The notes below the pieces were generated by a model. That model saw only the letters and a list, made by a program, of their open reading frames with translations. It had not been told where the DNA came from and did not search any database. Shown here one piece after another: positions 1 through 64,000 of a stretch of 64,000 nt of DNA. Positions within the stretch are counted from its first letter, which is position 1. Each line of letters opens with the position of its first letter. The stretch is taken from NCBI GenBank assembly GCA_009377695.1, contig WHTP01000015.1, positions 1 to 64,000 on the forward strand, written 5' to 3'. Origin of the DNA: Hyphomicrobiales bacterium (GTDB lineage: Bacteria; Pseudomonadota; Alphaproteobacteria; Rhizobiales; Xanthobacteraceae). Made by a program: the position numbers and the translations under genes.

Positions 1-94
1 AACAGGGATCGGCCGGACGTGCTTGCGGGCATCCTCACGCCGCCGATTGCCCCCAGCGAACAGACGGTCTGACTTCAATTCAAGCGCGGACGAC

Positions 95-170
95 CTAGTG
101 TCCCGATTCCGAAGTTCGTGCCATTTTCGCGGCGGCCTCTTATACGAACTTCGGAATCGAAGGACACCAG
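95..170. repeat. Imperfect palindrome, CTAGTG hairpin family, copy 1
   Basis: The left arm CTAGTGTCC plus GATTCCGAAGTTCGT pairs with ACGAACTTCGGAATC plus GGACACCAG across a loop of about 25 bases. It is the first half of a two-hairpin composite with positions 184-261, separated by a 13-base spacer. A near copy in inverted orientation lies at 7957-8030. Confidence 0.85.
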
Positions 171-183
171 CAACTCTTTGAAT

Positions 184-261
184 CTAGTGTGGCTTTGGTT
201 CAGAAGTCCGCACGTCGGACTCGCCGCGAGAATGATGCGGACTTCTGAACCGCCACACTAG
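184..261. repeat. Imperfect palindrome, CTAGTG hairpin family, copy 2
   Basis: The left arm CTAGTGTGG followed by GGTTCAGAAGTCCGCA pairs with TGCGGACTTCTGAACC followed by CCACACTAG. It lies downstream of the stop codon of the TctC gene that ends at 341, so in RNA it could act as a 3' hairpin. A near copy in inverted orientation lies at 7866-7943. Positions 1-94 and 262-340 hold no recognisable gene. Confidence 0.85.
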
Positions 262-340
262 GAGCGTCCATCGGCGCCGCCGGGCGCATGTTGTGCCCGG
301 CCGCGGCCCAGCAAGCAACACCAGCCCCTCCGCGGACGAC

Positions 341-1369
341 TTAGTCGGGTCGCGTCGCCTTCTTCACCCGTTCGATGATCGCTGTCGGCGCCGATGACAG
401 GCGTGCGATGAACTGCTCCACCTCTTCGCCGGTCATCGGCGAGATGTCGATCTTCGCCTTTTCGGCGTCAGCGATGAATTTTGGGTCTTTCATCGTTGCA
501 AGCAGCGCCGTGCGGAGCGCATCGCGGCGGGTGTCCGGTGTTCCGGGCGGCGAGAGGTAGATACGCCCGAGCGCCTGCAATCCGAAGATCAGGCCGAAAG
601 TCTGCCGGTCGCTGTCCGATTTGGCATAATCGTCGACATGCGGAATTCCTTTGAGCTCGGGCTGCTTGCGGCCGGAGAGCTGGAGCACCGGCCTGAACTC
701 GCCCGACTTGTAGAGGTCGCCCCACGCCGACTGGATGGTCGACATCGGCAGTCCGCAGATGCCGTTCACCTCATTGCGCGTGATCGCGATCTTCACGCTC
801 GCCGATCCCTTGTAACCGGCCACGATCTTCATCTTCGCACCGAGCAGGTTCTTCACCGCCGCCGCCGACTTCACCAGCGGACCGGTTGCGCCGGTCGCGC
901 CCCAGACCGTCTCTTTCTTGAGCATGTCCTCGAATTTCGCGATGCCGGCGCCCTTGGAGATTCCGCAGACGGCGACGCTCTCCTCCATATTGCCGATCCA
1001 GACGAACTTCGCAGGGTCAAAGCGAGCCGCGCTGTTGCCCATCAGCGGCTCAAACGGAACGGTGTGCACAAACGTCGCCATCACCGTGCCGTCCTTGGGC
1101 GCCACATTGTAGAGCCAGTTGGCGGCGGTGATCCCACTCGCCCCGGTCATGTTCTGCACCACGATGTTCGGATTACCCGGGATGTGGCGCCCGAGGTGCC
1201 GCGCCAGCACGCGTGCGTAGACGTCGAATCCGGTCGCGGGCTCGTGGCCGACCACGATGTTGACGGACTTGCCTTTATAGAAATCCGAAACCTCGTCAGC
1301 GGCTGCCGGGACGACCGCGGCGGTCGCCAGCAATATGCTCGCAGCAATGGCTCGCTTGGTGTTCCTCAT
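341..1369 (-). CDS. TctC/Bug-type extracytoplasmic solute receptor
   Basis: This is a 342-residue exported binding protein of the tripartite tricarboxylate transporter receptor (TctC/Bug) family, which captures small carboxylates or related solutes in the periplasm. The first 22 or so residues are a signal peptide ending near PAAA-D. The mature part opens with the family-type stretch KSVNIVVGHEPATGFD and carries the NPNIVVQNMTGASG segment. The reading frame is open back to 1723, but the ATG at 1369 is chosen because it begins the signal peptide and follows a GAGGA ribosome site. No tctA or tctB membrane genes lie nearby, as is common for orphan Bug receptors in alpha- and betaproteobacteria. 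The ligand cannot be read from sequence. Confidence 0.85.
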   Translation of the reverse strand: MRNTKRAIAASILLATAAVVPAAADEVSDFYKGKSVNIVVGHEPATGFDVYARVLARHLGRHIPGNPNIVVQNMTGASGITAANWLYNVAPKDGTVMATFVHTVPFEPLMGNSAARFDPAKFVWIGNMEESVAVCGISKGAGIAKFEDMLKKETVWGATGATGPLVKSAAAVKNLLGAKMKIVAGYKGSASVKIAITRNEVNGICGLPMSTIQSAWGDLYKSGEFRPVLQLSGRKQPELKGIPHVDDYAKSDSDRQTFGLIFGLQALGRIYLSPPGTPDTRRDALRTALLATMKDPKFIADAEKAKIDISPMTGEEVEQFIARLSSAPTAIIERVKKATRPD

Positions 1370-1723
1370 GGTATCCTCGCGTTTTCTTTTCTCAGCCTGC
1401 GCGGAGCGCACGCCTCGATCGCTCGATCCGCGGGCGACAAAGCCGCTGCGCGCGATGAAGGTCTCGACGTCGGCGCCGCTCGACGGGTTGATGTCGATCT
1501 GAGCCTGGTGGCGGCGACTGCGATCGGCGTAGCACCGAAGCAGGCAATCACAGCCAATGGCAGGTCTATCGTGATCATCACTCGTCCGAATGGCGTAGGC
1601 ACGCCGACCGAAGTCAAATCGGGCGGTCGCGCCTGGACTATAAGTGGGAACGCGGCCGGAAGGGTGGTTCAAATAGCCACAGGCGCTACGCGCCGCAACG
1701 GCGCCGTCAATCGCCGACGCCAT
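1370..1723. other. Intergenic stretch, no gene seen
   Basis: These 354 bases separate the TctC gene from the next minus-strand gene. The frame upstream of the TctC start is open but arginine- and cysteine-rich with no family resemblance, so it is treated as non-coding. It presumably holds the TctC promoter; no convincing promoter boxes were recognised. Confidence 0.5.
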
Positions 1724-2164
1724 TTATCGTGTGCTGAACGCGCCACGGATCGAATTCAAGCGCTCCGCCTTGGTGCGCATCGGCGCCGGGTCGGGTTTGA
1801 GCACCATCTGGCACGGTACAAGGCTGTCGGCAATGTACGCTCCGGTATCGTTGCTGAAATGAAGGTCCCGGCAGGTATCCCCTCTGACGAAGCTGCGCAC
1901 CTGACCGGTGCGTGTGCGGCTGAAACTGTCATCTTCGACCCGGGCGATCAGGGCCGACGATCGCCACGACGACGGAAACCAGCCGTTGTAGGTCACCATA
2001 CCGACTGTCAGGGCAAGCGTCCCTACCAGCACAGAAACGATCGTGATGAACCGCGAGCGATCACGCCGGCGGCGCTCCGCCATGGCGGCGCGCTGGCGCC
2101 GCATCGTCCGTTCATAGGCGATCCGTGCTCGTTCGATCGCGGTCGGTTGCTGGGCGCGTCTCAT
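1724..2164 (-). CDS. Single-pass membrane protein of unknown function
   Basis: This 146-residue protein has a very basic, arginine-rich N-terminal helix (about residues 5-42, with ERARIAYERTMRRQR), one hydrophobic segment (about 43-62, ITIVSVLVGTLALTVGMVTY) and a C-terminal domain with two cysteines (within CRDLHF and VPCQMV). The positive-inside rule places the N-terminus in the cytoplasm and the C-terminal domain outside, where the cysteines could form a disulfide. Its codon use resembles its neighbours. I recognise no named family, and the neighbours do not suggest a role. Confidence 0.7.
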   Translation of the reverse strand: MRRAQQPTAIERARIAYERTMRRQRAAMAERRRRDRSRFITIVSVLVGTLALTVGMVTYNGWFPSSWRSSALIARVEDDSFSRTRTGQVRSFVRGDTCRDLHFSNDTGAYIADSLVPCQMVLKPDPAPMRTKAERLNSIRGAFSTR

Positions 2165-2257
2165 GGGCTCACCGCGCTTCGTTGCGCAATGGCACGGCGT
2201 AGCGTTCCGCGGCTTAGGAGTGATTAACCGATCGGCGCTGCAGTGCGTAAATGTCCC

Positions 2258-3001
2258 TCAAGGTGAATCCAATGCGTACGGGTCCCGGGCGATATCGAGC
2301 TTCTCCCGTGTCACGACGACACCGGCCGCGCCGAGCCGGACCACGTTGAAGGTCCCCGCGAATTCGGGCGACCCCGAGTAATAGGCGGCGACCGACCCGT
2401 TGCCGACCTTGGCGGGGGAATTCCAATGCCCGAGCGCGACATAGTCGGCGCCGGTTGCGGCGAGTTCATCGTCGCCGATCAGCCACGACGGCCGCGGCCG
2501 CGTGACCCGGTCGGGCCTCGGCACGTAGTGGCCGTGTGCGGTGGCGATCTGCCAGCGGGTCTGGCGCGGGCGAATGGTCTCGAACGGGATCATGTCGGAA
2601 TAGTCGCGGTGCGCGCGGCCCCAAATCTCCAGGTCAAGCGACGGAAACACGATCGCCTCATCCTGGGTGAGGCCGATGATGTGCAGGTTCGGCACTTTGG
2701 TGAGGCTTTTGCGGTGATACACCGCCTCCGGCATGACCGGATCATGGTTGCCGGGCAGCAGCACCACCGGAAGCTCTGCGGCGGCGATCACCGCCGCCGC
2801 GTGGTCGACCAGGTCCGCCGGCAGACGGTGGCAATCGAACGTATCGCCGGCCAGGACGACGACATCAGCGCCGACGCTACGCGCCGCTTTGAGCACGCAA
2901 GCCAGACCACCGGCTCCGTCGCCGCCATGGATTTCCGCGGTGTAGACGTGATCCACATGGATGTCGGAACTGTGTACGACGACGATATCCTTGCCAACCA
3001 T
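2258..3001 (-). CDS. Calcineurin-like metallophosphoesterase (SbcD/Mre11-type fold)
   Basis: This 247-residue protein carries the complete dinuclear-metal signature of calcineurin-like phosphoesterases: D13-x-H15 in SSDIH, the GDTFD motif with D53, GNHD at 84-87, the later HGHYV histidine and a closing GHWN motif. Families with this fold hydrolyse phosphodiesters or phosphomonoesters. The arrangement recalls SbcD/Mre11, but there is no sbcC partner and the protein is short, so a small-molecule or nucleotide substrate is as likely. The ATG at 3001 overlaps the stop codon of a TctC remnant (TGATG), suggesting it was once the distal gene of a receptor operon. A GTG six bases upstream is an alternative start. 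Confidence 0.85.
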   Translation of the reverse strand: MVGKDIVVVHSSDIHVDHVYTAEIHGGDGAGGLACVLKAARSVGADVVVLAGDTFDCHRLPADLVDHAAAVIAAAELPVVLLPGNHDPVMPEAVYHRKSLTKVPNLHIIGLTQDEAIVFPSLDLEIWGRAHRDYSDMIPFETIRPRQTRWQIATAHGHYVPRPDRVTRPRPSWLIGDDELAATGADYVALGHWNSPAKVGNGSVAAYYSGSPEFAGTFNVVRLGAAGVVVTREKLDIARDPYALDSP

Positions 3002-3177
3002 CACCACTTCATTAGTTTCTTCGTGGCCGCCTCATTGAACTTACGATATTCCTCGCCTTGAATCACCAGCGGCTCGAGGCCGAGCTGCTCTGCGCGCTGC
3101 TGATGCTCCTTGGAATTGATGACTTGGCCGAGCGCCGCGGCAACGATGGCAGCTTCCAGCAACGTGGTCGAGCACGT
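3001..3177 (-). pseudogene. C-terminal remnant of a solute-binding receptor gene, probably TctC family
   Basis: Read on the minus strand, these bases encode about 58 residues ending ATKKLMKW before a TGA at 3001-3003. The stretch resembles the C-terminal helix region of TctC-type receptors, including AALGQVINS and LGLEPLVIQGEEY. There is no start codon, signal peptide or ligand-binding lobe: the frame meets a stop just upstream, next to the end of the sugar-isomerase gene. This is best explained by a deletion that removed the 5' part of a receptor gene. Family assignment of such a short fragment is tentative. Confidence 0.6.
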
Positions 3178-3195
3178 CCGGGGTTGAGGAGGATG

Positions 3196-4050
3196 TCACA
3201 TCAGCCGCGTGGACGTGGCGCGCTGGCCGGTCGCTTTCGCGATCAGGGCACGCATCGACTCAACACCCTCGCGTGCGACCTCGAGGGACGAGCGCTCCCA
3301 CAGCATGGGATTGGGCGCCTCGTAGTTGAGGTGCCCATCGTAGCCCTTCTCCGCGAGCAGCGAGAGCACCTCGTCCCATTGCACAATGCCCTGCCCCGGC
3401 GGCAGCCGGTCGGCCGGCCGCTTGACTCCCTCTGGGACCGGCGCGTCCGGCACGTCGCTGAACTGGAAAGCGATCACCTCGCCCGGCGCGACGTCCGCGA
3501 AGCCGCGGCCGCCGGCGCCACTGCGCTGCAGGTGGTACGCGTCGAGCAGCATGCCGGCATTCGGGCGGTCAGCGCCGTTGAGGATCGCGCGCAGCGCCGG
3601 GATCGAGTTGATCACGGCATGCTGCGAGTTAAATTCGATGGCGAGCGTGAGGCCATATTTGCCGCAGATATCGGCACCACGCTTCAGGTTTTCGACCGCT
3701 TCCTTCGGCGTGCCGACATTCTGACCGGGCGCGCACATCACCTGCGGGCAGTTGAGCGCGACCGCGTTCTCACAAGTCTCCTCCAGCACATCGAACAGCC
3801 GCGTGCTCTCTTCACCCTTGGCGAACAGCCAGCCGTATTCGCAGCCGAGCGTGCAGACCGGGATCTTGGCCGCGCGGATGACGTCGAGCACCTGATCGTT
3901 CGGCATGCCCTGCTCATAGCAACGGTCGAAATCGATGCGGCGCAGCTCGACCGCGTCGAAGCCGCCTTCGCGCGCAGCCTCGAGTGCGGCCGCGAGCGGC
4001 GTGGTGTCGATCGTCCAGGTATGCAGCGCCAAGCGTCCGAACTGCGCCAT
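3196..4050 (-). CDS. Sugar phosphate isomerase/epimerase (xylose isomerase-like TIM barrel)
   Basis: This 284-residue protein belongs to the AP-endonuclease-family-2 TIM-barrel superfamily, whose members isomerise or epimerise sugars, inosose or keto-sugars using a divalent metal. Supporting segments are GFDAVELRR near the N-terminus, LTLAIEFNSQ, the GMLLDAYHLQRSG metal-ligand region, VIAFQFSDVPDAP, and the terminal GYDGHLNYEAPNP. The start at 4050 is preferred over an ATG 36 bases upstream because a GCGAGGA ribosome site sits seven bases before it. The gene lies 38 bases downstream of a TctC receptor, which suggests co-transcription and a shared catabolic substrate, but that substrate is unknown. 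Confidence 0.8.
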   Translation of the reverse strand: MAQFGRLALHTWTIDTTPLAAALEAAREGGFDAVELRRIDFDRCYEQGMPNDQVLDVIRAAKIPVCTLGCEYGWLFAKGEESTRLFDVLEETCENAVALNCPQVMCAPGQNVGTPKEAVENLKRGADICGKYGLTLAIEFNSQHAVINSIPALRAILNGADRPNAGMLLDAYHLQRSGAGGRGFADVAPGEVIAFQFSDVPDAPVPEGVKRPADRLPPGQGIVQWDEVLSLLAEKGYDGHLNYEAPNPMLWERSSLEVAREGVESMRALIAKATGQRATSTRLM

Positions 4051-4088
4051 CAAAATGTCCTCGCTTCGATGAATTGCGGCGGTCATCG

Positions 4089-5072
4089 TCAGTTCAACTT
4101 CACGTTAGCTGTGCGCGCCACCTTGGTCCACTTGTCGATCTCAGAGCGGATATAGGCGCGGAACTCCTCCGGCGAGCTCACGGCCGGTTCGAGCCCGGCG
4201 GCAGCGAGCTGCTTGGTCGCCTCCGGATCATCCAGCACCTTGCGCATGGCGGCATTGAGCATGTCGACGATCGGGCGCGGCGTGCCGGCCGGCGCGGCGA
4301 GCCCGAACCAGGACGTCACCTCATAGCCCGGGAAGGTCTCGGCGATGGTCGGCAACTCTGGATAATCCGGATGCCGCTTCGGGCTCGACACCGCGACCGC
4401 GCGCGCCTTCCCGCTCTTCAGCGCGGGCAGCGCCGAAGGCGCCGCCGGCATCATCAGTTGCGCCTCGCCGCCCATGACCGCGGTCACGCCAGGACCGCTG
4501 CCCTTGTAAGGCACATGCGTCATGTTGATGTTGCCGGCGACGCTGCGCAGCAGCTCGACCGCCAGATGCTGCGACGAGCCCTGCCCCGGCGATGCATAGA
4601 ACAGCTTGCCGGGATGGGCTTTGGCGTAATCGGCAATGTCCTTGAGTGTCTTGAACGGCAGGCCTGAATTCACGATCAGCAAATTCGAGGTCTGGCCGGC
4701 GCGGCCGATCGGTGTGAAGCCGTTGACCGGGTCGTAGGGCAGCTTGGCATAGAGTGCCGGGTTGACGCCGTGGCTCGATATATTGGCGAGGATCAGCGTG
4801 TAGCCGTCAGGCGGCGCCTTTGCGGCCAGCTCGCCGCCCAGCAGCCCGCCCGCACCGGGACGATTATCGACAATCATCTGCTGGCCGAGATTGGCGGAGA
4901 TGCGCTGTGCCAGGATTCGCGCGACCGTGTCGGTCGCGCTGCCCACCGCCTGCGGGACAATGACGCGGATGGTCGTCTTCTTGGGATAGTCCTGAGCGAC
5001 GGCCGGCAGTGTCACGCTGGCAAATGACGCGGCAGCGACGAGCACAATCGTCCGGCGACTAAAGGCGCGCAT
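4089..5072 (-). CDS. TctC/Bug-type extracytoplasmic solute receptor
   Basis: This is a 327-residue periplasmic receptor of the TctC/Bug family. The N-terminus is a signal peptide (MRAFSRRTIVLVAAASF...PAVAQ) and the mature protein shows all the usual landmarks: IRVIVPQAVGSATD, VDNRPGAGG, DGYTLILAN, the FTPIGRAGQ segment, HVPYKGSGPG and the C-terminal PEEFRAYIRSEIDKW helix. The ATG at 5072 is chosen over one 57 bases upstream because it follows a GGGAGGAG ribosome site. It is followed by the sugar-isomerase gene and may feed it. No TctA/TctB subunits are encoded in the window. Confidence 0.9.
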   Translation of the reverse strand: MRAFSRRTIVLVAAASFASVTLPAVAQDYPKKTTIRVIVPQAVGSATDTVARILAQRISANLGQQMIVDNRPGAGGLLGGELAAKAPPDGYTLILANISSHGVNPALYAKLPYDPVNGFTPIGRAGQTSNLLIVNSGLPFKTLKDIADYAKAHPGKLFYASPGQGSSQHLAVELLRSVAGNINMTHVPYKGSGPGVTAVMGGEAQLMMPAAPSALPALKSGKARAVAVSSPKRHPDYPELPTIAETFPGYEVTSWFGLAAPAGTPRPIVDMLNAAMRKVLDDPEATKQLAAAGLEPAVSSPEEFRAYIRSEIDKWTKVARTANVKLN

Positions 5073-5138
5073 GAACTCCTCCCGATTGTTGTTGGTCGCA
5101 TTCTGGCACACCGGCAATGTGGATGTCATGACGGCGGC

Positions 5139-6026
5139 TCAGGATTGCGGCGCGCCGACGCGCCAGTTCACCAGGAACACGCCCGCGACGCACACGGCCA
5201 TGCCGACGAGCGCCAGCGGTTCGAGCCGTTCACCGAACGCTCCATAGGCCATGAGCGCCGTGAACGGCGGCGTGAGATAGAACAGGCTGACCACCCGCGC
5301 CGCCGCCTGGCGCCGGATCAGGTAGTAGAGCAGCCAGATCGCGCCGAACGACAGCACGATGACAAGCCACGCCAGCGCGAACACGAACTCCGCCGTCCAT
5401 TGCACCGTGTGCGTCTCGAACAGCAGCGCGGCGATGGCGAGCACAAGCCCGGCCGCGGCGTACTGGATCAAAAAGCCTGGACGCCAGTCGATGCTGCCGC
5501 CAAAGCGCTTCTGATAGAGCGTGCCGATGGTCATGCCGATCAGCCCAACCACCGCGGCGGTCCAGCCGAGCGCCGTGGTCTCGCCGGAGGCCTTGCCCTG
5601 GACGACGAGCGCAACCCCGATCACGCCCAGCGCGAGCCCCGCCCATTGCCGCGGGATCACCCGCTCGCCCAACCACCGATTGGCCAAGGTCGCGGTGAGC
5701 AACGGCTGCAGGCTCACAACCAGCGCTGCGAGCCCCGCAGGCAGATGGTGGTAGATCGAAACAAACACGCCGCCGAGATAGATTCCGTGCACGAAGACGC
5801 CGGTGATCGCGCTATGCAAGACATCTTGGCGGCTGGGCCATGGCGGGCGCGTGAGCACGATCACAACGCCGATCAAGAACGCGACCGCCGCCATGCGGAT
5901 GGTCAGGAACGTCATCGGCTCCGCATAGGGCAGGCCAAACTTGGCGCCGATGAAGCCCGACGCCCACAGCACCACGAACACGCCGGGCGCCGCAAACACG
6001 GCGAGTTTCTCGATCGGGCTGGACAT
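5139..6026 (-). CDS. EamA/DMT-family inner-membrane transporter
   Basis: This 295-residue integral membrane protein has ten predicted hydrophobic segments arranged as two EamA repeats, the form of drug/metabolite exporters such as RhaT- and YdcZ-like permeases. Landmarks are FVVLWASGFIGAKFGLPYA in helix 1, the LQPLLTATLANRWLGER segment closing repeat 1, and FYLTPPFTALMAYGAFGER closing repeat 2. The start at 6026 (MSSPIEK) is preferred to an ATG seven codons upstream because it sits directly before the first helix. Substrate is not predictable; family members export amino acids, nucleosides or aromatic compounds. Confidence 0.85.
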   Translation of the reverse strand: MSSPIEKLAVFAAPGVFVVLWASGFIGAKFGLPYAEPMTFLTIRMAAVAFLIGVVIVLTRPPWPSRQDVLHSAITGVFVHGIYLGGVFVSIYHHLPAGLAALVVSLQPLLTATLANRWLGERVIPRQWAGLALGVIGVALVVQGKASGETTALGWTAAVVGLIGMTIGTLYQKRFGGSIDWRPGFLIQYAAAGLVLAIAALLFETHTVQWTAEFVFALAWLVIVLSFGAIWLLYYLIRRQAAARVVSLFYLTPPFTALMAYGAFGERLEPLALVGMAVCVAGVFLVNWRVGAPQS

Positions 6027-6099
6027 GGCGGGGTGGTGGCAGAGCAAACGCGCGGTGTAAAGGGTAGCGCGTCACCGCGCGGCTTGATCAAGCGCAAAG

Positions 6100-6139
6100 A
6101 CAAAAAGTAACCGGCGCAGCCACAGAGCGGCTACGCCGG
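6100..6139 (-). terminator. Intrinsic terminator of the exported-protein gene
   Basis: Arms CCGGCGCAGCC and GGCTACGCCGG (6111-6139) form a hairpin with a seven-base loop. On the minus strand it is followed by TTACTTTTTGTCTTTG, a T-rich run. It lies just downstream of the gene that ends at 6160. Confidence 0.7.
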
Positions 6140-6159
6140 CCGAAGACGACCGAGACAAG

Positions 6160-6717
6160 TTACTGCGCGATCGCGTTGAGCTTGTCGAAATATTTGAGAA
6201 CCAGTTTGATGTTGCCCGGATGCTCGACAGTCTGCACCTCGTCGAGTTCCGCATTGAGGCTTTCCAGCGCCTTCTTGCGTTCATCCGGCTTCATGGTCTT
6301 ATCGGCCTGGACCGCGGTGATCTCTTTTTTGATCGCCTCGGTCGGGTTGGTGTACTGCTTCGTCTTCGGATCGACGCCATCCAGCACCGCAACGATGCTG
6401 ACGACGACCTGATCGTATTCGTCGAGATCCTTGAACCCGAATTTCTTGACCGCCGCGGTGACGGCCGCCATCAGCTTGTCGTCGGGCTTGCCGTCGGCCG
6501 CGTCGAGCTTCTCGAACAGCGGCGTCAGTTCCTTGAAGGCGGCAATGTACTGCTCGATCTGCTTCGCCGTCAGCTGAACCTGGCCCGGGGCCTGCTGCGC
6601 GAATGCGCGCCCCGAATGCAACGCAAGCGCCGTGACCACAGCCATGGCCATGACCGCCAGAAATGCCCGCCGCAGGCGGGAGAAGCGCAAGCCATCGGCT
6701 TGTCGTGTCGACATCAT
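6160..6717 (-). CDS. Exported helical protein of unknown function
   Basis: This 185-residue protein begins with a signal peptide (basic RFSRLRR, a hydrophobic core FLAVMAMAVVTALAL and a likely cleavage after GRAFAQ). The mature part is about 140 residues of charged alpha-helix, with LTAKQIEQYIAAFKELTPLFEKL at its start and a lysine/glutamate-rich DERKKALESLNAELDEV segment near its end. Two adjacent ATG codons at 6717 and 6714 are possible starts; starts further upstream would precede the signal peptide with unrelated sequence. I recognise the type from other Hyphomicrobiales as an uncharacterised secreted protein. A hairpin terminator follows. Confidence 0.7.
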   Translation of the reverse strand: MMSTRQADGLRFSRLRRAFLAVMAMAVVTALALHSGRAFAQQAPGQVQLTAKQIEQYIAAFKELTPLFEKLDAADGKPDDKLMAAVTAAVKKFGFKDLDEYDQVVVSIVAVLDGVDPKTKQYTNPTEAIKKEITAVQADKTMKPDERKKALESLNAELDEVQTVEHPGNIKLVLKYFDKLNAIAQ

Positions 6718-6970
6718 CAGTACTCCGTTGTTGGCCAACCCGAATCCGAAATCGCCCTCTCGGGGACCCCACCTTGCTGAGGTGTAGAGCAATGGTCGTA
6801 CCAGGTTTGGTCAAAGGTAAGGCATGTGCGGCAAGATCCAGAACGATCACCACAGTAATTTCTGCGAGCGAACATCGCTCAATAACCGGCGCGTAAATAT
6901 TTGGAGGGCGCGGTACTTCGTTATCGATGCCTACGGCACTGCCGCTGATCACCGTCCGTGGATTTTCATC

Positions 6971-7050
6971 CTAGTGCCGCCGATTTGAAGTTCCTGCGGC
7001 AGTTGCAGCAAAAACTCGGCGAGGAACTTCAAATCGAAACGGGACACTAG
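6971..7050. repeat. Imperfect palindrome, CTAGTG hairpin family, copy 3
   Basis: The left arm CTAGTG...CGATTTGAAGTTCCT pairs with AGGAACTTCAAATCG...CACTAG. It ends ten bases from the stop codon of the AhpD-like gene, in the position of a 3' hairpin. The rest of 6793-7059 shows no gene. Confidence 0.85.
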
Positions 7051-7059
7051 CAAGACGCG

Positions 7060-7452
7060 CTATTGTTCAAATGCGGCGTCCACCGGCACCCGATAGCCAT
7101 TGGCCAATCGATTGGTTTCATTTGCCATGCCGACCACCGCCAGCAGCTCGCCGAACATGGCGTCCGTCATCCCCGCCTTGCGCGCACCCGCGGTGTGGCT
7201 GGCAATGCAATAGTCGCAGCCATTGGTGACGCTGACCGCGACATAGATCATCTCCTTGGTCAGCGCATCGAGCGCTCCCGGTTGCATCACCTCCTTCACG
7301 CTTTGCCAGGTGCGCGTGAGCAGCGCCGGATCGCGCGCGAGGTACTTCCAGAAATTATTCACGTCCGGCACGTTACGGGTGGCCTTGATGTCGTCGAACA
7401 CGGCGCGGACGGCGGGCGAAGCGTCGGCATACTCAATGGGCGAAGTGGGCAT
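7060..7452 (-). CDS. AhpD-like / carboxymuconolactone decarboxylase family protein
   Basis: This 130-residue all-helical protein carries the CxxCxxxH redox motif of the AhpD/CMD family at C79, C82 and H86 (NGCDYCIASHTAG). Family members act as peroxiredoxin-linked reductases (AhpD) or, without the cysteines, as decarboxylases; retention of both cysteines and the histidine favours a redox role. The length matches single-domain family members. It stands alone, with a CTAGTG hairpin just after its stop codon. Its electron donor or partner peroxidase is not in the window. Confidence 0.85.
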   Translation of the reverse strand: MPTSPIEYADASPAVRAVFDDIKATRNVPDVNNFWKYLARDPALLTRTWQSVKEVMQPGALDALTKEMIYVAVSVTNGCDYCIASHTAGARKAGMTDAMFGELLAVVGMANETNRLANGYRVPVDAAFEQ

Positions 7453-7624
7453 GATGGTTCTCCTGATTCTCCGTCACGGGCGGCAACGAGCAGCGAAAAT
7501 GCGTCCGCAGTGGTAACGCGGTGCAACTGCCGCCGAATGCCTTTTTACTGCCTTAATGGCTTCCCGACTTTGCCTTGGTCGGATGGTGCGGTCCCAATCG
7601 TGGATTCCTTGATGGGGGTGATCA

Positions 7625-7849
7625 ATGGATACGATCGAGCGTTGTCGTGCCGAGGCTGACGACTGCCTGCGTCGGGCCGACATCGACGCCAACGAGAACG
7701 ACAGGCCACTCTGGATCACGCTCGCCCAGTCATGGCTGCAGCTTGCCGAAGACGCCGACCGGATCAGCAACGAAGCGCGCTCCGGAGAAGAAGACGAGGA
7801 CGCCCGGTCCGAAGAATTAGAACGCGCCGTCGAAGTGGCGCTCCTTTAG
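7625..7849 (+). CDS. Small acidic helical protein, conserved type of unknown function
   Basis: This 74-residue protein opens with MDTIERCRAEADDCLR and contains WITLAQSWLQLAEDADRIS, a pattern I associate with small uncharacterised proteins common in Bradyrhizobium and relatives. It is rich in aspartate and glutamate and should be entirely helical. A GGGGGTG ribosome site precedes the ATG. No function is known to me. It is the last gene inside the segment bracketed by the inverted hairpin composites. Confidence 0.65.
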   Translation: MDTIERCRAEADDCLRRADIDANENDRPLWITLAQSWLQLAEDADRISNEARSGEEDEDARSEELERAVEVALL

Positions 7850-7865
7850 CCAGCGGACAGTCCGT

Positions 7866-7943
7866 CTCGTGTAGCGGTTCAGAGGTCCGCATCATTCTCG
7901 CGGCGAGTCCGACATGCGGACTTCTGAACCAAAGCCACACTAG
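7866..7943. repeat. Imperfect palindrome, CTAGTG hairpin family, copy 4 (inverted relative to copy 2)
   Basis: This is the reverse complement of the 184-261 hairpin with a few differences, including CTCGTGTAG at the degenerate left end. The loop sequence is almost unchanged, which points to duplication or recombination and not convergence. Confidence 0.85.
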
Positions 7944-7956
7944 ATTCAAAGAGTTG

Positions 7957-8030
7957 CTAGTGTCCTTTCGATTCCGAAGTTCGATACGAAGCCGCTGCAA
8001 ACGGTACGAACTTGGGAATCGGGACACTAG
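7957..8030. repeat. Imperfect palindrome, CTAGTG hairpin family, copy 5 (inverted relative to copy 1)
   Basis: This is the reverse complement of the 95-170 hairpin with small differences in stem and loop. The 13-base spacer to copy 4 (ATTCAAAGAGTTG) is the exact reverse complement of the spacer between copies 1 and 2. Confidence 0.85.
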
Positions 8031-8055
8031 CCCTTTGTTCTGCGTGCTTAGAAGG

Positions 8056-8134
8056 CTAGTGGAGTGGATTTGACATTCGCTACCCCGTTGACCGCAGACT
8101 TCCAAAGCGAATGTCAAATCCAAAACTCCACTAG
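8056..8134. repeat. Imperfect palindrome, CTAGTG hairpin family, copy 6
   Basis: The left arm CTAGTGGAGT-GGATTTGACATTCGCT pairs with AGCGAATGTCAAATCC-ACTCCACTAG. The stem differs from copies 1-5 at several positions, and each change is matched on the opposite arm. Confidence 0.85.
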
Positions 8135-8147
8135 CAGCTTATATTTG

Positions 8148-8222
8148 CTAATGGTCCTTTGATTCTAACATTCGCAAAGTCGCCCGCTGAGAAGGGATGC
8201 GAATGTTAGAATCGGACCACTA
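8148..8222. repeat. Imperfect palindrome, CTAGTG hairpin family, copy 7
   Basis: The left arm CTAATGGTCC...GATTCTAACATTCGCA pairs with TGCGAATGTTAGAATC...GGACCACTA. Its right end overlaps the stop codon of the DUF2214 gene (8220-8222), so the hairpin forms the immediate 3' end of that message. Confidence 0.85.
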
Positions 8223-8666
8223 AACCCAGCCACCCTTGGCCATGATCGCCGCACAGGCAAGAATGACGGCGATGCCGATCAGTTCGAGATGCAGGATCGA
8301 GCGGACGGTCTTGAGCTTCTTATCGCTCACCGTCGGTGCCTGCCCTGCCCGCACCGCCTTGCGCCATGACAGGAATTCCAGCGTCGGCACCGCGGACAGG
8401 ATGGCGATCAGGATGAACAGCGAGAATTTCGTCAGGAAGGCGTGGCTCGAAAAGTAATAGGTCGAGCCCTTCTCGAAATAGAACACGCGCAGCAGCCCGA
8501 CGACCAAGAGCACAGTGGCCGACGCGCCGAGCACGGCATCGGTGGCGAGGAGCCGGATCGCGTTCGGGCGCGTGATCTCCTGGCGGATCAGCATGAACTC
8601 GATGGCGATCGCCGACACCAGCGTGAACGCCATCAGATGATGCAGGAAAGCAAACAGCGTAGACAT
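8220..8666 (-). CDS. DUF2214 family membrane protein
   Basis: This 148-residue protein has four hydrophobic helices and matches the DUF2214 pattern: an N-terminal helix with HHLMAFTLVSAIAIEFMLI, the VLLVVGLLRVFYFEKGSTYY motif after helix 2, FLTKFSLFILIAILSAVPT, and a C-terminal helix LIGIAVILACAAIMAKGGW. Histidines in the first helix and the conserved FYFEKG element suggest ligand or haem contacts, but no function is established. The ATG at 8666 begins directly before helix 1. The stop codon lies within hairpin copy 7. Confidence 0.8.
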   Translation of the reverse strand: MSTLFAFLHHLMAFTLVSAIAIEFMLIRQEITRPNAIRLLATDAVLGASATVLLVVGLLRVFYFEKGSTYYFSSHAFLTKFSLFILIAILSAVPTLEFLSWRKAVRAGQAPTVSDKKLKTVRSILHLELIGIAVILACAAIMAKGGWV

Positions 8667-8889
8667 GATGGGAACGTCCTCTGCGCGTCATATGGATGTC
8701 GAGACCGCCGCTACGACCTCTCGAAGAGACTAAAATAGTAGCGATGGCGTTTTTCCGGCGGGTGTAGACCGTCATCAGATTGTCAAGTTCCGCATGCCGC
8801 GGAAATGTCATCCCACCGGCGCACGAAAGGCGCCCTTGATCGTTACGGGGTTGTGCTCTCACACGCACGCCAATGAAAAGGAGCAGCCC

Positions 8890-9348
8890 ATGCCTGTAAA
8901 CCCGATTCCCGAGGGGTATCATACCGCGACGCCCTATCTCATCGTGCGCGGCGCGGACAAGTCCGTCGAATTCCTCAAGAATGCCTTCGGAGCGCAAGCG
9001 TCGTTCGAGCCGATGATCGGCCCGGACGGCAAGATCATGCATGCGGACCTCAAGATTGGTGACTCGCATGTCATGATCTCGGAAGCGACCGACCAGCATC
9101 CGGCGATGCCGTGCATGGTTCACCTCTATGTGCCAAATGTCGACGCCGTCTATGAGCGCGCGGTCGCGGCCGGCGGGACGTCGACATTGCAGCCGACCGA
9201 TCAGTTCTACGGTGACCGCGGCGCCGCCGTGAAAGATCCTTCCGGCAATCACTGGTACATCGCCACACATGTCGAGGACGTGTCGATGGCCGAGCTCAAG
9301 AAGCGCGCCGAAGCGCACCTGAAGCAGCAAAAGGGCAAGGCGGCTTAG
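8890..9348 (+). CDS. VOC-superfamily (glyoxalase/bleomycin-resistance fold) protein, PhnB-like
   Basis: This 152-residue protein has two beta-alpha-beta-beta-beta units of the vicinal oxygen chelate fold. Family signs are the opening TATPYLIVRGADKSVEFLK, GADLKIGDS-like strand HADLKIGDSHVMISEA, and the terminal strand DQFYGDRGAAVKDPSGNHW, which typifies PhnB-like members. The start at 8890 follows an AAGGAG site; the frame upstream is not protein-like. The function could be an isomerase, a dioxygenase-like enzyme or ligand sequestration and cannot be settled from sequence. It is transcribed away from the DUF2214 gene across a 223-base divergent promoter region. Confidence 0.85.
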   Translation: MPVNPIPEGYHTATPYLIVRGADKSVEFLKNAFGAQASFEPMIGPDGKIMHADLKIGDSHVMISEATDQHPAMPCMVHLYVPNVDAVYERAVAAGGTSTLQPTDQFYGDRGAAVKDPSGNHWYIATHVEDVSMAELKKRAEAHLKQQKGKAA

Positions 9349-9360
9349 TGGTAAGAAGCC

Positions 9361-9442
9361 GTAGCGCGCATTGAGCGCAGCGAAATGCGGGGATCGTCGA
9401 CCTCTCACTCGATCCCAGATTCGCTTCGCTCAATCCGGCTAC
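9361..9442. repeat. Palindromic intergenic repeat (GTAGC...GCTAC type)
   Basis: GTAGC-GCATTGAGCG-AGCGAAATGCGGG on the left is answered by GATCCCAGATTCGCTTCGCTCAATCCGGCTAC on the right in inverted orientation. It lies between the convergent ends of the VOC gene and the DUF2442 gene. A partial copy of one arm (GTAGCCGGATTGAGC) occurs at about 21406-21420. Confidence 0.6.
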
Positions 9443-9468
9443 ATGCAACACATGGCCGAGTCCGTGGA

Positions 9469-9717
9469 TCAAACGCCGCGCCGCCCGGCCAGCATCCCTG
9501 CGATGCCTAGGTCCTCGTCGAGGTCGGGCCAGTGAATCCCCATTGGCATGATTTCGTAATTCGCACGCTCCACTGACGATGCCCGCTTGAGGCGCGGATA
9601 CCATTCAAGCGGCGTCGCAATCTTGCGACCGTCGGCCAGCGTTACCACCAGCTCGGTGGCGGTGAACTCGACCGAGCTAGCGCGCAAATCGCCGACGTCA
9701 ATTTCCAAAGTGCTCAT
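9469..9717 (-). CDS. DUF2442 domain protein
   Basis: This 82-residue protein matches DUF2442, with LVVTLADGRKIATPLEWYPRL followed by the closing GIHWPDLDEDLGIAGMLAGR. It overlaps the upstream DUF4160 gene by 20 bases, a sign of translational coupling. DUF2442 and DUF4160 genes are commonly adjacent in bacteria, and the pair has the size and layout of a toxin-antitoxin module, with DUF2442 a possible antitoxin or partner. No biochemical role is established, so the module idea is an inference. Confidence 0.8.
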   Translation of the reverse strand: MSTLEIDVGDLRASSVEFTATELVVTLADGRKIATPLEWYPRLKRASSVERANYEIMPMGIHWPDLDEDLGIAGMLAGRRGV

Positions 9718-9934
9718 TCCACGCAGCCAGCAGTTCGTCGCGATGAAGCCGAATATGTCGAATTATATCCCCGATCTCATGAACTGGGAACCCAGCGTTA
9801 GCTGCAACGGTCACATCATGAAGCCAGATTTTGGCCTCTTGGCCGGCCGCACGAACATGGATATGCGCCGGCTCACCGCCTTCGTTCGAATAGAAGAAGG
9901 CGCGATAAGGCCCCCAGCGTAAGACCGTCGGCAT
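9698..9934 (-). CDS. DUF4160 domain protein
   Basis: This 78-residue protein has the DUF4160 hallmarks: MPTVLRWGPYRAFFYSNEG, then EPAHIHVRAAGQEAKIWL, then a C-terminal helix RLHRDELLAAWNEHFG. The EPAHIHV strand with two histidines is the most conserved feature of the family. It starts one base after the pccB stop codon and overlaps the DUF2442 gene, so the three genes are probably one transcript. It may be half of a toxin-antitoxin-like pair; this is not demonstrated. Confidence 0.8.
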   Translation of the reverse strand: MPTVLRWGPYRAFFYSNEGGEPAHIHVRAAGQEAKIWLHDVTVAANAGFPVHEIGDIIRHIRLHRDELLAAWNEHFGN

Positions 9935-9935
9935 C

Positions 9936-11468
<1,533 letters not shown>

Positions 11469-11567
11469 GGGCATGCCCAACAGGGAATCTTTTCGTCCCC
11501 GGCATAGCACACGCCTGTTCCCCTTGCGCGCCCCACTGCGCGCTCCCTGGGCGGCGCTAGGACCCCC

Positions 11568-12562
11568 TCACCCGGGCGCAATTGCGCTGTTGGTTTCGGC
11601 GGCGGTGGGCCTCGCCGGCACCAGCATACGCCAGGTCACCAGCACCGAAATCACGGAAATGCCCGTGGCTAGGGCGAACAAGGCGCCGTAGCCGACATAA
11701 TCGGCGATCAGACCAGCGAGACTCGATCCGACGAGGTAAACAAGCAATTGCGCACAGGCGAGCACCGTGAAGTCGGTGCCGGGCTGGTCGCTCGACGCCA
11801 CCGCCATGAACAGGCTGTAGAGCGCGACGATCTCCATGTAGCGGATCAGGGTCTGGAAGCCCGCGGCGCCGAACAGCGGCCAGTAGCCCGTCAGCACGCC
11901 GAGCGCGTGCAGCGTGAACAGAAGGAAGCAAAGCGTGCGCAGGCTTCCGAGCAGCACAAGGACACGCCCGGTGCCGATGCGCATGAGCAGGAATGCCGCG
12001 ACGCCGGAGCCGACCAATCCGGCGGTGACGGCGGAGCCGCCCGACAGATAGCCGATCACATCGAGCGGCACCTTCTGATCGACCATGTAGGGGCCCTCCA
12101 TCGCCTTCACGAGCCCCTCGCTAGCCCGATAGATCAGCGCGATCAGGAGAATCCGGCGCGCGTCCGGCCGACGCAGGAAAGCGGGCAGCGATGGACGCGG
12201 TACCGTCGGGGCGGCGGCGGATCGTCCTCCCGCATTGCAAATGCGGCCGCCAGCGGAATGAGCGATATCGCCGCCACGAAGAAGATCATCGGCTGCCACC
12301 CGAAGTGGTGATAGACGACGAGACTCATCGTGCCGCCGATCACGACGCCAAAGGCCACTGCCCCGCCCTGGATGGCATTGCCGATCGGTCGGTCGCGCGG
12401 CGTCAGTGACTTGGTGGCATAGCCGTCGGTCGCGATATCCTGCGTCGACAGCAGGAGCGCAATGACCATGCCGATCGCGAGAAAGGCGTGCACGTTGCGG
12501 ATGTCGATGAAGGCCAGCGACAGGATCGCGGCCACGATGCCGAGCTGTGTGATCAGCACCAC
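11568..12562 (-). pseudogene. Broken RhtX/FptX-like (AmpG-type MFS) siderophore permease gene
   Basis: Two overlapping frames together read as most of a major-facilitator permease of the RhtX/FptX siderophore type, related to AmpG. The first (12562 down to about 12215) includes LLSTQDIATDGYATKSLTP and ends in DDPPPP. The second (about 12215 to 11568) continues with PTVPRPSLPAFLRRPDARR and further membrane helices. A one-base loss inside the CCG-repeat at 12205-12220 explains the shift. The first one or two helices are absent: the gene begins abruptly at WVLITQ-like sequence, where it abuts a truncated TonB receptor. It is therefore non-functional by both truncation and frameshift, unless the frameshift is a sequencing error. 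Confidence 0.75.
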
Positions 12563-13215
12563 GTGTTGAGACCGATCGTGGGTTTGCCTTCGGCCGCCCT
12601 GCGGGTGATGAAATTCACCGTACCGCCGGTTGCGCCGCTGCCGTAAAGGCTCGAGGCGCCCGCCACCACTTCGATGCGTTCTACCGCGTTGAGATCGATG
12701 AGCGACACGATGCGCGCGACGTCGCGCAGCGGCGTGTTGAGAGGGACGCCGTCGATCATGACCAGCAGATCGCGGCCGCGGAAGCTTTCGGACGCACCCG
12801 AGATGGTCTGGTTGGAGACCGAAAATCCGGGAATGAGCTTCGACAGCACCACAGACGGGTTGCTGGTCATTTCGAGCTGGGCCTGGATCTCCTCCCGGTT
12901 GACCACCTGCATGGACTGCGGAACGTCGCTGACCGGACGGTCGGCGCGCGTCGCCGTCACGGTGATTTCATCGAGCACCTGCGCGAGCGCGGATGGAGCG
13001 GTGCCGGCCAGCAGCAGGGTCGCGCTCGCAGTGCAGACGACGGCGCGCCGCGAGCGTGCACCAACGGAGCTCCATTTTAACCGAGCGCAATCGCAAAGCT
13101 GCGCCCGAAATACTTTAGAAGTTAAATAATGTAATTGAGCGCCCAAGCTTATGAGCGAATTGATCGCTAATATCGATGCGAAGATGGACATATTCGCGGG
13201 TCCCATCCAGAACAA
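12553..13215 (-). pseudogene. Truncated TonB-dependent receptor (signal region and plug domain only)
   Basis: The frame encodes a signal-like region (RRAVVCTASATLLLAGTAPSALAQ) followed by a TonB box-like EITVTA and a plug domain with VPQSMQVVNREEIQAQ, FRGRDLLVMIDGVPLN, and VERIEVVAGASSLYGSGATGG. It stops after GKPTIGLNT, just where the roughly 500-residue beta-barrel should start, and runs straight into the middle of a siderophore permease gene. A deletion has fused the two. The true start is unclear: residues before the signal peptide look non-coding. The plug motifs typify ferric-siderophore receptors such as FptA-like proteins, matching the adjacent permease. Confidence 0.8.
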
Positions 13216-13285
13216 CTATTGAGCTTCTATTGGATCGATACGATAAGAGACGCTGGGAACTGCGCTAGCGGGGGCGTGCCAATCC

Positions 13286-14098
13286 ATGTCGGTCGAATGC
13301 CACTCTGACGGTGTCGCGGCAGCGGTGATCGATCGGCTGCCACCCATCGCGGATGCCGCACGGGTCGTGGTCCCGCGCTATCTCAGGAGCGAGGAGCCGG
13401 TCACGGTCGGCTGGCATTCGCACTCGGAAGGCCTGCTCTTTGCCGTCGCGCAGGGCCTCGCGACCATGCAGACCGATACCGGTACGTGGACGATGCTGCC
13501 GCGGCAGATCGGTTGGCTTCCCCCAGGCACGCGTCATTGCGGCCACAGCTTCGGCAAGGCGGAGGCGCTTTTTCTGTACCTGCACGCGGACGTCTGTCGT
13601 TCGATGCCCAATCATCCGTGCGTGCTGCAGATGTCCACATTGTCACACGCGCTGATGGAACGGCTGGATGGGCTTGCGGGCGTGCTGCCACTGCCGCGCG
13701 TCGAGCGGCTGCTCCAGGTCCTGCTCGACGAGATCCGCGAAGCATCCGAAGTGCCACTGCATCTGCCGCTACCGCGCGACCAGCGGCTGTTGCGGATGGC
13801 AGGCGCACTGAACGCGGCGCCGGATGACGATACCAGCCTTGATGGCTGGGCGGCGGCGCTAGGGATCGGCCGCCGGACGATGATCCGCCGCTTCGCGCAG
13901 GAGACTGGGCTGAGCATCGGTCAATGGCGACAGCAGCTTCGGCTGGTAAAGGCCTTGGAGCTGCTTGCAGAGGGCCAGTCGGTGACGACGGCGGCGCTCT
14001 CGGTCGGCTACAGCAGCGTGAGTGCTTTCATTTCGTGCTTTCGTCGGCGCTTCGGGGTGACGCCTTCGAAATATTTCAGTCGCGACGCGGTCCGATAA
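13286..14098 (+). CDS. AraC-family transcription regulator with cupin sensor domain
   Basis: This 270-residue regulator has an N-terminal cupin-like effector domain (about 20-130; VTVGWHSHSEGLLFAVAQG and LPPGTRHCGHSFGKAE) and a C-terminal AraC double helix-turn-helix (about 170-266). The second helix pair carries the family signature AALSVGYSSVSAFISCFRRRFGVTPSKYF. It is transcribed away from the truncated TonB receptor across a short intergenic region, so it may once have controlled the siderophore-uptake genes. Its sensor domain is not obviously like PchR, so a distinct effector is possible. The coding sequence itself looks intact. Confidence 0.88.
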   Translation: MSVECHSDGVAAAVIDRLPPIADAARVVVPRYLRSEEPVTVGWHSHSEGLLFAVAQGLATMQTDTGTWTMLPRQIGWLPPGTRHCGHSFGKAEALFLYLHADVCRSMPNHPCVLQMSTLSHALMERLDGLAGVLPLPRVERLLQVLLDEIREASEVPLHLPLPRDQRLLRMAGALNAAPDDDTSLDGWAAALGIGRRTMIRRFAQETGLSIGQWRQQLRLVKALELLAEGQSVTTAALSVGYSSVSAFISCFRRRFGVTPSKYFSRDAVR

Positions 14099-14318
14099 GG
14101 CGACGTGACGCTCTATCGAGGTCGGTGGCAGGAGCGCGAGCTTCAGTCTCAGTGGCAGGCCCTGCGGCCAGGCGAAAGCTTGAGCCTCGATGAGTGCCTG
14201 CACCCAGCGGCGTTTTAAGGTCTCATTAATGACGTGTCGCAAGCACAACCGCCGCCGCCCTCACAGGGACAAAATTCCGTGCCTTGGATTGTCTCGCGGG
14301 ACGAACTGGAGGGATATC

Positions 14319-14561
14319 ATGAAAATCACGATCGCAGCCGCGGCCGTCGCCGCGGGCCTCGTCTTCGCACCTGCCGCCGCGCTCGCGGACCGCGCCGTGA
14401 ACACCGGGCTCGGCGCCGGTGCAGGCCTGCTTGTGTTTGGACCGGTTGGAGCCGTCGCGGGCGCGGTTGTCGGCTACACCGCCGGCAACGGCATCGCCCG
14501 CTCCTGGGGCGTTTCACGCCGGCACCGCAAGCCGCCACGCAGAGTGCGCCATAACGACTAG
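14319..14561 (+). CDS. Small exported glycine-zipper protein
   Basis: This 80-residue protein has a signal peptide (MKITIAAAAVAAGLVFAPAAALA-D) followed by one glycine/alanine-rich hydrophobic segment with zipper spacing (GLGAGAGLLVFGPVGAVAGAVVGYTAG) and a basic, histidine/arginine-rich tail. Similar short proteins are common in Bradyrhizobium and relatives, and glycine-zipper segments usually oligomerise or insert in membranes. The ATG at 14319 follows a GGAGGG ribosome site; an upstream extension of the frame is not protein-like. A perfect hairpin follows the stop codon. Function unknown. Confidence 0.75.
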   Translation: MKITIAAAAVAAGLVFAPAAALADRAVNTGLGAGAGLLVFGPVGAVAGAVVGYTAGNGIARSWGVSRRHRKPPRRVRHND

Positions 14562-14575
14562 AACAGTCGACCGCA

Positions 14576-14597
14576 GAGGCCGCCTCCGGGCGGCCTC
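14576..14597. terminator. Symmetric hairpin between convergent genes
   Basis: GAGGCCGCC-TCCG-GGCGGCCTC is a perfect nine-base-pair stem with a four-base loop. It lies between the glycine-zipper gene and the beta-lactamase gene, which converge, and could terminate both. There is no clear T-run on either side, so efficiency is uncertain. Confidence 0.55.
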
Positions 14598-14625
14598 GCG
14601 CGTCTCAGTCACTTTCCGACGTTGG

Positions 14626-15474
14626 TCAAAGCAAGATCGCGCGCTTGAGCAAGGTCTTGGTGATCTGCAGGCGCTGCGCAAGCTGCCGCGGCTCGCGAAC
14701 GTCGAAATTCATTGCGAAGATGTAGGGTTTTTTGTTGCCCTGGTCGACCCAGCCCACCAGCCAGCCGAGCGTCGCCTTGCTGCCGGGCGCGACGCCAATG
14801 CCGATGGTGCCGGTCTTGCCGCGCATCGTGCCGAGTTCGCTCTGCTCGATATACATGATGTCGCGCACGATCTCCTGGCTGCGCTCTGAAATTGGAAGCA
14901 CGCCGCGATAAAGCTTTTGCAGGAATCCGATTTGCTGCATGGCCGAGATGCGCAGCCTGCCGTTGAGCCAGAACGTGTCGAGTGGCGCGCCAGAGATGTC
15001 ACGATTGCCGTAATCGAATTCGTCGACATAGTGCTGCATCCGCTCAGGCCCGATCTTGCGCGCAATGTCCTGATAGACCGGGACCGCCGATGCCTTGAAC
15101 GCAGAGCGCAGCGTGTGGTCCTGGTTCCAGGCGTCGAAGTCGCGCACCACCTTATCCCAGGGGAACATCGTGCTGTCGGCATCGGCCGCAACGCCGGTCT
15201 CAAGCGCAATCAGAGAGTTCGGAATCTTGAATGTCGAGGCCGGCAGGAAGCCGGTTTCCGCTCGCTCCCGATCGGACACGACGATACGGCCGCCTCCGGT
15301 ATCGAGCATCGCGAATGTGCCGACCGTTCCAATTTCCGTGAACGCATCGCCGAGGCTCGGTTGCATCTCGATGCGCGGGGGTTTGATCTCCTCCGCCGTC
15401 GAAGGTGCGAAGCCGGCGACAATGGCCGCAGCGGCCCCGGCAATGGCGGTGCGTCGATCAACGGTAGCCATCAT
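14626..15474 (-). CDS. Class D (OXA-type) beta-lactamase
   Basis: This 282-residue exported serine enzyme has every class D signature in order: the active-site S80-T-F-K83, S129-A-V131, Y155-G-N157 and K220-T-G222. The N-terminus (RRTAIAGAAAAIVAGFAPSTAEE) is a signal peptide with twin arginines that might use the Tat route. Enzymes of this family hydrolyse beta-lactam antibiotics through an acyl-enzyme on a carbamylated lysine (K83 here). The start codon overlaps the Atp12 stop (ATGA), so the gene is co-translated with a housekeeping chaperone. Base composition matches its neighbours and no mobile element adjoins it, which suggests a resident chromosomal gene. Substrate range cannot be read from sequence. 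Confidence 0.9.
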   Translation of the reverse strand: MMATVDRRTAIAGAAAAIVAGFAPSTAEEIKPPRIEMQPSLGDAFTEIGTVGTFAMLDTGGGRIVVSDRERAETGFLPASTFKIPNSLIALETGVAADADSTMFPWDKVVRDFDAWNQDHTLRSAFKASAVPVYQDIARKIGPERMQHYVDEFDYGNRDISGAPLDTFWLNGRLRISAMQQIGFLQKLYRGVLPISERSQEIVRDIMYIEQSELGTMRGKTGTIGIGVAPGSKATLGWLVGWVDQGNKKPYIFAMNFDVREPRQLAQRLQITKTLLKRAILL

Positions 15475-16244
15475 GTCAACTCCTCAAGCACTCGCGCCGC
15501 CGCCTGCATCTCTGCTTCGCGCGCGGCGCGGCGTTCGACCGCCTGCTCGTCGCGGCCCCACTGGTGCGTGTTCCAGTCCTCGTCCACATGGGCGGCCGCC
15601 CAGGCGTCCTCGGTGGAGAGATGCCCCTGCGCCATCGCGAGTGCAATCAATGCCGAGCCAGTCAGCGTGGTGATCGCGCTGACTGCGCCGAGCCGCCACG
15701 GCTCATCGGGAATGGCGCGCACCGCGGCAGCGAGCGCCTCGTCGGGCTGCGTCACGAACAGCACGCCCTCGCCCAGCACAAAGCGCGCACCAAGCGCGTC
15801 GCGCGCCCAGGCGATCAGCGGATCCCAATGGCGCATCTGGCTCTCAACCAAGCCGTCCGGTGTGCCGGCGCGATAGCAGACCAGGTCGGAACCGAGGAAT
15901 TTTGCGACCTCGGCCCGTACCGCCGCCGGCGTATCGGCGACACCATCGATAATCGAATTGGCGAGCCGCGTGAGCGGCATCGCCGCGGGATCGACAAGCT
16001 CGTGCTGGGCGTTCCATTCCGCAGCCAGCGCCTGCGCTAGGGCCTGCGTCGGCGCGGCGAGCACCCGGCGTGCTGGCGTCTTCACGGGCCGGCCGTCAAG
16101 CAGCACAGCATGTCCGCCCGGCTGCTGTTCCACCGTCGCGGTCTTGTAGAAGCGCCGACGCAACTGTGGGCGCATGGCGCGACGAGCCGCTTCGGTCGGG
16201 TCGAGCGGCTGGTTTTTGAAGATATCGTCGAAAATATCGCGCAT
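15471..16244 (-). CDS. ATP12-family F1-ATPase assembly chaperone
   Basis: This 257-residue protein is the bacterial homologue of mitochondrial Atp12, which binds the F1 alpha subunit during ATP synthase assembly. Family segments are RRFYKTATVEQQPGGHAVLLDGRPVKTPAR, MPLTRLANSIIDG, the SDLVCYRAGTPDGLVESQ stretch, and the C-terminal WAAAHVDEDWNTHQWGRDEQA. The ATG at 16244 (MRDIFDDIF) is preferred over an ATG three codons upstream. It is the first gene of a two-gene unit with the beta-lactamase. Alphaproteobacteria commonly carry Atp12, and the gene is not normally linked to the atp operon. Confidence 0.9.
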   Translation of the reverse strand: MRDIFDDIFKNQPLDPTEAARRAMRPQLRRRFYKTATVEQQPGGHAVLLDGRPVKTPARRVLAAPTQALAQALAAEWNAQHELVDPAAMPLTRLANSIIDGVADTPAAVRAEVAKFLGSDLVCYRAGTPDGLVESQMRHWDPLIAWARDALGARFVLGEGVLFVTQPDEALAAAVRAIPDEPWRLGAVSAITTLTGSALIALAMAQGHLSTEDAWAAAHVDEDWNTHQWGRDEQAVERRAAREAEMQAAARVLEELT

Positions 16245-16253
16245 TTTACGCAC

Positions 16254-16566
16254 CCGGCCCTATCAGCCGCCCTGGCAAACAGTCAAGAAGCTCTATATTT
16301 CAGATGCTTAGAGCGGAACTTACAGCTCACATCAAGTCGATGTGAACGCCGCGCCGTACTGTGGCCGCGCTACATCGCTAACAAGCTCTGCGACACACAA
16401 AACCCTGTCACTACATTGGAACTGGTGGAATCTTAGTCTTTGGCCCGTTAGATTACCCTCTGGATTCGGCACCATAAGTCGGACCGTATAAAAGTTAAGG
16501 ACCGGCCGACGCCTGCTTGCGGGGCTCAGTACTGGTCGCAGCGGGGGTACGGGCCACGAGGAGTCA
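16254..16566. promoter_or_regulatory. Divergent intergenic region with a dyad at 16328-16344
   Basis: This region separates the Atp12 gene from the oxidoreductase operon and must hold promoters for both directions. It contains one clear dyad, CACATC-AAGTC-GATGTG (16328-16344), a plausible regulator operator about 220 bases before the oxidoreductase start. A GAGGAG ribosome site lies at the end of the region. No consensus FixK/FNR box was recognised. Confidence 0.35.
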
Positions 16567-18369
16567 ATGAGGAATACCGACATTGCCGCACCCGACTACT
16601 TCCACAAGGTCGTGGATTGCCAATGGGCGTGTCCGGCACACACCCCCGTTCCCGAATACATCAGGTTGATCGCGGCGGGCCGCTTCAGCGACGCCTACAT
16701 GGTCAATTGGAAGTCGAACGTGTTCCCGGGAATCCTCGGGCGCACCTGCGACCGGCCCTGCGAGCCGGCCTGCCGGCGCGGGCGCGTCGAGAAGGATCCG
16801 GTTGCGATCTGTCGCTTGAAGCGCGTTGCTGCCGACTACAAGGATGACATCACCGAGCGATTGCCGAAGCCGGCGGTCATCAAGAACGGCAAGCGTATCG
16901 CGCTGGTTGGTGGTGGGCCCGCCTCGCTCACGGTCGCGCGCGATCTCGCGCCGCTTGGCTATTCCTGCACGATCTTCGACCAGGACCCCACGGCCGGCGG
17001 CATGATCCGCACGCAGATCCCCCGCTTCCGACTTCCGGAAACGGTTATCGACGAGGAATGCGGCTACATCCTCGACCTCGGCATCGAGTTCGTCGGCGGC
17101 ACGCGCATCGACAGCCTGAAGGCGCTGCTGGCGGAAGGTTATGACGCGGTTTTCGTTGGGTCCGGCGCACCACGCGGGCGCGAGCTCGACATTCCCGGCC
17201 GCAAGGAAGCCGCCGCCAATATTCATATCGGCATCGACTGGCTGTCCTCGGTCTCGTTCGGCCACATCAACAAGATCGGCAAGCGCGTCATCGTGCTAGG
17301 CGGCGGCAACACTGCCATGGACTGCTGCCGCTCGTCCCGCCGGCTTGGTGGCGAGGACGTGAAGGTGATCGTCCGGTCGGGTTTCGAGGAGATGAAGGCG
17401 TCCCCCTGGGAGAAGGAGGACGCCATGCACGAGGACATTCCGATCCTCAATTTCCTGGTGCCGAAGGAATTCACCCACGAGAACGGCAAGCTGACCGGCG
17501 TCGTCTTCGAAAAGGTGAAGGCCGAATACGACGCCAAGGGTCGCCGCAACCTGGTGCCCTCTGGCGAGCCCGACCAACACATCCCGTGCGACGACGTGCT
17601 GGTCGCGATCGGCCAGGAAAACGCCTTCCCCTGGATCGAGCGCGACATCGGCATCGAGTTCGACAAGTGGGACATGCCGAAGGTCGATCCCACGACTTTC
17701 GCCTCAACCAATCCGAAGGTGTTCTTCGGCGGCGATGCCGCGTTCGGCCCCAAGAACATCATCTGGGCGGTCGCGCACGGCCACGAGGCTGCGCTCTCGA
17801 TCGACAAGCTCTGCCAGGGCCAAGATATCAACGACCGGCCGCACCCGATGGTCGAGATCGTCAGCCAGAAGATGGGCATCCACGAGTGGAGCTACGACAA
17901 CGACATCGCGCTCGATAAGCGCTACCGGGTCCCGCTACGCGACAAGGTCGTGGCGCTGCGCGATATCAAGGCGGAGGTCGAGCTCGGCTTCGACCTCGAA
18001 CTTGGCTTGAAGGAAACGCAGCGCTGCCTCAACTGCGATATCCAGACGGTGTTCGAATCGAAGCTTTGCATCGAGTGCGACGCCTGCGTCGACATTTGCC
18101 CGATGGACTGCATCACCTTCACCGAGAATGGCGAGGAAGCCGATCTGCGGGCCCGCCTGAAGGCCCCTGCGAAGAACCTTACGCAGGACCTTTATGTCGC
18201 CAATGATCTCAAAACCGGCCGCGTCATGGTGAAGGACGAGGACGTTTGCCTGCATTGCGGACTATGTGCCGAGCGCTGCCCCACTGGCGCCTGGGACATG
18301 AAGAAGTATCTGATCGATATGACGCACGCGGATGACCTATGCCGAACAAGACACCAATCAGCAGCGTAA
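16567..18369 (+). CDS. FAD/NAD(P)-binding ferredoxin oxidoreductase, KorC-like (GltD-type)
   Basis: This 600-residue flavoprotein begins with a GltD/dihydropyrimidine-dehydrogenase-type Fe-S domain (cysteines 18, 22, 61, 65, 69 and 82), followed by an FAD-binding GGGPAS motif (115-120) and an NAD(P)-binding GGGNTA motif (245-250). It ends with a two-cluster ferredoxin domain whose second cluster is C561-x2-C564-x2-C567-x3-C571-P. It should pass electrons between ferredoxin-type centres and NAD(P). It overlaps the alpha subunit gene by 31 bases, and the trio matches the Thauera/Magnetospirillum KorABC 2-oxoglutarate:NADP oxidoreductase layout, so it probably couples that reaction to NAD(P)H. 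The KorC label is by analogy. Confidence 0.85.
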   Translation: MRNTDIAAPDYFHKVVDCQWACPAHTPVPEYIRLIAAGRFSDAYMVNWKSNVFPGILGRTCDRPCEPACRRGRVEKDPVAICRLKRVAADYKDDITERLPKPAVIKNGKRIALVGGGPASLTVARDLAPLGYSCTIFDQDPTAGGMIRTQIPRFRLPETVIDEECGYILDLGIEFVGGTRIDSLKALLAEGYDAVFVGSGAPRGRELDIPGRKEAAANIHIGIDWLSSVSFGHINKIGKRVIVLGGGNTAMDCCRSSRRLGGEDVKVIVRSGFEEMKASPWEKEDAMHEDIPILNFLVPKEFTHENGKLTGVVFEKVKAEYDAKGRRNLVPSGEPDQHIPCDDVLVAIGQENAFPWIERDIGIEFDKWDMPKVDPTTFASTNPKVFFGGDAAFGPKNIIWAVAHGHEAALSIDKLCQGQDINDRPHPMVEIVSQKMGIHEWSYDNDIALDKRYRVPLRDKVVALRDIKAEVELGFDLELGLKETQRCLNCDIQTVFESKLCIECDACVDICPMDCITFTENGEEADLRARLKAPAKNLTQDLYVANDLKTGRVMVKDEDVCLHCGLCAERCPTGAWDMKKYLIDMTHADDLCRTRHQSAA

Positions 18370-20186
18370 ACGACTTCGTCGTCCGGTTCGCGAACGTCAA
18401 CGGGTCCGGCTCCGCCAGCGCCAACGAGCTGTTCGCCCGTTCGGTACTGCGCATGGGCGTGCCGGTCTCCCCGCGCAACATCTTTCCGTCCAACATCCAG
18501 GGCCTGCCCACCTGGTACGAGGTGCGCATCACCGAGGCGGGCCATCTCGGCGCCCGCGGCGGGGTTGATCTCATGGTCGCGATGAATCCGCAGACCTGGG
18601 ACAAGGACATCGCGATGATCGAGCCGGGCGGCTACCTGTTCTACGACTCGACCAAGCCGCTGCCGCCCTCGAAGTTCCGCTCCGACATCACGGTCATCGG
18701 CGTGCCGCTCACCGCGATCTGCAATCGCGAATACAGCGATCCGCGCCAGCGCCAGCTCTTCAAGAACATCATGTATGTCGGCGCGCTCTCGGCGCTGCTC
18801 GACATGGACGTGACCGCAATCGAGCAGCTCATCTCCGAGCAGTTCAAGGGCAAGGAGAAGCTCTTCGACGCCAACAAGAACGCACTGCATCTCGGGCGCG
18901 ATTGGGCGCTGCTCAATCTCGACTTCCCGATCGGCTTGCGCTTGCAGCGCTCCGATAAGGTCGGCGATCGTATCTTCGTGGAGGGAAACAGCGCCGCCGC
19001 GCTGGGCGCCGTCTATGGCGGCGCGACCGTATGCGCGTGGTATCCGATCACGCCCTCCTCCTCGCTGGCCGATGCTTTCACCAGCTACAGCCGGCGGCTG
19101 CGGGTCGATCCCGAGACCAAGAAGAACAACGTCGCTATCGTGCAGGGTGAGGACGAACTCGCCTCGATCGGCATCGTCGTCGGTGCCGCCTGGAACGGCG
19201 CCCGCGCCTTTACCGCCACGTCAGGCCCCGGCATTTCGCTGATGCAGGAGTTCCTCGGCCTTGCCTACTTTGCGGAAATCCCCGCCGTGCTGTTCGACGT
19301 GCAACGCGCCGGCCCTTCGACCGGCATGCCGACGCGCACGCAGCAATGCGACATCATCTCATGCGCCTATGCCTCACATGGCGACACCAAGCACGTGCTC
19401 TTGTTCCCCGAGGACCCGGCGGAGACCTTCGACATGGCCGCGCAGGCGTTCGATCTCGCCGACCGCCTGCAGACGCCGATCTTCGTCATGCTCGACCTCG
19501 ACATCGGCATGAACCACCGGCTCTGCCGCCCGCTCACCTGGGACGATGCGCGCAAATACGACCGCGGCAAGGTGATGACTGCCGAGATGCTCGACGCCGG
19601 CAAAGAGTTCGGCCGCTATCTCGACGTCGACGGCGACGGCATTCCGTACCGCACGTACCCGGGCACGCATCCGACCAAGGGTGCCTATTTCACGCGCGGC
19701 ACCTCGCGCGATCGCTATGCGCGTTACACCGAGGAAGGCGCGCCTTACGCCGACAACATGCAGCGGCTGCTGCGCAAGTTCGAGACCGCCAAGGATTTGG
19801 CGCCGCGGCCGCTGATGGCGAATTCGGACAAGCCGACGCGCTACGGCGTCATCTATTACGGCTCGACCTCGCCGGCGATGGACGAGGCCAACCTCACGCT
19901 CAAGGCCGCCGGCAAGAACCTTGACCTCCTTCGCGTGCGCGCCTTCCCGTTCCATCACACGGTGGAGGACTTCATCGCCGACCATGACTTCGTATTCGTG
20001 GTCGAGCAGAACCGCGACGCCCAGTTGCGCTCGCTGATCGTCAACGAATGCGGCATCGACCCGGCACGGCTGGTGCCGATCCTGCACTATGACGGCACCC
20101 CGATCACCGCCCGCTTCATCGCCAACGCCATCGGCGAACGCCTCGATGCGCTCAAGGTAACCCCGCTGCGCAAGGTGGGAGCATGA
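18339..20186 (+). CDS. korA: 2-oxoacid:ferredoxin oxidoreductase, fused gamma/alpha subunit (KorA-like)
   Basis: This 615-residue subunit fuses the gamma domain (about 10-190, with GGVDLMVAMNPQTWDKD) and the alpha domain of 2-oxoacid:ferredoxin oxidoreductases. The alpha part shows the YPITPSSS motif, EDELASIGIVVGAAWNGARA and the TSGPGISLM segment that build the pyrophosphate-side pocket. With the beta subunit it oxidatively decarboxylates a 2-oxoacid, most likely 2-oxoglutarate, to the acyl-CoA and reduced ferredoxin. Its start lies inside the end of the flavoprotein gene. Substrate choice (2-oxoglutarate over pyruvate or branched-chain acids) is inferred from gene order. Confidence 0.85.
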   Translation: MPNKTPISSVNDFVVRFANVNGSGSASANELFARSVLRMGVPVSPRNIFPSNIQGLPTWYEVRITEAGHLGARGGVDLMVAMNPQTWDKDIAMIEPGGYLFYDSTKPLPPSKFRSDITVIGVPLTAICNREYSDPRQRQLFKNIMYVGALSALLDMDVTAIEQLISEQFKGKEKLFDANKNALHLGRDWALLNLDFPIGLRLQRSDKVGDRIFVEGNSAAALGAVYGGATVCAWYPITPSSSLADAFTSYSRRLRVDPETKKNNVAIVQGEDELASIGIVVGAAWNGARAFTATSGPGISLMQEFLGLAYFAEIPAVLFDVQRAGPSTGMPTRTQQCDIISCAYASHGDTKHVLLFPEDPAETFDMAAQAFDLADRLQTPIFVMLDLDIGMNHRLCRPLTWDDARKYDRGKVMTAEMLDAGKEFGRYLDVDGDGIPYRTYPGTHPTKGAYFTRGTSRDRYARYTEEGAPYADNMQRLLRKFETAKDLAPRPLMANSDKPTRYGVIYYGSTSPAMDEANLTLKAAGKNLDLLRVRAFPFHHTVEDFIADHDFVFVVEQNRDAQLRSLIVNECGIDPARLVPILHYDGTPITARFIANAIGERLDALKVTPLRKVGA

Positions 20187-20197
20187 TCAGGCTTTCC

Positions 20198-20296
20198 GTC
20201 ATTCCGGGACGGCCAGAAGGGCCGGGCCCGGAATCCATAACCCCGGTCTGTGAGTATGGATTCCGGGCTCACCGCTTCGCGGTGCCCCGGAATGAC
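20198..20296. repeat. RIME-type palindromic repeat between the oxidoreductase subunit genes
   Basis: GTCATTCCGGGACGG...GGGCCCGGAATCCAT is followed by its inverted partner ATGGATTCCGGGCTC...CCCCGGAATGAC. Elements of this kind are abundant in Hyphomicrobiales intergenic regions. Here it separates korA from korB inside one operon and would form a large RNA hairpin. Confidence 0.75.
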
Positions 20297-20316
20297 CCCA
20301 GTGAGAATGTTCTGTC

Positions 20317-21372
20317 ATGACCTACATCACCAAACCGAAATTCCACCATCCGTCGCTGCCGAAGAACGCGCTCGGCTACACCCACCGTGACTACGAGGGC
20401 AAGGTCTCGACGCTGTGCGCCGGCTGCGGCCACGACTCGATCACCGCCTCGATCATCGAGGCCTGCTTCGAGCTCGCGATCGAGCCGCACCGGGTGGCGA
20501 AGATTTCCGGCATCGGCTGCTCGTCCAAGACCACCGACTACTTCCTCAACGCGTCGCACGGCTTCAACTCGGTGCACGGCCGCATGCCTTCCGTGCTGAC
20601 GGGTGCCAATCTCGCCAACCGTGACCTGATTTATCTCGGGGTGTCGGGCGACGGCGATTCAGCCTCGATCGGGCTCGGCCAGTTCGCGCATGCGATGCGT
20701 CGCGGCGTCAACATGACTTACATCGTCGAGAACAACGGCGTGTACGGTCTCACCAAGGGGCAGTTTTCAGCCACCGCCGACCGCGGTTCGAAATCGAAGC
20801 GCGGCCTCACCAATAACGACAATGCCATCGACCTCGTGGCCATGGGGCTGCAGCTCGGCGCCACCTATGTCGCGCGCGCCTTCTCCGGCGACAAGACGCA
20901 GCTCGTGCCGCTGATCAAGGCGGCGATCGAACACGAGGGCGCGGCGCTGATCGACGTGATCTCGCCCTGCGTCGCCTTCAACAACCACGCCGGCTCGACC
21001 AAGAGCTTCGACTATGTGCGCGAGCACAACGAAGCGGTGAACCGGCTCGACTTCATCTCCGGCCGCGCCCCGATTCATGTCAGCTACGATCCGGGCTCGA
21101 CCCAGGTGGTCGAGCAGCACGACGGGTCGCGGCTCGTGCTCAAGAAGGTCGCGGCCGATTACGACGCTCATGACCGCGCCGGCGCCATGAACTTCCTCGC
21201 GCACCATGCCGCGAAGGGCCAGATCGTCACCGGCCTCATCTTCGTCGACAGCGAACCGGAAGACCTGCACCGGCACTTCAATACCGTCGACAAGCCGCTC
21301 AACACGCTCTCCGAGAAGGAGCTGTGCCCGGGCTCCGCGGCACTTGAGAAGATCAACGCCAGCCTGCGCTGA
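20317..21372 (+). CDS. korB: 2-oxoacid:ferredoxin oxidoreductase beta subunit (KorB-like)
   Basis: This 351-residue subunit binds thiamine pyrophosphate and one 4Fe-4S cluster. The cluster cysteines are C34 and C37 (CAGCGH), C68 (GIGCSS) and C218 (ISPCVAF). The thiamine site is GDGDSA (111-116) followed by ENNGVYGLTKGQ (138-149). It pairs with the upstream alpha subunit, from which it is separated by a palindromic repeat. The complex would supply low-potential electrons, or run in reverse for CO2 fixation, depending on conditions. A short inverted repeat, AGCCTGC...GCAGGCT, overlaps the stop codon (21361-21387) and might help end the transcript. Confidence 0.88.
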   Translation: MTYITKPKFHHPSLPKNALGYTHRDYEGKVSTLCAGCGHDSITASIIEACFELAIEPHRVAKISGIGCSSKTTDYFLNASHGFNSVHGRMPSVLTGANLANRDLIYLGVSGDGDSASIGLGQFAHAMRRGVNMTYIVENNGVYGLTKGQFSATADRGSKSKRGLTNNDNAIDLVAMGLQLGATYVARAFSGDKTQLVPLIKAAIEHEGAALIDVISPCVAFNNHAGSTKSFDYVREHNEAVNRLDFISGRAPIHVSYDPGSTQVVEQHDGSRLVLKKVAADYDAHDRAGAMNFLAHHAAKGQIVTGLIFVDSEPEDLHRHFNTVDKPLNTLSEKELCPGSAALEKINASLR

Positions 21373-21532
21373 GAAGCTCGGCAGGCTGTTGCAATTCGAA
21401 GCAGCGTAGCCGGATTGAGCCACAAGTGCGTTCGCTGAATGCGGTCTTCCGGCTGCGGGTCAATCCATTCAGAATAGAAATCGCGCGAGTCATCGTCGGA
21501 ACCATGGCTCGACAGCACTGAGGCTTTCCTGA

Positions 21533-22960
21533 ATGGTCGGCTTGCACCGCCTTCCCTGTGAGACGCCGGAAGCGCACAGGCCGAGCGAGACGGCACCTGC
21601 GAGCACGCGTTGGGTGCTTCCCGCTACAATCCTCGGATCCAGCATGACCTTCATCGACGGATCGGTCGTGAACGTCGCCTTGCCAGCGATGCAGCGCAGC
21701 CTGGAGACGACATTCGGGACGATGCAATGGGTGGTCAATGGCTACATGCTGACGCTCGCGAGCCTCATTCTACTTGGCGGGTCCGCCGGCGACCTGTTCG
21801 GGCGGCGGCGGACGTTCATCATCGGCCTCGCGGGTTTCGCAGCTGCTTCGCTTGTCTGCGGGCTTGCTCCCTCGGCAATCTGGCTTGTGGTGGCACGACT
21901 GGCGCAGGGCGCGGCCGCCGCGCTGCTGACTCCGGCAAGTCTCGCCATCATTGGCGCCGCCTATCATGGCGATGGGCGCGGACCGGCGATCGGCACCTGG
22001 GCAGCGGCGGCCGCGCTGACCACGGCGCTTGGCCCGCCGCTTGGTGGCTGGCTCGTCGACGTCGTCGGCTGGCGCTCCATCTTCTTCATCAACTTGCCGA
22101 TTGCTGCGGTGACCCTGCTGCTCGCGATGAGACTGCCTGCCGATCGCGGAATTGAGGGCTGCGATCCGCTCGATCGAAGCGGAGCACTGCTGGCGGTCCT
22201 GTCGCTGGGGCTCTTGAGCTATGGCCTGATCGCGCTGGGTGAAGGCGCGCGTCTGGCAGCCGTGTTTGCGATCGGCGCCGCCGTACCTGCAGTCTGGCTC
22301 TTCATTCGAACAGAAACTCGGGCCAAGGCTCCGATGATGCCGCTCGCCCTGTTCCGCAACGCCGACTTCAGTGGGGCCAATGCGCTGACGATCCTGCTCT
22401 ATGCGGCGCTCAGCGGCGCCTTGTTCCTGCTGCCGTACCTCCTGATCGAGGTTCACGGCTACAGTGCGATGGCGGCGGGGGCGGCCTTCCTTCCGTTCTC
22501 GGCGATCTTGGGGCTAGGCTCACGCTGGTCGGGCGGGCTGGTGGAACAATTCGGCGCACGGCCACCGTTGATCATCGGGCCGGCTGTCACGGCGGCGGGC
22601 TATGCGATTCTCGGATTGTCGGGTGAAGGCGCGAACTACTGGATCAACTTCCTTCCCGGGTTGACCGTGGTCAGCGTTGGCATGACAATCAGCATCGCGC
22701 CACTGACGACGACGGTGTTCGACTCGGCGCCCGACGAGAAGAGCGGCACCGCGTCCGGAATAAACAACGCGGCCGCCCGCGCCGGCAGCCTCCTGGCGGT
22801 CGCCGCACTAGGGCTCGCGTTCGGCGCCTCGGGAGTTGGCAGCGTCGAAGACGGCGTGCTGGCGCATGCATATATGGTCGTGATGTTCGCCGCGGCCGCG
22901 CTTGCAGGGTTCAGCGCCCTCACCGCCAGCATGACGATCAAGCGGCGTGTCGCGAATTGA
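21533..22960 (+). CDS. MFS drug exporter, DHA2 (EmrB/QacA) family
   Basis: This 475-residue inner-membrane protein has 14 predicted helices, the DHA2 topology. Family signs are MTFIDGSVVNVALPAMQRSL at helix 1, WVVNGYMLTLASLILLGG at helix 2, the motif A loop GDLFGRRRTF, and the motif C-like LGPPLGGWLVD in helix 5, an antiporter mark. It should export hydrophobic compounds in exchange for protons. No EmrA-like adaptor or TetR regulator lies beside it. The ATG at 21533 lacks a strong ribosome site, so a slightly downstream start is possible; the first helix begins near residue 27. Confidence 0.85.
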   Translation: MVGLHRLPCETPEAHRPSETAPASTRWVLPATILGSSMTFIDGSVVNVALPAMQRSLETTFGTMQWVVNGYMLTLASLILLGGSAGDLFGRRRTFIIGLAGFAAASLVCGLAPSAIWLVVARLAQGAAAALLTPASLAIIGAAYHGDGRGPAIGTWAAAAALTTALGPPLGGWLVDVVGWRSIFFINLPIAAVTLLLAMRLPADRGIEGCDPLDRSGALLAVLSLGLLSYGLIALGEGARLAAVFAIGAAVPAVWLFIRTETRAKAPMMPLALFRNADFSGANALTILLYAALSGALFLLPYLLIEVHGYSAMAAGAAFLPFSAILGLGSRWSGGLVEQFGARPPLIIGPAVTAAGYAILGLSGEGANYWINFLPGLTVVSVGMTISIAPLTTTVFDSAPDEKSGTASGINNAAARAGSLLAVAALGLAFGASGVGSVEDGVLAHAYMVVMFAAAALAGFSALTASMTIKRRVAN

Positions 22961-22987
22961 CCGTCCGGCGTTTGCGCCGGTATTGCT

Positions 22988-23242
22988 CTATCCAGCCTCC
23001 GTCGACTTCCGCGCCGACCGGGGCGAATCCGCCCCCTCACCTTCCAGCACGCGCAACCGCCCGACGGTCAACTCGTCGATCGCGACATTGCGAAAGCGGG
23101 CATCTCGCACGACCAACCATCCGACCGCTAACCGCGCAATTGCGATGACTCCGATCGCGACCGCCCCGGCGGCCAATGCGCCGGCAGCAAGTGCCGCGAT
23201 ACGCATCGCTGTTGGCTCGGATCGTGTCGCCAGTTCTCTCAT
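22988..23242 (-). CDS. Small membrane-anchored protein of unknown function
   Basis: This 84-residue protein has one long hydrophobic segment (about 13-41, alanine- and isoleucine-rich, with AAGALAAGAVAIGVIAIARL) followed by a short domain with RDARFRNVAIDELTVGRLRV, a pattern seen in uncharacterised proteins of this order. The ATG at 23242 follows a strong AGGAGG site, which is why nine upstream codons are left out. It lies eight bases after a proline-rich exported protein gene and is probably co-transcribed. Function unknown. Confidence 0.65.
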   Translation of the reverse strand: MRELATRSEPTAMRIAALAAGALAAGAVAIGVIAIARLAVGWLVVRDARFRNVAIDELTVGRLRVLEGEGADSPRSARKSTEAG

Positions 23243-23250
23243 GCGGCCTC

Positions 23251-23550
23251 CTAGTTCGCGTTGGCGCATTCGCGCGTATAGGACTGCAGCCGCTTGCCGC
23301 GCAACCCATCGGCGCGGCCCTGATGCAGGCAGCCGTTCACTCGATCGCTAAACGTGTTGAGGCGTGGCGGTATATATACGCCCGGCGGCGGTGACTGCCC
23401 GAGCGGTCCGTTGATGATCGGCGCCCGCGGAGGCGGCGGCAGCGGCGCCGGAATGCGGTTCTCCAAGGCCGGCGGCGTCGGAACGATCTGCGCCGCGGCG
23501 GGCGCTGCGACCAGGACCAAGGCCAGTCCGAGTGCGAGACGGCTATGCAT
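23251..23550 (-). CDS. Proline-rich exported protein of unknown function
   Basis: This 99-residue protein has a signal peptide (HSRLALGLALVLVAAPAAAQ) and a proline-rich linker (IPAPLPPPPRAPIINGPLG) followed by a small C-terminal domain with two cysteines (VNGCLHQG and TRECAN) that may form a disulfide. It is the first gene of a two-gene unit with the small membrane protein. Proline-rich linkers of this type often span the periplasm or contact peptidoglycan, but nothing in the sequence proves that. Confidence 0.65.
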   Translation of the reverse strand: MHSRLALGLALVLVAAPAAAQIVPTPPALENRIPAPLPPPPRAPIINGPLGQSPPPGVYIPPRLNTFSDRVNGCLHQGRADGLRGKRLQSYTRECANAN

Positions 23551-23751
23551 GACCTCTAGATAAGTATGCCCCCACGCCATGACAGCCCCGCATCAGCCCG
23601 GCGTATCGACTCCAAATGCGGTGCAACGACTGTGCCCATACGCCGGGTGCGACGCTATGATGTGAATCACAGCGCCGCACGGACGGCACCACCATTCGTC
23701 GCACCTGGAGGCGGCTTCGTTCGATCCCCGCAACTCGGACGATCGAATGAC

Positions 23752-24744
23752 CTACTGCTTCCGCTCGATTGGAGTGTGGCCCGAGAGCTTGGCAAGCTCG
23801 GCCTGCCGCGTGATCTCGCGCTGCATGAATTCAGCGAACTTCTCCGGCGTGTTGTCGGTTGGGACGGTCATGCCAAGGGGATCGACGCGCTGACGGAATG
23901 CCGCCGACTTGATGGCCTCGTTGAGGTGTTTGTTGAGGAATGCAACGATCGGTGCCGGCGTCTTACCGGGCGCAGCGAGACCGACGAATCCACGGTGGTC
24001 GAAGCCGGCGAATCCGAGCTCGGTCATGGTGGGTATTTCGGGCCAATTGGGCATGCGTTGCGGACTAGCGACCGCGAGCGCGCGCACCTTGCCACCCTCA
24101 TGCAGCGGCCGCGCGTTGGAATAGAACACGAAGGCGCCCTGCACCTCGCCGGTCACCACCGCGCCGGCGGCCGGGCCGGAGCCGCGGTAAGGCACCTGCG
24201 CGATGCTGGTCTTGGCCAGCGCATTGAGCTGCGTGACCGCGATGGCAGGCGACGTGGCGGGACCAGAGGTCCCAAAGCTCACTTTGTTCGGGTTCGCCTT
24301 AGCGTCGGCGACGATATCCGCGACCGACTTGTAAGGCAGCTTGGCGTTGACGACCAGGACCACAGGTGGTCCGTCCGCGACCATGCCGATAAGCGCGAAG
24401 TCCTTGATCGGGTTATAGGGCACCGAGAGGTAGTGCAGATTCTGCACGTCGGCGAGCGCATTGACGAGCAGCGTATATCCATCAGGCTCCGCCCGCAGGA
24501 CCGCCTGCGCTCCGGTCATGCCCGAGGCGCCGGGGCGGTTCTCGACGACGATCGTCTGGCCGATCCGCGTCTGCATCTCGGCAGCAAGGATGCGGCCCGG
24601 AACATCGGACAGCCCGCCCGCCGCGAACGGCACGACGAAGGTGATCGGACGGTGGTTGGGATAGTTTTGAGCCCATGCGTCCGGTGCCAGCCCCATGCCG
24701 ACAAGAAGGCTGAAGACAATTGATGTAAATCGGCGCGTCGTCAT
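23752..24744 (-). CDS. TctC/Bug-type extracytoplasmic solute receptor
   Basis: This is a 330-residue TctC/Bug-family periplasmic receptor with signal peptide (MTTRRFTSIVFSLLVGMGL...DAWAQ) and the usual landmarks: ITFVVPFAAGGLSDVPGR, VVENRPGASGMTGAQ, the YNPIKDFALIGMVAD segment, QVPYRGSGPA, and a C-terminal TPEKFAEFMQREITRQ helix. The ATG at 24744 follows a GGAGAGGGAG site. An M20 peptidase-like gene lies about 100 bases upstream in the same direction, so the pair may bring in and process an amide or N-acyl compound. No TctAB genes are nearby. Confidence 0.9.
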   Translation of the reverse strand: MTTRRFTSIVFSLLVGMGLAPDAWAQNYPNHRPITFVVPFAAGGLSDVPGRILAAEMQTRIGQTIVVENRPGASGMTGAQAVLRAEPDGYTLLVNALADVQNLHYLSVPYNPIKDFALIGMVADGPPVVLVVNAKLPYKSVADIVADAKANPNKVSFGTSGPATSPAIAVTQLNALAKTSIAQVPYRGSGPAAGAVVTGEVQGAFVFYSNARPLHEGGKVRALAVASPQRMPNWPEIPTMTELGFAGFDHRGFVGLAAPGKTPAPIVAFLNKHLNEAIKSAAFRQRVDPLGMTVPTDNTPEKFAEFMQREITRQAELAKLSGHTPIERKQ

Positions 24745-24842
24745 GGCTCCCTCTCCTATGCGGCCTATGCGTGCCAATCTCTATGCCATCCGGCGGCGGC
24801 ACGGTTGCGCGTTTGCGCAGCGAGTGTACGTCGATTGGACGC

Positions 24843-26117
24843 CTAAGGCGACGGCGCTTTCCGGCTGCAGAGATCGAGCGCCGTGGCCAGGTAGATCTTT
24901 GCGGCAGCCACACAATCGTCGACCAGAACATGTTCGCCATAAGCATGCATGGAGACGCGGCCACTGTCGGGATGCATTCGCCCGCCCGGACCGAACGACA
25001 GACAGGGCACGCCGTAGGCCGTGAGGTGCACGGCGTCCGCGCCGGGCCGCCGGATGATGGGAGCTGGGCTTTCGCCCATGACCTCCGCCTGCGCGGCGCC
25101 GAGCGCCTGGACGACCGGCCGTTGGCCATCCAGCGTGGTCGGGGGATCGCTGACATAAACATGCAGGGCAGGCTCAGGCGTGCCGGTTCGTTCCGCAAAT
25201 CCCTGTAAGACGCGCCGCAGATCGCGCTTCACGGCGTCCACGGTCTGGCCGGGCACAGTCCGGATATCGAGGTAGAGGCTGCACGAATGCGGGTTGCGCG
25301 ACAGCCGCCACGGCGCGCCGCCACGGATCGCCGCAATCGTCACGTTTGGATGCTCGCCCATGTACACGTGCGCAGCCGAATAGGCGCGCGTCCATTGCGC
25401 GATGTCGCTCTGCAGTTCGTGCATGACCGCGATGGCGTTGACCACGTTCGGCTTGTTGGCCAGCGCCGAATGCGCGACGGTTCCGCCGACCGTAATGCGC
25501 ATCCAGATGCAGCCCATGTTGGCGACGGCGATGCGCAGCCCGGTCGGCTCGGCGAGCACGGCGAAATCCGCGGTGACGCCGTGCGTCACCAGATGACGCG
25601 AGCCGATGCCGTAGCCGGAATACTCGAGGCCCTGAAACTCTTCGATGGCCGTTTTCTCGATTTCGCCGACCACCGCACCGAACGAGATGTCACCCGCGAG
25701 CTTGACGCCGGACTTGATGATCGCCTCGATGGCGACGAGCGCCGAAGCAAGCCCGCTCTTCATATTGTTGGCGCCGAGACCGAAGATCCAGCCGTCGCGG
25801 AACGTGGCCTTGGGCCTGAATCCGTCGCCCGCGAGATGCTCCTCATCGCCGGCGTAAGACGTGTCCATGTGACCGGTGAACAGGAGATTGAGGCCGTCGC
25901 CACGACCGCGCAGATGGCCGACCGCATTTGGCCGGGCCTGATCGACCAGTGGAAGATCGGTCTCCATGCCGGACCTCCGCATCCGCTCTACGAGATAATG
26001 CGCGACACCGATCTCGCTGCCGGTCGGGCTTGAGATATTCACGAGGTCGGCCAGGCAATCGCGCACATTGTCGGCTGTGACGTGCGCAGCCGTTTTAGAA
26101 AAGTCGGGATGCAGCAT
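24843..26117 (-). CDS. M20-family (ArgE/DapE-like) metallopeptidase or amidohydrolase
   Basis: This 424-residue protein is a zinc-dependent M20 amidohydrolase by fold, with the metal-site motif GHMDTSY (H83, D85), a glutamate pair region GEIEKT (E152, E154), and the lid domain GCIWMRITVGGTVAHSALA. The motif that normally supplies the metal-bridging aspartate reads GANNMKSG, so asparagine 118 replaces it. That may change metal affinity or mark a distinct subfamily. The C-terminus ends with SMHAYGEHVLVDDC, typical of the last metal ligand. Likely substrates are N-acyl amino acids or small peptides. It precedes a TctC receptor gene and may be co-expressed with it. Confidence 0.85.
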   Translation of the reverse strand: MLHPDFSKTAAHVTADNVRDCLADLVNISSPTGSEIGVAHYLVERMRRSGMETDLPLVDQARPNAVGHLRGRGDGLNLLFTGHMDTSYAGDEEHLAGDGFRPKATFRDGWIFGLGANNMKSGLASALVAIEAIIKSGVKLAGDISFGAVVGEIEKTAIEEFQGLEYSGYGIGSRHLVTHGVTADFAVLAEPTGLRIAVANMGCIWMRITVGGTVAHSALANKPNVVNAIAVMHELQSDIAQWTRAYSAAHVYMGEHPNVTIAAIRGGAPWRLSRNPHSCSLYLDIRTVPGQTVDAVKRDLRRVLQGFAERTGTPEPALHVYVSDPPTTLDGQRPVVQALGAAQAEVMGESPAPIIRRPGADAVHLTAYGVPCLSFGPGGRMHPDSGRVSMHAYGEHVLVDDCVAAAKIYLATALDLCSRKAPSP

Positions 26118-26152
26118 TTAGAGCTCCTGCGGGGGCTTGGGGACACCGCCCC

Positions 26153-27163
26153 TTATTCTTCCGGGGCCTCGACGATTGGGTCGTAGCGGGCGGTATCGAA
26201 ACCGATCAGGTTCCAGGACTGCTGCATATGCGGCGGCAGCGGCGCTGTGACGTCAATCACGCCGCCACGCGGATGCGGCACCGCGATCCGTCGCGCCAGG
26301 AGGTGCAATCGGTTCTGGATTCCACCGGGAAATTCCCAGTTCTCCTTAGAAAAGTATTTCGGATCGCCCACGATCGGATGGTTGACATGAGCCATATGGG
26401 CGCGGAGCTGATGAGTGCGGCCGGTTACCGGCTTGAGTGACAGCCAGGCGAGTTGCCGCGCCGCGGTCTCCACCACCGCGTAATAAGTCACAGCATGACT
26501 CGCGCCCTCGTCGCCATGCTTGGCGATACGCATGACACTCTCGTCCTCGCGCTCATCCTTGGCGAGGTAGGTCGAGATTCGCCCTTGTGTCGGCTTCGGG
26601 ACGCCCGCGACCAGCGCCCAATAGATCTTGCGGGCGGCGCGCGAGCGGAACGTCTTCGATAGCGCCGTGGCGGCAAAGCGGGTCTTCGCCACCAGGAGGC
26701 AGCCAGCGGTATCCTTGTCGAGCCGATGCACCAGCCGCGGCCGTTGGCCATCCTTGCCGCTCAGCGAGCCCAGTATGCCATCCAGGTGGCGCACGGTGCC
26801 GGAGCCGCCTTGCACCGCGAGCCCCATCGGCTTGTTGAGCACCATCACGTCGTCATCTTCGTACAGCGTGATCGACTTGATGAAGGCGCGGTTCTTCTGG
26901 TCCTCGGTCGCGTTCTCGCGCGGCTTCGGCGCGTCGAGCTTGAGCGGCGGGATGCGCACCGCCTGCCCTGTCTGCAGCCGATCCTTCGGTTGCGCGCGCT
27001 TACCATTCACGCGCACCTCGCCTTTGCGGATGATGCGCTGGATGTGGGAGAACGACAGCCCCGGGAACCGTGCTTCGAAAAAGCGGTCGAGCCGCATGCC
27101 GTTCTCGTCGCCGGTGACGGTGACGGTCTGCACGCCCTTCGGCATGGTCGATGGCACGCTCAC
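26153..27163 (-). CDS. RluC/RluD-type ribosomal RNA pseudouridine synthase
   Basis: This 336-residue enzyme has an N-terminal S4 RNA-binding domain (about 20-70; MRLDRFFEARFPGLSFSHIQ) and a catalytic domain whose nucleophile lies in HRLDKDTAG (D149 with the start used here). TGRTHQLRAHMAH is the second family motif. It isomerises uridines in 23S rRNA. The GTG at 27163 is chosen because it overlaps the stop codon of the upstream exporter (GTGA); an ATG at 27145 also follows. Sequence resemblance is closest to RluC, but RluD cannot be ruled out. Confidence 0.88.
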   Translation of the reverse strand: MSVPSTMPKGVQTVTVTGDENGMRLDRFFEARFPGLSFSHIQRIIRKGEVRVNGKRAQPKDRLQTGQAVRIPPLKLDAPKPRENATEDQKNRAFIKSITLYEDDDVMVLNKPMGLAVQGGSGTVRHLDGILGSLSGKDGQRPRLVHRLDKDTAGCLLVAKTRFAATALSKTFRSRAARKIYWALVAGVPKPTQGRISTYLAKDEREDESVMRIAKHGDEGASHAVTYYAVVETAARQLAWLSLKPVTGRTHQLRAHMAHVNHPIVGDPKYFSKENWEFPGGIQNRLHLLARRIAVPHPRGGVIDVTAPLPPHMQQSWNLIGFDTARYDPIVEAPEE

Positions 27164-28428
27164 GACGGCTTGTTCCTCTCTCCGCTCAGCACCTGCGCCG
27201 CGGGCAATTCGTCGTAGGTACGGGTACGCCAAAGCTGCGGGAAAAGGAACATCCAAAGGACCGCGACTGCAAAGACGCCAATTCCGCCAACCAGCACCGC
27301 CGGCGCCGCGCCGATGGCTGCGGCAACCGCGCCGGCACGGAAATCGCCAAGATAGTTCGACGTGCCGGTGAACATTCCGTTCACCGCACTGACCCGCCCG
27401 CGCATTTCAGGTGGTGTACGCAATTGCACCAGCGCGAAGCGGATGACCACGCTGACGACGTCTGCGGCGCCCATGACGCAGAGTGCGGCCATCGACAGGA
27501 TCAGGTGGGTCGACAGCGAAAAGATGATCGTCGCCGCGCCAAACGTTCCGAGCACGACGAACAGCACCTTGCCGATCGGAAGGGTGAGCGGACGGCGTGC
27601 GAGCATCACCGACATCGCAAAGGCGCCGACGCCGGGCGCCGCGCGCAGCAATCCGAGGCCCCACGGTCCCGTTTCGAGGATGTCGCGGGCGAATACCGGA
27701 AACAGCGCCGGCGCGGCGGCGAGGAATACTGCGCACATGTCGAGCGAGATCGTTCCGAGAATGACGCGGTCGCGCCAGACGAAATCAAACCCGCCGAGCA
27801 GCGACTGCAGGCTCACCGGCTCGCTCGCGCGCGGCACGCGCTTCATATGAATGAGGAAGATGAAGCTCGCGCCGATGCACCAGAAGGCGACGGCGAGCCC
27901 ATAGACGGTTCCCGGCCCGAGGCCATAGAGGAGCCCGCCGATGACGGGGCCGATGATCATTCCGAGTTGATTGGATGACGCGAACCATGCGGTCGCCGAC
28001 GGCACCACCGCTCGCGGCACCAGCGCCGGGATGATCGCGACCATGGTCGGGATCTCGAAGGCCCGTCCGGCCCCGACCAGAGCAATGATGATGTAGATGA
28101 CCAGCGGATCGAGCGAACCCATGATCGTGCCGACCGCGAGGATCGCCGCCGCGGCCGCCTCGCCTAGCTGGCAGATCAAGAGGATCGTGCGATTGTCGTA
28201 ACGATCGGCGACGTGTCCCACGAGCGGCGTGAGCACAAACATCGGAACGAACTGCGCGATGCCAAGAAGACCGAGGTCAAGTGCGCTGCCTGTCAGCGTG
28301 TAGAGCTGCCAGCCGACCGCCACCACCAGCATCTGAAACGACAGGATCGACACGATCCGCCCGATCCAGAACATCGTGAACGCGCGGTAGCTGAACGCGG
28401 ACCGCGCGGGAGCGTCGGAGTCGGTCAA
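27160..28428 (-). CDS. MFS exporter, EntS-like (MFS_3) family
   Basis: This 422-residue membrane protein has 12 helices of the MFS_3/EntS type. Landmarks are FTMFWIGRIVSILSFQMLVVAVGWQLY in helix 1, the loop motif GHVADRYDNR after helix 2, ALVGAGRAFEIPTMVAIIPALVP between helices 4 and 5, and TPPEMRGRVSAVNGMFTG in the second half. Relatives export siderophores or drugs, but the substrate here is not evident. Its stop codon overlaps the start of the pseudouridine synthase gene, so translation of the two is coupled. Positions 28429-28524 upstream hold no gene. Confidence 0.85.
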   Translation of the reverse strand: MTDSDAPARSAFSYRAFTMFWIGRIVSILSFQMLVVAVGWQLYTLTGSALDLGLLGIAQFVPMFVLTPLVGHVADRYDNRTILLICQLGEAAAAAILAVGTIMGSLDPLVIYIIIALVGAGRAFEIPTMVAIIPALVPRAVVPSATAWFASSNQLGMIIGPVIGGLLYGLGPGTVYGLAVAFWCIGASFIFLIHMKRVPRASEPVSLQSLLGGFDFVWRDRVILGTISLDMCAVFLAAAPALFPVFARDILETGPWGLGLLRAAPGVGAFAMSVMLARRPLTLPIGKVLFVVLGTFGAATIIFSLSTHLILSMAALCVMGAADVVSVVIRFALVQLRTPPEMRGRVSAVNGMFTGTSNYLGDFRAGAVAAAIGAAPAVLVGGIGVFAVAVLWMFLFPQLWRTRTYDELPAAQVLSGERNKPS

Positions 28429-28524
28429 GGCTGGGATCCTGCGCGAAACGCGCCGAGGTCGGCGGAATGGTGAATCAATAACACCTGACGCCGGACGCGC
28501 TCGTCTCAGCCGAACGGCCGATAG

Positions 28525-28881
28525 TCACTGGCACCGCTGCATCTCTGTGACCGGCTCCCGGTTCCAGCCGACCACCAATCGGTCGCCGCGCCAGTCGAGC
28601 ATAATCGGGATCGTGCTGGTTTTCCCCTCGACCGCGCAACGGCCTTGCAGATACCAGACGTCCTTGACCCGATAGCTGCCCACGACAGTGCAATCGGCAT
28701 TGAACCAGCGCACCGACATCGGCTCGACGATCAAAGGCGTTTCCTGGCGTGTATAGAGCTCGCCGTCACAGGCATAGGGCGCGAGCGCCCAGCGCCCGCC
28801 CGGCGACTGCGCCGCCGCCGTGCTTCCGATCAAGACGATCATCAGGCACGCTGCGGCCCGCGTGAGACGCGGTGTTGTCAC
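28525..28881 (-). CDS. Small exported protein of unknown function
   Basis: This 118-residue protein has a signal peptide (RLTRAAACLMIVLIGSTAAAQ) and a compact mature domain with four cysteines (YACDGE, NADCTV, GRCAVE and QRCQ), likely two disulfides. The pattern GRWALAPYACDGE...PLIVEPMSVRWF resembles small periplasmic beta-barrel proteins of Hyphomicrobiales with no assigned function. It overlaps rarA by four bases (ATGA), so it is translated as the last gene of a degP-like, rarA, unknown transcript. Confidence 0.7.
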   Translation of the reverse strand: MTTPRLTRAAACLMIVLIGSTAAAQSPGGRWALAPYACDGELYTRQETPLIVEPMSVRWFNADCTVVGSYRVKDVWYLQGRCAVEGKTSTIPIMLDWRGDRLVVGWNREPVTEMQRCQ

Positions 28882-30224
28882 TTCGTCCTGTCCTTCCGCA
28901 GCTTTGCCCAGTACTCCAGGCGCTTTCTGATCTCGCGTTCGAAGCCGCGTTCGGGTGGATCGTAGAATTGCTGCCGGCCAAGCGCTTCCGGGAAGTAGTC
29001 CTGTCCGGAAAATGCGTCGGCCGCGTCGTGGTCGTAATCGTAGCCCTCGCCGTAGCCTTCCGATTTCATCAGCCGGGTTGGCGCATTGAGGATATGCTTG
29101 GGCGGCAGCAGCGAGCCGCCCTCCTTTGCGACGCGCTTGGCGGCGCCGAACGCTGCGTAGGCCGCATTCGATTTCGGCGCAGTGGCGACATAGATCACCG
29201 CCTGCGCGATCGCGAGCTCGCCTTCGGGGCTGCCCAGGAAATCATAGGCGTCCTTGGCGGCATTGCAGATCACCAGCGCCTGCGGATCGGCCAGCCCGAT
29301 GTCCTCGACCGCCATGCGCACCACGCGCCGCGCAAGGTAGAGCGGGTCCTCGCCGGCGTCCAACATACGTGCGAGATAATAGAGCGCGGCGTCGGGATCG
29401 GAGCCTCGTACCGACTTGTGCAGCGCCGAGATCAGGTTGTAGTGGCCGTCCTGCGACTTGTCGTAGATCGGCGCACGGCGCTGCACGATCTCCTGCAGCT
29501 TCGCCGCGTCGAAGGTCTCGCCGGCGCGGGCAGCGCGCCAGACCTCTTCCGCCAATGTCAACGCGGCGCGTCCGTCGCCATCGGCCATGCGGATGAGCGA
29601 GGCGCGGGCCTCGGCGTCGAGCGGCAACGGTTTGCCTTCGATCGCCTCGGCGCGCGCCATCAACTTCTCGACTGCAGCAGCGTCGAGCGACTTGAACACC
29701 AGCACACGCGCACGCGAGAGCAGCGGCGAGTTCAGCTCAAACGAGGGATTTTCAGTGGTGGCGCCGACGAGCACGATGGTGCCGTCCTCCATCACCGGGA
29801 GGAACGAGTCCTGCTGAGCGCGGTTGAAGCGGTGGATCTCGTCGACGAAGAGGAGCGTGCCCTGCCCGGTCTCGCGGCGCGCACGCGCCGCGTCGAACAC
29901 CTTCTTGAGGTCGGCAACGCCAGTGAAAATTGCGGAGATTTGCTCAAAATGCAGCTCGGTCGCATCGGCGAGCAGCCGCGCGACGGTGGTCTTGCCCGTA
30001 CCGGGCGGTCCCCAGAAAATCAGCGAGCCGAGCGTGCGGGTGTCGAGCATGCGCGTGAGCGCGCCGTCGGGTCCGAGCAGATGGTCCTGTCCGACGACGT
30101 CGGCGAGTACTCGAGGCCGCAGCCGGTCCGCCAGCGGCCGGGGCGCATCGCGATCAAGGCCCGCCGCCGCGAACAGGCTTGGCCCCGTCAGGCCTGGCCC
30201 CTCGCGTCGGGCGCGCGGGCTCAT
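28878..30224 (-). CDS. rarA: Replication-associated recombination protein A (AAA+ ATPase)
   Basis: This 448-residue AAA+ ATPase (RarA/MgsA, Mgs1/WRNIP1 family) acts at stalled replication forks. It has Walker A GPPGTGKT (72-79), Walker B LLFVDEIH (D128, E129), sensor 1 LVGATTENPSFELN, and the family's tetramerisation domain with KSVRGSDPDAALYYLARML followed by RRVVRMAVEDIGLADP. Length is normal. It overlaps genes on both sides by four bases, forming an operon with the upstream serine protease. Confidence 0.95.
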   Translation of the reverse strand: MSPRARREGPGLTGPSLFAAAGLDRDAPRPLADRLRPRVLADVVGQDHLLGPDGALTRMLDTRTLGSLIFWGPPGTGKTTVARLLADATELHFEQISAIFTGVADLKKVFDAARARRETGQGTLLFVDEIHRFNRAQQDSFLPVMEDGTIVLVGATTENPSFELNSPLLSRARVLVFKSLDAAAVEKLMARAEAIEGKPLPLDAEARASLIRMADGDGRAALTLAEEVWRAARAGETFDAAKLQEIVQRRAPIYDKSQDGHYNLISALHKSVRGSDPDAALYYLARMLDAGEDPLYLARRVVRMAVEDIGLADPQALVICNAAKDAYDFLGSPEGELAIAQAVIYVATAPKSNAAYAAFGAAKRVAKEGGSLLPPKHILNAPTRLMKSEGYGEGYDYDHDAADAFSGQDYFPEALGRQQFYDPPERGFEREIRKRLEYWAKLRKDRTK

Positions 30225-31642
30225 CCGCGCAATTCCACGGACATTTGCTGGCCGCCGCGCCTGATCACGATGCGCCAGAGGCGCGTCTGCTGCCGACTGA
30301 GCTTGTCGAGGTCGCTGGTGCGCCTCATCTTGTGGTTGTTGACCGTCAGCAGCACGTCACCAGTCTGGAAGAAGCGCTGGCCGATGGAGCCGTTGGCAAC
30401 ATCGACGACGACCACGCCTTCGGCGCCGGGATCGAGGCGCAACTGATCGGCGAGCAAGGGGGACAGATTGGACACCTTCACGCCTTGGAACGGCGAGCGA
30501 CTCTCAATGACGATTTCGTCGCGAGGCAATTCCGGCGCCGCTTCGAGCGCCACCGTTACGGTCATGTCCCGGCCGGCGCGCTGGATGCGGAGGCGGCTGG
30601 TGCCGCCGATCATCTTGGTGGCGAAGCGGTAGTCGAAGGCATTCGAGTCCTCGATCTCCTGGCCATCGAGCGCCACGATCAGGTCGCCGGTGCGCAGGCC
30701 CGCACGGGCAGCCGGGCTGTCTGGCGTCATCTGCGTGATCAGGGCGCCGGACGGCCGCTTGAGGCCGATGCTTTCGGCGATCTCGGCGGTCACGCCCTGC
30801 AGGCGCGCCCCGAGCCACGGCCGCTTCACGACATTGCTGCCGTCCCGCGCCGAGGACACGACGACCCGGACCATGTTGGCAGGAATGGCAAAGCCGATGC
30901 CGACTGATCCACCGCCACGCGAGAAGATCGCGGTATTGATGCCGACCACTTTGCCCGACATATCGACCAAGGCGCCGCCGGAGTTGCCGGGATTGATGGC
31001 GGCGTCGGTCTGGATGAAGAACTGATAGTCGGTGATACCGACCTGGGTGCGCGCCAGCGCCGAAATGATGCCGTGCGTCACGGTCTGGCCGACTGCGAAC
31101 GGATTGCCGATCGCGAGCACGAGATCGCCGACCTGCAGCGCGTCGGAATCGGCGAATTCAAGCGCAGGGAAGCGTTCGTTATTGCCCTTGATCCGCAGCA
31201 CCGCGAGATCGGAGCGCGCGTCCTTGAGCACGATCTCGGCCTCGAACTCGCGCCGGTCAGCCAGCGAGACCTTCACCTGGTCGGCGCCATCGATGACGTG
31301 ATGGTTGGTGACCACGAGGCCGGCCGGATCGATCACCACGCCGGAGCCAAGCGAGCGCTGCTGCTGTTCGTTCGGGCCCGGCATTCCCGGAGCCCCGAAG
31401 AAGCGGCGGAAGAAGGGGTCCTCGAACAACGGGTTGCGAGTGGTGACGGTCCGCGCGGCATAGACGTTCACGACCGCCGGCGCCGCCTTCTGGACCACCG
31501 CCGCATAGGAGAGTTTGACCTCGTCAACCGACGTCGGAACCCGCCGCTCCTGAGCTGTCGCGCCCACCAGCGTCGCGGCAAGGACGGCGATGGCCGACAG
31601 AACCGAGGGCAGCAGCAGGCGCAATGGCAGGCACGATGTCAT
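30221..31642 (-). CDS. Do-type (DegP/DegQ) periplasmic serine protease
   Basis: This 473-residue envelope protease has a signal peptide (residues 1-30), a trypsin-like domain with catalytic H115 (TNHHVID), D145 (ARSDLAVL) and S221 (NPGNSGGA), and two PDZ domains (about 280-370 and 385-470). It degrades or refolds misfolded periplasmic proteins. The ATG at 31642 is used because it starts the signal peptide; the frame upstream is spurious. It heads a transcript with rarA. The rarA-degP linkage is a common arrangement in this order. Positions 31643-31820 are a divergent promoter region. Confidence 0.92.
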   Translation of the reverse strand: MTSCLPLRLLLPSVLSAIAVLAATLVGATAQERRVPTSVDEVKLSYAAVVQKAAPAVVNVYAARTVTTRNPLFEDPFFRRFFGAPGMPGPNEQQQRSLGSGVVIDPAGLVVTNHHVIDGADQVKVSLADRREFEAEIVLKDARSDLAVLRIKGNNERFPALEFADSDALQVGDLVLAIGNPFAVGQTVTHGIISALARTQVGITDYQFFIQTDAAINPGNSGGALVDMSGKVVGINTAIFSRGGGSVGIGFAIPANMVRVVVSSARDGSNVVKRPWLGARLQGVTAEIAESIGLKRPSGALITQMTPDSPAARAGLRTGDLIVALDGQEIEDSNAFDYRFATKMIGGTSRLRIQRAGRDMTVTVALEAAPELPRDEIVIESRSPFQGVKVSNLSPLLADQLRLDPGAEGVVVVDVANGSIGQRFFQTGDVLLTVNNHKMRRTSDLDKLSRQQTRLWRIVIRRGGQQMSVELRG

Positions 31643-31820
31643 GGGGCCGAATCCGGGTCGCGGGAAGCCGACATATAAGGCCGTTGGCGTGGCGATTGAA
31701 GGGCACAAACGCCCGTTGGACAGGCGGGCCAAATTGTCCTGGCAGCCCGGACGGCGGCGACAAGGAAGGCGATGCCGAATAGACTGCCCCCCGTTCGAGT
31801 GTTCCCTCCAAGAGGCCATC

Positions 31821-33428
31821 GTGACGCAGCCATCCGCCGAAGCCATGCCCCGTGCCACCCCATCGTCCACGACCACGACCAGCGTCATGATCTATGGCAT
31901 CGCTTTCGTGACCGGTGCCATCGTAATGAGCTTCGAGATGCTCGGGTCGCGCTACCTCAATCCCTATTTCGGGAGCGGCATCTATACCTGGGCCTCGCTG
32001 ATCTCAACCGTCTTGATGGCCCTGACGCTTGGCTACTTTCTCGGCGGCTGGCTTGCCGACCGTACCGCTTCGCTCTGCGTATTGGCGGCGACCGTGCTGA
32101 TCGCCTCGGTCTATATGCTCGTGCTGCCCTCATTCGCCGCGCCCCTGCTTGAGCTCCTGCTCGCCGATATCGAGGACGTGCGCACCGGCAGTCTGGTCGC
32201 ATCGCTCGCGATCCTGCTGTTTCCGGTCACGTTCTTCGGGATGTACTCGCCGTTCGCGATCCGGCTGATGCTGCGCTCGGCGCAGAGCTCGGGCACCGTG
32301 TCCGGCACCGTCTACGGCGTCTCGACCTTCGGCTCGATCGTCGGCACGCTCGGTACCACGTTCTACCTGATCCCGATCATCGGCACGCGCGCCATCACGC
32401 TGTGGCTAGGAGCCGCCGGCGTCGTCTGCGGCCTGATCCTGTTGGCAATTGGCCGCGCCGACCGCAAGGCCGGCGCGGCTGCGGCGGCGCTTGTGATCGC
32501 GCTCGTCCTCGCGTCTATCCCCGCGTCCGCCCAAAATACCCTGATCGACGAAAGCGTGCGCGCCGAGATCCTCAAGCGGAAGGATGGGCGCCTCGCCCAT
32601 GTCGAGAGCGAATACAACGACATCTACGTCACCAAGCGGCGCAACCAGCTCATCATGACATTCCAGCTCAAGGGCTGGGACTACACCGAGTCGATTGCAA
32701 ACCTCGAGGACCCGGACGACCTGCCGCTGCCCTACTCACAGGTGATGACGTCCGCCTCGCTGCTCTACCCGACCAAGATCAAGCGCATCCTCATGATCGG
32801 CCTCGGCGGCGGCTCGATCTCGACCTACTTCGGCCGCGCGATGCCCGACGTCCATATCGACACGGTCGAGCTCGACCAGCGGGTGATCGACGTCGCGAAA
32901 CAATACTTCGCCGTCCGTGAAACTCCGCGCGTGCGCTATATCGCGGCCGACGGTCGCGTGTTCCTCAACCGCAGCAAGGATCTCTACGACCTGATCCTGC
33001 TCGACGCCTATCGCGGCGGCTATGTGCCGTTCCACCTGCTGACCCGCGAGTTCTACACGCTGGCCAAGAACCGGCTCACGCCCGGCGGCGCCATCGCCTT
33101 CAACATCCATGACGGCACCAAGCTCTATCATTCGACAGTAAAGACGCTCGGCGAAGTGTTCCCGACGCTCGATCTTTATCCGTCGGGCGTGGGCGAAGTG
33201 ATCGCGACGCTGAGCGCTGATCCGAAATTCGACCGCGATGCGCTGGCGAGCCACGCCGCCGCGCTGCAGCAGCGCTATAATTTTCGGTTCGCGCTGCCCG
33301 ATGTGCTCAAGCGCCGCATGCCAAACCCGCAAGGCGAAGCACGTGGCGGCGTGACCATCACCGATGATTTCGCGCCGGTGAATCTCTACGATACGATCGA
33401 CGCGGCCAAGCCGAAGCGGAAGAAGTAG
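31821..33428 (+). CDS. Membrane-anchored spermidine-synthase-like methyltransferase-fold protein
   Basis: This 535-residue protein joins an N-terminal membrane region (about 22-235, roughly eight helices, with IYGIAFVTGAIVMSFEMLGSR) to a C-terminal spermidine-synthase-like Rossmann domain with GLGGGSIS (327-334) and VELDQRV (349-355), ending in TDDFAPVNLYD. Proteins with this fused architecture are common in bacteria, but whether they transfer aminopropyl groups is not established. A GTG start at 31821 is supported by a GAGG site and gives a normal N-terminus; an ATG at 31845 is possible. It shares a terminator with rplQ. Confidence 0.85.
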   Translation: MTQPSAEAMPRATPSSTTTTSVMIYGIAFVTGAIVMSFEMLGSRYLNPYFGSGIYTWASLISTVLMALTLGYFLGGWLADRTASLCVLAATVLIASVYMLVLPSFAAPLLELLLADIEDVRTGSLVASLAILLFPVTFFGMYSPFAIRLMLRSAQSSGTVSGTVYGVSTFGSIVGTLGTTFYLIPIIGTRAITLWLGAAGVVCGLILLAIGRADRKAGAAAAALVIALVLASIPASAQNTLIDESVRAEILKRKDGRLAHVESEYNDIYVTKRRNQLIMTFQLKGWDYTESIANLEDPDDLPLPYSQVMTSASLLYPTKIKRILMIGLGGGSISTYFGRAMPDVHIDTVELDQRVIDVAKQYFAVRETPRVRYIAADGRVFLNRSKDLYDLILLDAYRGGYVPFHLLTREFYTLAKNRLTPGGAIAFNIHDGTKLYHSTVKTLGEVFPTLDLYPSGVGEVIATLSADPKFDRDALASHAAALQQRYNFRFALPDVLKRRMPNPQGEARGGVTITDDFAPVNLYDTIDAAKPKRKK

Positions 33429-33452
33429 GCAAAGCCCGTGCGATCAACAAAC

Positions 33453-33480
33453 AAAAAGGGCGGCAGCAGCCGCCCTTTGC
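33453..33480. terminator. Bidirectional intrinsic terminator
   Basis: AAAAAGGGCGGC-AGCA-GCCGCCCTTTGC forms a strong GC hairpin with A-rich and T-rich flanks. It lies between the spermidine-synthase-like gene and rplQ, which converge, and should end the alpha operon on one strand and the other gene on the opposite strand. Confidence 0.85.
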
Positions 33481-33500
33481 ATGAATCCAATGGGAAGCTG

Positions 33501-33941
33501 TTACGGCGTCGCCTCGGCGGTCGCCGGCGCTGCGGCCTTGGCCGCCTCATGACGGGCAAGATCGTCCTTGCCCTTGGCGTCGACGTCGCGGTCAACCAGC
33601 TCGATCACTGCACGCGGCGCCGAGTCGCCGTGCCGGAACCCAGCCTTCATCACGCGCGTGTAGCCGCCGTTACGATCCTTGTAGCGCGGGCCGATCACCT
33701 CAAAGAGTTTCTTGACGATCTCGATGTCGCGCATCTCGGCAATCGCCTGCCGGCGGGCGTGCAGATCGCCACGCTTGCCGAGCGTGATCAACTTCTCGAC
33801 GACCGAGCGGAGGTCCTTCGCCTTCGGCAGCGTGGTGACGATCTGCTCGTGCTTGATCAGCGCTACGGCCATGTTGGCGAACATGGCGCGGCGATGCTCA
33901 GCCGTTCTGTTGAGCTTCCGGTGGGCATTGCCGTGACGCAT
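33501..33941 (-). CDS. rplQ: 50S ribosomal protein L17
   Basis: This 146-residue L17 begins with [19 protein letters not shown] and contains [20 protein letters not shown] and [16 protein letters not shown]. The last 25 or so residues are a lysine/alanine-rich tail beyond the E. coli length (127), common in alphaproteobacteria. The start is set by homology; the open frame upstream is a shifted reading of rpoA. It is the last gene of the alpha operon, 61 bases after rpoA. Confidence 0.97.
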
Positions 33942-34002
33942 CGCGGACTCCTGATTCCGTAAGAGCTGGCTCCCGGAGCAGCGCGCCCGGGACACAAAAA
34001 CC

Positions 34003-35034
34003 TCAGTAATGATCCTCGAAGCGCTTGGCCAGTTCGTCGATGTTGTCCGGCGGCCAGCCCGGCACTTCCATGCCGAGATGCAGGCCCATCTGGGCCAGCA
34101 CTTCCTTGATCTCGTTGAGCGACTTGCGGCCGAAATTCGGCGTGCGCAGCATTTCCGCTTCGGTCTTCTGAACCAGATCGCCGATGTAGACGATGTTGTC
34201 GTTCTTGAGACAATTGGCTGAGCGCACGCTGAGCTCGAGCTCATCCACCTTCTTGAGGAAGGCGGGGTTGAACGCGAGGTCCGGAATCGCCTCCGAGACA
34301 ACCTCCTTGCGGGGCTCCTCGAAGTTCACGAACACATTGAGCTGATCCTGCAGGATGCGCGCGGCGTAGGCGACCGCATCATCCGGGCTCAACGCGCCGT
34401 TGGTCTCGATCTGCATCGTGAGCTTGTCGTAGTCGAGGATCTGGCCCTCGCGGGTGTTCTCGACCTTGTAAGAAACCTTACGCACCGGCGAGTAGAGGCT
34501 ATCGACCGGGATCAGCCCGATCGGCGCGTCCTCGGGACGGTTACGGTCGGTCGGCACGTAGCCCTTGCCGGTGTTGACCGTGAACTCCATACGGATCTCG
34601 GCGCCCTCATCGAGCGTGCAGAGCACGAGGTCCGGATTGAGAACGACGATGTCACCCACCGTCTGGATGTCCCCGGCGGTGACCTGTCCCGGTCCCTGCT
34701 TCTTCACCACCATGCGTTTGGGGCCTTCGCCCTGCATCTTGATGGCGATGTCCTTGATGTTGAGGACGATGTCGGTGACGTCCTCGCGCACGCCTGGGAT
34801 CGACGAGAACTCGTGCAGCACGCCGTCGATATGGACGGACGTCACGGCGGCGCCTTGCAGCGACGACAGAAGAATGCGCCGCAGCGCATTGCCCAGCGTC
34901 AAGCCGAAGCCGCGCTCGAGCGGCTCGGCGACCACGGTCGCCTCACGCTTCGGGTCGGCGCCGGCCGCCACCTGCAGCTTGTTCGGTCGAATCAGTTCCT
35001 GCCAGTTCTTCTGGATGGTCACGTTGGCACCCAT
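34003..35034 (-). CDS. rpoA: RNA polymerase alpha subunit
   Basis: This 343-residue alpha subunit has the assembly domain ([38 protein letters not shown]) and the C-terminal promoter-contact domain with [13 protein letters not shown] and [17 protein letters not shown]. The ATG at 35034 ([11 protein letters not shown]) is chosen because it matches the start I recall for related alpha subunits and gives the normal length. A GTG at 35022 is also possible. The frame is open a further 37 codons back to an ATG at 35145 that overlaps the rpsK stop and has a better ribosome site (see findings). Confidence 0.93.
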
Positions 35035-35141
35035 CGCGTTGAGTGGCGCGGCATTGGTCCGCGCGTCCCGTTCCGCCCCGTGGGAAAATTCGTTCGCAGC
35101 AGACGGGTCGGGCGTCCGCTGGAGGAGTCCATGTTCGTCGT

Positions 35142-35531
35142 TCATACGCGCCGCCTCTTGCGTGGCCGGCAACCATTGTGCGGGATCGGAGTCACGTCGC
35201 GGATCGAGGTGACAGTGAATCCCGCGGCCTGCAATGCGCGCAAAGCCGACTCGCGGCCCGACCCAGGGCCAGCGACTTCGACTTCAAGCGTGCGCATGCC
35301 ATGTTCAGACGCTTTCTTGGCGGCGTCTTCGGCCGCGACCTGCGCCGCATAAGGCGTCGACTTGCGCGAGCCTTTGAAACCCATCGTGCCGGCGGACGAC
35401 CAAGCAATGGCGTTGCCCTGCGCGTCGGTAATCGTGATCATGGTGTTGTTGAACGTCGCATTCACATGCGCGACACCGGACGCGATGTTCTTGCGTTCGC
35501 GCCGGCGGACGCGGGTGGCTTCCTTGCCCAT
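35142..35531 (-). CDS. rpsK: 30S ribosomal protein S11
   Basis: This 129-residue S11 shows [20 protein letters not shown] and the C-terminal [15 protein letters not shown] that contacts the platform of the 30S subunit. Length is normal. It sits in the standard alpha-operon order rpsM-rpsK-rpoA-rplQ. Confidence 0.98.
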
Positions 35532-35611
35532 TCTCGGTCCTTTCGAGACCCGGCAGCCTGAGCCGGGTCCATACGATCCTGTGTCTAACGATCCTCGTCG
35601 TCGACTGCGGC

Positions 35612-35980
35612 TTACTTCTTCTTGCCGGCAATCGGCTTCGCCGGACCCTTGCGGGTGCGGGCGTTAGTGTGCGTGCGCTGGCCGCGGACCGGAAGGCCGC
35701 GCCGATGGCGTAAGCCCCGATAGCAACCGAGATCCATGAGCCGCTTGATGTTCATCGCGACCTCGCGCCGGAGGTCGCCCTCGACCATGTAATCGCGATC
35801 GATCATTTCGCGGATCTGGAGCACTTCCGCATCGGTCAGTTGGGACACCCGGCGCTCGCTCGGGAGTCCGACTTTATCCATGATTTCGTGCGCCTTGGCG
35901 GGCCCGATGCCATGGATGTACTGCAATGCGATCACGACGCGTTTGTTGGTCGGTATATTGACTCCGGCGATGCGGGCCAC
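35612..35980 (-). CDS. rpsM: 30S ribosomal protein S13
   Basis: This 122-residue S13 carries [20 protein letters not shown], the helix-two-turn-helix [15 protein letters not shown] and the basic tail [21 protein letters not shown] that reaches the subunit interface. Length is normal. The 180 bases upstream, to the adenylate kinase stop, probably contain a promoter or leader for the alpha operon, though no box was recognised. Confidence 0.98.
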
Positions 35981-36160
35981 TGCTTCAACTCCTGCTGCCG
36001 GCCGGCAAGATGGCGGCCCGGTCCTGATTCCAGCCTGCGCGCACAGTCCGCAAACGGTAACGCGACACCCTCCCCGTTTCCCGGGGCTCGGTATCGTTTG
36101 ATCCTCTCCGACTGGATGCGCGACTTATTAGGGGATTCAACGGGGTTTCGTCAACCTCTG

Positions 36161-37027
36161 CTAGCGTTTGGACTTGCGCGTGGCAGCCTTGCGGCTCCCG
36201 CGGGCGGACTTAGAGGCCGACCTCGCGACAGCCCTGCGGGCTGGAGCCCGGATTTTGCCCCTGGCGACGGCGGTTTTGGCCTTTCGGGCCCTGGCTTTCG
36301 CCTTCGGCTTCGCCACTGCCTTGGGCTTCTTCCCGGCCAGGACCTTCGTTTTCGCGCCAGACGCTTTGCCTTTGCCGTCTGACGTTTTGGAACTCAGCCC
36401 TGTTCGTGTGGGACTTTTTTCCTTGGGCGCCGGCTTCCGAATCGGGCGGTCGGTCAGCGCGCGATGGATCGCCGCCTCGACCTCCTCGATCGACTGCATG
36501 CCGTCCACCGACTTCAGTGTCCCCTGCCAGCGGTAGTAGTCCACGAGCGGCGTGGTCTGCTCCCTGTAAGCGTCGACGCGACGCTTGAGCACCTCGGGAT
36601 CGTCATCGGATCGCAACGGCTCGCCGCGCGCTGCCGATTCCCGCATGCGGTTCTCGATCCGGCTTTGCAAGATGCCGCCGTCGACCTTGAGCTCGATCAC
36701 GCCGTCGAGCTTGAGGCCCTTCTCCTTAAGCATCTTGTCGAGCGCGACCGCCTGCGGAACCGTCCGCGGAAAGCCATCGAGGATGAAGCCGTTCTTGGCA
36801 TCCGGCTCTCCGATGCGGTCAGACACGATCGTCACCACCATATCGTCAGGCACGAGTTCGCCGCGATCCATGATCGCTTTGGCGCGCAGGCCAACCAACG
36901 TGCCGGCCTTCACCGCCGCGCGCAACATGTCCCCGGTCGAGAGTTGCACGATGCCGTGCTTCTGAACGAGCCGTTGCGCCTGCGTGCCCTTCCCCGCCCC
37001 CGGAGGACCGAGCAAGATCAGTCTCAT
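36161..37027 (-). CDS. adk: Adenylate kinase with a long basic C-terminal tail
   Basis: Residues 1-194 are a normal short-lid adenylate kinase, interconverting ATP + AMP and 2 ADP: P-loop GPPGAGKGT (7-15), [10 protein letters not shown], the [11 protein letters not shown] motif, and [16 protein letters not shown]. Residues 195-288 are an added low-complexity tail made almost only of K, R, A, S, P and G (for example [18 protein letters not shown]), resembling histone H1 or AlgP-type tails. The kinase domain alone is the usual length. The gene overlaps secY by four bases. The tail may bind nucleic acid or ribosomes, or may vary in length without consequence. Confidence 0.95.
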
Positions 37028-38355
37028 CTCCGCCGCCCCCGCAGCTTCGAACGCTTGATCAATCCTTCATACTGATGCGCGAGCAGATAGCCCTGCACCT
37101 GCGCCACCGTATCCATGGTGACACTGACCACGATCAGCAGCGATGTGCCGCCGAAATAGAACATGCCCGGCGCATAGGAGAGGATGATCTCCGGCAGCAA
37201 GCACACGAGCGAGAGGTACACGGCGCCGATGCAGGTGATGCGCGTGAGCACATAGTCGATGTATTCGGCGGTGCGCTCGCCCGGCCGGATGCCCGGAATG
37301 AAGCCGCCATGCTTCTTGAGGTTGTCGGCGGTCTCGGTCGGATTGAACACGATTGCCGTATAGAAGAACGCGAAGAACACGATCATCCCGATGTAGAGAA
37401 CCAGGAACAGCGGCCGACCGTGGCCAAGCTGCGTGACCAGCGACTGGAACCATTCCGGGCCCTGCCCGGCGTTGAAGTTCGCCACCGTCGTCGGCAGAAG
37501 CAGCAGCGACGAAGCGAAGATCGGCGGGATCACGCCGGCGGTGTTGAGCTTGAGCGGCAGGTGCGAGGACTGGCCTTCGAACATGCGGTTGCCGACCTGG
37601 CGTTTCGGATACTGGATCAACAGCCGCCGCTGCGCGCGCTCCATGAACACGATGAAGGCGGTGACCACCAGCGCCATCACCGCCACCATCAGGATCAGCG
37701 GGGTCGACAGCGCGCCCTGGCGGCCGAGCTCGAGGGCGCCGGCGATCGCCGATGGCAGCTCCGCAACAATGCCCGCCATGATGATGAGCGAGATTCCGTT
37801 GCCAATACCGCGCGACGTAATCTGCTCGCCGAGCCACATCAGGAACATGGTGCCGCCGGTGAGCGTGATGACGGTCGAGATGCGGAAGAACCAACCCGGC
37901 TCGCTCACCACGTTGCCGGCGCCTTCGAGGCCGATGGCGATGCCGAACGCCTGAAGCGCAGCAAGCGCCAATGTGAGATAGCGGGTGTACTGGTTGATGA
38001 CCTTGCGGCCCGCCTCGCCTTCCTTCTTGAGCTGCTCAAGAGTGGGCGACACCGTCGTCATCAACTGGATGATGATCGACGCCGAAATGTACGGCATGAT
38101 GTTCAACGCAAAGATCGCCATGCGGTTGATGCCACCGCCGGAGAACAGGTTGAACATGCCGAGGATGCCGGTGGCCTGCGACCGGAAGATCTGGTCCCAG
38201 GCCTGCGGGTCGATGCCGGGCAGCGGGATATAGGTGCCGAAGCGGTAGACGAGCAGCGCGCCGAGCGTGAACCAGATTCGTTTCTTGAGTTCCTCGGCCT
38301 TGGCGAGCGCCGAGAAATTAAGGTTGGCCGCAAGTTGTTCCGCTGCTGACGCCAT
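37024..38355 (-). CDS. secY: Protein translocase subunit SecY
   Basis: This 443-residue ten-helix channel subunit carries [12 protein letters not shown] in the first periplasmic loop, [27 protein letters not shown] (plug and helix 2 region), [20 protein letters not shown], and the [18 protein letters not shown] loop near the SecA contact. Length is normal. It is in the usual place between rplO and adk and overlaps adk by four bases. Confidence 0.97.
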
Positions 38356-38435
38356 CCTGATCCTCCGGTCCGCCCCTGAAATCGCCCCTTACCGCCTTCC
38401 TATATGGAGGGCCGGCCAATTATTTCACATGGGGC

Positions 38436-38930
38436 TCAGGCCGGCTTTTCCTCTGCCGCCTCCCGCTTGGGCGCCAGGATCGTCACCGAACCGCCAGCCT
38501 TTTCCACAGCCGCCACCGCCGATTTCGAGGCGCCCCAGACGGAAAACGCGAGCTTGGCCTTGAGTTCGCCCATACCCAGGAGCCGCACGCCATCGAGGGC
38601 ACGGCGGAGCACGCCAACCTTGACCAGCGCCTCCGCATCGACCGTGGCGCCAGTCCCGAGCTTGCCCGCATCGACGGCCGCCTGGATGCGGTCGAGGTTG
38701 ACCTCGTTGAGCTTCAACGCGAACGGCGTGTTCTTGAAGCCGCGCTTGGGCAGGCGGCGATGCAATGGCATCTGGCCGCCCTCGAAACCCTTGATGCGCA
38801 CGCCAGAGCGCGCGGTCTGACCCTTGCCGCCGCGGCCGCCGGTCTTGCCCTTGCCGGAACCAATGCCGCGCCCGATCCGGGTGCGGGTCTTGCGGGCTCC
38901 CGGCCGGTCGGCGAGCTGATTGAGCTTCAT
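38436..38930 (-). CDS. rplO: 50S ribosomal protein L15
   Basis: This 164-residue L15 starts [22 protein letters not shown] and contains [15 protein letters not shown] and [18 protein letters not shown]. The start follows GAGGA. The C-terminus [10 protein letters not shown] is slightly longer than the E. coli form. The upstream gap to rpmD is filled by a palindromic repeat. Confidence 0.97.
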
Positions 38931-38954
38931 GACGTCGTCCTCGTTCTCTCTCCT

Positions 38955-39033
38955 GTCATCGCCGGACTTGTCCCGGCCATCCACGTCTTGCTTTCAGAAG
39001 ACCTGGATGCCCGGCATAAAAGCCGGGCATGAC
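38955..39033. repeat. RIME-like palindromic repeat between rpmD and rplO
   Basis: GTCATCGCCGGAC...CCCGGCCATCCACGTCTT on the left answers AAGACCTGGATGCCCGG...AGCCGGGCATGAC on the right. The same CATCCACGTCTT core occurs in the repeat between rpoB and rpoC. It ends six bases from the rpmD stop codon. Confidence 0.75.
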
Positions 39034-39038
39034 GAAAA

Positions 39039-39227
39039 CTACTTAGCCTCAACCACCTGCACGAGATGCTTCACCTTGGCGATCATGCCGCGGATCTGCG
39101 CCGTGTCCGGCACCTCGGCCACGCGATTGATGCGGTTGAGGCCAAGCCCGATCAGGGTCTCGCGCTGGGTATGGTGACGGCGGATCGGGCTGCCGACCTG
39201 CTTGATCTTGATCACGTTCTTGCTCAT
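39039..39227 (-). CDS. rpmD: 50S ribosomal protein L30
   Basis: This 62-residue L30 begins [20 protein letters not shown] and contains [19 protein letters not shown], with a normal length. It lies between rpsE and rplO in the standard spc-operon order. The longer open frame that reaches back into rpsE is not used. Confidence 0.96.
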
Positions 39228-39257
39228 GTCCTGCTCCGCGCGCCTAGCTCTTTGATT

Positions 39258-39307
39258 GTGCATCATATTTATCCGAAAACCGGATCCCGCTTTTCGGGAT
39301 GATGCAC
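39258..39307. repeat. Palindromic repeat between rpsE and rpmD
   Basis: GTGCATCAT...CCGAAAACCGG is followed by CCCGCTTTTCGGG and ATGATGCAC, closing on the first base of the rpsE stop codon. The GAAAACCGG core recalls a common Hyphomicrobiales repeat and is shared with the element at 41042. Confidence 0.7.
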
Positions 39308-39867
39308 TAGTCCGCGCTCTGCTCAGCCTCGCTGGTATCGCGGCGGCGTGCCTGCAGCGCCGACACCTTGATGTTGCGGCGTGCGGCGACAGAACGCGGC
39401 GAATCCTGGCGCTTGAGCGCGTCGAAGGTCGCCCGCACCATGTTGTAGGGATTGGACGAACCAAGCGACTTCGCCACGACGTCCTGCATACCGAGCGTCT
39501 CGAACACCGCACGCATCGGACCGCCGGCGATGATGCCAGTGCCGGGCGGCGCCGCGCGCAGCACCACCTTGCCGGCGCCATGACGGCCCTGCACGTCGTG
39601 ATGCAACGTGCGGCCCTCGCGCAGCGGAACGCGGACCAGGCCGCGCTTGGCCGCATCGGTCGCCTTGCGGATCGCTTCCGGCACCTCGCGCGCCTTGCCG
39701 TGGCCGAAACCGACGCGGCCCTTCTCGTCTCCAACGACGACCAGCGCCGCGAAGCCGAAGCGCCGGCCGCCCTTCACGACCTTCGCCACACGATTGATGT
39801 GGACGAGCTTGTCGGTGAATTCGCTTTCTTCCCGCTCTCGGTGCCGCTCGCGTGGTTCACGTGCCAT
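39307..39867 (-). CDS. rpsE: 30S ribosomal protein S5
   Basis: This 186-residue S5 contains [41 protein letters not shown] and [19 protein letters not shown], with the RNA-binding and S5-fold halves both present. The stop codon is embedded in the end of a palindromic repeat. Order and length are as expected for the spc operon. Confidence 0.97.
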
Positions 39868-39912
39868 ATTGATGTTCCGTTTGGTTCGGGCGCCGCCCGT
39901 TCACAGAATGCC

Positions 39913-40275
39913 TTAGAATTGCAGACCGCCTTCGCGCGCCGCCTCGGCGAGCGCCTTGACGCGGCCGTGATAGAGATAGGCGCCGCGATCGAACACGACC
40001 TCCTTGACCCCCTTGGCGGCCGCCCGCTCAGCGAGCAGCTTGCCGATCGCCTTCGCCGCCGCGATGTTGGCGCCGTTCTTCATGCTGCCGCGCACGTCCT
40101 TCTCGATTGAGGATGCGGAGGCAACCGTCGCGCCCTTAACGTCGTCGATGACCTGGGCGTAGATGTGCTTCGACGAGCGGAAAATGGACAGCCGCGCGCG
40201 GCCGTGGGCAGCACGGCGGATCGCCCGTCGCACTTGCGCCTTCCGTCTTGCGGTCCGATCACTGAGCCTGGACAT
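39913..40275 (-). CDS. rplR: 50S ribosomal protein L18
   Basis: This 120-residue L18 contains [36 protein letters not shown] and ends [26 protein letters not shown], the 5S rRNA-binding form. Normal length. It starts ten bases after a small uncharacterised gene that separates it from rplF, an arrangement not seen in the standard operon. Confidence 0.97.
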
Positions 40276-40285
40276 GGTCCGGTTC

Positions 40286-40480
40286 CTACTTCTTCTTCCC
40301 GCCGTCCATGCGGACGGCGATCAGGCTGCGCAGCAACTTGCGCGATTCGATTGTCTTTCCACCCACGGCATCCACCCGCTCCAGGATGGACGGTCGCCGC
40401 GGTCTCGACTGGGTCTCCTTGCCGCGAAGGATGATGACGTCCCCCGTGCGCAGATGGCCGAGAAGCTGAGCGACGCTCAT
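40286..40480 (-). CDS. Uncharacterised 64-residue basic protein inside the spc operon
   Basis: This small gene fills the space between rplF and rplR, where normally no gene lies. Its ATG overlaps the rplF stop codon (ATGA) and is preceded by GGAAGGAAAG within the rplF end, a strong coupled ribosome site. It ends TAG ten bases before rplR. The protein starts [20 protein letters not shown], is rich in arginine and lysine, and ends VRMDGGKKK. Codon use is strongly GC at third positions and uses ATC, CTG, CGC and AAG, like its ribosomal neighbours. I recognise no family. It could be an accessory ribosomal or ribosome-assembly protein, or a short leader-type frame; the first reading is favoured by codon use. 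Confidence 0.6.
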
Positions 40481-41010
40481 TTCTTCTTTCCTTCCTTGCG
40501 GAAGATGTATTCACCCGCGTGCTTGATGCCCTTGGCCTTGTAGGGCTCCGGCGGACGGTAATCGCGAATCTCTGCCGCCACCTGCCCGACCCTCTGCTTG
40601 TCGATTCCAGTGATGACGATCTCGGTCGGCTTCGGCGTCACAATCGCGATCCCCTCGGGGATCGGATAGACGATATCGTGGCTGTACCCGAGCGCGAGCT
40701 GGAGGTTCTTGCCCTGCACCGCAGCGCGATAGCCGACGCCGCTGATCTCGAGCCGCTGCTCGAAGCCCGTGGTGACCCCGGTCATCAGGTTGGCAACCAA
40801 CGCCCGGTAGGTACCCCACATGGCGCGAGCGCGCTTGGTCTCATTGCACGGGTCGACCTGGATCGAACCCTTGTCCATCGTGGCCTTCACATCACCGTGC
40901 AGCACGATCTGCAGGGCGCCCTTCGGGCCCTTCACCTTGACGGTCTGGCCGTCGACATTGGCCGTGACCCCCGATGGGATCGAAACCGGCTTTTTTCCGA
41001 CACGTGACAT
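40477..41010 (-). CDS. rplF: 50S ribosomal protein L6
   Basis: This 177-residue L6 starts [15 protein letters not shown] and contains both L6 repeats, with [19 protein letters not shown] and the C-terminal [26 protein letters not shown]. Normal length. Its stop codon overlaps the start of the 64-residue unknown gene. Confidence 0.97.
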
Positions 41011-41041
41011 GGCGTTGTTCCGATCGTTATCCGATTTGCTT

Positions 41042-41113
41042 GAGCATGATCTTTTCCGAAAACCGATTTCCACTCCGGATCAAGTCCGGGGCAGGCTTCT
41101 CGAGATCATGCTC
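41042..41113. repeat. Palindromic repeat between rpsH and rplF
   Basis: GAGCATGATCTTTTCCGAAAACCG at the left and the GATCATGCTC end at the right are inverted copies around a degenerate middle (CCGGATCAAGTCCGG). Its end coincides with the rpsH stop codon (41113-41115). This GAGCATGATC...GATCATGCTC element is a common repeat in this order. Confidence 0.8.
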
Positions 41114-41511
41114 TAGAACACCGTACACAGGATTTCACCGCCCACATTGGCATCCCGGGCGGCGTGGTCGGCCATCACACCCTTGGGCGTGGACACGATC
41201 GCAACGCCGAGCCCATTGTTGATGCGCGGCAGGGTCTTGACCGAGGCGTAGACACGACGGCCTGGCTTCGACACCCGCGAAATCTCGCGGATCACGGGCG
41301 TGCCATCGAAGTACTTCAGCTCGATCTCAAGCTCGTTGCGGCCGTTGGCGTGCTCGACCGATGCAAAGCCACGGATGTAGCCTTCGCTCTTCAGCACCTC
41401 GAGCACGCTTTCGCGCAGCCGCGAAGACGGCGACGAAACTTTCGACTTATTCCGCATTTGCGCATTATGGATGCGCGCGATCAAATCGCCGAGCGGATCA
41501 TTCAATGCCAT
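41113..41511 (-). CDS. rpsH: 30S ribosomal protein S8
   Basis: This 132-residue S8 begins [19 protein letters not shown] and contains [18 protein letters not shown] and [24 protein letters not shown], the conserved rRNA-binding end. Normal length. In many bacteria S8 is the autoregulator of the spc operon. The start is set by homology. Confidence 0.97.
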
Positions 41512-41522
41512 CGCTCGTGCTC

Positions 41523-41828
41523 CTACCAACTTGACTTCAGAAGACCGGGAATCATGCCCTTGGAGCCAAGCTCCCGGAGCGCGATACGGCTGAGCTTGTG
41601 CTTGCGATAATACGCGCGCGGGCGCCCGCTGATCTCGCAACGATTGCGGATCCGCGTCGGCGACGAATTGCGCGGCATCTCCGCCAGCTTCAGCGAGGCC
41701 GCGAAGCGTTCCTCGATCGGCTTGCTCTTGTCGCCCGCGATCGCTTTGAGCCGCGTACGGCGGCCCGAGAACTTCTTGGCCATCCTGCGACGCCGATTGT
41801 TCTTCTCGATCGAACTTTTCTTCGCCAT
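41523..41828 (-). CDS. rpsN: 30S ribosomal protein S14 (long, zinc-free form)
   Basis: This 101-residue S14 starts [20 protein letters not shown] and ends [21 protein letters not shown]. It lacks the CxxC pairs of the zinc-binding short form, so it is the long zinc-independent type usual for proteobacteria. It lies in the standard position between rplE and rpsH. Confidence 0.97.
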
Positions 41829-41865
41829 TAAGCTCTCCTGGGTATCCGCGTTTGAGGACTTACCC

Positions 41866-42573
41866 TCACTGCCGGAACGGGAAGTTGAATGCGGTCAGCA
41901 ACGCGTGCGCCTCTTCGTCCGTCTTGGCGGTCGTGCAAACCGTGATGTCCATGCCCCAGGAGTCGGACGCCTTGTCGTAGTCGATCTCCGGGAACACGAT
42001 GTGCTCTTTGATGCCGAGCGTGTAATTGCCGCGCCCGTCGAAGCTCTTGGGATTGAGGCCGCGAAAATCGCGCACGCGCGGCAGCGCGATCGTGATCAGC
42101 CGATCCAGGAACTCGTACATGCGAGCCTTGCGCAGCGTCACCTTGCAGCCGATCGCCTGGCCGTCGCGCAGCTTGTAGGTCGCGATCGACTTGCGCGCCT
42201 TAGTGACGACCGCCTTCTGTCCGGCAATCTGCGCCAGGTCGGCGGCCGCCTGATCGACCTTCTTGCGGTCGCTCACGCCCTCACCGATGCCCATGTTGAT
42301 GACGACCTTCTGGATCACCGGCACCTGCATGGGGTTCTTGTAGCCATGCTGCTCGGTGAGCTGCTTGCGCACCACCTGGTCGAAGAGCGTGCGCAGCCGC
42401 GGCGTGACGCGCTCCTCGTGACGCTTGCTCTTGGACTTCGCACCAGCATCCGCCTTCGGCCGACTCTTGTCTGCGCCGCCTTTGGCCTGCTGTTGCGGCT
42501 GCTTCGGCTCGCCGCTCTTCTCCGCCTTCGGACCCTTCGGGGCCTTCGGGGCTTTCTCTTTGGTGTCAGCCAT
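41866..42573 (-). CDS. rplE: 50S ribosomal protein L5 with a lysine/alanine-rich N-terminal extension
   Basis: Residues from about 52 form a normal L5 ([58 protein letters not shown], ending FNFPFRQ). Residues 1-51 are an added stretch of K, A, P, G, S and Q (for example [18 protein letters not shown]) absent from typical 179-187-residue L5 proteins. The ATG at 42573 overlaps rplX by eight bases. The extension would protrude from the central protuberance of the 50S subunit, near 5S rRNA. Confidence 0.95.
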
Positions 42574-42892
42574 CGATCTCAACTCCCGAGCGCTTGGCCA
42601 CGCGGACTTTCTTCCGGTCCAGTCCTTCGCCCACGTATTTGAAGCCGACGCGCGTCGGCTTGTTGTCCTTCGGGTCGAGCAGCGCGAGGTTCGACAGGTG
42701 AACGGATGCCTCCTTCGAGACGATGCCGCCTTCCTGCTGCGCGGTCTGCTTCTGGTGACGCTTCACCATGTTGACGCCACGCACCAGCGCACGACCCTCG
42801 GCCGGGCGGACCGAGATGACCTCGCCATTCCGGCCCTTGTCGCGGCCACTGAGCACGACGACACGGTCGCCCTTCCTGATCTTGGCCGCCAT
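42566..42892 (-). CDS. rplX: 50S ribosomal protein L24
   Basis: This 108-residue L24 starts [20 protein letters not shown] with the KOW motif, followed by [20 protein letters not shown] and [16 protein letters not shown]. Normal length. Its ATG overlaps the rplN stop codon by one base (TGATG), so it is translationally coupled. Confidence 0.97.
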
Positions 42893-43260
42893 CACAGCAC
42901 CTCCGGGGCCAGCGAAATGATCTTCATGTGGTTCTTGGCGCGCAGCTCGCGCGGAACCGGTCCGAAAATGCGCGTGCCAACCGGCTCGGCCTGAGCGTTG
43001 ATCAGTACCGCCGCATTGCGGTCGAAGCGGATGATCGAGCCGTCGGCGCGTTTGATGTCCTTCGACACCCGCACGATCACGGCTTTCATCACCTCGCCCT
43101 TCTTGACGCGTCCGCGCGGGATCGCCTCCTTCACCGACACGACGATGACGTCGCCGATGGTCGCGTACTTGCGCTTGGACCCGCCCAGCACCTTGATACA
43201 CATCACGCGACGCGCGCCGGAGTTGTCCGCCACGTCGAGGTTTGTCTGCATCTGAATCAT
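42892..43260 (-). CDS. rplN: 50S ribosomal protein L14
   Basis: This 122-residue L14 starts [20 protein letters not shown] and contains [21 protein letters not shown] and the closing [20 protein letters not shown]. Normal length; first gene of the spc operon, 36 bases after rpsQ with no clear terminator between. Confidence 0.98.
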
Positions 43261-43296
43261 GATGCTCTCCTCGCTCTCTCTTTCCGCGCGACGCGC

Positions 43297-43545
43297 TTAA
43301 ACGACCTTTTTCTTCTCGCCTCGGACCGCTTCCCAGCACTTGAGCCGAGAGATCGGCCGCCGTTCTTCGATCCAGACTATGTCGCCCACGTGATATTCGT
43401 TGGTCTCGTCGTGGGCATGGTACTTCTTGGTCCGGCGCACCGTCTTCTTCATCACCGGATGGGTGTAGCGGCGCTCGACGCGCACGACGATGGTCTTGTC
43501 CTGCTTGTCGCTGACGACAGTGCCTTGGAGCGTGCGCTTCGGCAT
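43297..43545 (-). CDS. rpsQ: 30S ribosomal protein S17
   Basis: This 82-residue S17 starts [20 protein letters not shown] and contains [23 protein letters not shown] and the [19 protein letters not shown] end. Normal length. It closes the S10 operon after rpmC. Confidence 0.97.
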
Positions 43546-43555
43546 CTCGAAACCT

Positions 43556-43828
43556 CTATTTGGACGTCGTCTTCGGGCGCGCGACGCGCTTCCGAGGAGC
43601 TTTTGTTGCGGTCAGCGCCGCGCCAGCCACCGGCCCTTGGCCGGCACGCTTCTGCGAGGCGATAGTCTTGATCCGGGCGATGTCGCGGCGCACCTGACGG
43701 ACGCGCGACGTATTCTCGAGCTGGCCGGTTGCCCGCTGGAAACGCAGGTTGAACCGCTCCTTCTTGAGCTTCAGGAACTCGTCGTCGAGCTGGTCGGGAC
43801 TCATCGCCCTGAGATCGGCGGATTTCAT
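43556..43828 (-). CDS. rpmC: 50S ribosomal protein L29 with an extended basic C-terminus
   Basis: This 90-residue L29 starts [20 protein letters not shown] and carries the two-helix core [33 protein letters not shown]. Residues from about 60 are an extra lysine/alanine/proline-rich tail ending [16 protein letters not shown]29 is usually 63-70 residues. L29 lies beside the exit tunnel, so the tail could touch nascent chains or targeting factors. A second ATG sits immediately upstream. Confidence 0.94.
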
Positions 43829-43838
43829 CATTCGGCTC

Positions 43839-44252
43839 CTACTCGGCGATGCGCTCGACGAAGCGCGTCTTGATCGGCAGCTTGGCGGCCGCCAGACCGA
43901 GCGACTCCCGCGCCAGAACGACCGACACGCCGTCGATCTCGAAAATGATGCGGCCGGGTTTGACGCGCGTGACCCAGTACTCCGGCGCGCCCTTGCCCGA
44001 GCCCATGCGCACTTCGAGCGGCTTCTTCGACACCGGCACGTCCGGGAACACCCGAATCCACACCCGCCCCGCACGCTTCATATGGCGCGTGAGCGCACGG
44101 CGCGCGGCTTCGAGCTGCCGAGCGGTGACGCGATCGGGCTCCAATGCCTTGAGCCCGAACTGGCCGAAGGCAAGGCTGTTGCCGGACGTGGCAATGCCCT
44201 TGATCCGGCCCTTGTGCGCCTTGCGGAACTTGGTGCGCTTCGGTTGCAGCAT
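43839..44252 (-). CDS. rplP: 50S ribosomal protein L16
   Basis: This 137-residue L16 starts [20 protein letters not shown] and contains [22 protein letters not shown] and [22 protein letters not shown], including the arginine near the peptidyl-transferase centre. Normal length and position. Confidence 0.98.
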
Positions 44253-44287
44253 GGCTTACGCTCTTCTTTCCGAATCTCGTCTGTCGC

Positions 44288-44986
44288 TCAGGCGGCGTCG
44301 CGGCGCGGACGTCCCGCATCGCCTTCCGCCAGCTTCTTGTCCTGCGCCATCGGGTCGTGCTCCATGATCTCGCCCTTGAAGATCCAGACCTTGACGCCAC
44401 AGGTGCCGTAGGTGGTGAACGCGGTCGCCACGCCGTGGTCGACATCCGCGCGCAGCGTGTGCAGCGGCACGCGGCCTTCGCGATACCACTCCATGCGCGC
44501 GATCTCGGCGCCGCCAAGCCGCCCGCTGCAGTTGATGCGGATGCCGCCGGCACCGAGCCGGATCGCCGACTGCACCGCGCGCTTCATCGCGCGGCGGAAC
44601 GCGACGCGGCGCTCGAGCTGCTGCGCGATTGATTCCGCGACGAGCTGCGCATCGAGCTCGGGCTTGCGGATCTCGAGGATGTTGATGACGACGTCCGACT
44701 GCGTCAGCGCCGCAACCTTCTTGCGCAGCTTCTCGATGTCGGCGCCCTTCTTGCCGATGACCACGCCCGGACGCGCCGAGTGGATGGTGACGCGGCACTT
44801 CTTATGCGGACGCTCGATCACGATCTTCGAGACGGCGGCCTGCTTGAGCTCTTTGGCGAGTTCCTTGCGGATCGCCATGTCCTCGTGCAGCAGCTTGCCG
44901 TACTCGCCCTTGCCGGCGTACCAGCGCGAGTCCCAGGTGCGGTTGATACCGAGCCGCAAGCCGACCGGATTGACCTTCTGACCCAT
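44288..44986 (-). CDS. rpsC: 30S ribosomal protein S3
   Basis: This 232-residue S3 starts [20 protein letters not shown], has the KH domain [19 protein letters not shown] and the C-terminal half with [28 protein letters not shown]. Normal length, ending in a short basic tail GRPRRDAA. Confidence 0.98.
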
Positions 44987-44996
44987 CGGTCCTCTC

Positions 44997-45380
44997 CTAC
45001 GACGCCGCAGCTTCGACCTGACGCACGACGATGGTCAGGTTCGAGAACGGCTTGAAAATTCGGCCGACACGGCCACGGCCGCGCGGGGTGGAACGCTTCA
45101 TCACGAGCGCCTTGCCGACGAACGCCTCGGAGACGACGAGATCGTCGACGTCGAGATCGTGGTTGTTCTCAGCATTGGCGATCGCCGACTCCAGGCACTT
45201 GCGCACGTCGCGCGCGATGCGCTTGCGCGAGAATTCGAGGTCGGCGAGCGCCATCGACACTTTCTTGCCGCGGATCAGGCCCGCGACCAGGTTGAGCTTC
45301 TGCGGGCTCACCCGCAGCATGCGGGCGACCGCTTTGGCTTCGCTATCGGACAGGCTGCGCTCGCGCTTTTTTTTGCTCAT
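44997..45380 (-). CDS. rplV: 50S ribosomal protein L22
   Basis: This 127-residue L22 starts [20 protein letters not shown] and contains [20 protein letters not shown] and the tunnel-lining hairpin segment [21 protein letters not shown]. Position and length are normal. The start is chosen by homology. Confidence 0.97.
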
Positions 45381-45391
45381 CGCACCTTGCC

Positions 45392-45700
45392 TCAACTCGC
45401 TGCCGGCGCGGACGAACCGCCGCCCGTACGCTTGGCCTTACGATCTGACGAATGACCGTAGAACATGCGCGTCGGCGCGAACTCGCCGAACTTGTGACCG
45501 ACCATCTCCTCGGTGACCATCACCGGAATGTGCTTCTGACCGTTATAGACGCCGAACGTGAGCCCGACGAATTGCGGCAGGATGGTCGAGCGCCGACTCC
45601 AGATCTTGATCATCTCGTGACGGCCGGACGCGCGCGAGGTTTCCGCCTTCTTAAGCAGATAACCGTCGACGAACGGGCCTTTCCAGACTGAACGCGCCAT
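45392..45700 (-). CDS. rpsS: 30S ribosomal protein S19
   Basis: This 102-residue S19 starts [20 protein letters not shown] and contains [20 protein letters not shown] and [20 protein letters not shown]. The last ten residues ([10 protein letters not shown]) exceed the usual 92. Standard position between rplB and rplV. Confidence 0.97.
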
Positions 45701-45720
45701 GGGTGCCTACCTTCCGGTGC

Positions 45721-46560
45721 CTACTTCTTTTTCTTCCGCGCGTGGCGGCTCGAAACGATGAACTTGTTGGTGGACTTGTTCTTACGGGTCTTCTTGCCCT
45801 TGGTCGGGAAGCCCCACGGCGTGACCGGATGCCGGCCGCCCGAGGTGCGGCCTTCACCGCCGCCGTGCGGATGGTCGATCGGGTTCATCGTGACCCCGCG
45901 GTTGTGTGGGCGCCAACCCATCCACCGCTTGCGGCCGGCCTTGCCGATCGAGGTATTCATGTTGTCGGGATTCGACACTGCCCCGATCGTGCCTACGCAG
46001 CGGCCATTCACGAGGCGCTGCTCGCCCGAATTGAGGCGCACGATCACGTAGTCGCCGTCACGGCCGACGATCTGCGCATAGGTGCCGGCGGAACGCGCGA
46101 TCTGTCCGCCCTTGCCGATCTTAAGCTCGATATTATGGACGATCGTGCCGATCGGGATATTGCCGAGCGGCATGGCATTGCCGGGCTTCACGTCGACATG
46201 TTCGCCGGCGACCACGGTATCGCCCGCGGCAAGGCGCTGCGGCGCGAGGATGTAGGCCTGCTCGCCGTCGGGATACTTGACCAGCGCAATGAAGGCGGTT
46301 CGGTTGGGATCGTATTCGATCCGCTCGACATGCGCCGGCGCGTCGTAGCGGCGCCGCTTGAAGTCGACGACGCGATAGGTCTTCTTATGGCCGCCTCCTC
46401 GGAAGCGCACCGTGGTACGGCCGTTATTGTTGCGGCCGCCTGATGAGTGCTTGCCTTCGGTCAGCGCCTTGATCGGCGCGCCGCGATGCAGCCCGGCACG
46501 GTCAACGATGACGAGCTGCCGCTGGCTCGGCGTGACCGGATTGAAGGTCTTGAGTGCCAT
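45721..46560 (-). CDS. rplB: 50S ribosomal protein L2
   Basis: This 279-residue L2 starts [20 protein letters not shown] and contains the peptidyl-transferase-region segment [20 protein letters not shown] and [15 protein letters not shown] at the end. Normal length. It follows rplW as in other S10 operons. Confidence 0.98.
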
Positions 46561-46570
46561 CGTGCTCTCC

Positions 46571-46870
46571 TTACAGACCCGTGGTCACATCAATGGTGTG
46601 GCCCTCTTCGAGGGTCACGACCGCGCGCTTGGTGGGAGACTGGGTGCCGACGCTGCCGCGGAAGGCCTTAACCTTGCCCTTGCGGACGAGCGTGTTCACG
46701 CTCCTCACCTTGACGTCGAACAGCTTCTCAACCGCCTCCTTGATCTGCGGCTTCGTCGCCGTGCGCGCGACGCGGAACATCACCTGGTTCTTATCGGACG
46801 CCAGCGTCGCCTTTTCGGTGATAACCGGCGACAGAATGACGTCGTAGTGGCGCGGATCGCTCGTGCTCAT
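46571..46870 (-). CDS. rplW: 50S ribosomal protein L23
   Basis: This 99-residue L23 starts [20 protein letters not shown] and contains [26 protein letters not shown]. It sits at the tunnel exit and is the main contact for trigger factor and SRP. It overlaps rplD by four bases. Normal length. Confidence 0.97.
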
Positions 46871-47490
46871 TTGAACCGCGCCTCCAGCGCTTCCAGCGCA
46901 GCCTTGGTCAGCACCAGCTGTTGCCGCCGCAAAATGTCGTACACGTTGATGCCCTGCACCGGCAGCACATCCACGTTCGGAATGTTGCGGGCGGCCTGGG
47001 CGAAGCCTACATCGACCGCCGCGCCGTCGATGATCAGCGCGTTCTTGAGGCCGAGTTTCTCGAAATTCGCGGCAAGCGCCTTGGTCTTGCCGCCCTCGAT
47101 GGTGGCTTTGTCAACGACGACAATGCCGCCATCCTTCGCCTTGGCCGAGAGAGCGTGCTTGAGCGCAAGCACCCGCACCTTCTTCGGCAGGCCGATCTCG
47201 TGGCTGCGCACCACCGGGCCGAACGAACGGCCGCCGCCGCGGAACAGGTTCACCTTCGCTGGACCGTGACGGGCCGAGCCGGTGCCCTTCTGGCGATACA
47301 TCTTCTTGCCGGTGCGATTGATCTCAGCGCGGTTCTTGACCTTGTGCGTGCCGGCGCGGCGCTTGGCGAGTTGCCAGGTGACGCAGCGCTGCAGGATGTC
47401 AGGACGTGGCTCGAGCCCGAAGATCGTATCCGGCAGGTCGACCGAACCCGACGCGTTTCCGTCCTCGAACGACATGACTTTCAGTTCCAT
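46867..47490 (-). CDS. rplD: 50S ribosomal protein L4
   Basis: This 207-residue L4 contains [26 protein letters not shown], the tunnel loop, and the [19 protein letters not shown] end. In enterobacteria L4 autoregulates the S10 operon; no equivalent leader structure was recognised here. Normal length. It starts two bases after rplC. Confidence 0.97.
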
Positions 47491-47491
47491 G

Positions 47492-48229
47492 TCACGCGCC
47501 CTCCTGCTCGAGCTTCGGACTGGTCGGTCCAGGCTCCTCTGCGGGGCCGCCGTCAGGCAGACGGAACTTGCCAGGCTTCGGTGCGTCCTTGGGCAATGAC
47601 TTCTTCACGGCATCACGCATCGTGATCCAGCCGCCCTTGGCGCCGGGCACCGCACCCTCAACCAGGATCAGGCCGCGCTCGACGTCAGTCTGCACCACCT
47701 TGAGATTGAGCGTGGTGACGCGGTCCACACCCATGTGACCGGGCATCTTCTTGTTCTTGAAAGTCTTGCCGGGATCCTGACGTCCGCCGGTCGAACCGAT
47801 CGAGCGGTGCGAGACCGAAACGCCGTGGCTGGCGCGCAGGCCGCCGAAATTCCAGCGCTTCATGCCGCCGGCGAAGCCTTTGCCGATCGAGGTGCCCGTC
47901 ACGTCAACGAACTGGCCGACGACGAAGTGGTCGGCCGTGATCTCGGCGCCAACCGGGATCATTTCCTTTTCATCGACGCGGAACTCGGCGAGCTTGCGCT
48001 TGGGCTCGACCTTAGCGACGGCGAAGTGCCCGCGCATGGCCTTGCCCACCGTGTTGGTGCGGCGCGTGCCGGCGCCGAGCTGAAGCGCGGCATAGCCGTT
48101 CTTGTCCTTGGTGCGGTGGCCGAGCACCTGGCAATTGGCCAGGCGCAGCACCGTCACCGGCACGTGCTCGCCGCCGTCGGTAAAGACGCGGGTCATCCCG
48201 ACTTTCTGAGCGATCACTCCGGAACGCAT
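47492..48229 (-). CDS. rplC: 50S ribosomal protein L3
   Basis: This 245-residue L3 starts [20 protein letters not shown] and contains [28 protein letters not shown], the loop near the peptidyl-transferase centre. The last 30 or so residues (rich in P, G and E) form a tail longer than in E. coli L3 (209) but seen in other alphaproteobacteria. Confidence 0.97.
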
Positions 48230-48257
48230 GGTTGTTGTCCCTATCCTGCCGTCCGGC

Positions 48258-48566
48258 TCAGAGCTTGATCTCGACGTCGACGCCGGCGGCGAGGTCGAGC
48301 TTCATCAGCGCGTCCACCGTCTGCGGCGTCGGATCGACGATATCCAAGAGACGCTTGTGCGTGCGCATCTCAAACTGTTCGCGGCTCTTCTTGTCGATGT
48401 GCGGCGACCGGTTCACCGTGAACTTCTCGATCCGCGTCGGCAACGGGATCGGGCCGCGCACTTGCGCACCGGTGCGCTTGGCGGTCGCCACGATCTCGCG
48501 CGTCGACGCATCGAGAATGCGGTGATCGAACGCCTTGAGCCTGATCCTGATGTTCTGGCCGTTCAT
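48258..48566 (-). CDS. rpsJ: 30S ribosomal protein S10
   Basis: This 102-residue S10 starts [20 protein letters not shown] and contains [42 protein letters not shown]10 also binds NusB in antitermination. It is the first gene of the S10 operon, following tuf with a hairpin between. The start five codons downstream of a possible earlier ATG is set by homology. Confidence 0.98.
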
Positions 48567-48585
48567 GAATAATTGCTCCAAGGCA

Positions 48586-48609
48586 AGGGCCGCGGCGAAC
48601 CGCGGCCCT
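48586..48609 (-). promoter_or_regulatory. Perfect hairpin between tuf and rpsJ
   Basis: AGGGCCGCGG-CGAA-CCGCGGCCCT has a ten-base-pair stem and a four-base loop. It separates the str and S10 operons; in the RNA the following bases are TTGCCTTGG, so it might act as a weak terminator, attenuator or processing site. Confidence 0.6.
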
Positions 48610-48619
48610 CACACCTCAC

Positions 48620-49810
<1,191 letters not shown>

Positions 49811-49852
49811 GGGACTCTCCGTTCTGGTCCTCTGGGGGATTAATCTTGCGGG

Positions 49853-51925
49853 TTAGGCGAACTTGGCCTGGATCTCGGCGGCGACCGCCGAAGGCACCTG
49901 TTCGTAGTGGTCGAACTGCATGGTGAAGGTGGCGCGCCCTTGCGACATGGAGCGCAGGTTCGAGACATAGCCGAACATGTTGGCAAGCGGCACCATCGCA
50001 CTGACGACGTTGGCGTTGCCGCGCATGTCCTGGCCCTGGATCTGGCCGCGCCGCGAGTTGAGATCGCCGATCACCGAGCCGGTGTAGTCTTCGGGGGTGA
50101 CGACCTCGACCTTCATGATCGGCTCGAGCAGCACCGACTTGCCTTTCTGCAAGGCCTCGCGCAAAGCGGCGCGCGACGCGATTTCGAAGGCGAGCGCCGA
50201 CGAATCGACTTCGTGATAGGCGCCGTCGATCAGGGACACTTTCAGATCGACGACCGGGAAGCCCGCGAGCACGCCGGAGCCGAGGACCGACTCCAGCCCC
50301 TTCTCCACGCCCGGGATGTATTCCTTCGGAACGTTGCCACCGATGATCTTGCTTTCGAACACGAAGCCACCGCCCGGAGGCAGCGGCTCGGCGAGGATCT
50401 TAACGCGCGCGAACTGACCGGTGCCGCCGGTCTGCTTCTTGTGCACGTAGTCGACGGTCTCGGTCCTGGTGATCTTCTCGCGATAGGCAACCTGCGGCGC
50501 GCCGATGTTGGCTTCAACCTTGTAGGTGCGTTTGAGGATGTCGACTTTGATGTCGAGATGGAGTTCGCCCATCCCCTTGAGAATGGTCTGGCCGGATTCC
50601 TGGTCGGTATGGACGCGAAACGACGGGTCTTCAGCCACGAGCTTCGCCAGCGCGACGCCGAGCTTCTCCTGGTCGGCCTTCGACTTTGGCTCGATTGCGA
50701 TCTCGATAACCGGATCGGGGAATTCCATCTTCTCGAGGATTACCTGCTTCTGCGCATCGCAAAGCGTATCGCCGGTGCGGACTTCCTTGAGGCCAGCGAG
50801 GGCGACGATGTCGCCGGCATAGGCCTCCTTGATGTCCTCGCGATTGTTGGCGTGCATCAGCAGCATGCGGCCGATACGCTCCTTGCGTTCCTTGGTCGAG
50901 TTGACCACGCCGGTGCCGCTCTCGAGGCGGCCGGAATAGATGCGGGCGAAGGTGATGGTGCCGACGAACGGGTCGTCCATGATCTTGAATGCCAGCATCG
51001 CCAGCGGCTCCTTGTCGTCCGCATGGCGCACGACTTCTTCGCCCTTGGAATCGATGCCCTTGATCGGCGGCACATCCAGCGGCGACGGCAGATAGTCGAC
51101 CACCGCGTCAAGCAACGGCTGCACGCCCTTGTTCTTGAAGGCGGAGCCGCACAGCACCGGGAAGAAGGCGCCCGTGAGGACCGCCTTGCGAATGAGCTTC
51201 TTGAGCGTCGCCTCGTCCGGTTCCTTGCCTTCGAGGTAAGCGGTCATGGCGTCGTCATCGAGCTCGACCGCCGCCTCGATCATCTTCTCGCGATATTCCT
51301 TCGCCTGATCGAGCAGGTCGGCGGGAATCTCATCGTCGCGATACTTCGCGCCAAGCGATTCGTCGTCCCACACGACGGCCTTCATGCGCACCAGATCGAT
51401 GAGGCCCTTGAACTGATTCTCCGCGCCGATCGGAAGCTGGATCGCCACCGGCTTGGCGCCGAGACGGTCGACGATATCCGTCAGGCACTGGAAGAAGTCC
51501 GCGCCCACCTTGTCCATCTTGTTGGCGAAGACGATGCGCGGGACCTTGTACTTGTCGCCCTGGCGCCAGACCGTCTCAGTCTGCGGCTCCACGCCCTGAT
51601 TGGAATCGAGCACGCAGACGGCGCCGTCGAGTACGCGCAGTGAACGCTCCACCTCGATGGTGAAGTCCACGTGGCCGGGAGTGTCAATGATGTTCAGCCG
51701 CTTGCCATTCCAGTACGCGGTGGTCGCAGCCGAAGTGATGGTGATGCCGCGCTCCTGCTCCTGCTCCATGAAATCCATGGTCGCAGCGCCGTCGTGCACT
51801 TCGCCGATCTTATGGCTCTTGCCGGTGTAATAGAGAATCCGCTCGGTCGTCGTGGTCTTGCCGGCATCGATGTGCGCCATGATGCCGAAGTTGCGGTAGT
51901 TCTCGATGGGATGGGCGCGAGGCAT
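49853..51925 (-). CDS. fusA: Elongation factor G
   Basis: This 690-residue translocase starts [20 protein letters not shown] and has G1 AHIDAGKT, G3 DTPGHVDF and G4 NKMDKVGAD, then the later domains with [29 protein letters not shown] and [16 protein letters not shown]. Normal length. The start is set by homology; a 35-codon upstream extension overlaps rpsG spuriously. Confidence 0.98.
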
Positions 51926-51956
51926 AGCAAGATGTGTCCGTGTTGTTGGCTGTCCG

Positions 51957-52430
<474 letters not shown>

Positions 52431-52441
52431 CTATTCTCCGA

Positions 52442-52813
52442 TCACTTGGGCCGCTTGGCGCCGTATTTCGAACGCCGTTGCTTGCGGTTCTTGACGCCCT
52501 GCGTGTCGAGCACGCCGCGCAGGATGTGGTAGCGCACGCCTGGCAGGTCCTTCACGCGGCCGCCGCGGATCATGACCACCGAGTGCTCCTGGAGGTTATG
52601 GCCCTCACCCGGGATGTAGCCGATCACCTCGAAGCCGTTAGTCAGTCGAACTTTCGCGACCTTGCGCAACGCCGAGTTCGGCTTCTTCGGGGTCGTGGTG
52701 TAGACGCGGGTGCACACGCCGCGCTTCTGCGGCGATTGCTGCAGCGCCGGCACCGTGTTGCGCCCTTTCACCGGAGCCCGCGGCTTGCGGATCAACTGAT
52801 TGATCGTCGGCAT
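52442..52813 (-). CDS. rpsL: 30S ribosomal protein S12
   Basis: This 123-residue S12 starts [20 protein letters not shown] and contains [20 protein letters not shown], with lysine at the classical streptomycin-resistance position (wild-type form), and [20 protein letters not shown]. First gene of the str operon. Its leader contains a hairpin (52867-52916). Confidence 0.98.
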
Positions 52814-53206
52814 CGATCGCCCAAATCCTTCATGTCCTAGGCGCGCTGGACCATTCCAACGCGCAAAACGGAAGAGCGCCGTGTCCGCTCCCGGTGCGGA
52901 TGGGCGCTTTTCCGTTCACAGAGGACCACGCGGTGGCGCCGCGCGGTCATGCCTTTCGTCTGACAGTCAAACGTCAGAGGCAGCGTTTGAGCTTCATTCC
53001 TCGAGGCTGGTGCCCTCCCGCCGCCGTCAACAAAGAAGCGTTTCGCCTCAATGACTTAGCCGGGTATCGGGTGTGCCGTTCCGAGCAAGCGAAGCTCACC
53101 GCCTGCCGAAAAGTGCGGCGTATGTATCGGCGCGGGGTTTCGAAGTCAAGGCAGATAGGGCCGAAAAATCGAGAGATTCTGCATTTCGGCGTGGCGTGCC
53201 GGGCGC
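52814..53206 (-). promoter_or_regulatory. Leader and promoter region of the str operon with a hairpin at 52867-52916
   Basis: These 393 bases hold no convincing gene. Nearest rpsL is an inverted repeat: GAACGGAAAAGCGCC and GGCGCTCTTCCGTTTT in RNA sense, around a 20-base GC-rich loop. A stem followed by a T-run so close to rpsL looks like an attenuator. Further upstream several TTGAC-like sequences occur, but no complete promoter could be assigned. Confidence 0.5.
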
Positions 53207-54289
53207 TCAACGCACCGGATTGGGCGCGGACTTGTCGGCAGCCTGGCCACCCGCCTCCAGGATCGCCGCGATCGAGCGGATCTGATTGCGGGCATAGACC
53301 GGCAGCCCGGCGCTAAGCGACTTGCCGCTGTTGAACGAGCTTTTGCCCAACAGGACCTGCGCCGGCACCAGGTTGCGCAGGACCGGTACCTTTGCGAACT
53401 GCTTTTGCTTTCCAAGCAGGTCCGATTCGATTGCCAGCGCGGTGAAGACGCTCACCACGGTCTTCGCGGAATCGGTCGGATGAGCTTGGAATATGGCCAG
53501 AAGCTTCCCGAATTGCATCGCCTGGTTGACGTAGAAGATGCTCTGCTCCAGTGCGCCGACGGGCGGCGTATCGAGTTGGGTCAGCTTGGCAAGCCCGAGC
53601 TCGTCGACCTCGGCCGCCGTCAGCACTGTCAGCTCGCTGTCGAATTCGAGCGTGTCGGAAATGCGCCGCGAGCCTTCCCTGATCTTGTTGGCAAGCTGGA
53701 TGCCAACCGGCAGCCGCCCCTCAAGCTTGTACGTCGAGCGCAGGCAGATCACGACCTCCCTGCCCTCACACCATTTCCGCTGCGGATGCTGGTTATGGAT
53801 CACCCTGGCCTCGCGTGGGCGGGCCGGGTCGTCAGCCGTTGCCATCTTGTGCTTGATGGCCGGATCAATCCGCTCGGCAAACGGAAGCGTCGCGAACTGC
53901 GCGAGATCGACCGATGCCGGGGGCCGCGACAGGACGAACCGCGCCTCCGCCACATACATGTGCAGCCGCTCGCGATAACGGCGGCGCGCGCCGTCAACGA
54001 TGATGTCGACATCAGGCTCGGCGTAGCCCGGATAGAGGCTGAGAAATTGCTGCTGGATCGGCCGCGCCTTCGCCCAATCCTCATAGCGAATGAACCCGAT
54101 CGCCGGGTCGACCAGATCGTCCGGCTTGTCGGAGAACGCAATCGACTTCGGCTTCATTTTCTCGACTGGAAGCTTCGTGACCGAAGGGGTTTCGACCAAC
54201 TCGAAATCCTGCGCCGTCGCCGGCGCTCCCGCGGAAAATGCCGCCAGCCCCGCCAGCAGGGCAACGGTTCCTAACACGCGCGCTGCCAT
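53207..54289 (-). CDS. Exported protein of unknown function
   Basis: This 360-residue protein has a signal peptide (VLGTVALLAGLAAFSAGAPATAQ) and a mature part of mixed alpha/beta character. Notable stretches are FIRYEDWAKARPIQQQFLSLYPGYAEPD, DGARRRYRERLHMYVAEARF and the CEGREVVICLRS pair of cysteines. I recognise no family. Its start overlaps the stop of the upstream penicillin-binding protein by one base (TGATG), so it is co-translated with a peptidoglycan synthase and may act in the cell envelope. Confidence 0.7.
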   Translation of the reverse strand: MAARVLGTVALLAGLAAFSAGAPATAQDFELVETPSVTKLPVEKMKPKSIAFSDKPDDLVDPAIGFIRYEDWAKARPIQQQFLSLYPGYAEPDVDIIVDGARRRYRERLHMYVAEARFVLSRPPASVDLAQFATLPFAERIDPAIKHKMATADDPARPREARVIHNQHPQRKWCEGREVVICLRSTYKLEGRLPVGIQLANKIREGSRRISDTLEFDSELTVLTAAEVDELGLAKLTQLDTPPVGALEQSIFYVNQAMQFGKLLAIFQAHPTDSAKTVVSVFTALAIESDLLGKQKQFAKVPVLRNLVPAQVLLGKSSFNSGKSLSAGLPVYARNQIRSIAAILEAGGQAADKSAPNPVR

Positions 54290-57207
54290 CAGTTGGGATC
54301 TCCTTGCCAGAGCGGCCTTTCATATTGCCGCGGTTCATATTGCCGCGGTGCGCTCGAACCGAACGTGGGCGGCGCCAGGCGCGGCGCATGCGACCCATAC
54401 CCCGGTGGCACCGGGCGGCGCGGCACGTTCGATCCGAAGGCCGGCGGCGCTGGCTGTTGCGGTGGTCCCCACCGCGGGAAGCCGCGGCCGAAAAAGAAGA
54501 AGTCAAATCCCTGCCGCTCACCGGGATCGTACCTTTCCTCGCGCGGACCTATCATGTCCATTGGCTCGCCGCGGGCCACCAGCCGGTATTGCGTGTCTAC
54601 CGGACGGCCGTTTGCATCGCGGCGCAGGTACTCGACCAGCGCGCCCCGCCGCACGCCGTCGCCCGAATCCATGTCGACGCGTGTTGCGACCAGGAGCTTC
54701 CTGGTCTCGGGAGACGGCCCGTTCAACTTGGTCCGGGGTGAATGGTGCGCCCAAACGGCCTGGATGATCGGCTCGAAGATCGGGACCGCGACGCTGCCGC
54801 CTGTCGCTCCGGCGCCAAGCGTGCGGCGGCCGTCGGCATTGTCGTAGCCCACCCACACGGCCACCGTGACCTCATTGGTGAACCCAACGAACCAGGCGTC
54901 GTTCTCACCGTCGGTCGTGCCGGTCTTGCCGGCGACATAGGGCGCCAGCCTCGCAATACGGGTGGCAGTGCCGCGTTGCAGGACACCCTGCATCATCGCC
55001 TTGAGCTGATAAAAGGCAACGCCATCCGCTGAAGCGACCCGACCCGAAGATTCCGCCGGATGCTGGTAGATCGACTTACCGTCCTGCTCGATCGACTCGA
55101 TCACGTGCGGTGCCGGACGGACGCCTTCGTTCGCGATGGCTGCGAAAAAGGCGGCAAGATCGACCGGCCGCACGGGTTGGGCACCCAGGACGAATGGGTA
55201 GTACCGCATACATTCGCGATAGATCTGGGCTTCCATTGCCAGCGCGCAGACCCGGTCGAGGCTGAGCGCCGGCGTCTGGTCGATGCCGCCCTCCAAGAGG
55301 CTCGCGGTCGCGAGATTGCGCGACGTTTCGAGCGCGCGGCGCAATGTCAGAATGCCGCCTCCGCCGCCTGAATAGTTCTTCGGTGTCCAGTAATCCTCCA
55401 GACGCGTCCCGGCGCTGGCGCCGCCGATCGGTGGCAGGGTGAACGGCTCGTCGCGCACCAATGTATTGGGCTGTAATCCATTGGCCAGCGCCGCCAGATA
55501 GACAATCGGCTTGATCGCCGAGCCCGGCTGCCGCTGCGATTGCGTCACGCGATTGAGCTGGCTCAGCGGATAGGAGAATCCGCCCGCCATGGCGAGGATC
55601 TTGCCGGTTTGGTTCTCGAGCACGACGGCGGCGCCTTGCACCGTCGGCCGCATCCGAAGCTCGGCCCGGGCCACGCCCGCTTTGCCCCTCGCCCGCCTGG
55701 TCTCGGTCAGGCGGACATAGATCGCATCGTGTAGCTTCAGACTCCGGAGCGCTGTGCGTGGGCCAGTCAGTGGAACGACGCGGCCGTCGGCCAGCCCGAC
55801 GCGGATATTTCCGTTCTTTTCTTCAACCACCACCGCCTGCGGCCAGTGCACATCGTAGAGCGGTAGGCGCGTATTGATCAGAGCCTGTTGCCAGGCCGGC
55901 GTGTCGCTGGACTGCCGCGCCGCCTCGATGCGGTGGACCGCTTCACCCAGATTGGCCTCCGCGGCCCGGCCCTGGACGCGGCCGGTCGACGCTTCGTAGC
56001 GCGCAAGCCCCTCTTGCAGCGCGGCCTCGGCCGCGCGTTGCACGTGCGGAACCACCGTCGAGCGGACGGTGTAGGATTGAGCGGTGAGCCCTTTGACGCC
56101 GGCAATCGTCCGCGCCTCGCGTGCGATCTGATCGGTGAAGTGGAACCCGATGTCGCGCCGTGGCCGCTCGAACGCGATGGGCGCCGGAACGCCGACGGTT
56201 GTCGCCTGCTTGACTTGATCCGCACCAATGACGTTGTCCTCCGCCATGCGGCCGAGCACGTATTTGAAGCGATCGCGCACGCGCCTGGGATGACGGTCAG
56301 GATTGAAAAAGTTCGGTCCTTTGGTTAGCGCCGCCAACAGCGCCCCTTCGGAAAGGGTCAGTTCACTCGCCGATTTGCCAAAATAGCTGCGCGCAGCAAG
56401 TTCGATGCCCCAGGAGTTGCGGCCGAGGAACACCGAGTTCAGATACAGTTCCAGGATTTCATCCTTGGAGAGAATGCGCTCGGCGCGAGCAGCAACGATC
56501 ATCTCGCGCATCTTGCGCTCGTAGGTGAGGTCGTCGCCAACCAGCAGGTTCTTCACCAGTTGCTGCGTGATCGTCGAGCCACCCTGCAGCCGCCCCGACT
56601 GGGTCAGATTTCCGATGAAGGCGCGGATCAGGGAGCGCTCATCCATGCCGCGATGCTCGCGGAAGCGCTTGTCCTCAGCCGACACGAACGCGGCCTGGAC
56701 ATGAGCGGGAATCTCGGCAAGCGGAACCCAGACGCGCCGCTGGTCCTCTTCGAACACTTCTGCGAACTTCTGGCCGTGGCCGTCCAGCACGACGCTCGCG
56801 CCCGGCAACCGCATGCCGCGCAAGCGCATGTGGTCGGGAAGGTTTGCGACCGCTTGGTTGTAGTACTCGATGACATTGGCAATATCGACCGGCGAGTTCT
56901 CAACCGTCTCGTTTTTGCAGAATTGCCGATAGGCGATATGCAGATCGCCGAGGTTCATGCCGCGGAACTGGGGAAGGCCGGCCGTGACCGCCTCCGGGTC
57001 GTCCATCGCCGTCGCGATCAAATCGTCGACGTTGATGTCCTCGATGTCGAAAGCTTTGCGCATGTGAGCGCAGCCAGCGCGCAGCAGCGTCACGACCTCG
57101 TGCTGGTCTTGGATCGGATCGAATTTGGTCTTGATCGTCTCCGGTCCGACCGTCACTTGGCTGAATGTAAGGGCGGTCGCGAAAATCTTGACGAGAAGGG
57201 AATCCAT
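54289..57207 (-). CDS. Class A penicillin-binding protein (transglycosylase/transpeptidase)
   Basis: This 972-residue bifunctional peptidoglycan synthase has a GT51 transglycosylase domain (about 150-330; catalytic E178 in SAEDKRF, GGSTITQQLVKN at 209-220) and a transpeptidase domain (about 520-840) with S563-A-I-K566, S629-R-N631 and K761-T-G763. Before GT51 lies an unusual 140-residue N-terminal region with one weak hydrophobic stretch (residues 5-21), where a strong membrane anchor would be expected. The C-terminus is a proline-rich tail with repeated PPxFGS-type units and a 15-base tandem repeat in the DNA (54319-54348). It is unusually placed between rpoC and rpsL. Confidence 0.9.
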   Translation of the reverse strand: MDSLLVKIFATALTFSQVTVGPETIKTKFDPIQDQHEVVTLLRAGCAHMRKAFDIEDINVDDLIATAMDDPEAVTAGLPQFRGMNLGDLHIAYRQFCKNETVENSPVDIANVIEYYNQAVANLPDHMRLRGMRLPGASVVLDGHGQKFAEVFEEDQRRVWVPLAEIPAHVQAAFVSAEDKRFREHRGMDERSLIRAFIGNLTQSGRLQGGSTITQQLVKNLLVGDDLTYERKMREMIVAARAERILSKDEILELYLNSVFLGRNSWGIELAARSYFGKSASELTLSEGALLAALTKGPNFFNPDRHPRRVRDRFKYVLGRMAEDNVIGADQVKQATTVGVPAPIAFERPRRDIGFHFTDQIAREARTIAGVKGLTAQSYTVRSTVVPHVQRAAEAALQEGLARYEASTGRVQGRAAEANLGEAVHRIEAARQSSDTPAWQQALINTRLPLYDVHWPQAVVVEEKNGNIRVGLADGRVVPLTGPRTALRSLKLHDAIYVRLTETRRARGKAGVARAELRMRPTVQGAAVVLENQTGKILAMAGGFSYPLSQLNRVTQSQRQPGSAIKPIVYLAALANGLQPNTLVRDEPFTLPPIGGASAGTRLEDYWTPKNYSGGGGGILTLRRALETSRNLATASLLEGGIDQTPALSLDRVCALAMEAQIYRECMRYYPFVLGAQPVRPVDLAAFFAAIANEGVRPAPHVIESIEQDGKSIYQHPAESSGRVASADGVAFYQLKAMMQGVLQRGTATRIARLAPYVAGKTGTTDGENDAWFVGFTNEVTVAVWVGYDNADGRRTLGAGATGGSVAVPIFEPIIQAVWAHHSPRTKLNGPSPETRKLLVATRVDMDSGDGVRRGALVEYLRRDANGRPVDTQYRLVARGEPMDMIGPREERYDPGERQGFDFFFFGRGFPRWGPPQQPAPPAFGSNVPRRPVPPGYGSHAPRLAPPTFGSSAPRQYEPRQYERPLWQGDPN

Positions 57208-57857
57208 CTGGGTCGCGACCTGCAGACTGAGCTACGCCGGAAGTTGAAGCCTGAGAAGTTGAAGCATCATGATCATAACGTGGCTTTTTGGGGAAGTTTA
57301 TCCCGTAGAGAACTTGTCCCTCGGAACATTAATTTCCGGTTATGCGGTGGATTCCATGTGACTACCGCGATCATATGGCGCGGAGGCGCCGATGCGGTGA
57401 CCGCTTGCCGTTCAAGCGACATCTCTGAGCAGTCATCCCGCAGTTTGATTATGACGCCCACTGGCCGAGAAAGTTCCGAAATGAGGAGGCCACCCCACGT
57501 GGACGGTCTCTTGGTTCTCGTGATGGCTCTTTTTGGCAGGCTTGGCGGTGATTCGCGGCCGCGCGAGTCGTCATAGCGTCGGCACCACACTCAAAATGGG
57601 CAACCGGTTATACTGTTCGATCACCAAGATCGCGCACAACCACGATCGCTCGTGCAGGTCTGAACAGATCGCGCGTCACCCGCGCGCGGCAACGCATAGA
57701 CCACGAGTGGACGCCGCTCGGCCCGTGCTACGGCGGTGGGCGCTCAGGACGCGGCTCCTGATAGCAATCGCTCCGTTATAACCCCGATTGATCGCTTGGG
57801 CCATCGCGGCGCGTCCGAAACCGCCGGGGCGGCCGGCTCCCGAGTGCCGGCTCCCAA
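57208..57857. other. Intergenic stretch between the penicillin-binding protein gene and the rpoC terminator
   Basis: About 650 bases with no convincing gene. A 105-codon open frame (57273-57590, minus strand) is arginine/serine-rich, has no start site and no family likeness. The promoter of the penicillin-binding protein gene must be here; no box was identified with confidence. Confidence 0.55.
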
Positions 57858-57890
57858 GTGAAAGGGCCGCCCAGCGGGGCGGCCCTTCAC
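57858..57890 (-). terminator. Intrinsic terminator after rpoC
   Basis: GTGAAAGGGCCGCC-CAGC-GGGGCGGCCCTTCAC is a long GC-rich hairpin 42 bases downstream of the rpoC stop codon. In RNA sense it is followed by TTTCACTT-type sequence. It should end the rpoBC transcript before the inserted penicillin-binding protein gene. Confidence 0.8.
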
Positions 57891-57893
57891 CAT

Positions 57894-57925
57894 TAGTCTA
57901 GCATTTACGTAGTCTAGCGTTTACG
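57894..57925. repeat. 16-base tandem repeat downstream of rpoC
   Basis: TAGTCTAGCATTTACG (57894-57909) is followed directly by TAGTCTAGCGTTTACG (57910-57925), differing at one base. It lies between the rpoC stop codon and its terminator and looks like a recent short duplication. Confidence 0.85.
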
Positions 57926-57931
57926 GCCCGC

Positions 57932-62137
<4,206 letters not shown>

Positions 62138-62201
62138 CACCGTCTCCTCGCTTGGAGGTATGTCAGCGACCGCCCTTGCGGCCGAATTCGGTTCTTCGAT
62201 T

Positions 62202-62288
62202 GCCATGCCCGGCTTTGAGCCCGAGCATCCACGTCTTGCTTCTCACCGCGAGAAAGACGTGGATGGCCGGGACAGGCCCGGCCATGAC
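62202..62288. repeat. RIME-like palindromic repeat between rpoB and rpoC
   Basis: GCCATGCCCGG...GCATCCACGTCTTGCTTCTC is answered by GAGAAAGACGTGGATGGCCGGGAC...CCGGCCATGAC. It shares its CATCCACGTCTTGCTT core with the element at 38955-39033. It occupies most of the rpoB-rpoC gap. Confidence 0.8.
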
Positions 62289-62296
62289 ACAGCGTG

Positions 62297-64000
62297 TTAC
62301 TCGGCGGCTTCCGCCGTCGGTGTGCCTTCGCGGCCCAGCTTCGAATTGTGCAGATCGACGTTGAGACCGAGCGAACGCATCTCCTTGACCAGCACGTTGA
62401 AGCTTTCCGGAATGCCCGCCTCGAACGTGTCGTCGCCGCGCACGATCGCCTCGTACACCTTGGTGCGGCCGGCGACATCGTCGGACTTCACCGTCAGCAT
62501 TTCCTGCAAGGTATATGCAGCGCCATAGGCTTCCAGTGCCCAGACCTCCATTTCGCCGAAACGCTGACCGCCGAACTGTGCCTTGCCGCCCAGCGGCTGC
62601 TGGGTAACGAGGGAGTACGGTCCGATCGACCGGGCGTGGATCTTGTCGTCGACGAGATGGTGCAGCTTGAGCATGTAGATGTAGCCCACCGTCACCTTGC
62701 GATCGAACGCATCGCCGGTGCGGCCGTCGTGCAAGGTCACCTGACCGGAGTGTTCGAGGCCGGCAAGGTCAAGCATCTTCTCGATGTCGGCCTCCTTGGC
62801 ACCGTCGAACACCGGCGTCGCGATCGGCACGCCATGGCGCAGGTTGGTCCCGAGTTCGACCAGTTCCTTGTCGCCGAGCGATTTGATCGTCTCGTCCTCA
62901 CCGTAGACCTTCCTCAGTATGTCCTTGAGAGCCTTGGTGTCCTTCTTGCCGTTATAGGCATCGACCGCCTGACCAATCTTGAGACCGAGGCCGGCACAGG
63001 CCCAGCCAAGATGCGTCTCAAGGATCTGACCGACGTTCATACGGCTCGGCACGCCAAGCGGGTTAAGCACGATGTCGACCTGCGTGCCGTCTTCGAGGAA
63101 AGGCATGTCCTCGACCGGCACGATCTTCGACACCACGCCTTTATTGCCGTGGCGGCCCGCCATCTTGTCGCCGGGCTGGATCTTGCGCTTCACCGCGACG
63201 AAGACCTTGACCATCTTCATCACGCCGGGCGGCAGCTCGTCACCGCGCTGCAGCTTCTCGACCTTGTCGAGGAAGCGCTGTTCGAGGCGCTTCTTCGATT
63301 CATCGTACTGCTTGCGGATGGCCTCGATCTCGCTCATCAGTTTGTCGTTGGGCGAGGCGAACTGCCACCATTGCGACCGCGGATACTCGTCGAGCACCGT
63401 GCGGGTGATCTTGGAGTCCTTCTTGAACCCCTTCGGCCCTGCGATGCCCTGCCGGCCTTCCAGCAGCTCGGCGAGACGGCCGTAGACGTTGCGGTCTAGG
63501 ATCGCCTGCTCGTCGTCCCGGTCCTTGGCAAGACGTTCGATCTCCTCGCGCTCGATGGCGAGCGCACGCTCGTCCTTCTCGACGCCATGGCGATTGAACA
63601 CGCGCACCTCGACGACAGTGCCTTGGACGCCCGGCGGCACGCGCAGCGACGTGTCGCGCACGTCGGACGCCTTCTCGCCGAAGATGGCACGCAGGAGCTT
63701 CTCTTCCGGCGTCATCGGGCTTTCGCCCTTCGGCGTGATCTTGCCGCACAAGATGTCACCGGCGCGGACTTCCGCGCCGATATAGACGATACCCGCCTCG
63801 TCGAGATTCTTGAGCGCCTCTTCCGAGACGTTCGGGATGTCGCGGGTGATTTCTTCCGGGCCCAACTTGGTGTCGCGGGCCATCACCTCGAATTCCTCGA
63901 TGTGGATCGAGGTGAAGACGTCGTCCTTCACGATCCGCTCGGAGAGCAGGATCGAGTCTTCGAAGTTGTAGCCGTTCCATGGCATGAACGCGACCAGCAC
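62297..64000 (-). CDS. rpoB: RNA polymerase beta subunit, C-terminal part (gene runs off the window)
   Basis: The visible 567 residues are the C-terminal portion of the beta subunit, from the [14 protein letters not shown] region through [15 protein letters not shown] (contact with the catalytic site), the flap-proximal [21 protein letters not shown] and the clamp-end [21 protein letters not shown]. The start lies beyond position 64000. It ends [20 protein letters not shown], followed by a palindromic repeat before rpoC. Confidence 0.97.

Follow-up and report, generated by a model that had tools for sequence, protein, structure and literature searches.

A lineage-restricted small-protein gene probably lies between rplF and rplR in some Xanthobacteraceae

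An open reading frame (ORF) of 64 codons, encoding a small basic protein, lies between rplF and rplR in the spc operon of the window, the whole 64,000-nt stretch of DNA analysed here, at 40286..40480 on the minus strand and in the same direction as the operon. The gene order of this operon is among the most conserved in bacteria. Frames of the same layout occupy the rplF–rplR junction of 7 other genomes. The ORF is very likely a real gene; it is not a conserved ribosomal gene. As a whole, the data are probably best read as a lineage-restricted gene in the spc operon, whose small basic protein would be made by reinitiation after L6.

The ATG of the ORF and the TGA of the upstream gene rplF (uL6; 40477..41010, minus strand; Pfam PF00347, E = 2.3e-43) overlap as ATGA (40480-40477). 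The ORF ends with TAG at 40288-40286 and, 10 nt on, rplR (uL18; 39913..40275, minus strand; Pfam PF00861, E = 5.8e-42) starts at 40275. An AGGAA over the ORF stop codon (40283..40287, minus strand) reads as the probable rplR ribosome site. The product has a net charge of +9 and ends in GGKKK. The initial annotation had described a 64-codon frame between the two genes, with this overlap, a 10-nt gap to rplR and a basic product with this C-terminal end, and all of these features were borne out.

Around the ORF, spc gene order is canonical in all 7 relatives (~15 kb read in each); the window's own genome comprises 5.85 Mb in 235 contigs. The operon shows some further peculiarities. The rpsH–rplF gap of the window (41011-41112) measures 102 nt, compared with 14–27 nt in the 7 relatives read, whose figures count the stop codon in. 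Inside it lies the stretch GCATGATCTTTTCCGAAAACCG, which occurs once in the window, has an exact copy among the loci of other genomes in L043 only, and looks like a palindromic repeat insertion of a kind known from Rhizobiales. In translation, the operon adenylate kinase (36161-37027) has a long lysine/alanine/arginine-rich C-terminal extension. In G033, a single-contig genome of another genus that also carries the ORF (locus L156), the computed adk–secY gap is ~1.2 kb, compared with −1 to 275 nt in the other six carriers read, possibly because a gene has been inserted there or because the adk alignment is partial.

The distribution of the ORF was assessed from 88 rplF–rplR junctions of 37 genera parsed by script, a non-random set drawn from the top-scoring L18 and L6 matches among 198 sampled family genomes, further fetched junctions and loci found with an rplF-end pattern; the G066 junction was chosen because its listed coordinates implied a 160-nt gap. 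The junctions form two sharp classes, 8 of 160–201 nt and 80 of 2–30 nt, with some gaps off by a few nucleotides because the rplR start was extrapolated from alignment (direct reading gave 189 nt for G033 and 163 nt for G066, instead of 186 and 160). All 8 long junctions contain AAATGA and an ORF of 55–64 codons, whereas AAATGA was found in 3 of the 80 short ones (Fisher P = 2.6e-9). The window's genome (G000) and 2 of its 7 genus-mates are carriers, as are five other genomes, each from a different further genus. The two genus-mates, G001 and G007, are metagenome-assembled Xanthobacteraceae genomes and form the g1 trio with G000; at the same junction they have a 63-codon homologue that is 52% and 49% identical to the window ORF, respectively, with L6 identities of 93% and 91% and L18 identities of 88% and 83%. 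The remaining carriers (G033, G066, G085, G035 and G104), found by junction reading and not by sequence search, have an ATGA-started frame of 55–62 codons. In seven carriers the ORF stop lies 10, 10, 10, 4, 12, 6 and 13 nt from the rplR ATG, and in G066 it overlaps the rplR start by one base (TAATG).

A search for conserved frames in relatives had been proposed as a check, and its outcome was divided: 2 of the 7 genus-mates keep the frame, but the other five have a plain junction of 9–12 nt, a clean absence and not a decayed copy. Two other carriers likewise have close relatives without the gene (G018 and G109 near G085; G141 and G073 near G104). In G004, G005 and G036 (loci L016, L015 and L153), rplF ends in AAATGA and the frame runs for only 5–10 codons; these short frames may be precursors from which such a gene could arise, or what is left after its loss.

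Wider searches gave a similar picture. The rplF-end pattern with exact AAATGA, which would miss carriers whose rplF ends differently, was present in 11 of 391 family genomes (53 of 391 at one mismatch); when these 11 were read, 8 had the ORF and 3 did not. A profile built from G000, G001, G007 and G033 (A1) found those 4 carriers in the 391 family genomes, missed the other 4 of the 8, and returned 18 further family genomes at E = 2e-4 or worse. Coordinate comparison by eye showed no other long gap among the further genomes listed for both L18 and L6. Order-wide, 1 of 348 genomes was found by the pattern and 1 of 397 by profile A1, both being the window's own, and the gene could exist outside Xanthobacteraceae.

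Protein identity is 11–36% between clades and 49–52% inside the g1 trio. Homology was assessed with leave-one-clade-out profiles, each score being compared with those of 1,000 shuffles. The g1 trio, G033, G085 and G104 each scored above 1,000 of 1,000 shuffles and G066 above 999, while G035 was the weakest, above 988 of 1,000. One against one, the g1 trio–G033, G085–G104, G104–G066 and G066–G035 comparisons stood out (0 or 1 of 1,000 shuffles as high), and most other cross-clade pairs did not rise above shuffles. The eight proteins have in common a short hydrophobic segment around residue 15 and a basic end, and 7 of the 8 start with MS or MT. A segment resembling LLRxLIA is present in the g1 trio, G033 and G085, degenerate in G104 and absent from G066 and G035. 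Profile comparison joins the eight proteins across clades, weakly for G035.

Codon usage also favours this frame. Using codon log-odds trained on 17 operon genes, the window ORF had a mean of +0.52, compared with −0.66 and −0.49 in the other forward frames and +0.11, −0.09 and −0.84 on the opposite strand. In all 8 carriers the ORF frame scored between +0.25 and +0.69 and both other forward frames between −0.30 and −0.95. Antisense scores reached +0.33 (G001) and were always below the ORF frame of that genome, the narrowest case being G007 (+0.25 versus +0.16). Coding-style codons, noted for the window ORF in the initial annotation, are present in all 8 carriers. Base shuffling of the window junction placed a stop in the last 15 nt with P = 0.019 and left the frame open past the junction with P = 0.15, so the window's single ORF is only mildly improbable. 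Per junction, a stop within the 15 nt preceding rplR arose in 1.9–3.2% of shuffles, compared with real closure in 8 of 8; because all 8 long junctions share one layout, the pattern is beyond chance. The proposal of a new small gene is supported by its occurrence in 8 genomes, the ATGA overlap in all 8 carriers found, the coding-style codons, the cross-clade homology and the lack of Pfam or NCBIfam matches above chance level.

Selection on the ORF was estimated by Nei–Gojobori dN/dS for the pairs G000/G001, G000/G007 and G001/G007 (values in this order throughout), a small basis of three sequences in an ungapped alignment. For the whole ORF, dN/dS was 0.66, 0.65 and 0.40, compared with 0.09–0.14 for L6 and 0.12–0.19 for L18 in the same trio. 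Values were 0.11, 0.18 and 0.16 for codons 1–20, 1.58, 1.73 and 0.77 for codons 21–44 (uncertain, the alignment being ungapped), and 1.22, 0.48 and 0.26 for codons 45–63. An excess of third-position changes was significant in two of the three pairs both for codons 1–20 (P = 0.003, 0.077 and 0.026) and for the whole ORF (P = 0.045, 0.52 and 0.015). As a control, the other frames were treated alike. Since one antisense frame does about as well over the whole ORF (0.63, 0.77 and 0.48), the whole-ORF values are not frame-specific. For codons 1–20, the ORF frame was lowest in all three pairs, with 0.33–6.68 in the five other frames, a result that offsets the unspecific whole-ORF values. From these comparisons, the first third of the protein looks constrained, the middle third does not and the last third is mixed. 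The gene is absent at 80 of the 88 junctions, and its 49–52% identity within the trio compares with 91–93% for L6 against that of the window. Both its patchy presence and its rate of change, which is much higher than that of L6 and L18, set it apart from core ribosomal proteins.

The same data bear on the main rival explanation, in which an inserted stretch has to be translated but yields an inert peptide: its translation would bring ribosomes to rplR in step with rplF and prevent transcription termination. A frame kept open on these grounds would fit the ATGA start and the closure at the rplR start seen in every one of the 8 carriers, the neutral-looking middle third, the lack of frame specificity in whole-ORF dN/dS and the low identity between clades. 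It sits poorly, however, with the low dN/dS of codons 1–20 in the g1 trio relative to the five other frames, and with protein-level similarity kept between clades, which a peptide serving only to pass ribosomes along would not need. We consider this explanation unlikely.

Ahead of the ORF start lies AAGGAAGG, a Shine–Dalgarno-like stretch (40490..40497, minus strand) within the rplF codons for RKEGKKK. The strong ribosome site claimed initially does exist as a stretch in the rplF end, but it is ordinary rplF coding sequence: AAGGAAGG is found in 87 of the 88 rplF 3′ ends, with or without an ORF, G002 being the exception. For this reason it is no evidence for the ORF, and its prevalence suggests that a new start can easily arise there.

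This ready site is also the premise of a further and considerably less likely alternative, that of a non-functional or selfish orphan, a DNA insert with an open frame tolerated at the rplF ribosome site and kept open by GC-rich composition. The near-universal AAGGAAGG and the occurrence of AAATGA without a long ORF in G004, G005 and G036 would fit such an origin, as would patchy occurrence. On a tree of L6 and L18, which is short (299 columns) and has 33 of 85 weak branches, a minimum of 5 changes is needed to place the 8 carriers, well-supported branches forcing 2 of these, and a single clade of all 8 was rejected (p-AU 0.00013). A clade of the g1 trio and G033, a grouping named after the data had been seen, was not rejected (p-AU 0.73, the constrained tree scoring better than the quick tree). 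Against an orphan stand the coding-style codons in all 8 carriers, the cross-clade profile similarity and the fact that all 8 frames close at the rplR start, which has a probability of ~0.02–0.03 per junction by shuffling. The patchy occurrence would be explained either by an older gene lost many times or by spread through operon recombination, and the short L6+L18 tree does not tell the two apart.

That the stretch is a structured RNA, or a copy of part of rplF or rplR, is very improbable: the window stretch folds with a z-score of only −0.51 and window 34000-50000 has no Rfam match, and, while the lysine-rich ORF end and the rplR ribosome site behind it look like the rplF end in genomes without the gene, hhalign probabilities are 0.9% (L6) and 0.1% (L18), hmmsearch scores of −2.0 to +1.8 bits are at best marginal against shuffles (lowest numbers of shuffles as high: L6–G066 8/500, L6–G007 20/500, L18–G066 36/500), and there is no tandem or long direct repeat (one repeat check covered the window, G085 and G104).

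In agreement with the initial impression that the product belongs to no nameable family, database matches were at chance level. The window protein matched no Pfam or NCBIfam model at E ≤ 10. Across all 8 proteins, Pfam gave a single match, to an unrelated family (E = 0.12), and no ribosomal family; NCBIfam gave two matches to single members (best E = 0.012), which we take as chance-level, and PHROGs likewise two to single members (best E = 0.041). Three weak matches to solved structures (best E = 0.04, a histidine-kinase/Gcn4p fusion chain) were read as chance. A phage or plasmid origin was also considered and set aside, since neither plasmids (best E = 4) nor phages (best E = 3) gave a credible hit to the window protein; a search of viral contigs with the g1 trio gave 12 pattern stretches, none confirmed. 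An AlphaFold model from three sequences was poor (mean pLDDT 58, pTM 0.29) and suggests, with low confidence, helices at residues 3–12 and 44–58 around an unstructured middle.

Lineage-restricted small protein genes translated by stop–start (ATGA) coupling are a general class in bacterial operons. The ORF resembles them in being short, in its overlapping start and in having no relatives found beyond a narrow lineage, but differs in sitting between two universal ribosomal-protein genes. We file its product as a new uncharacterized small-protein family of this known general kind. Among the titles and opening lines of abstracts returned by a literature search, no small rplF–rplR gene in bacteria was found. 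In archaea, the spc order is L6–L32e–L19e–L18, with extra ribosomal-protein genes at the L6–L18 junction (PMC10833476); extra genes at this junction therefore have a precedent. The ORF shares with L32e and L19e its position between the L6 and L18 genes. In contrast to these, the 8 proteins match no Pfam ribosomal family, and the gene is short, fast-evolving and missing from most of the parsed junctions.

Under the preferred reading of a lineage-restricted gene, ribosomes ending L6 would restart at the overlapping ATGA, with the purine-rich rplF 3′ end serving as the ORF ribosome site. A basic protein of 55–64 residues would be made, translation would stop at the rplR start region, and L6, the small protein and L18 would be produced in series at ribosomal-protein levels. 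Selection probably acts on the N-terminal segment of the protein and leaves its middle free, and the C-terminal segment, which carries the basic tail, is probably helical. Within this reading, the location and the basic tail tentatively suggest, as the most likely role, a peripheral factor that binds the ribosome or rRNA and serves as an accessory or in assembly; a ribosome-associated or assembly role had also been put forward in the initial annotation. A bolder and rather doubtful extension would be an undescribed ribosome-associated family, made in step with L6 and L18, fast-evolving and repeatedly gained, lost or exchanged in Xanthobacteraceae; its members might, for example, modify the ribosome in a lineage-specific way or defend it against an agent that targets the L6/L18 region of the large subunit.

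If true, a translated, fast-evolving gene between rplF and rplR would be either a ribosomal accessory that is free to change or a clear example of how new genes become established. The rplF end already bears a ribosome-site-like stretch, so that a small change creating ATGA would provide a start codon within an operon that is highly expressed.
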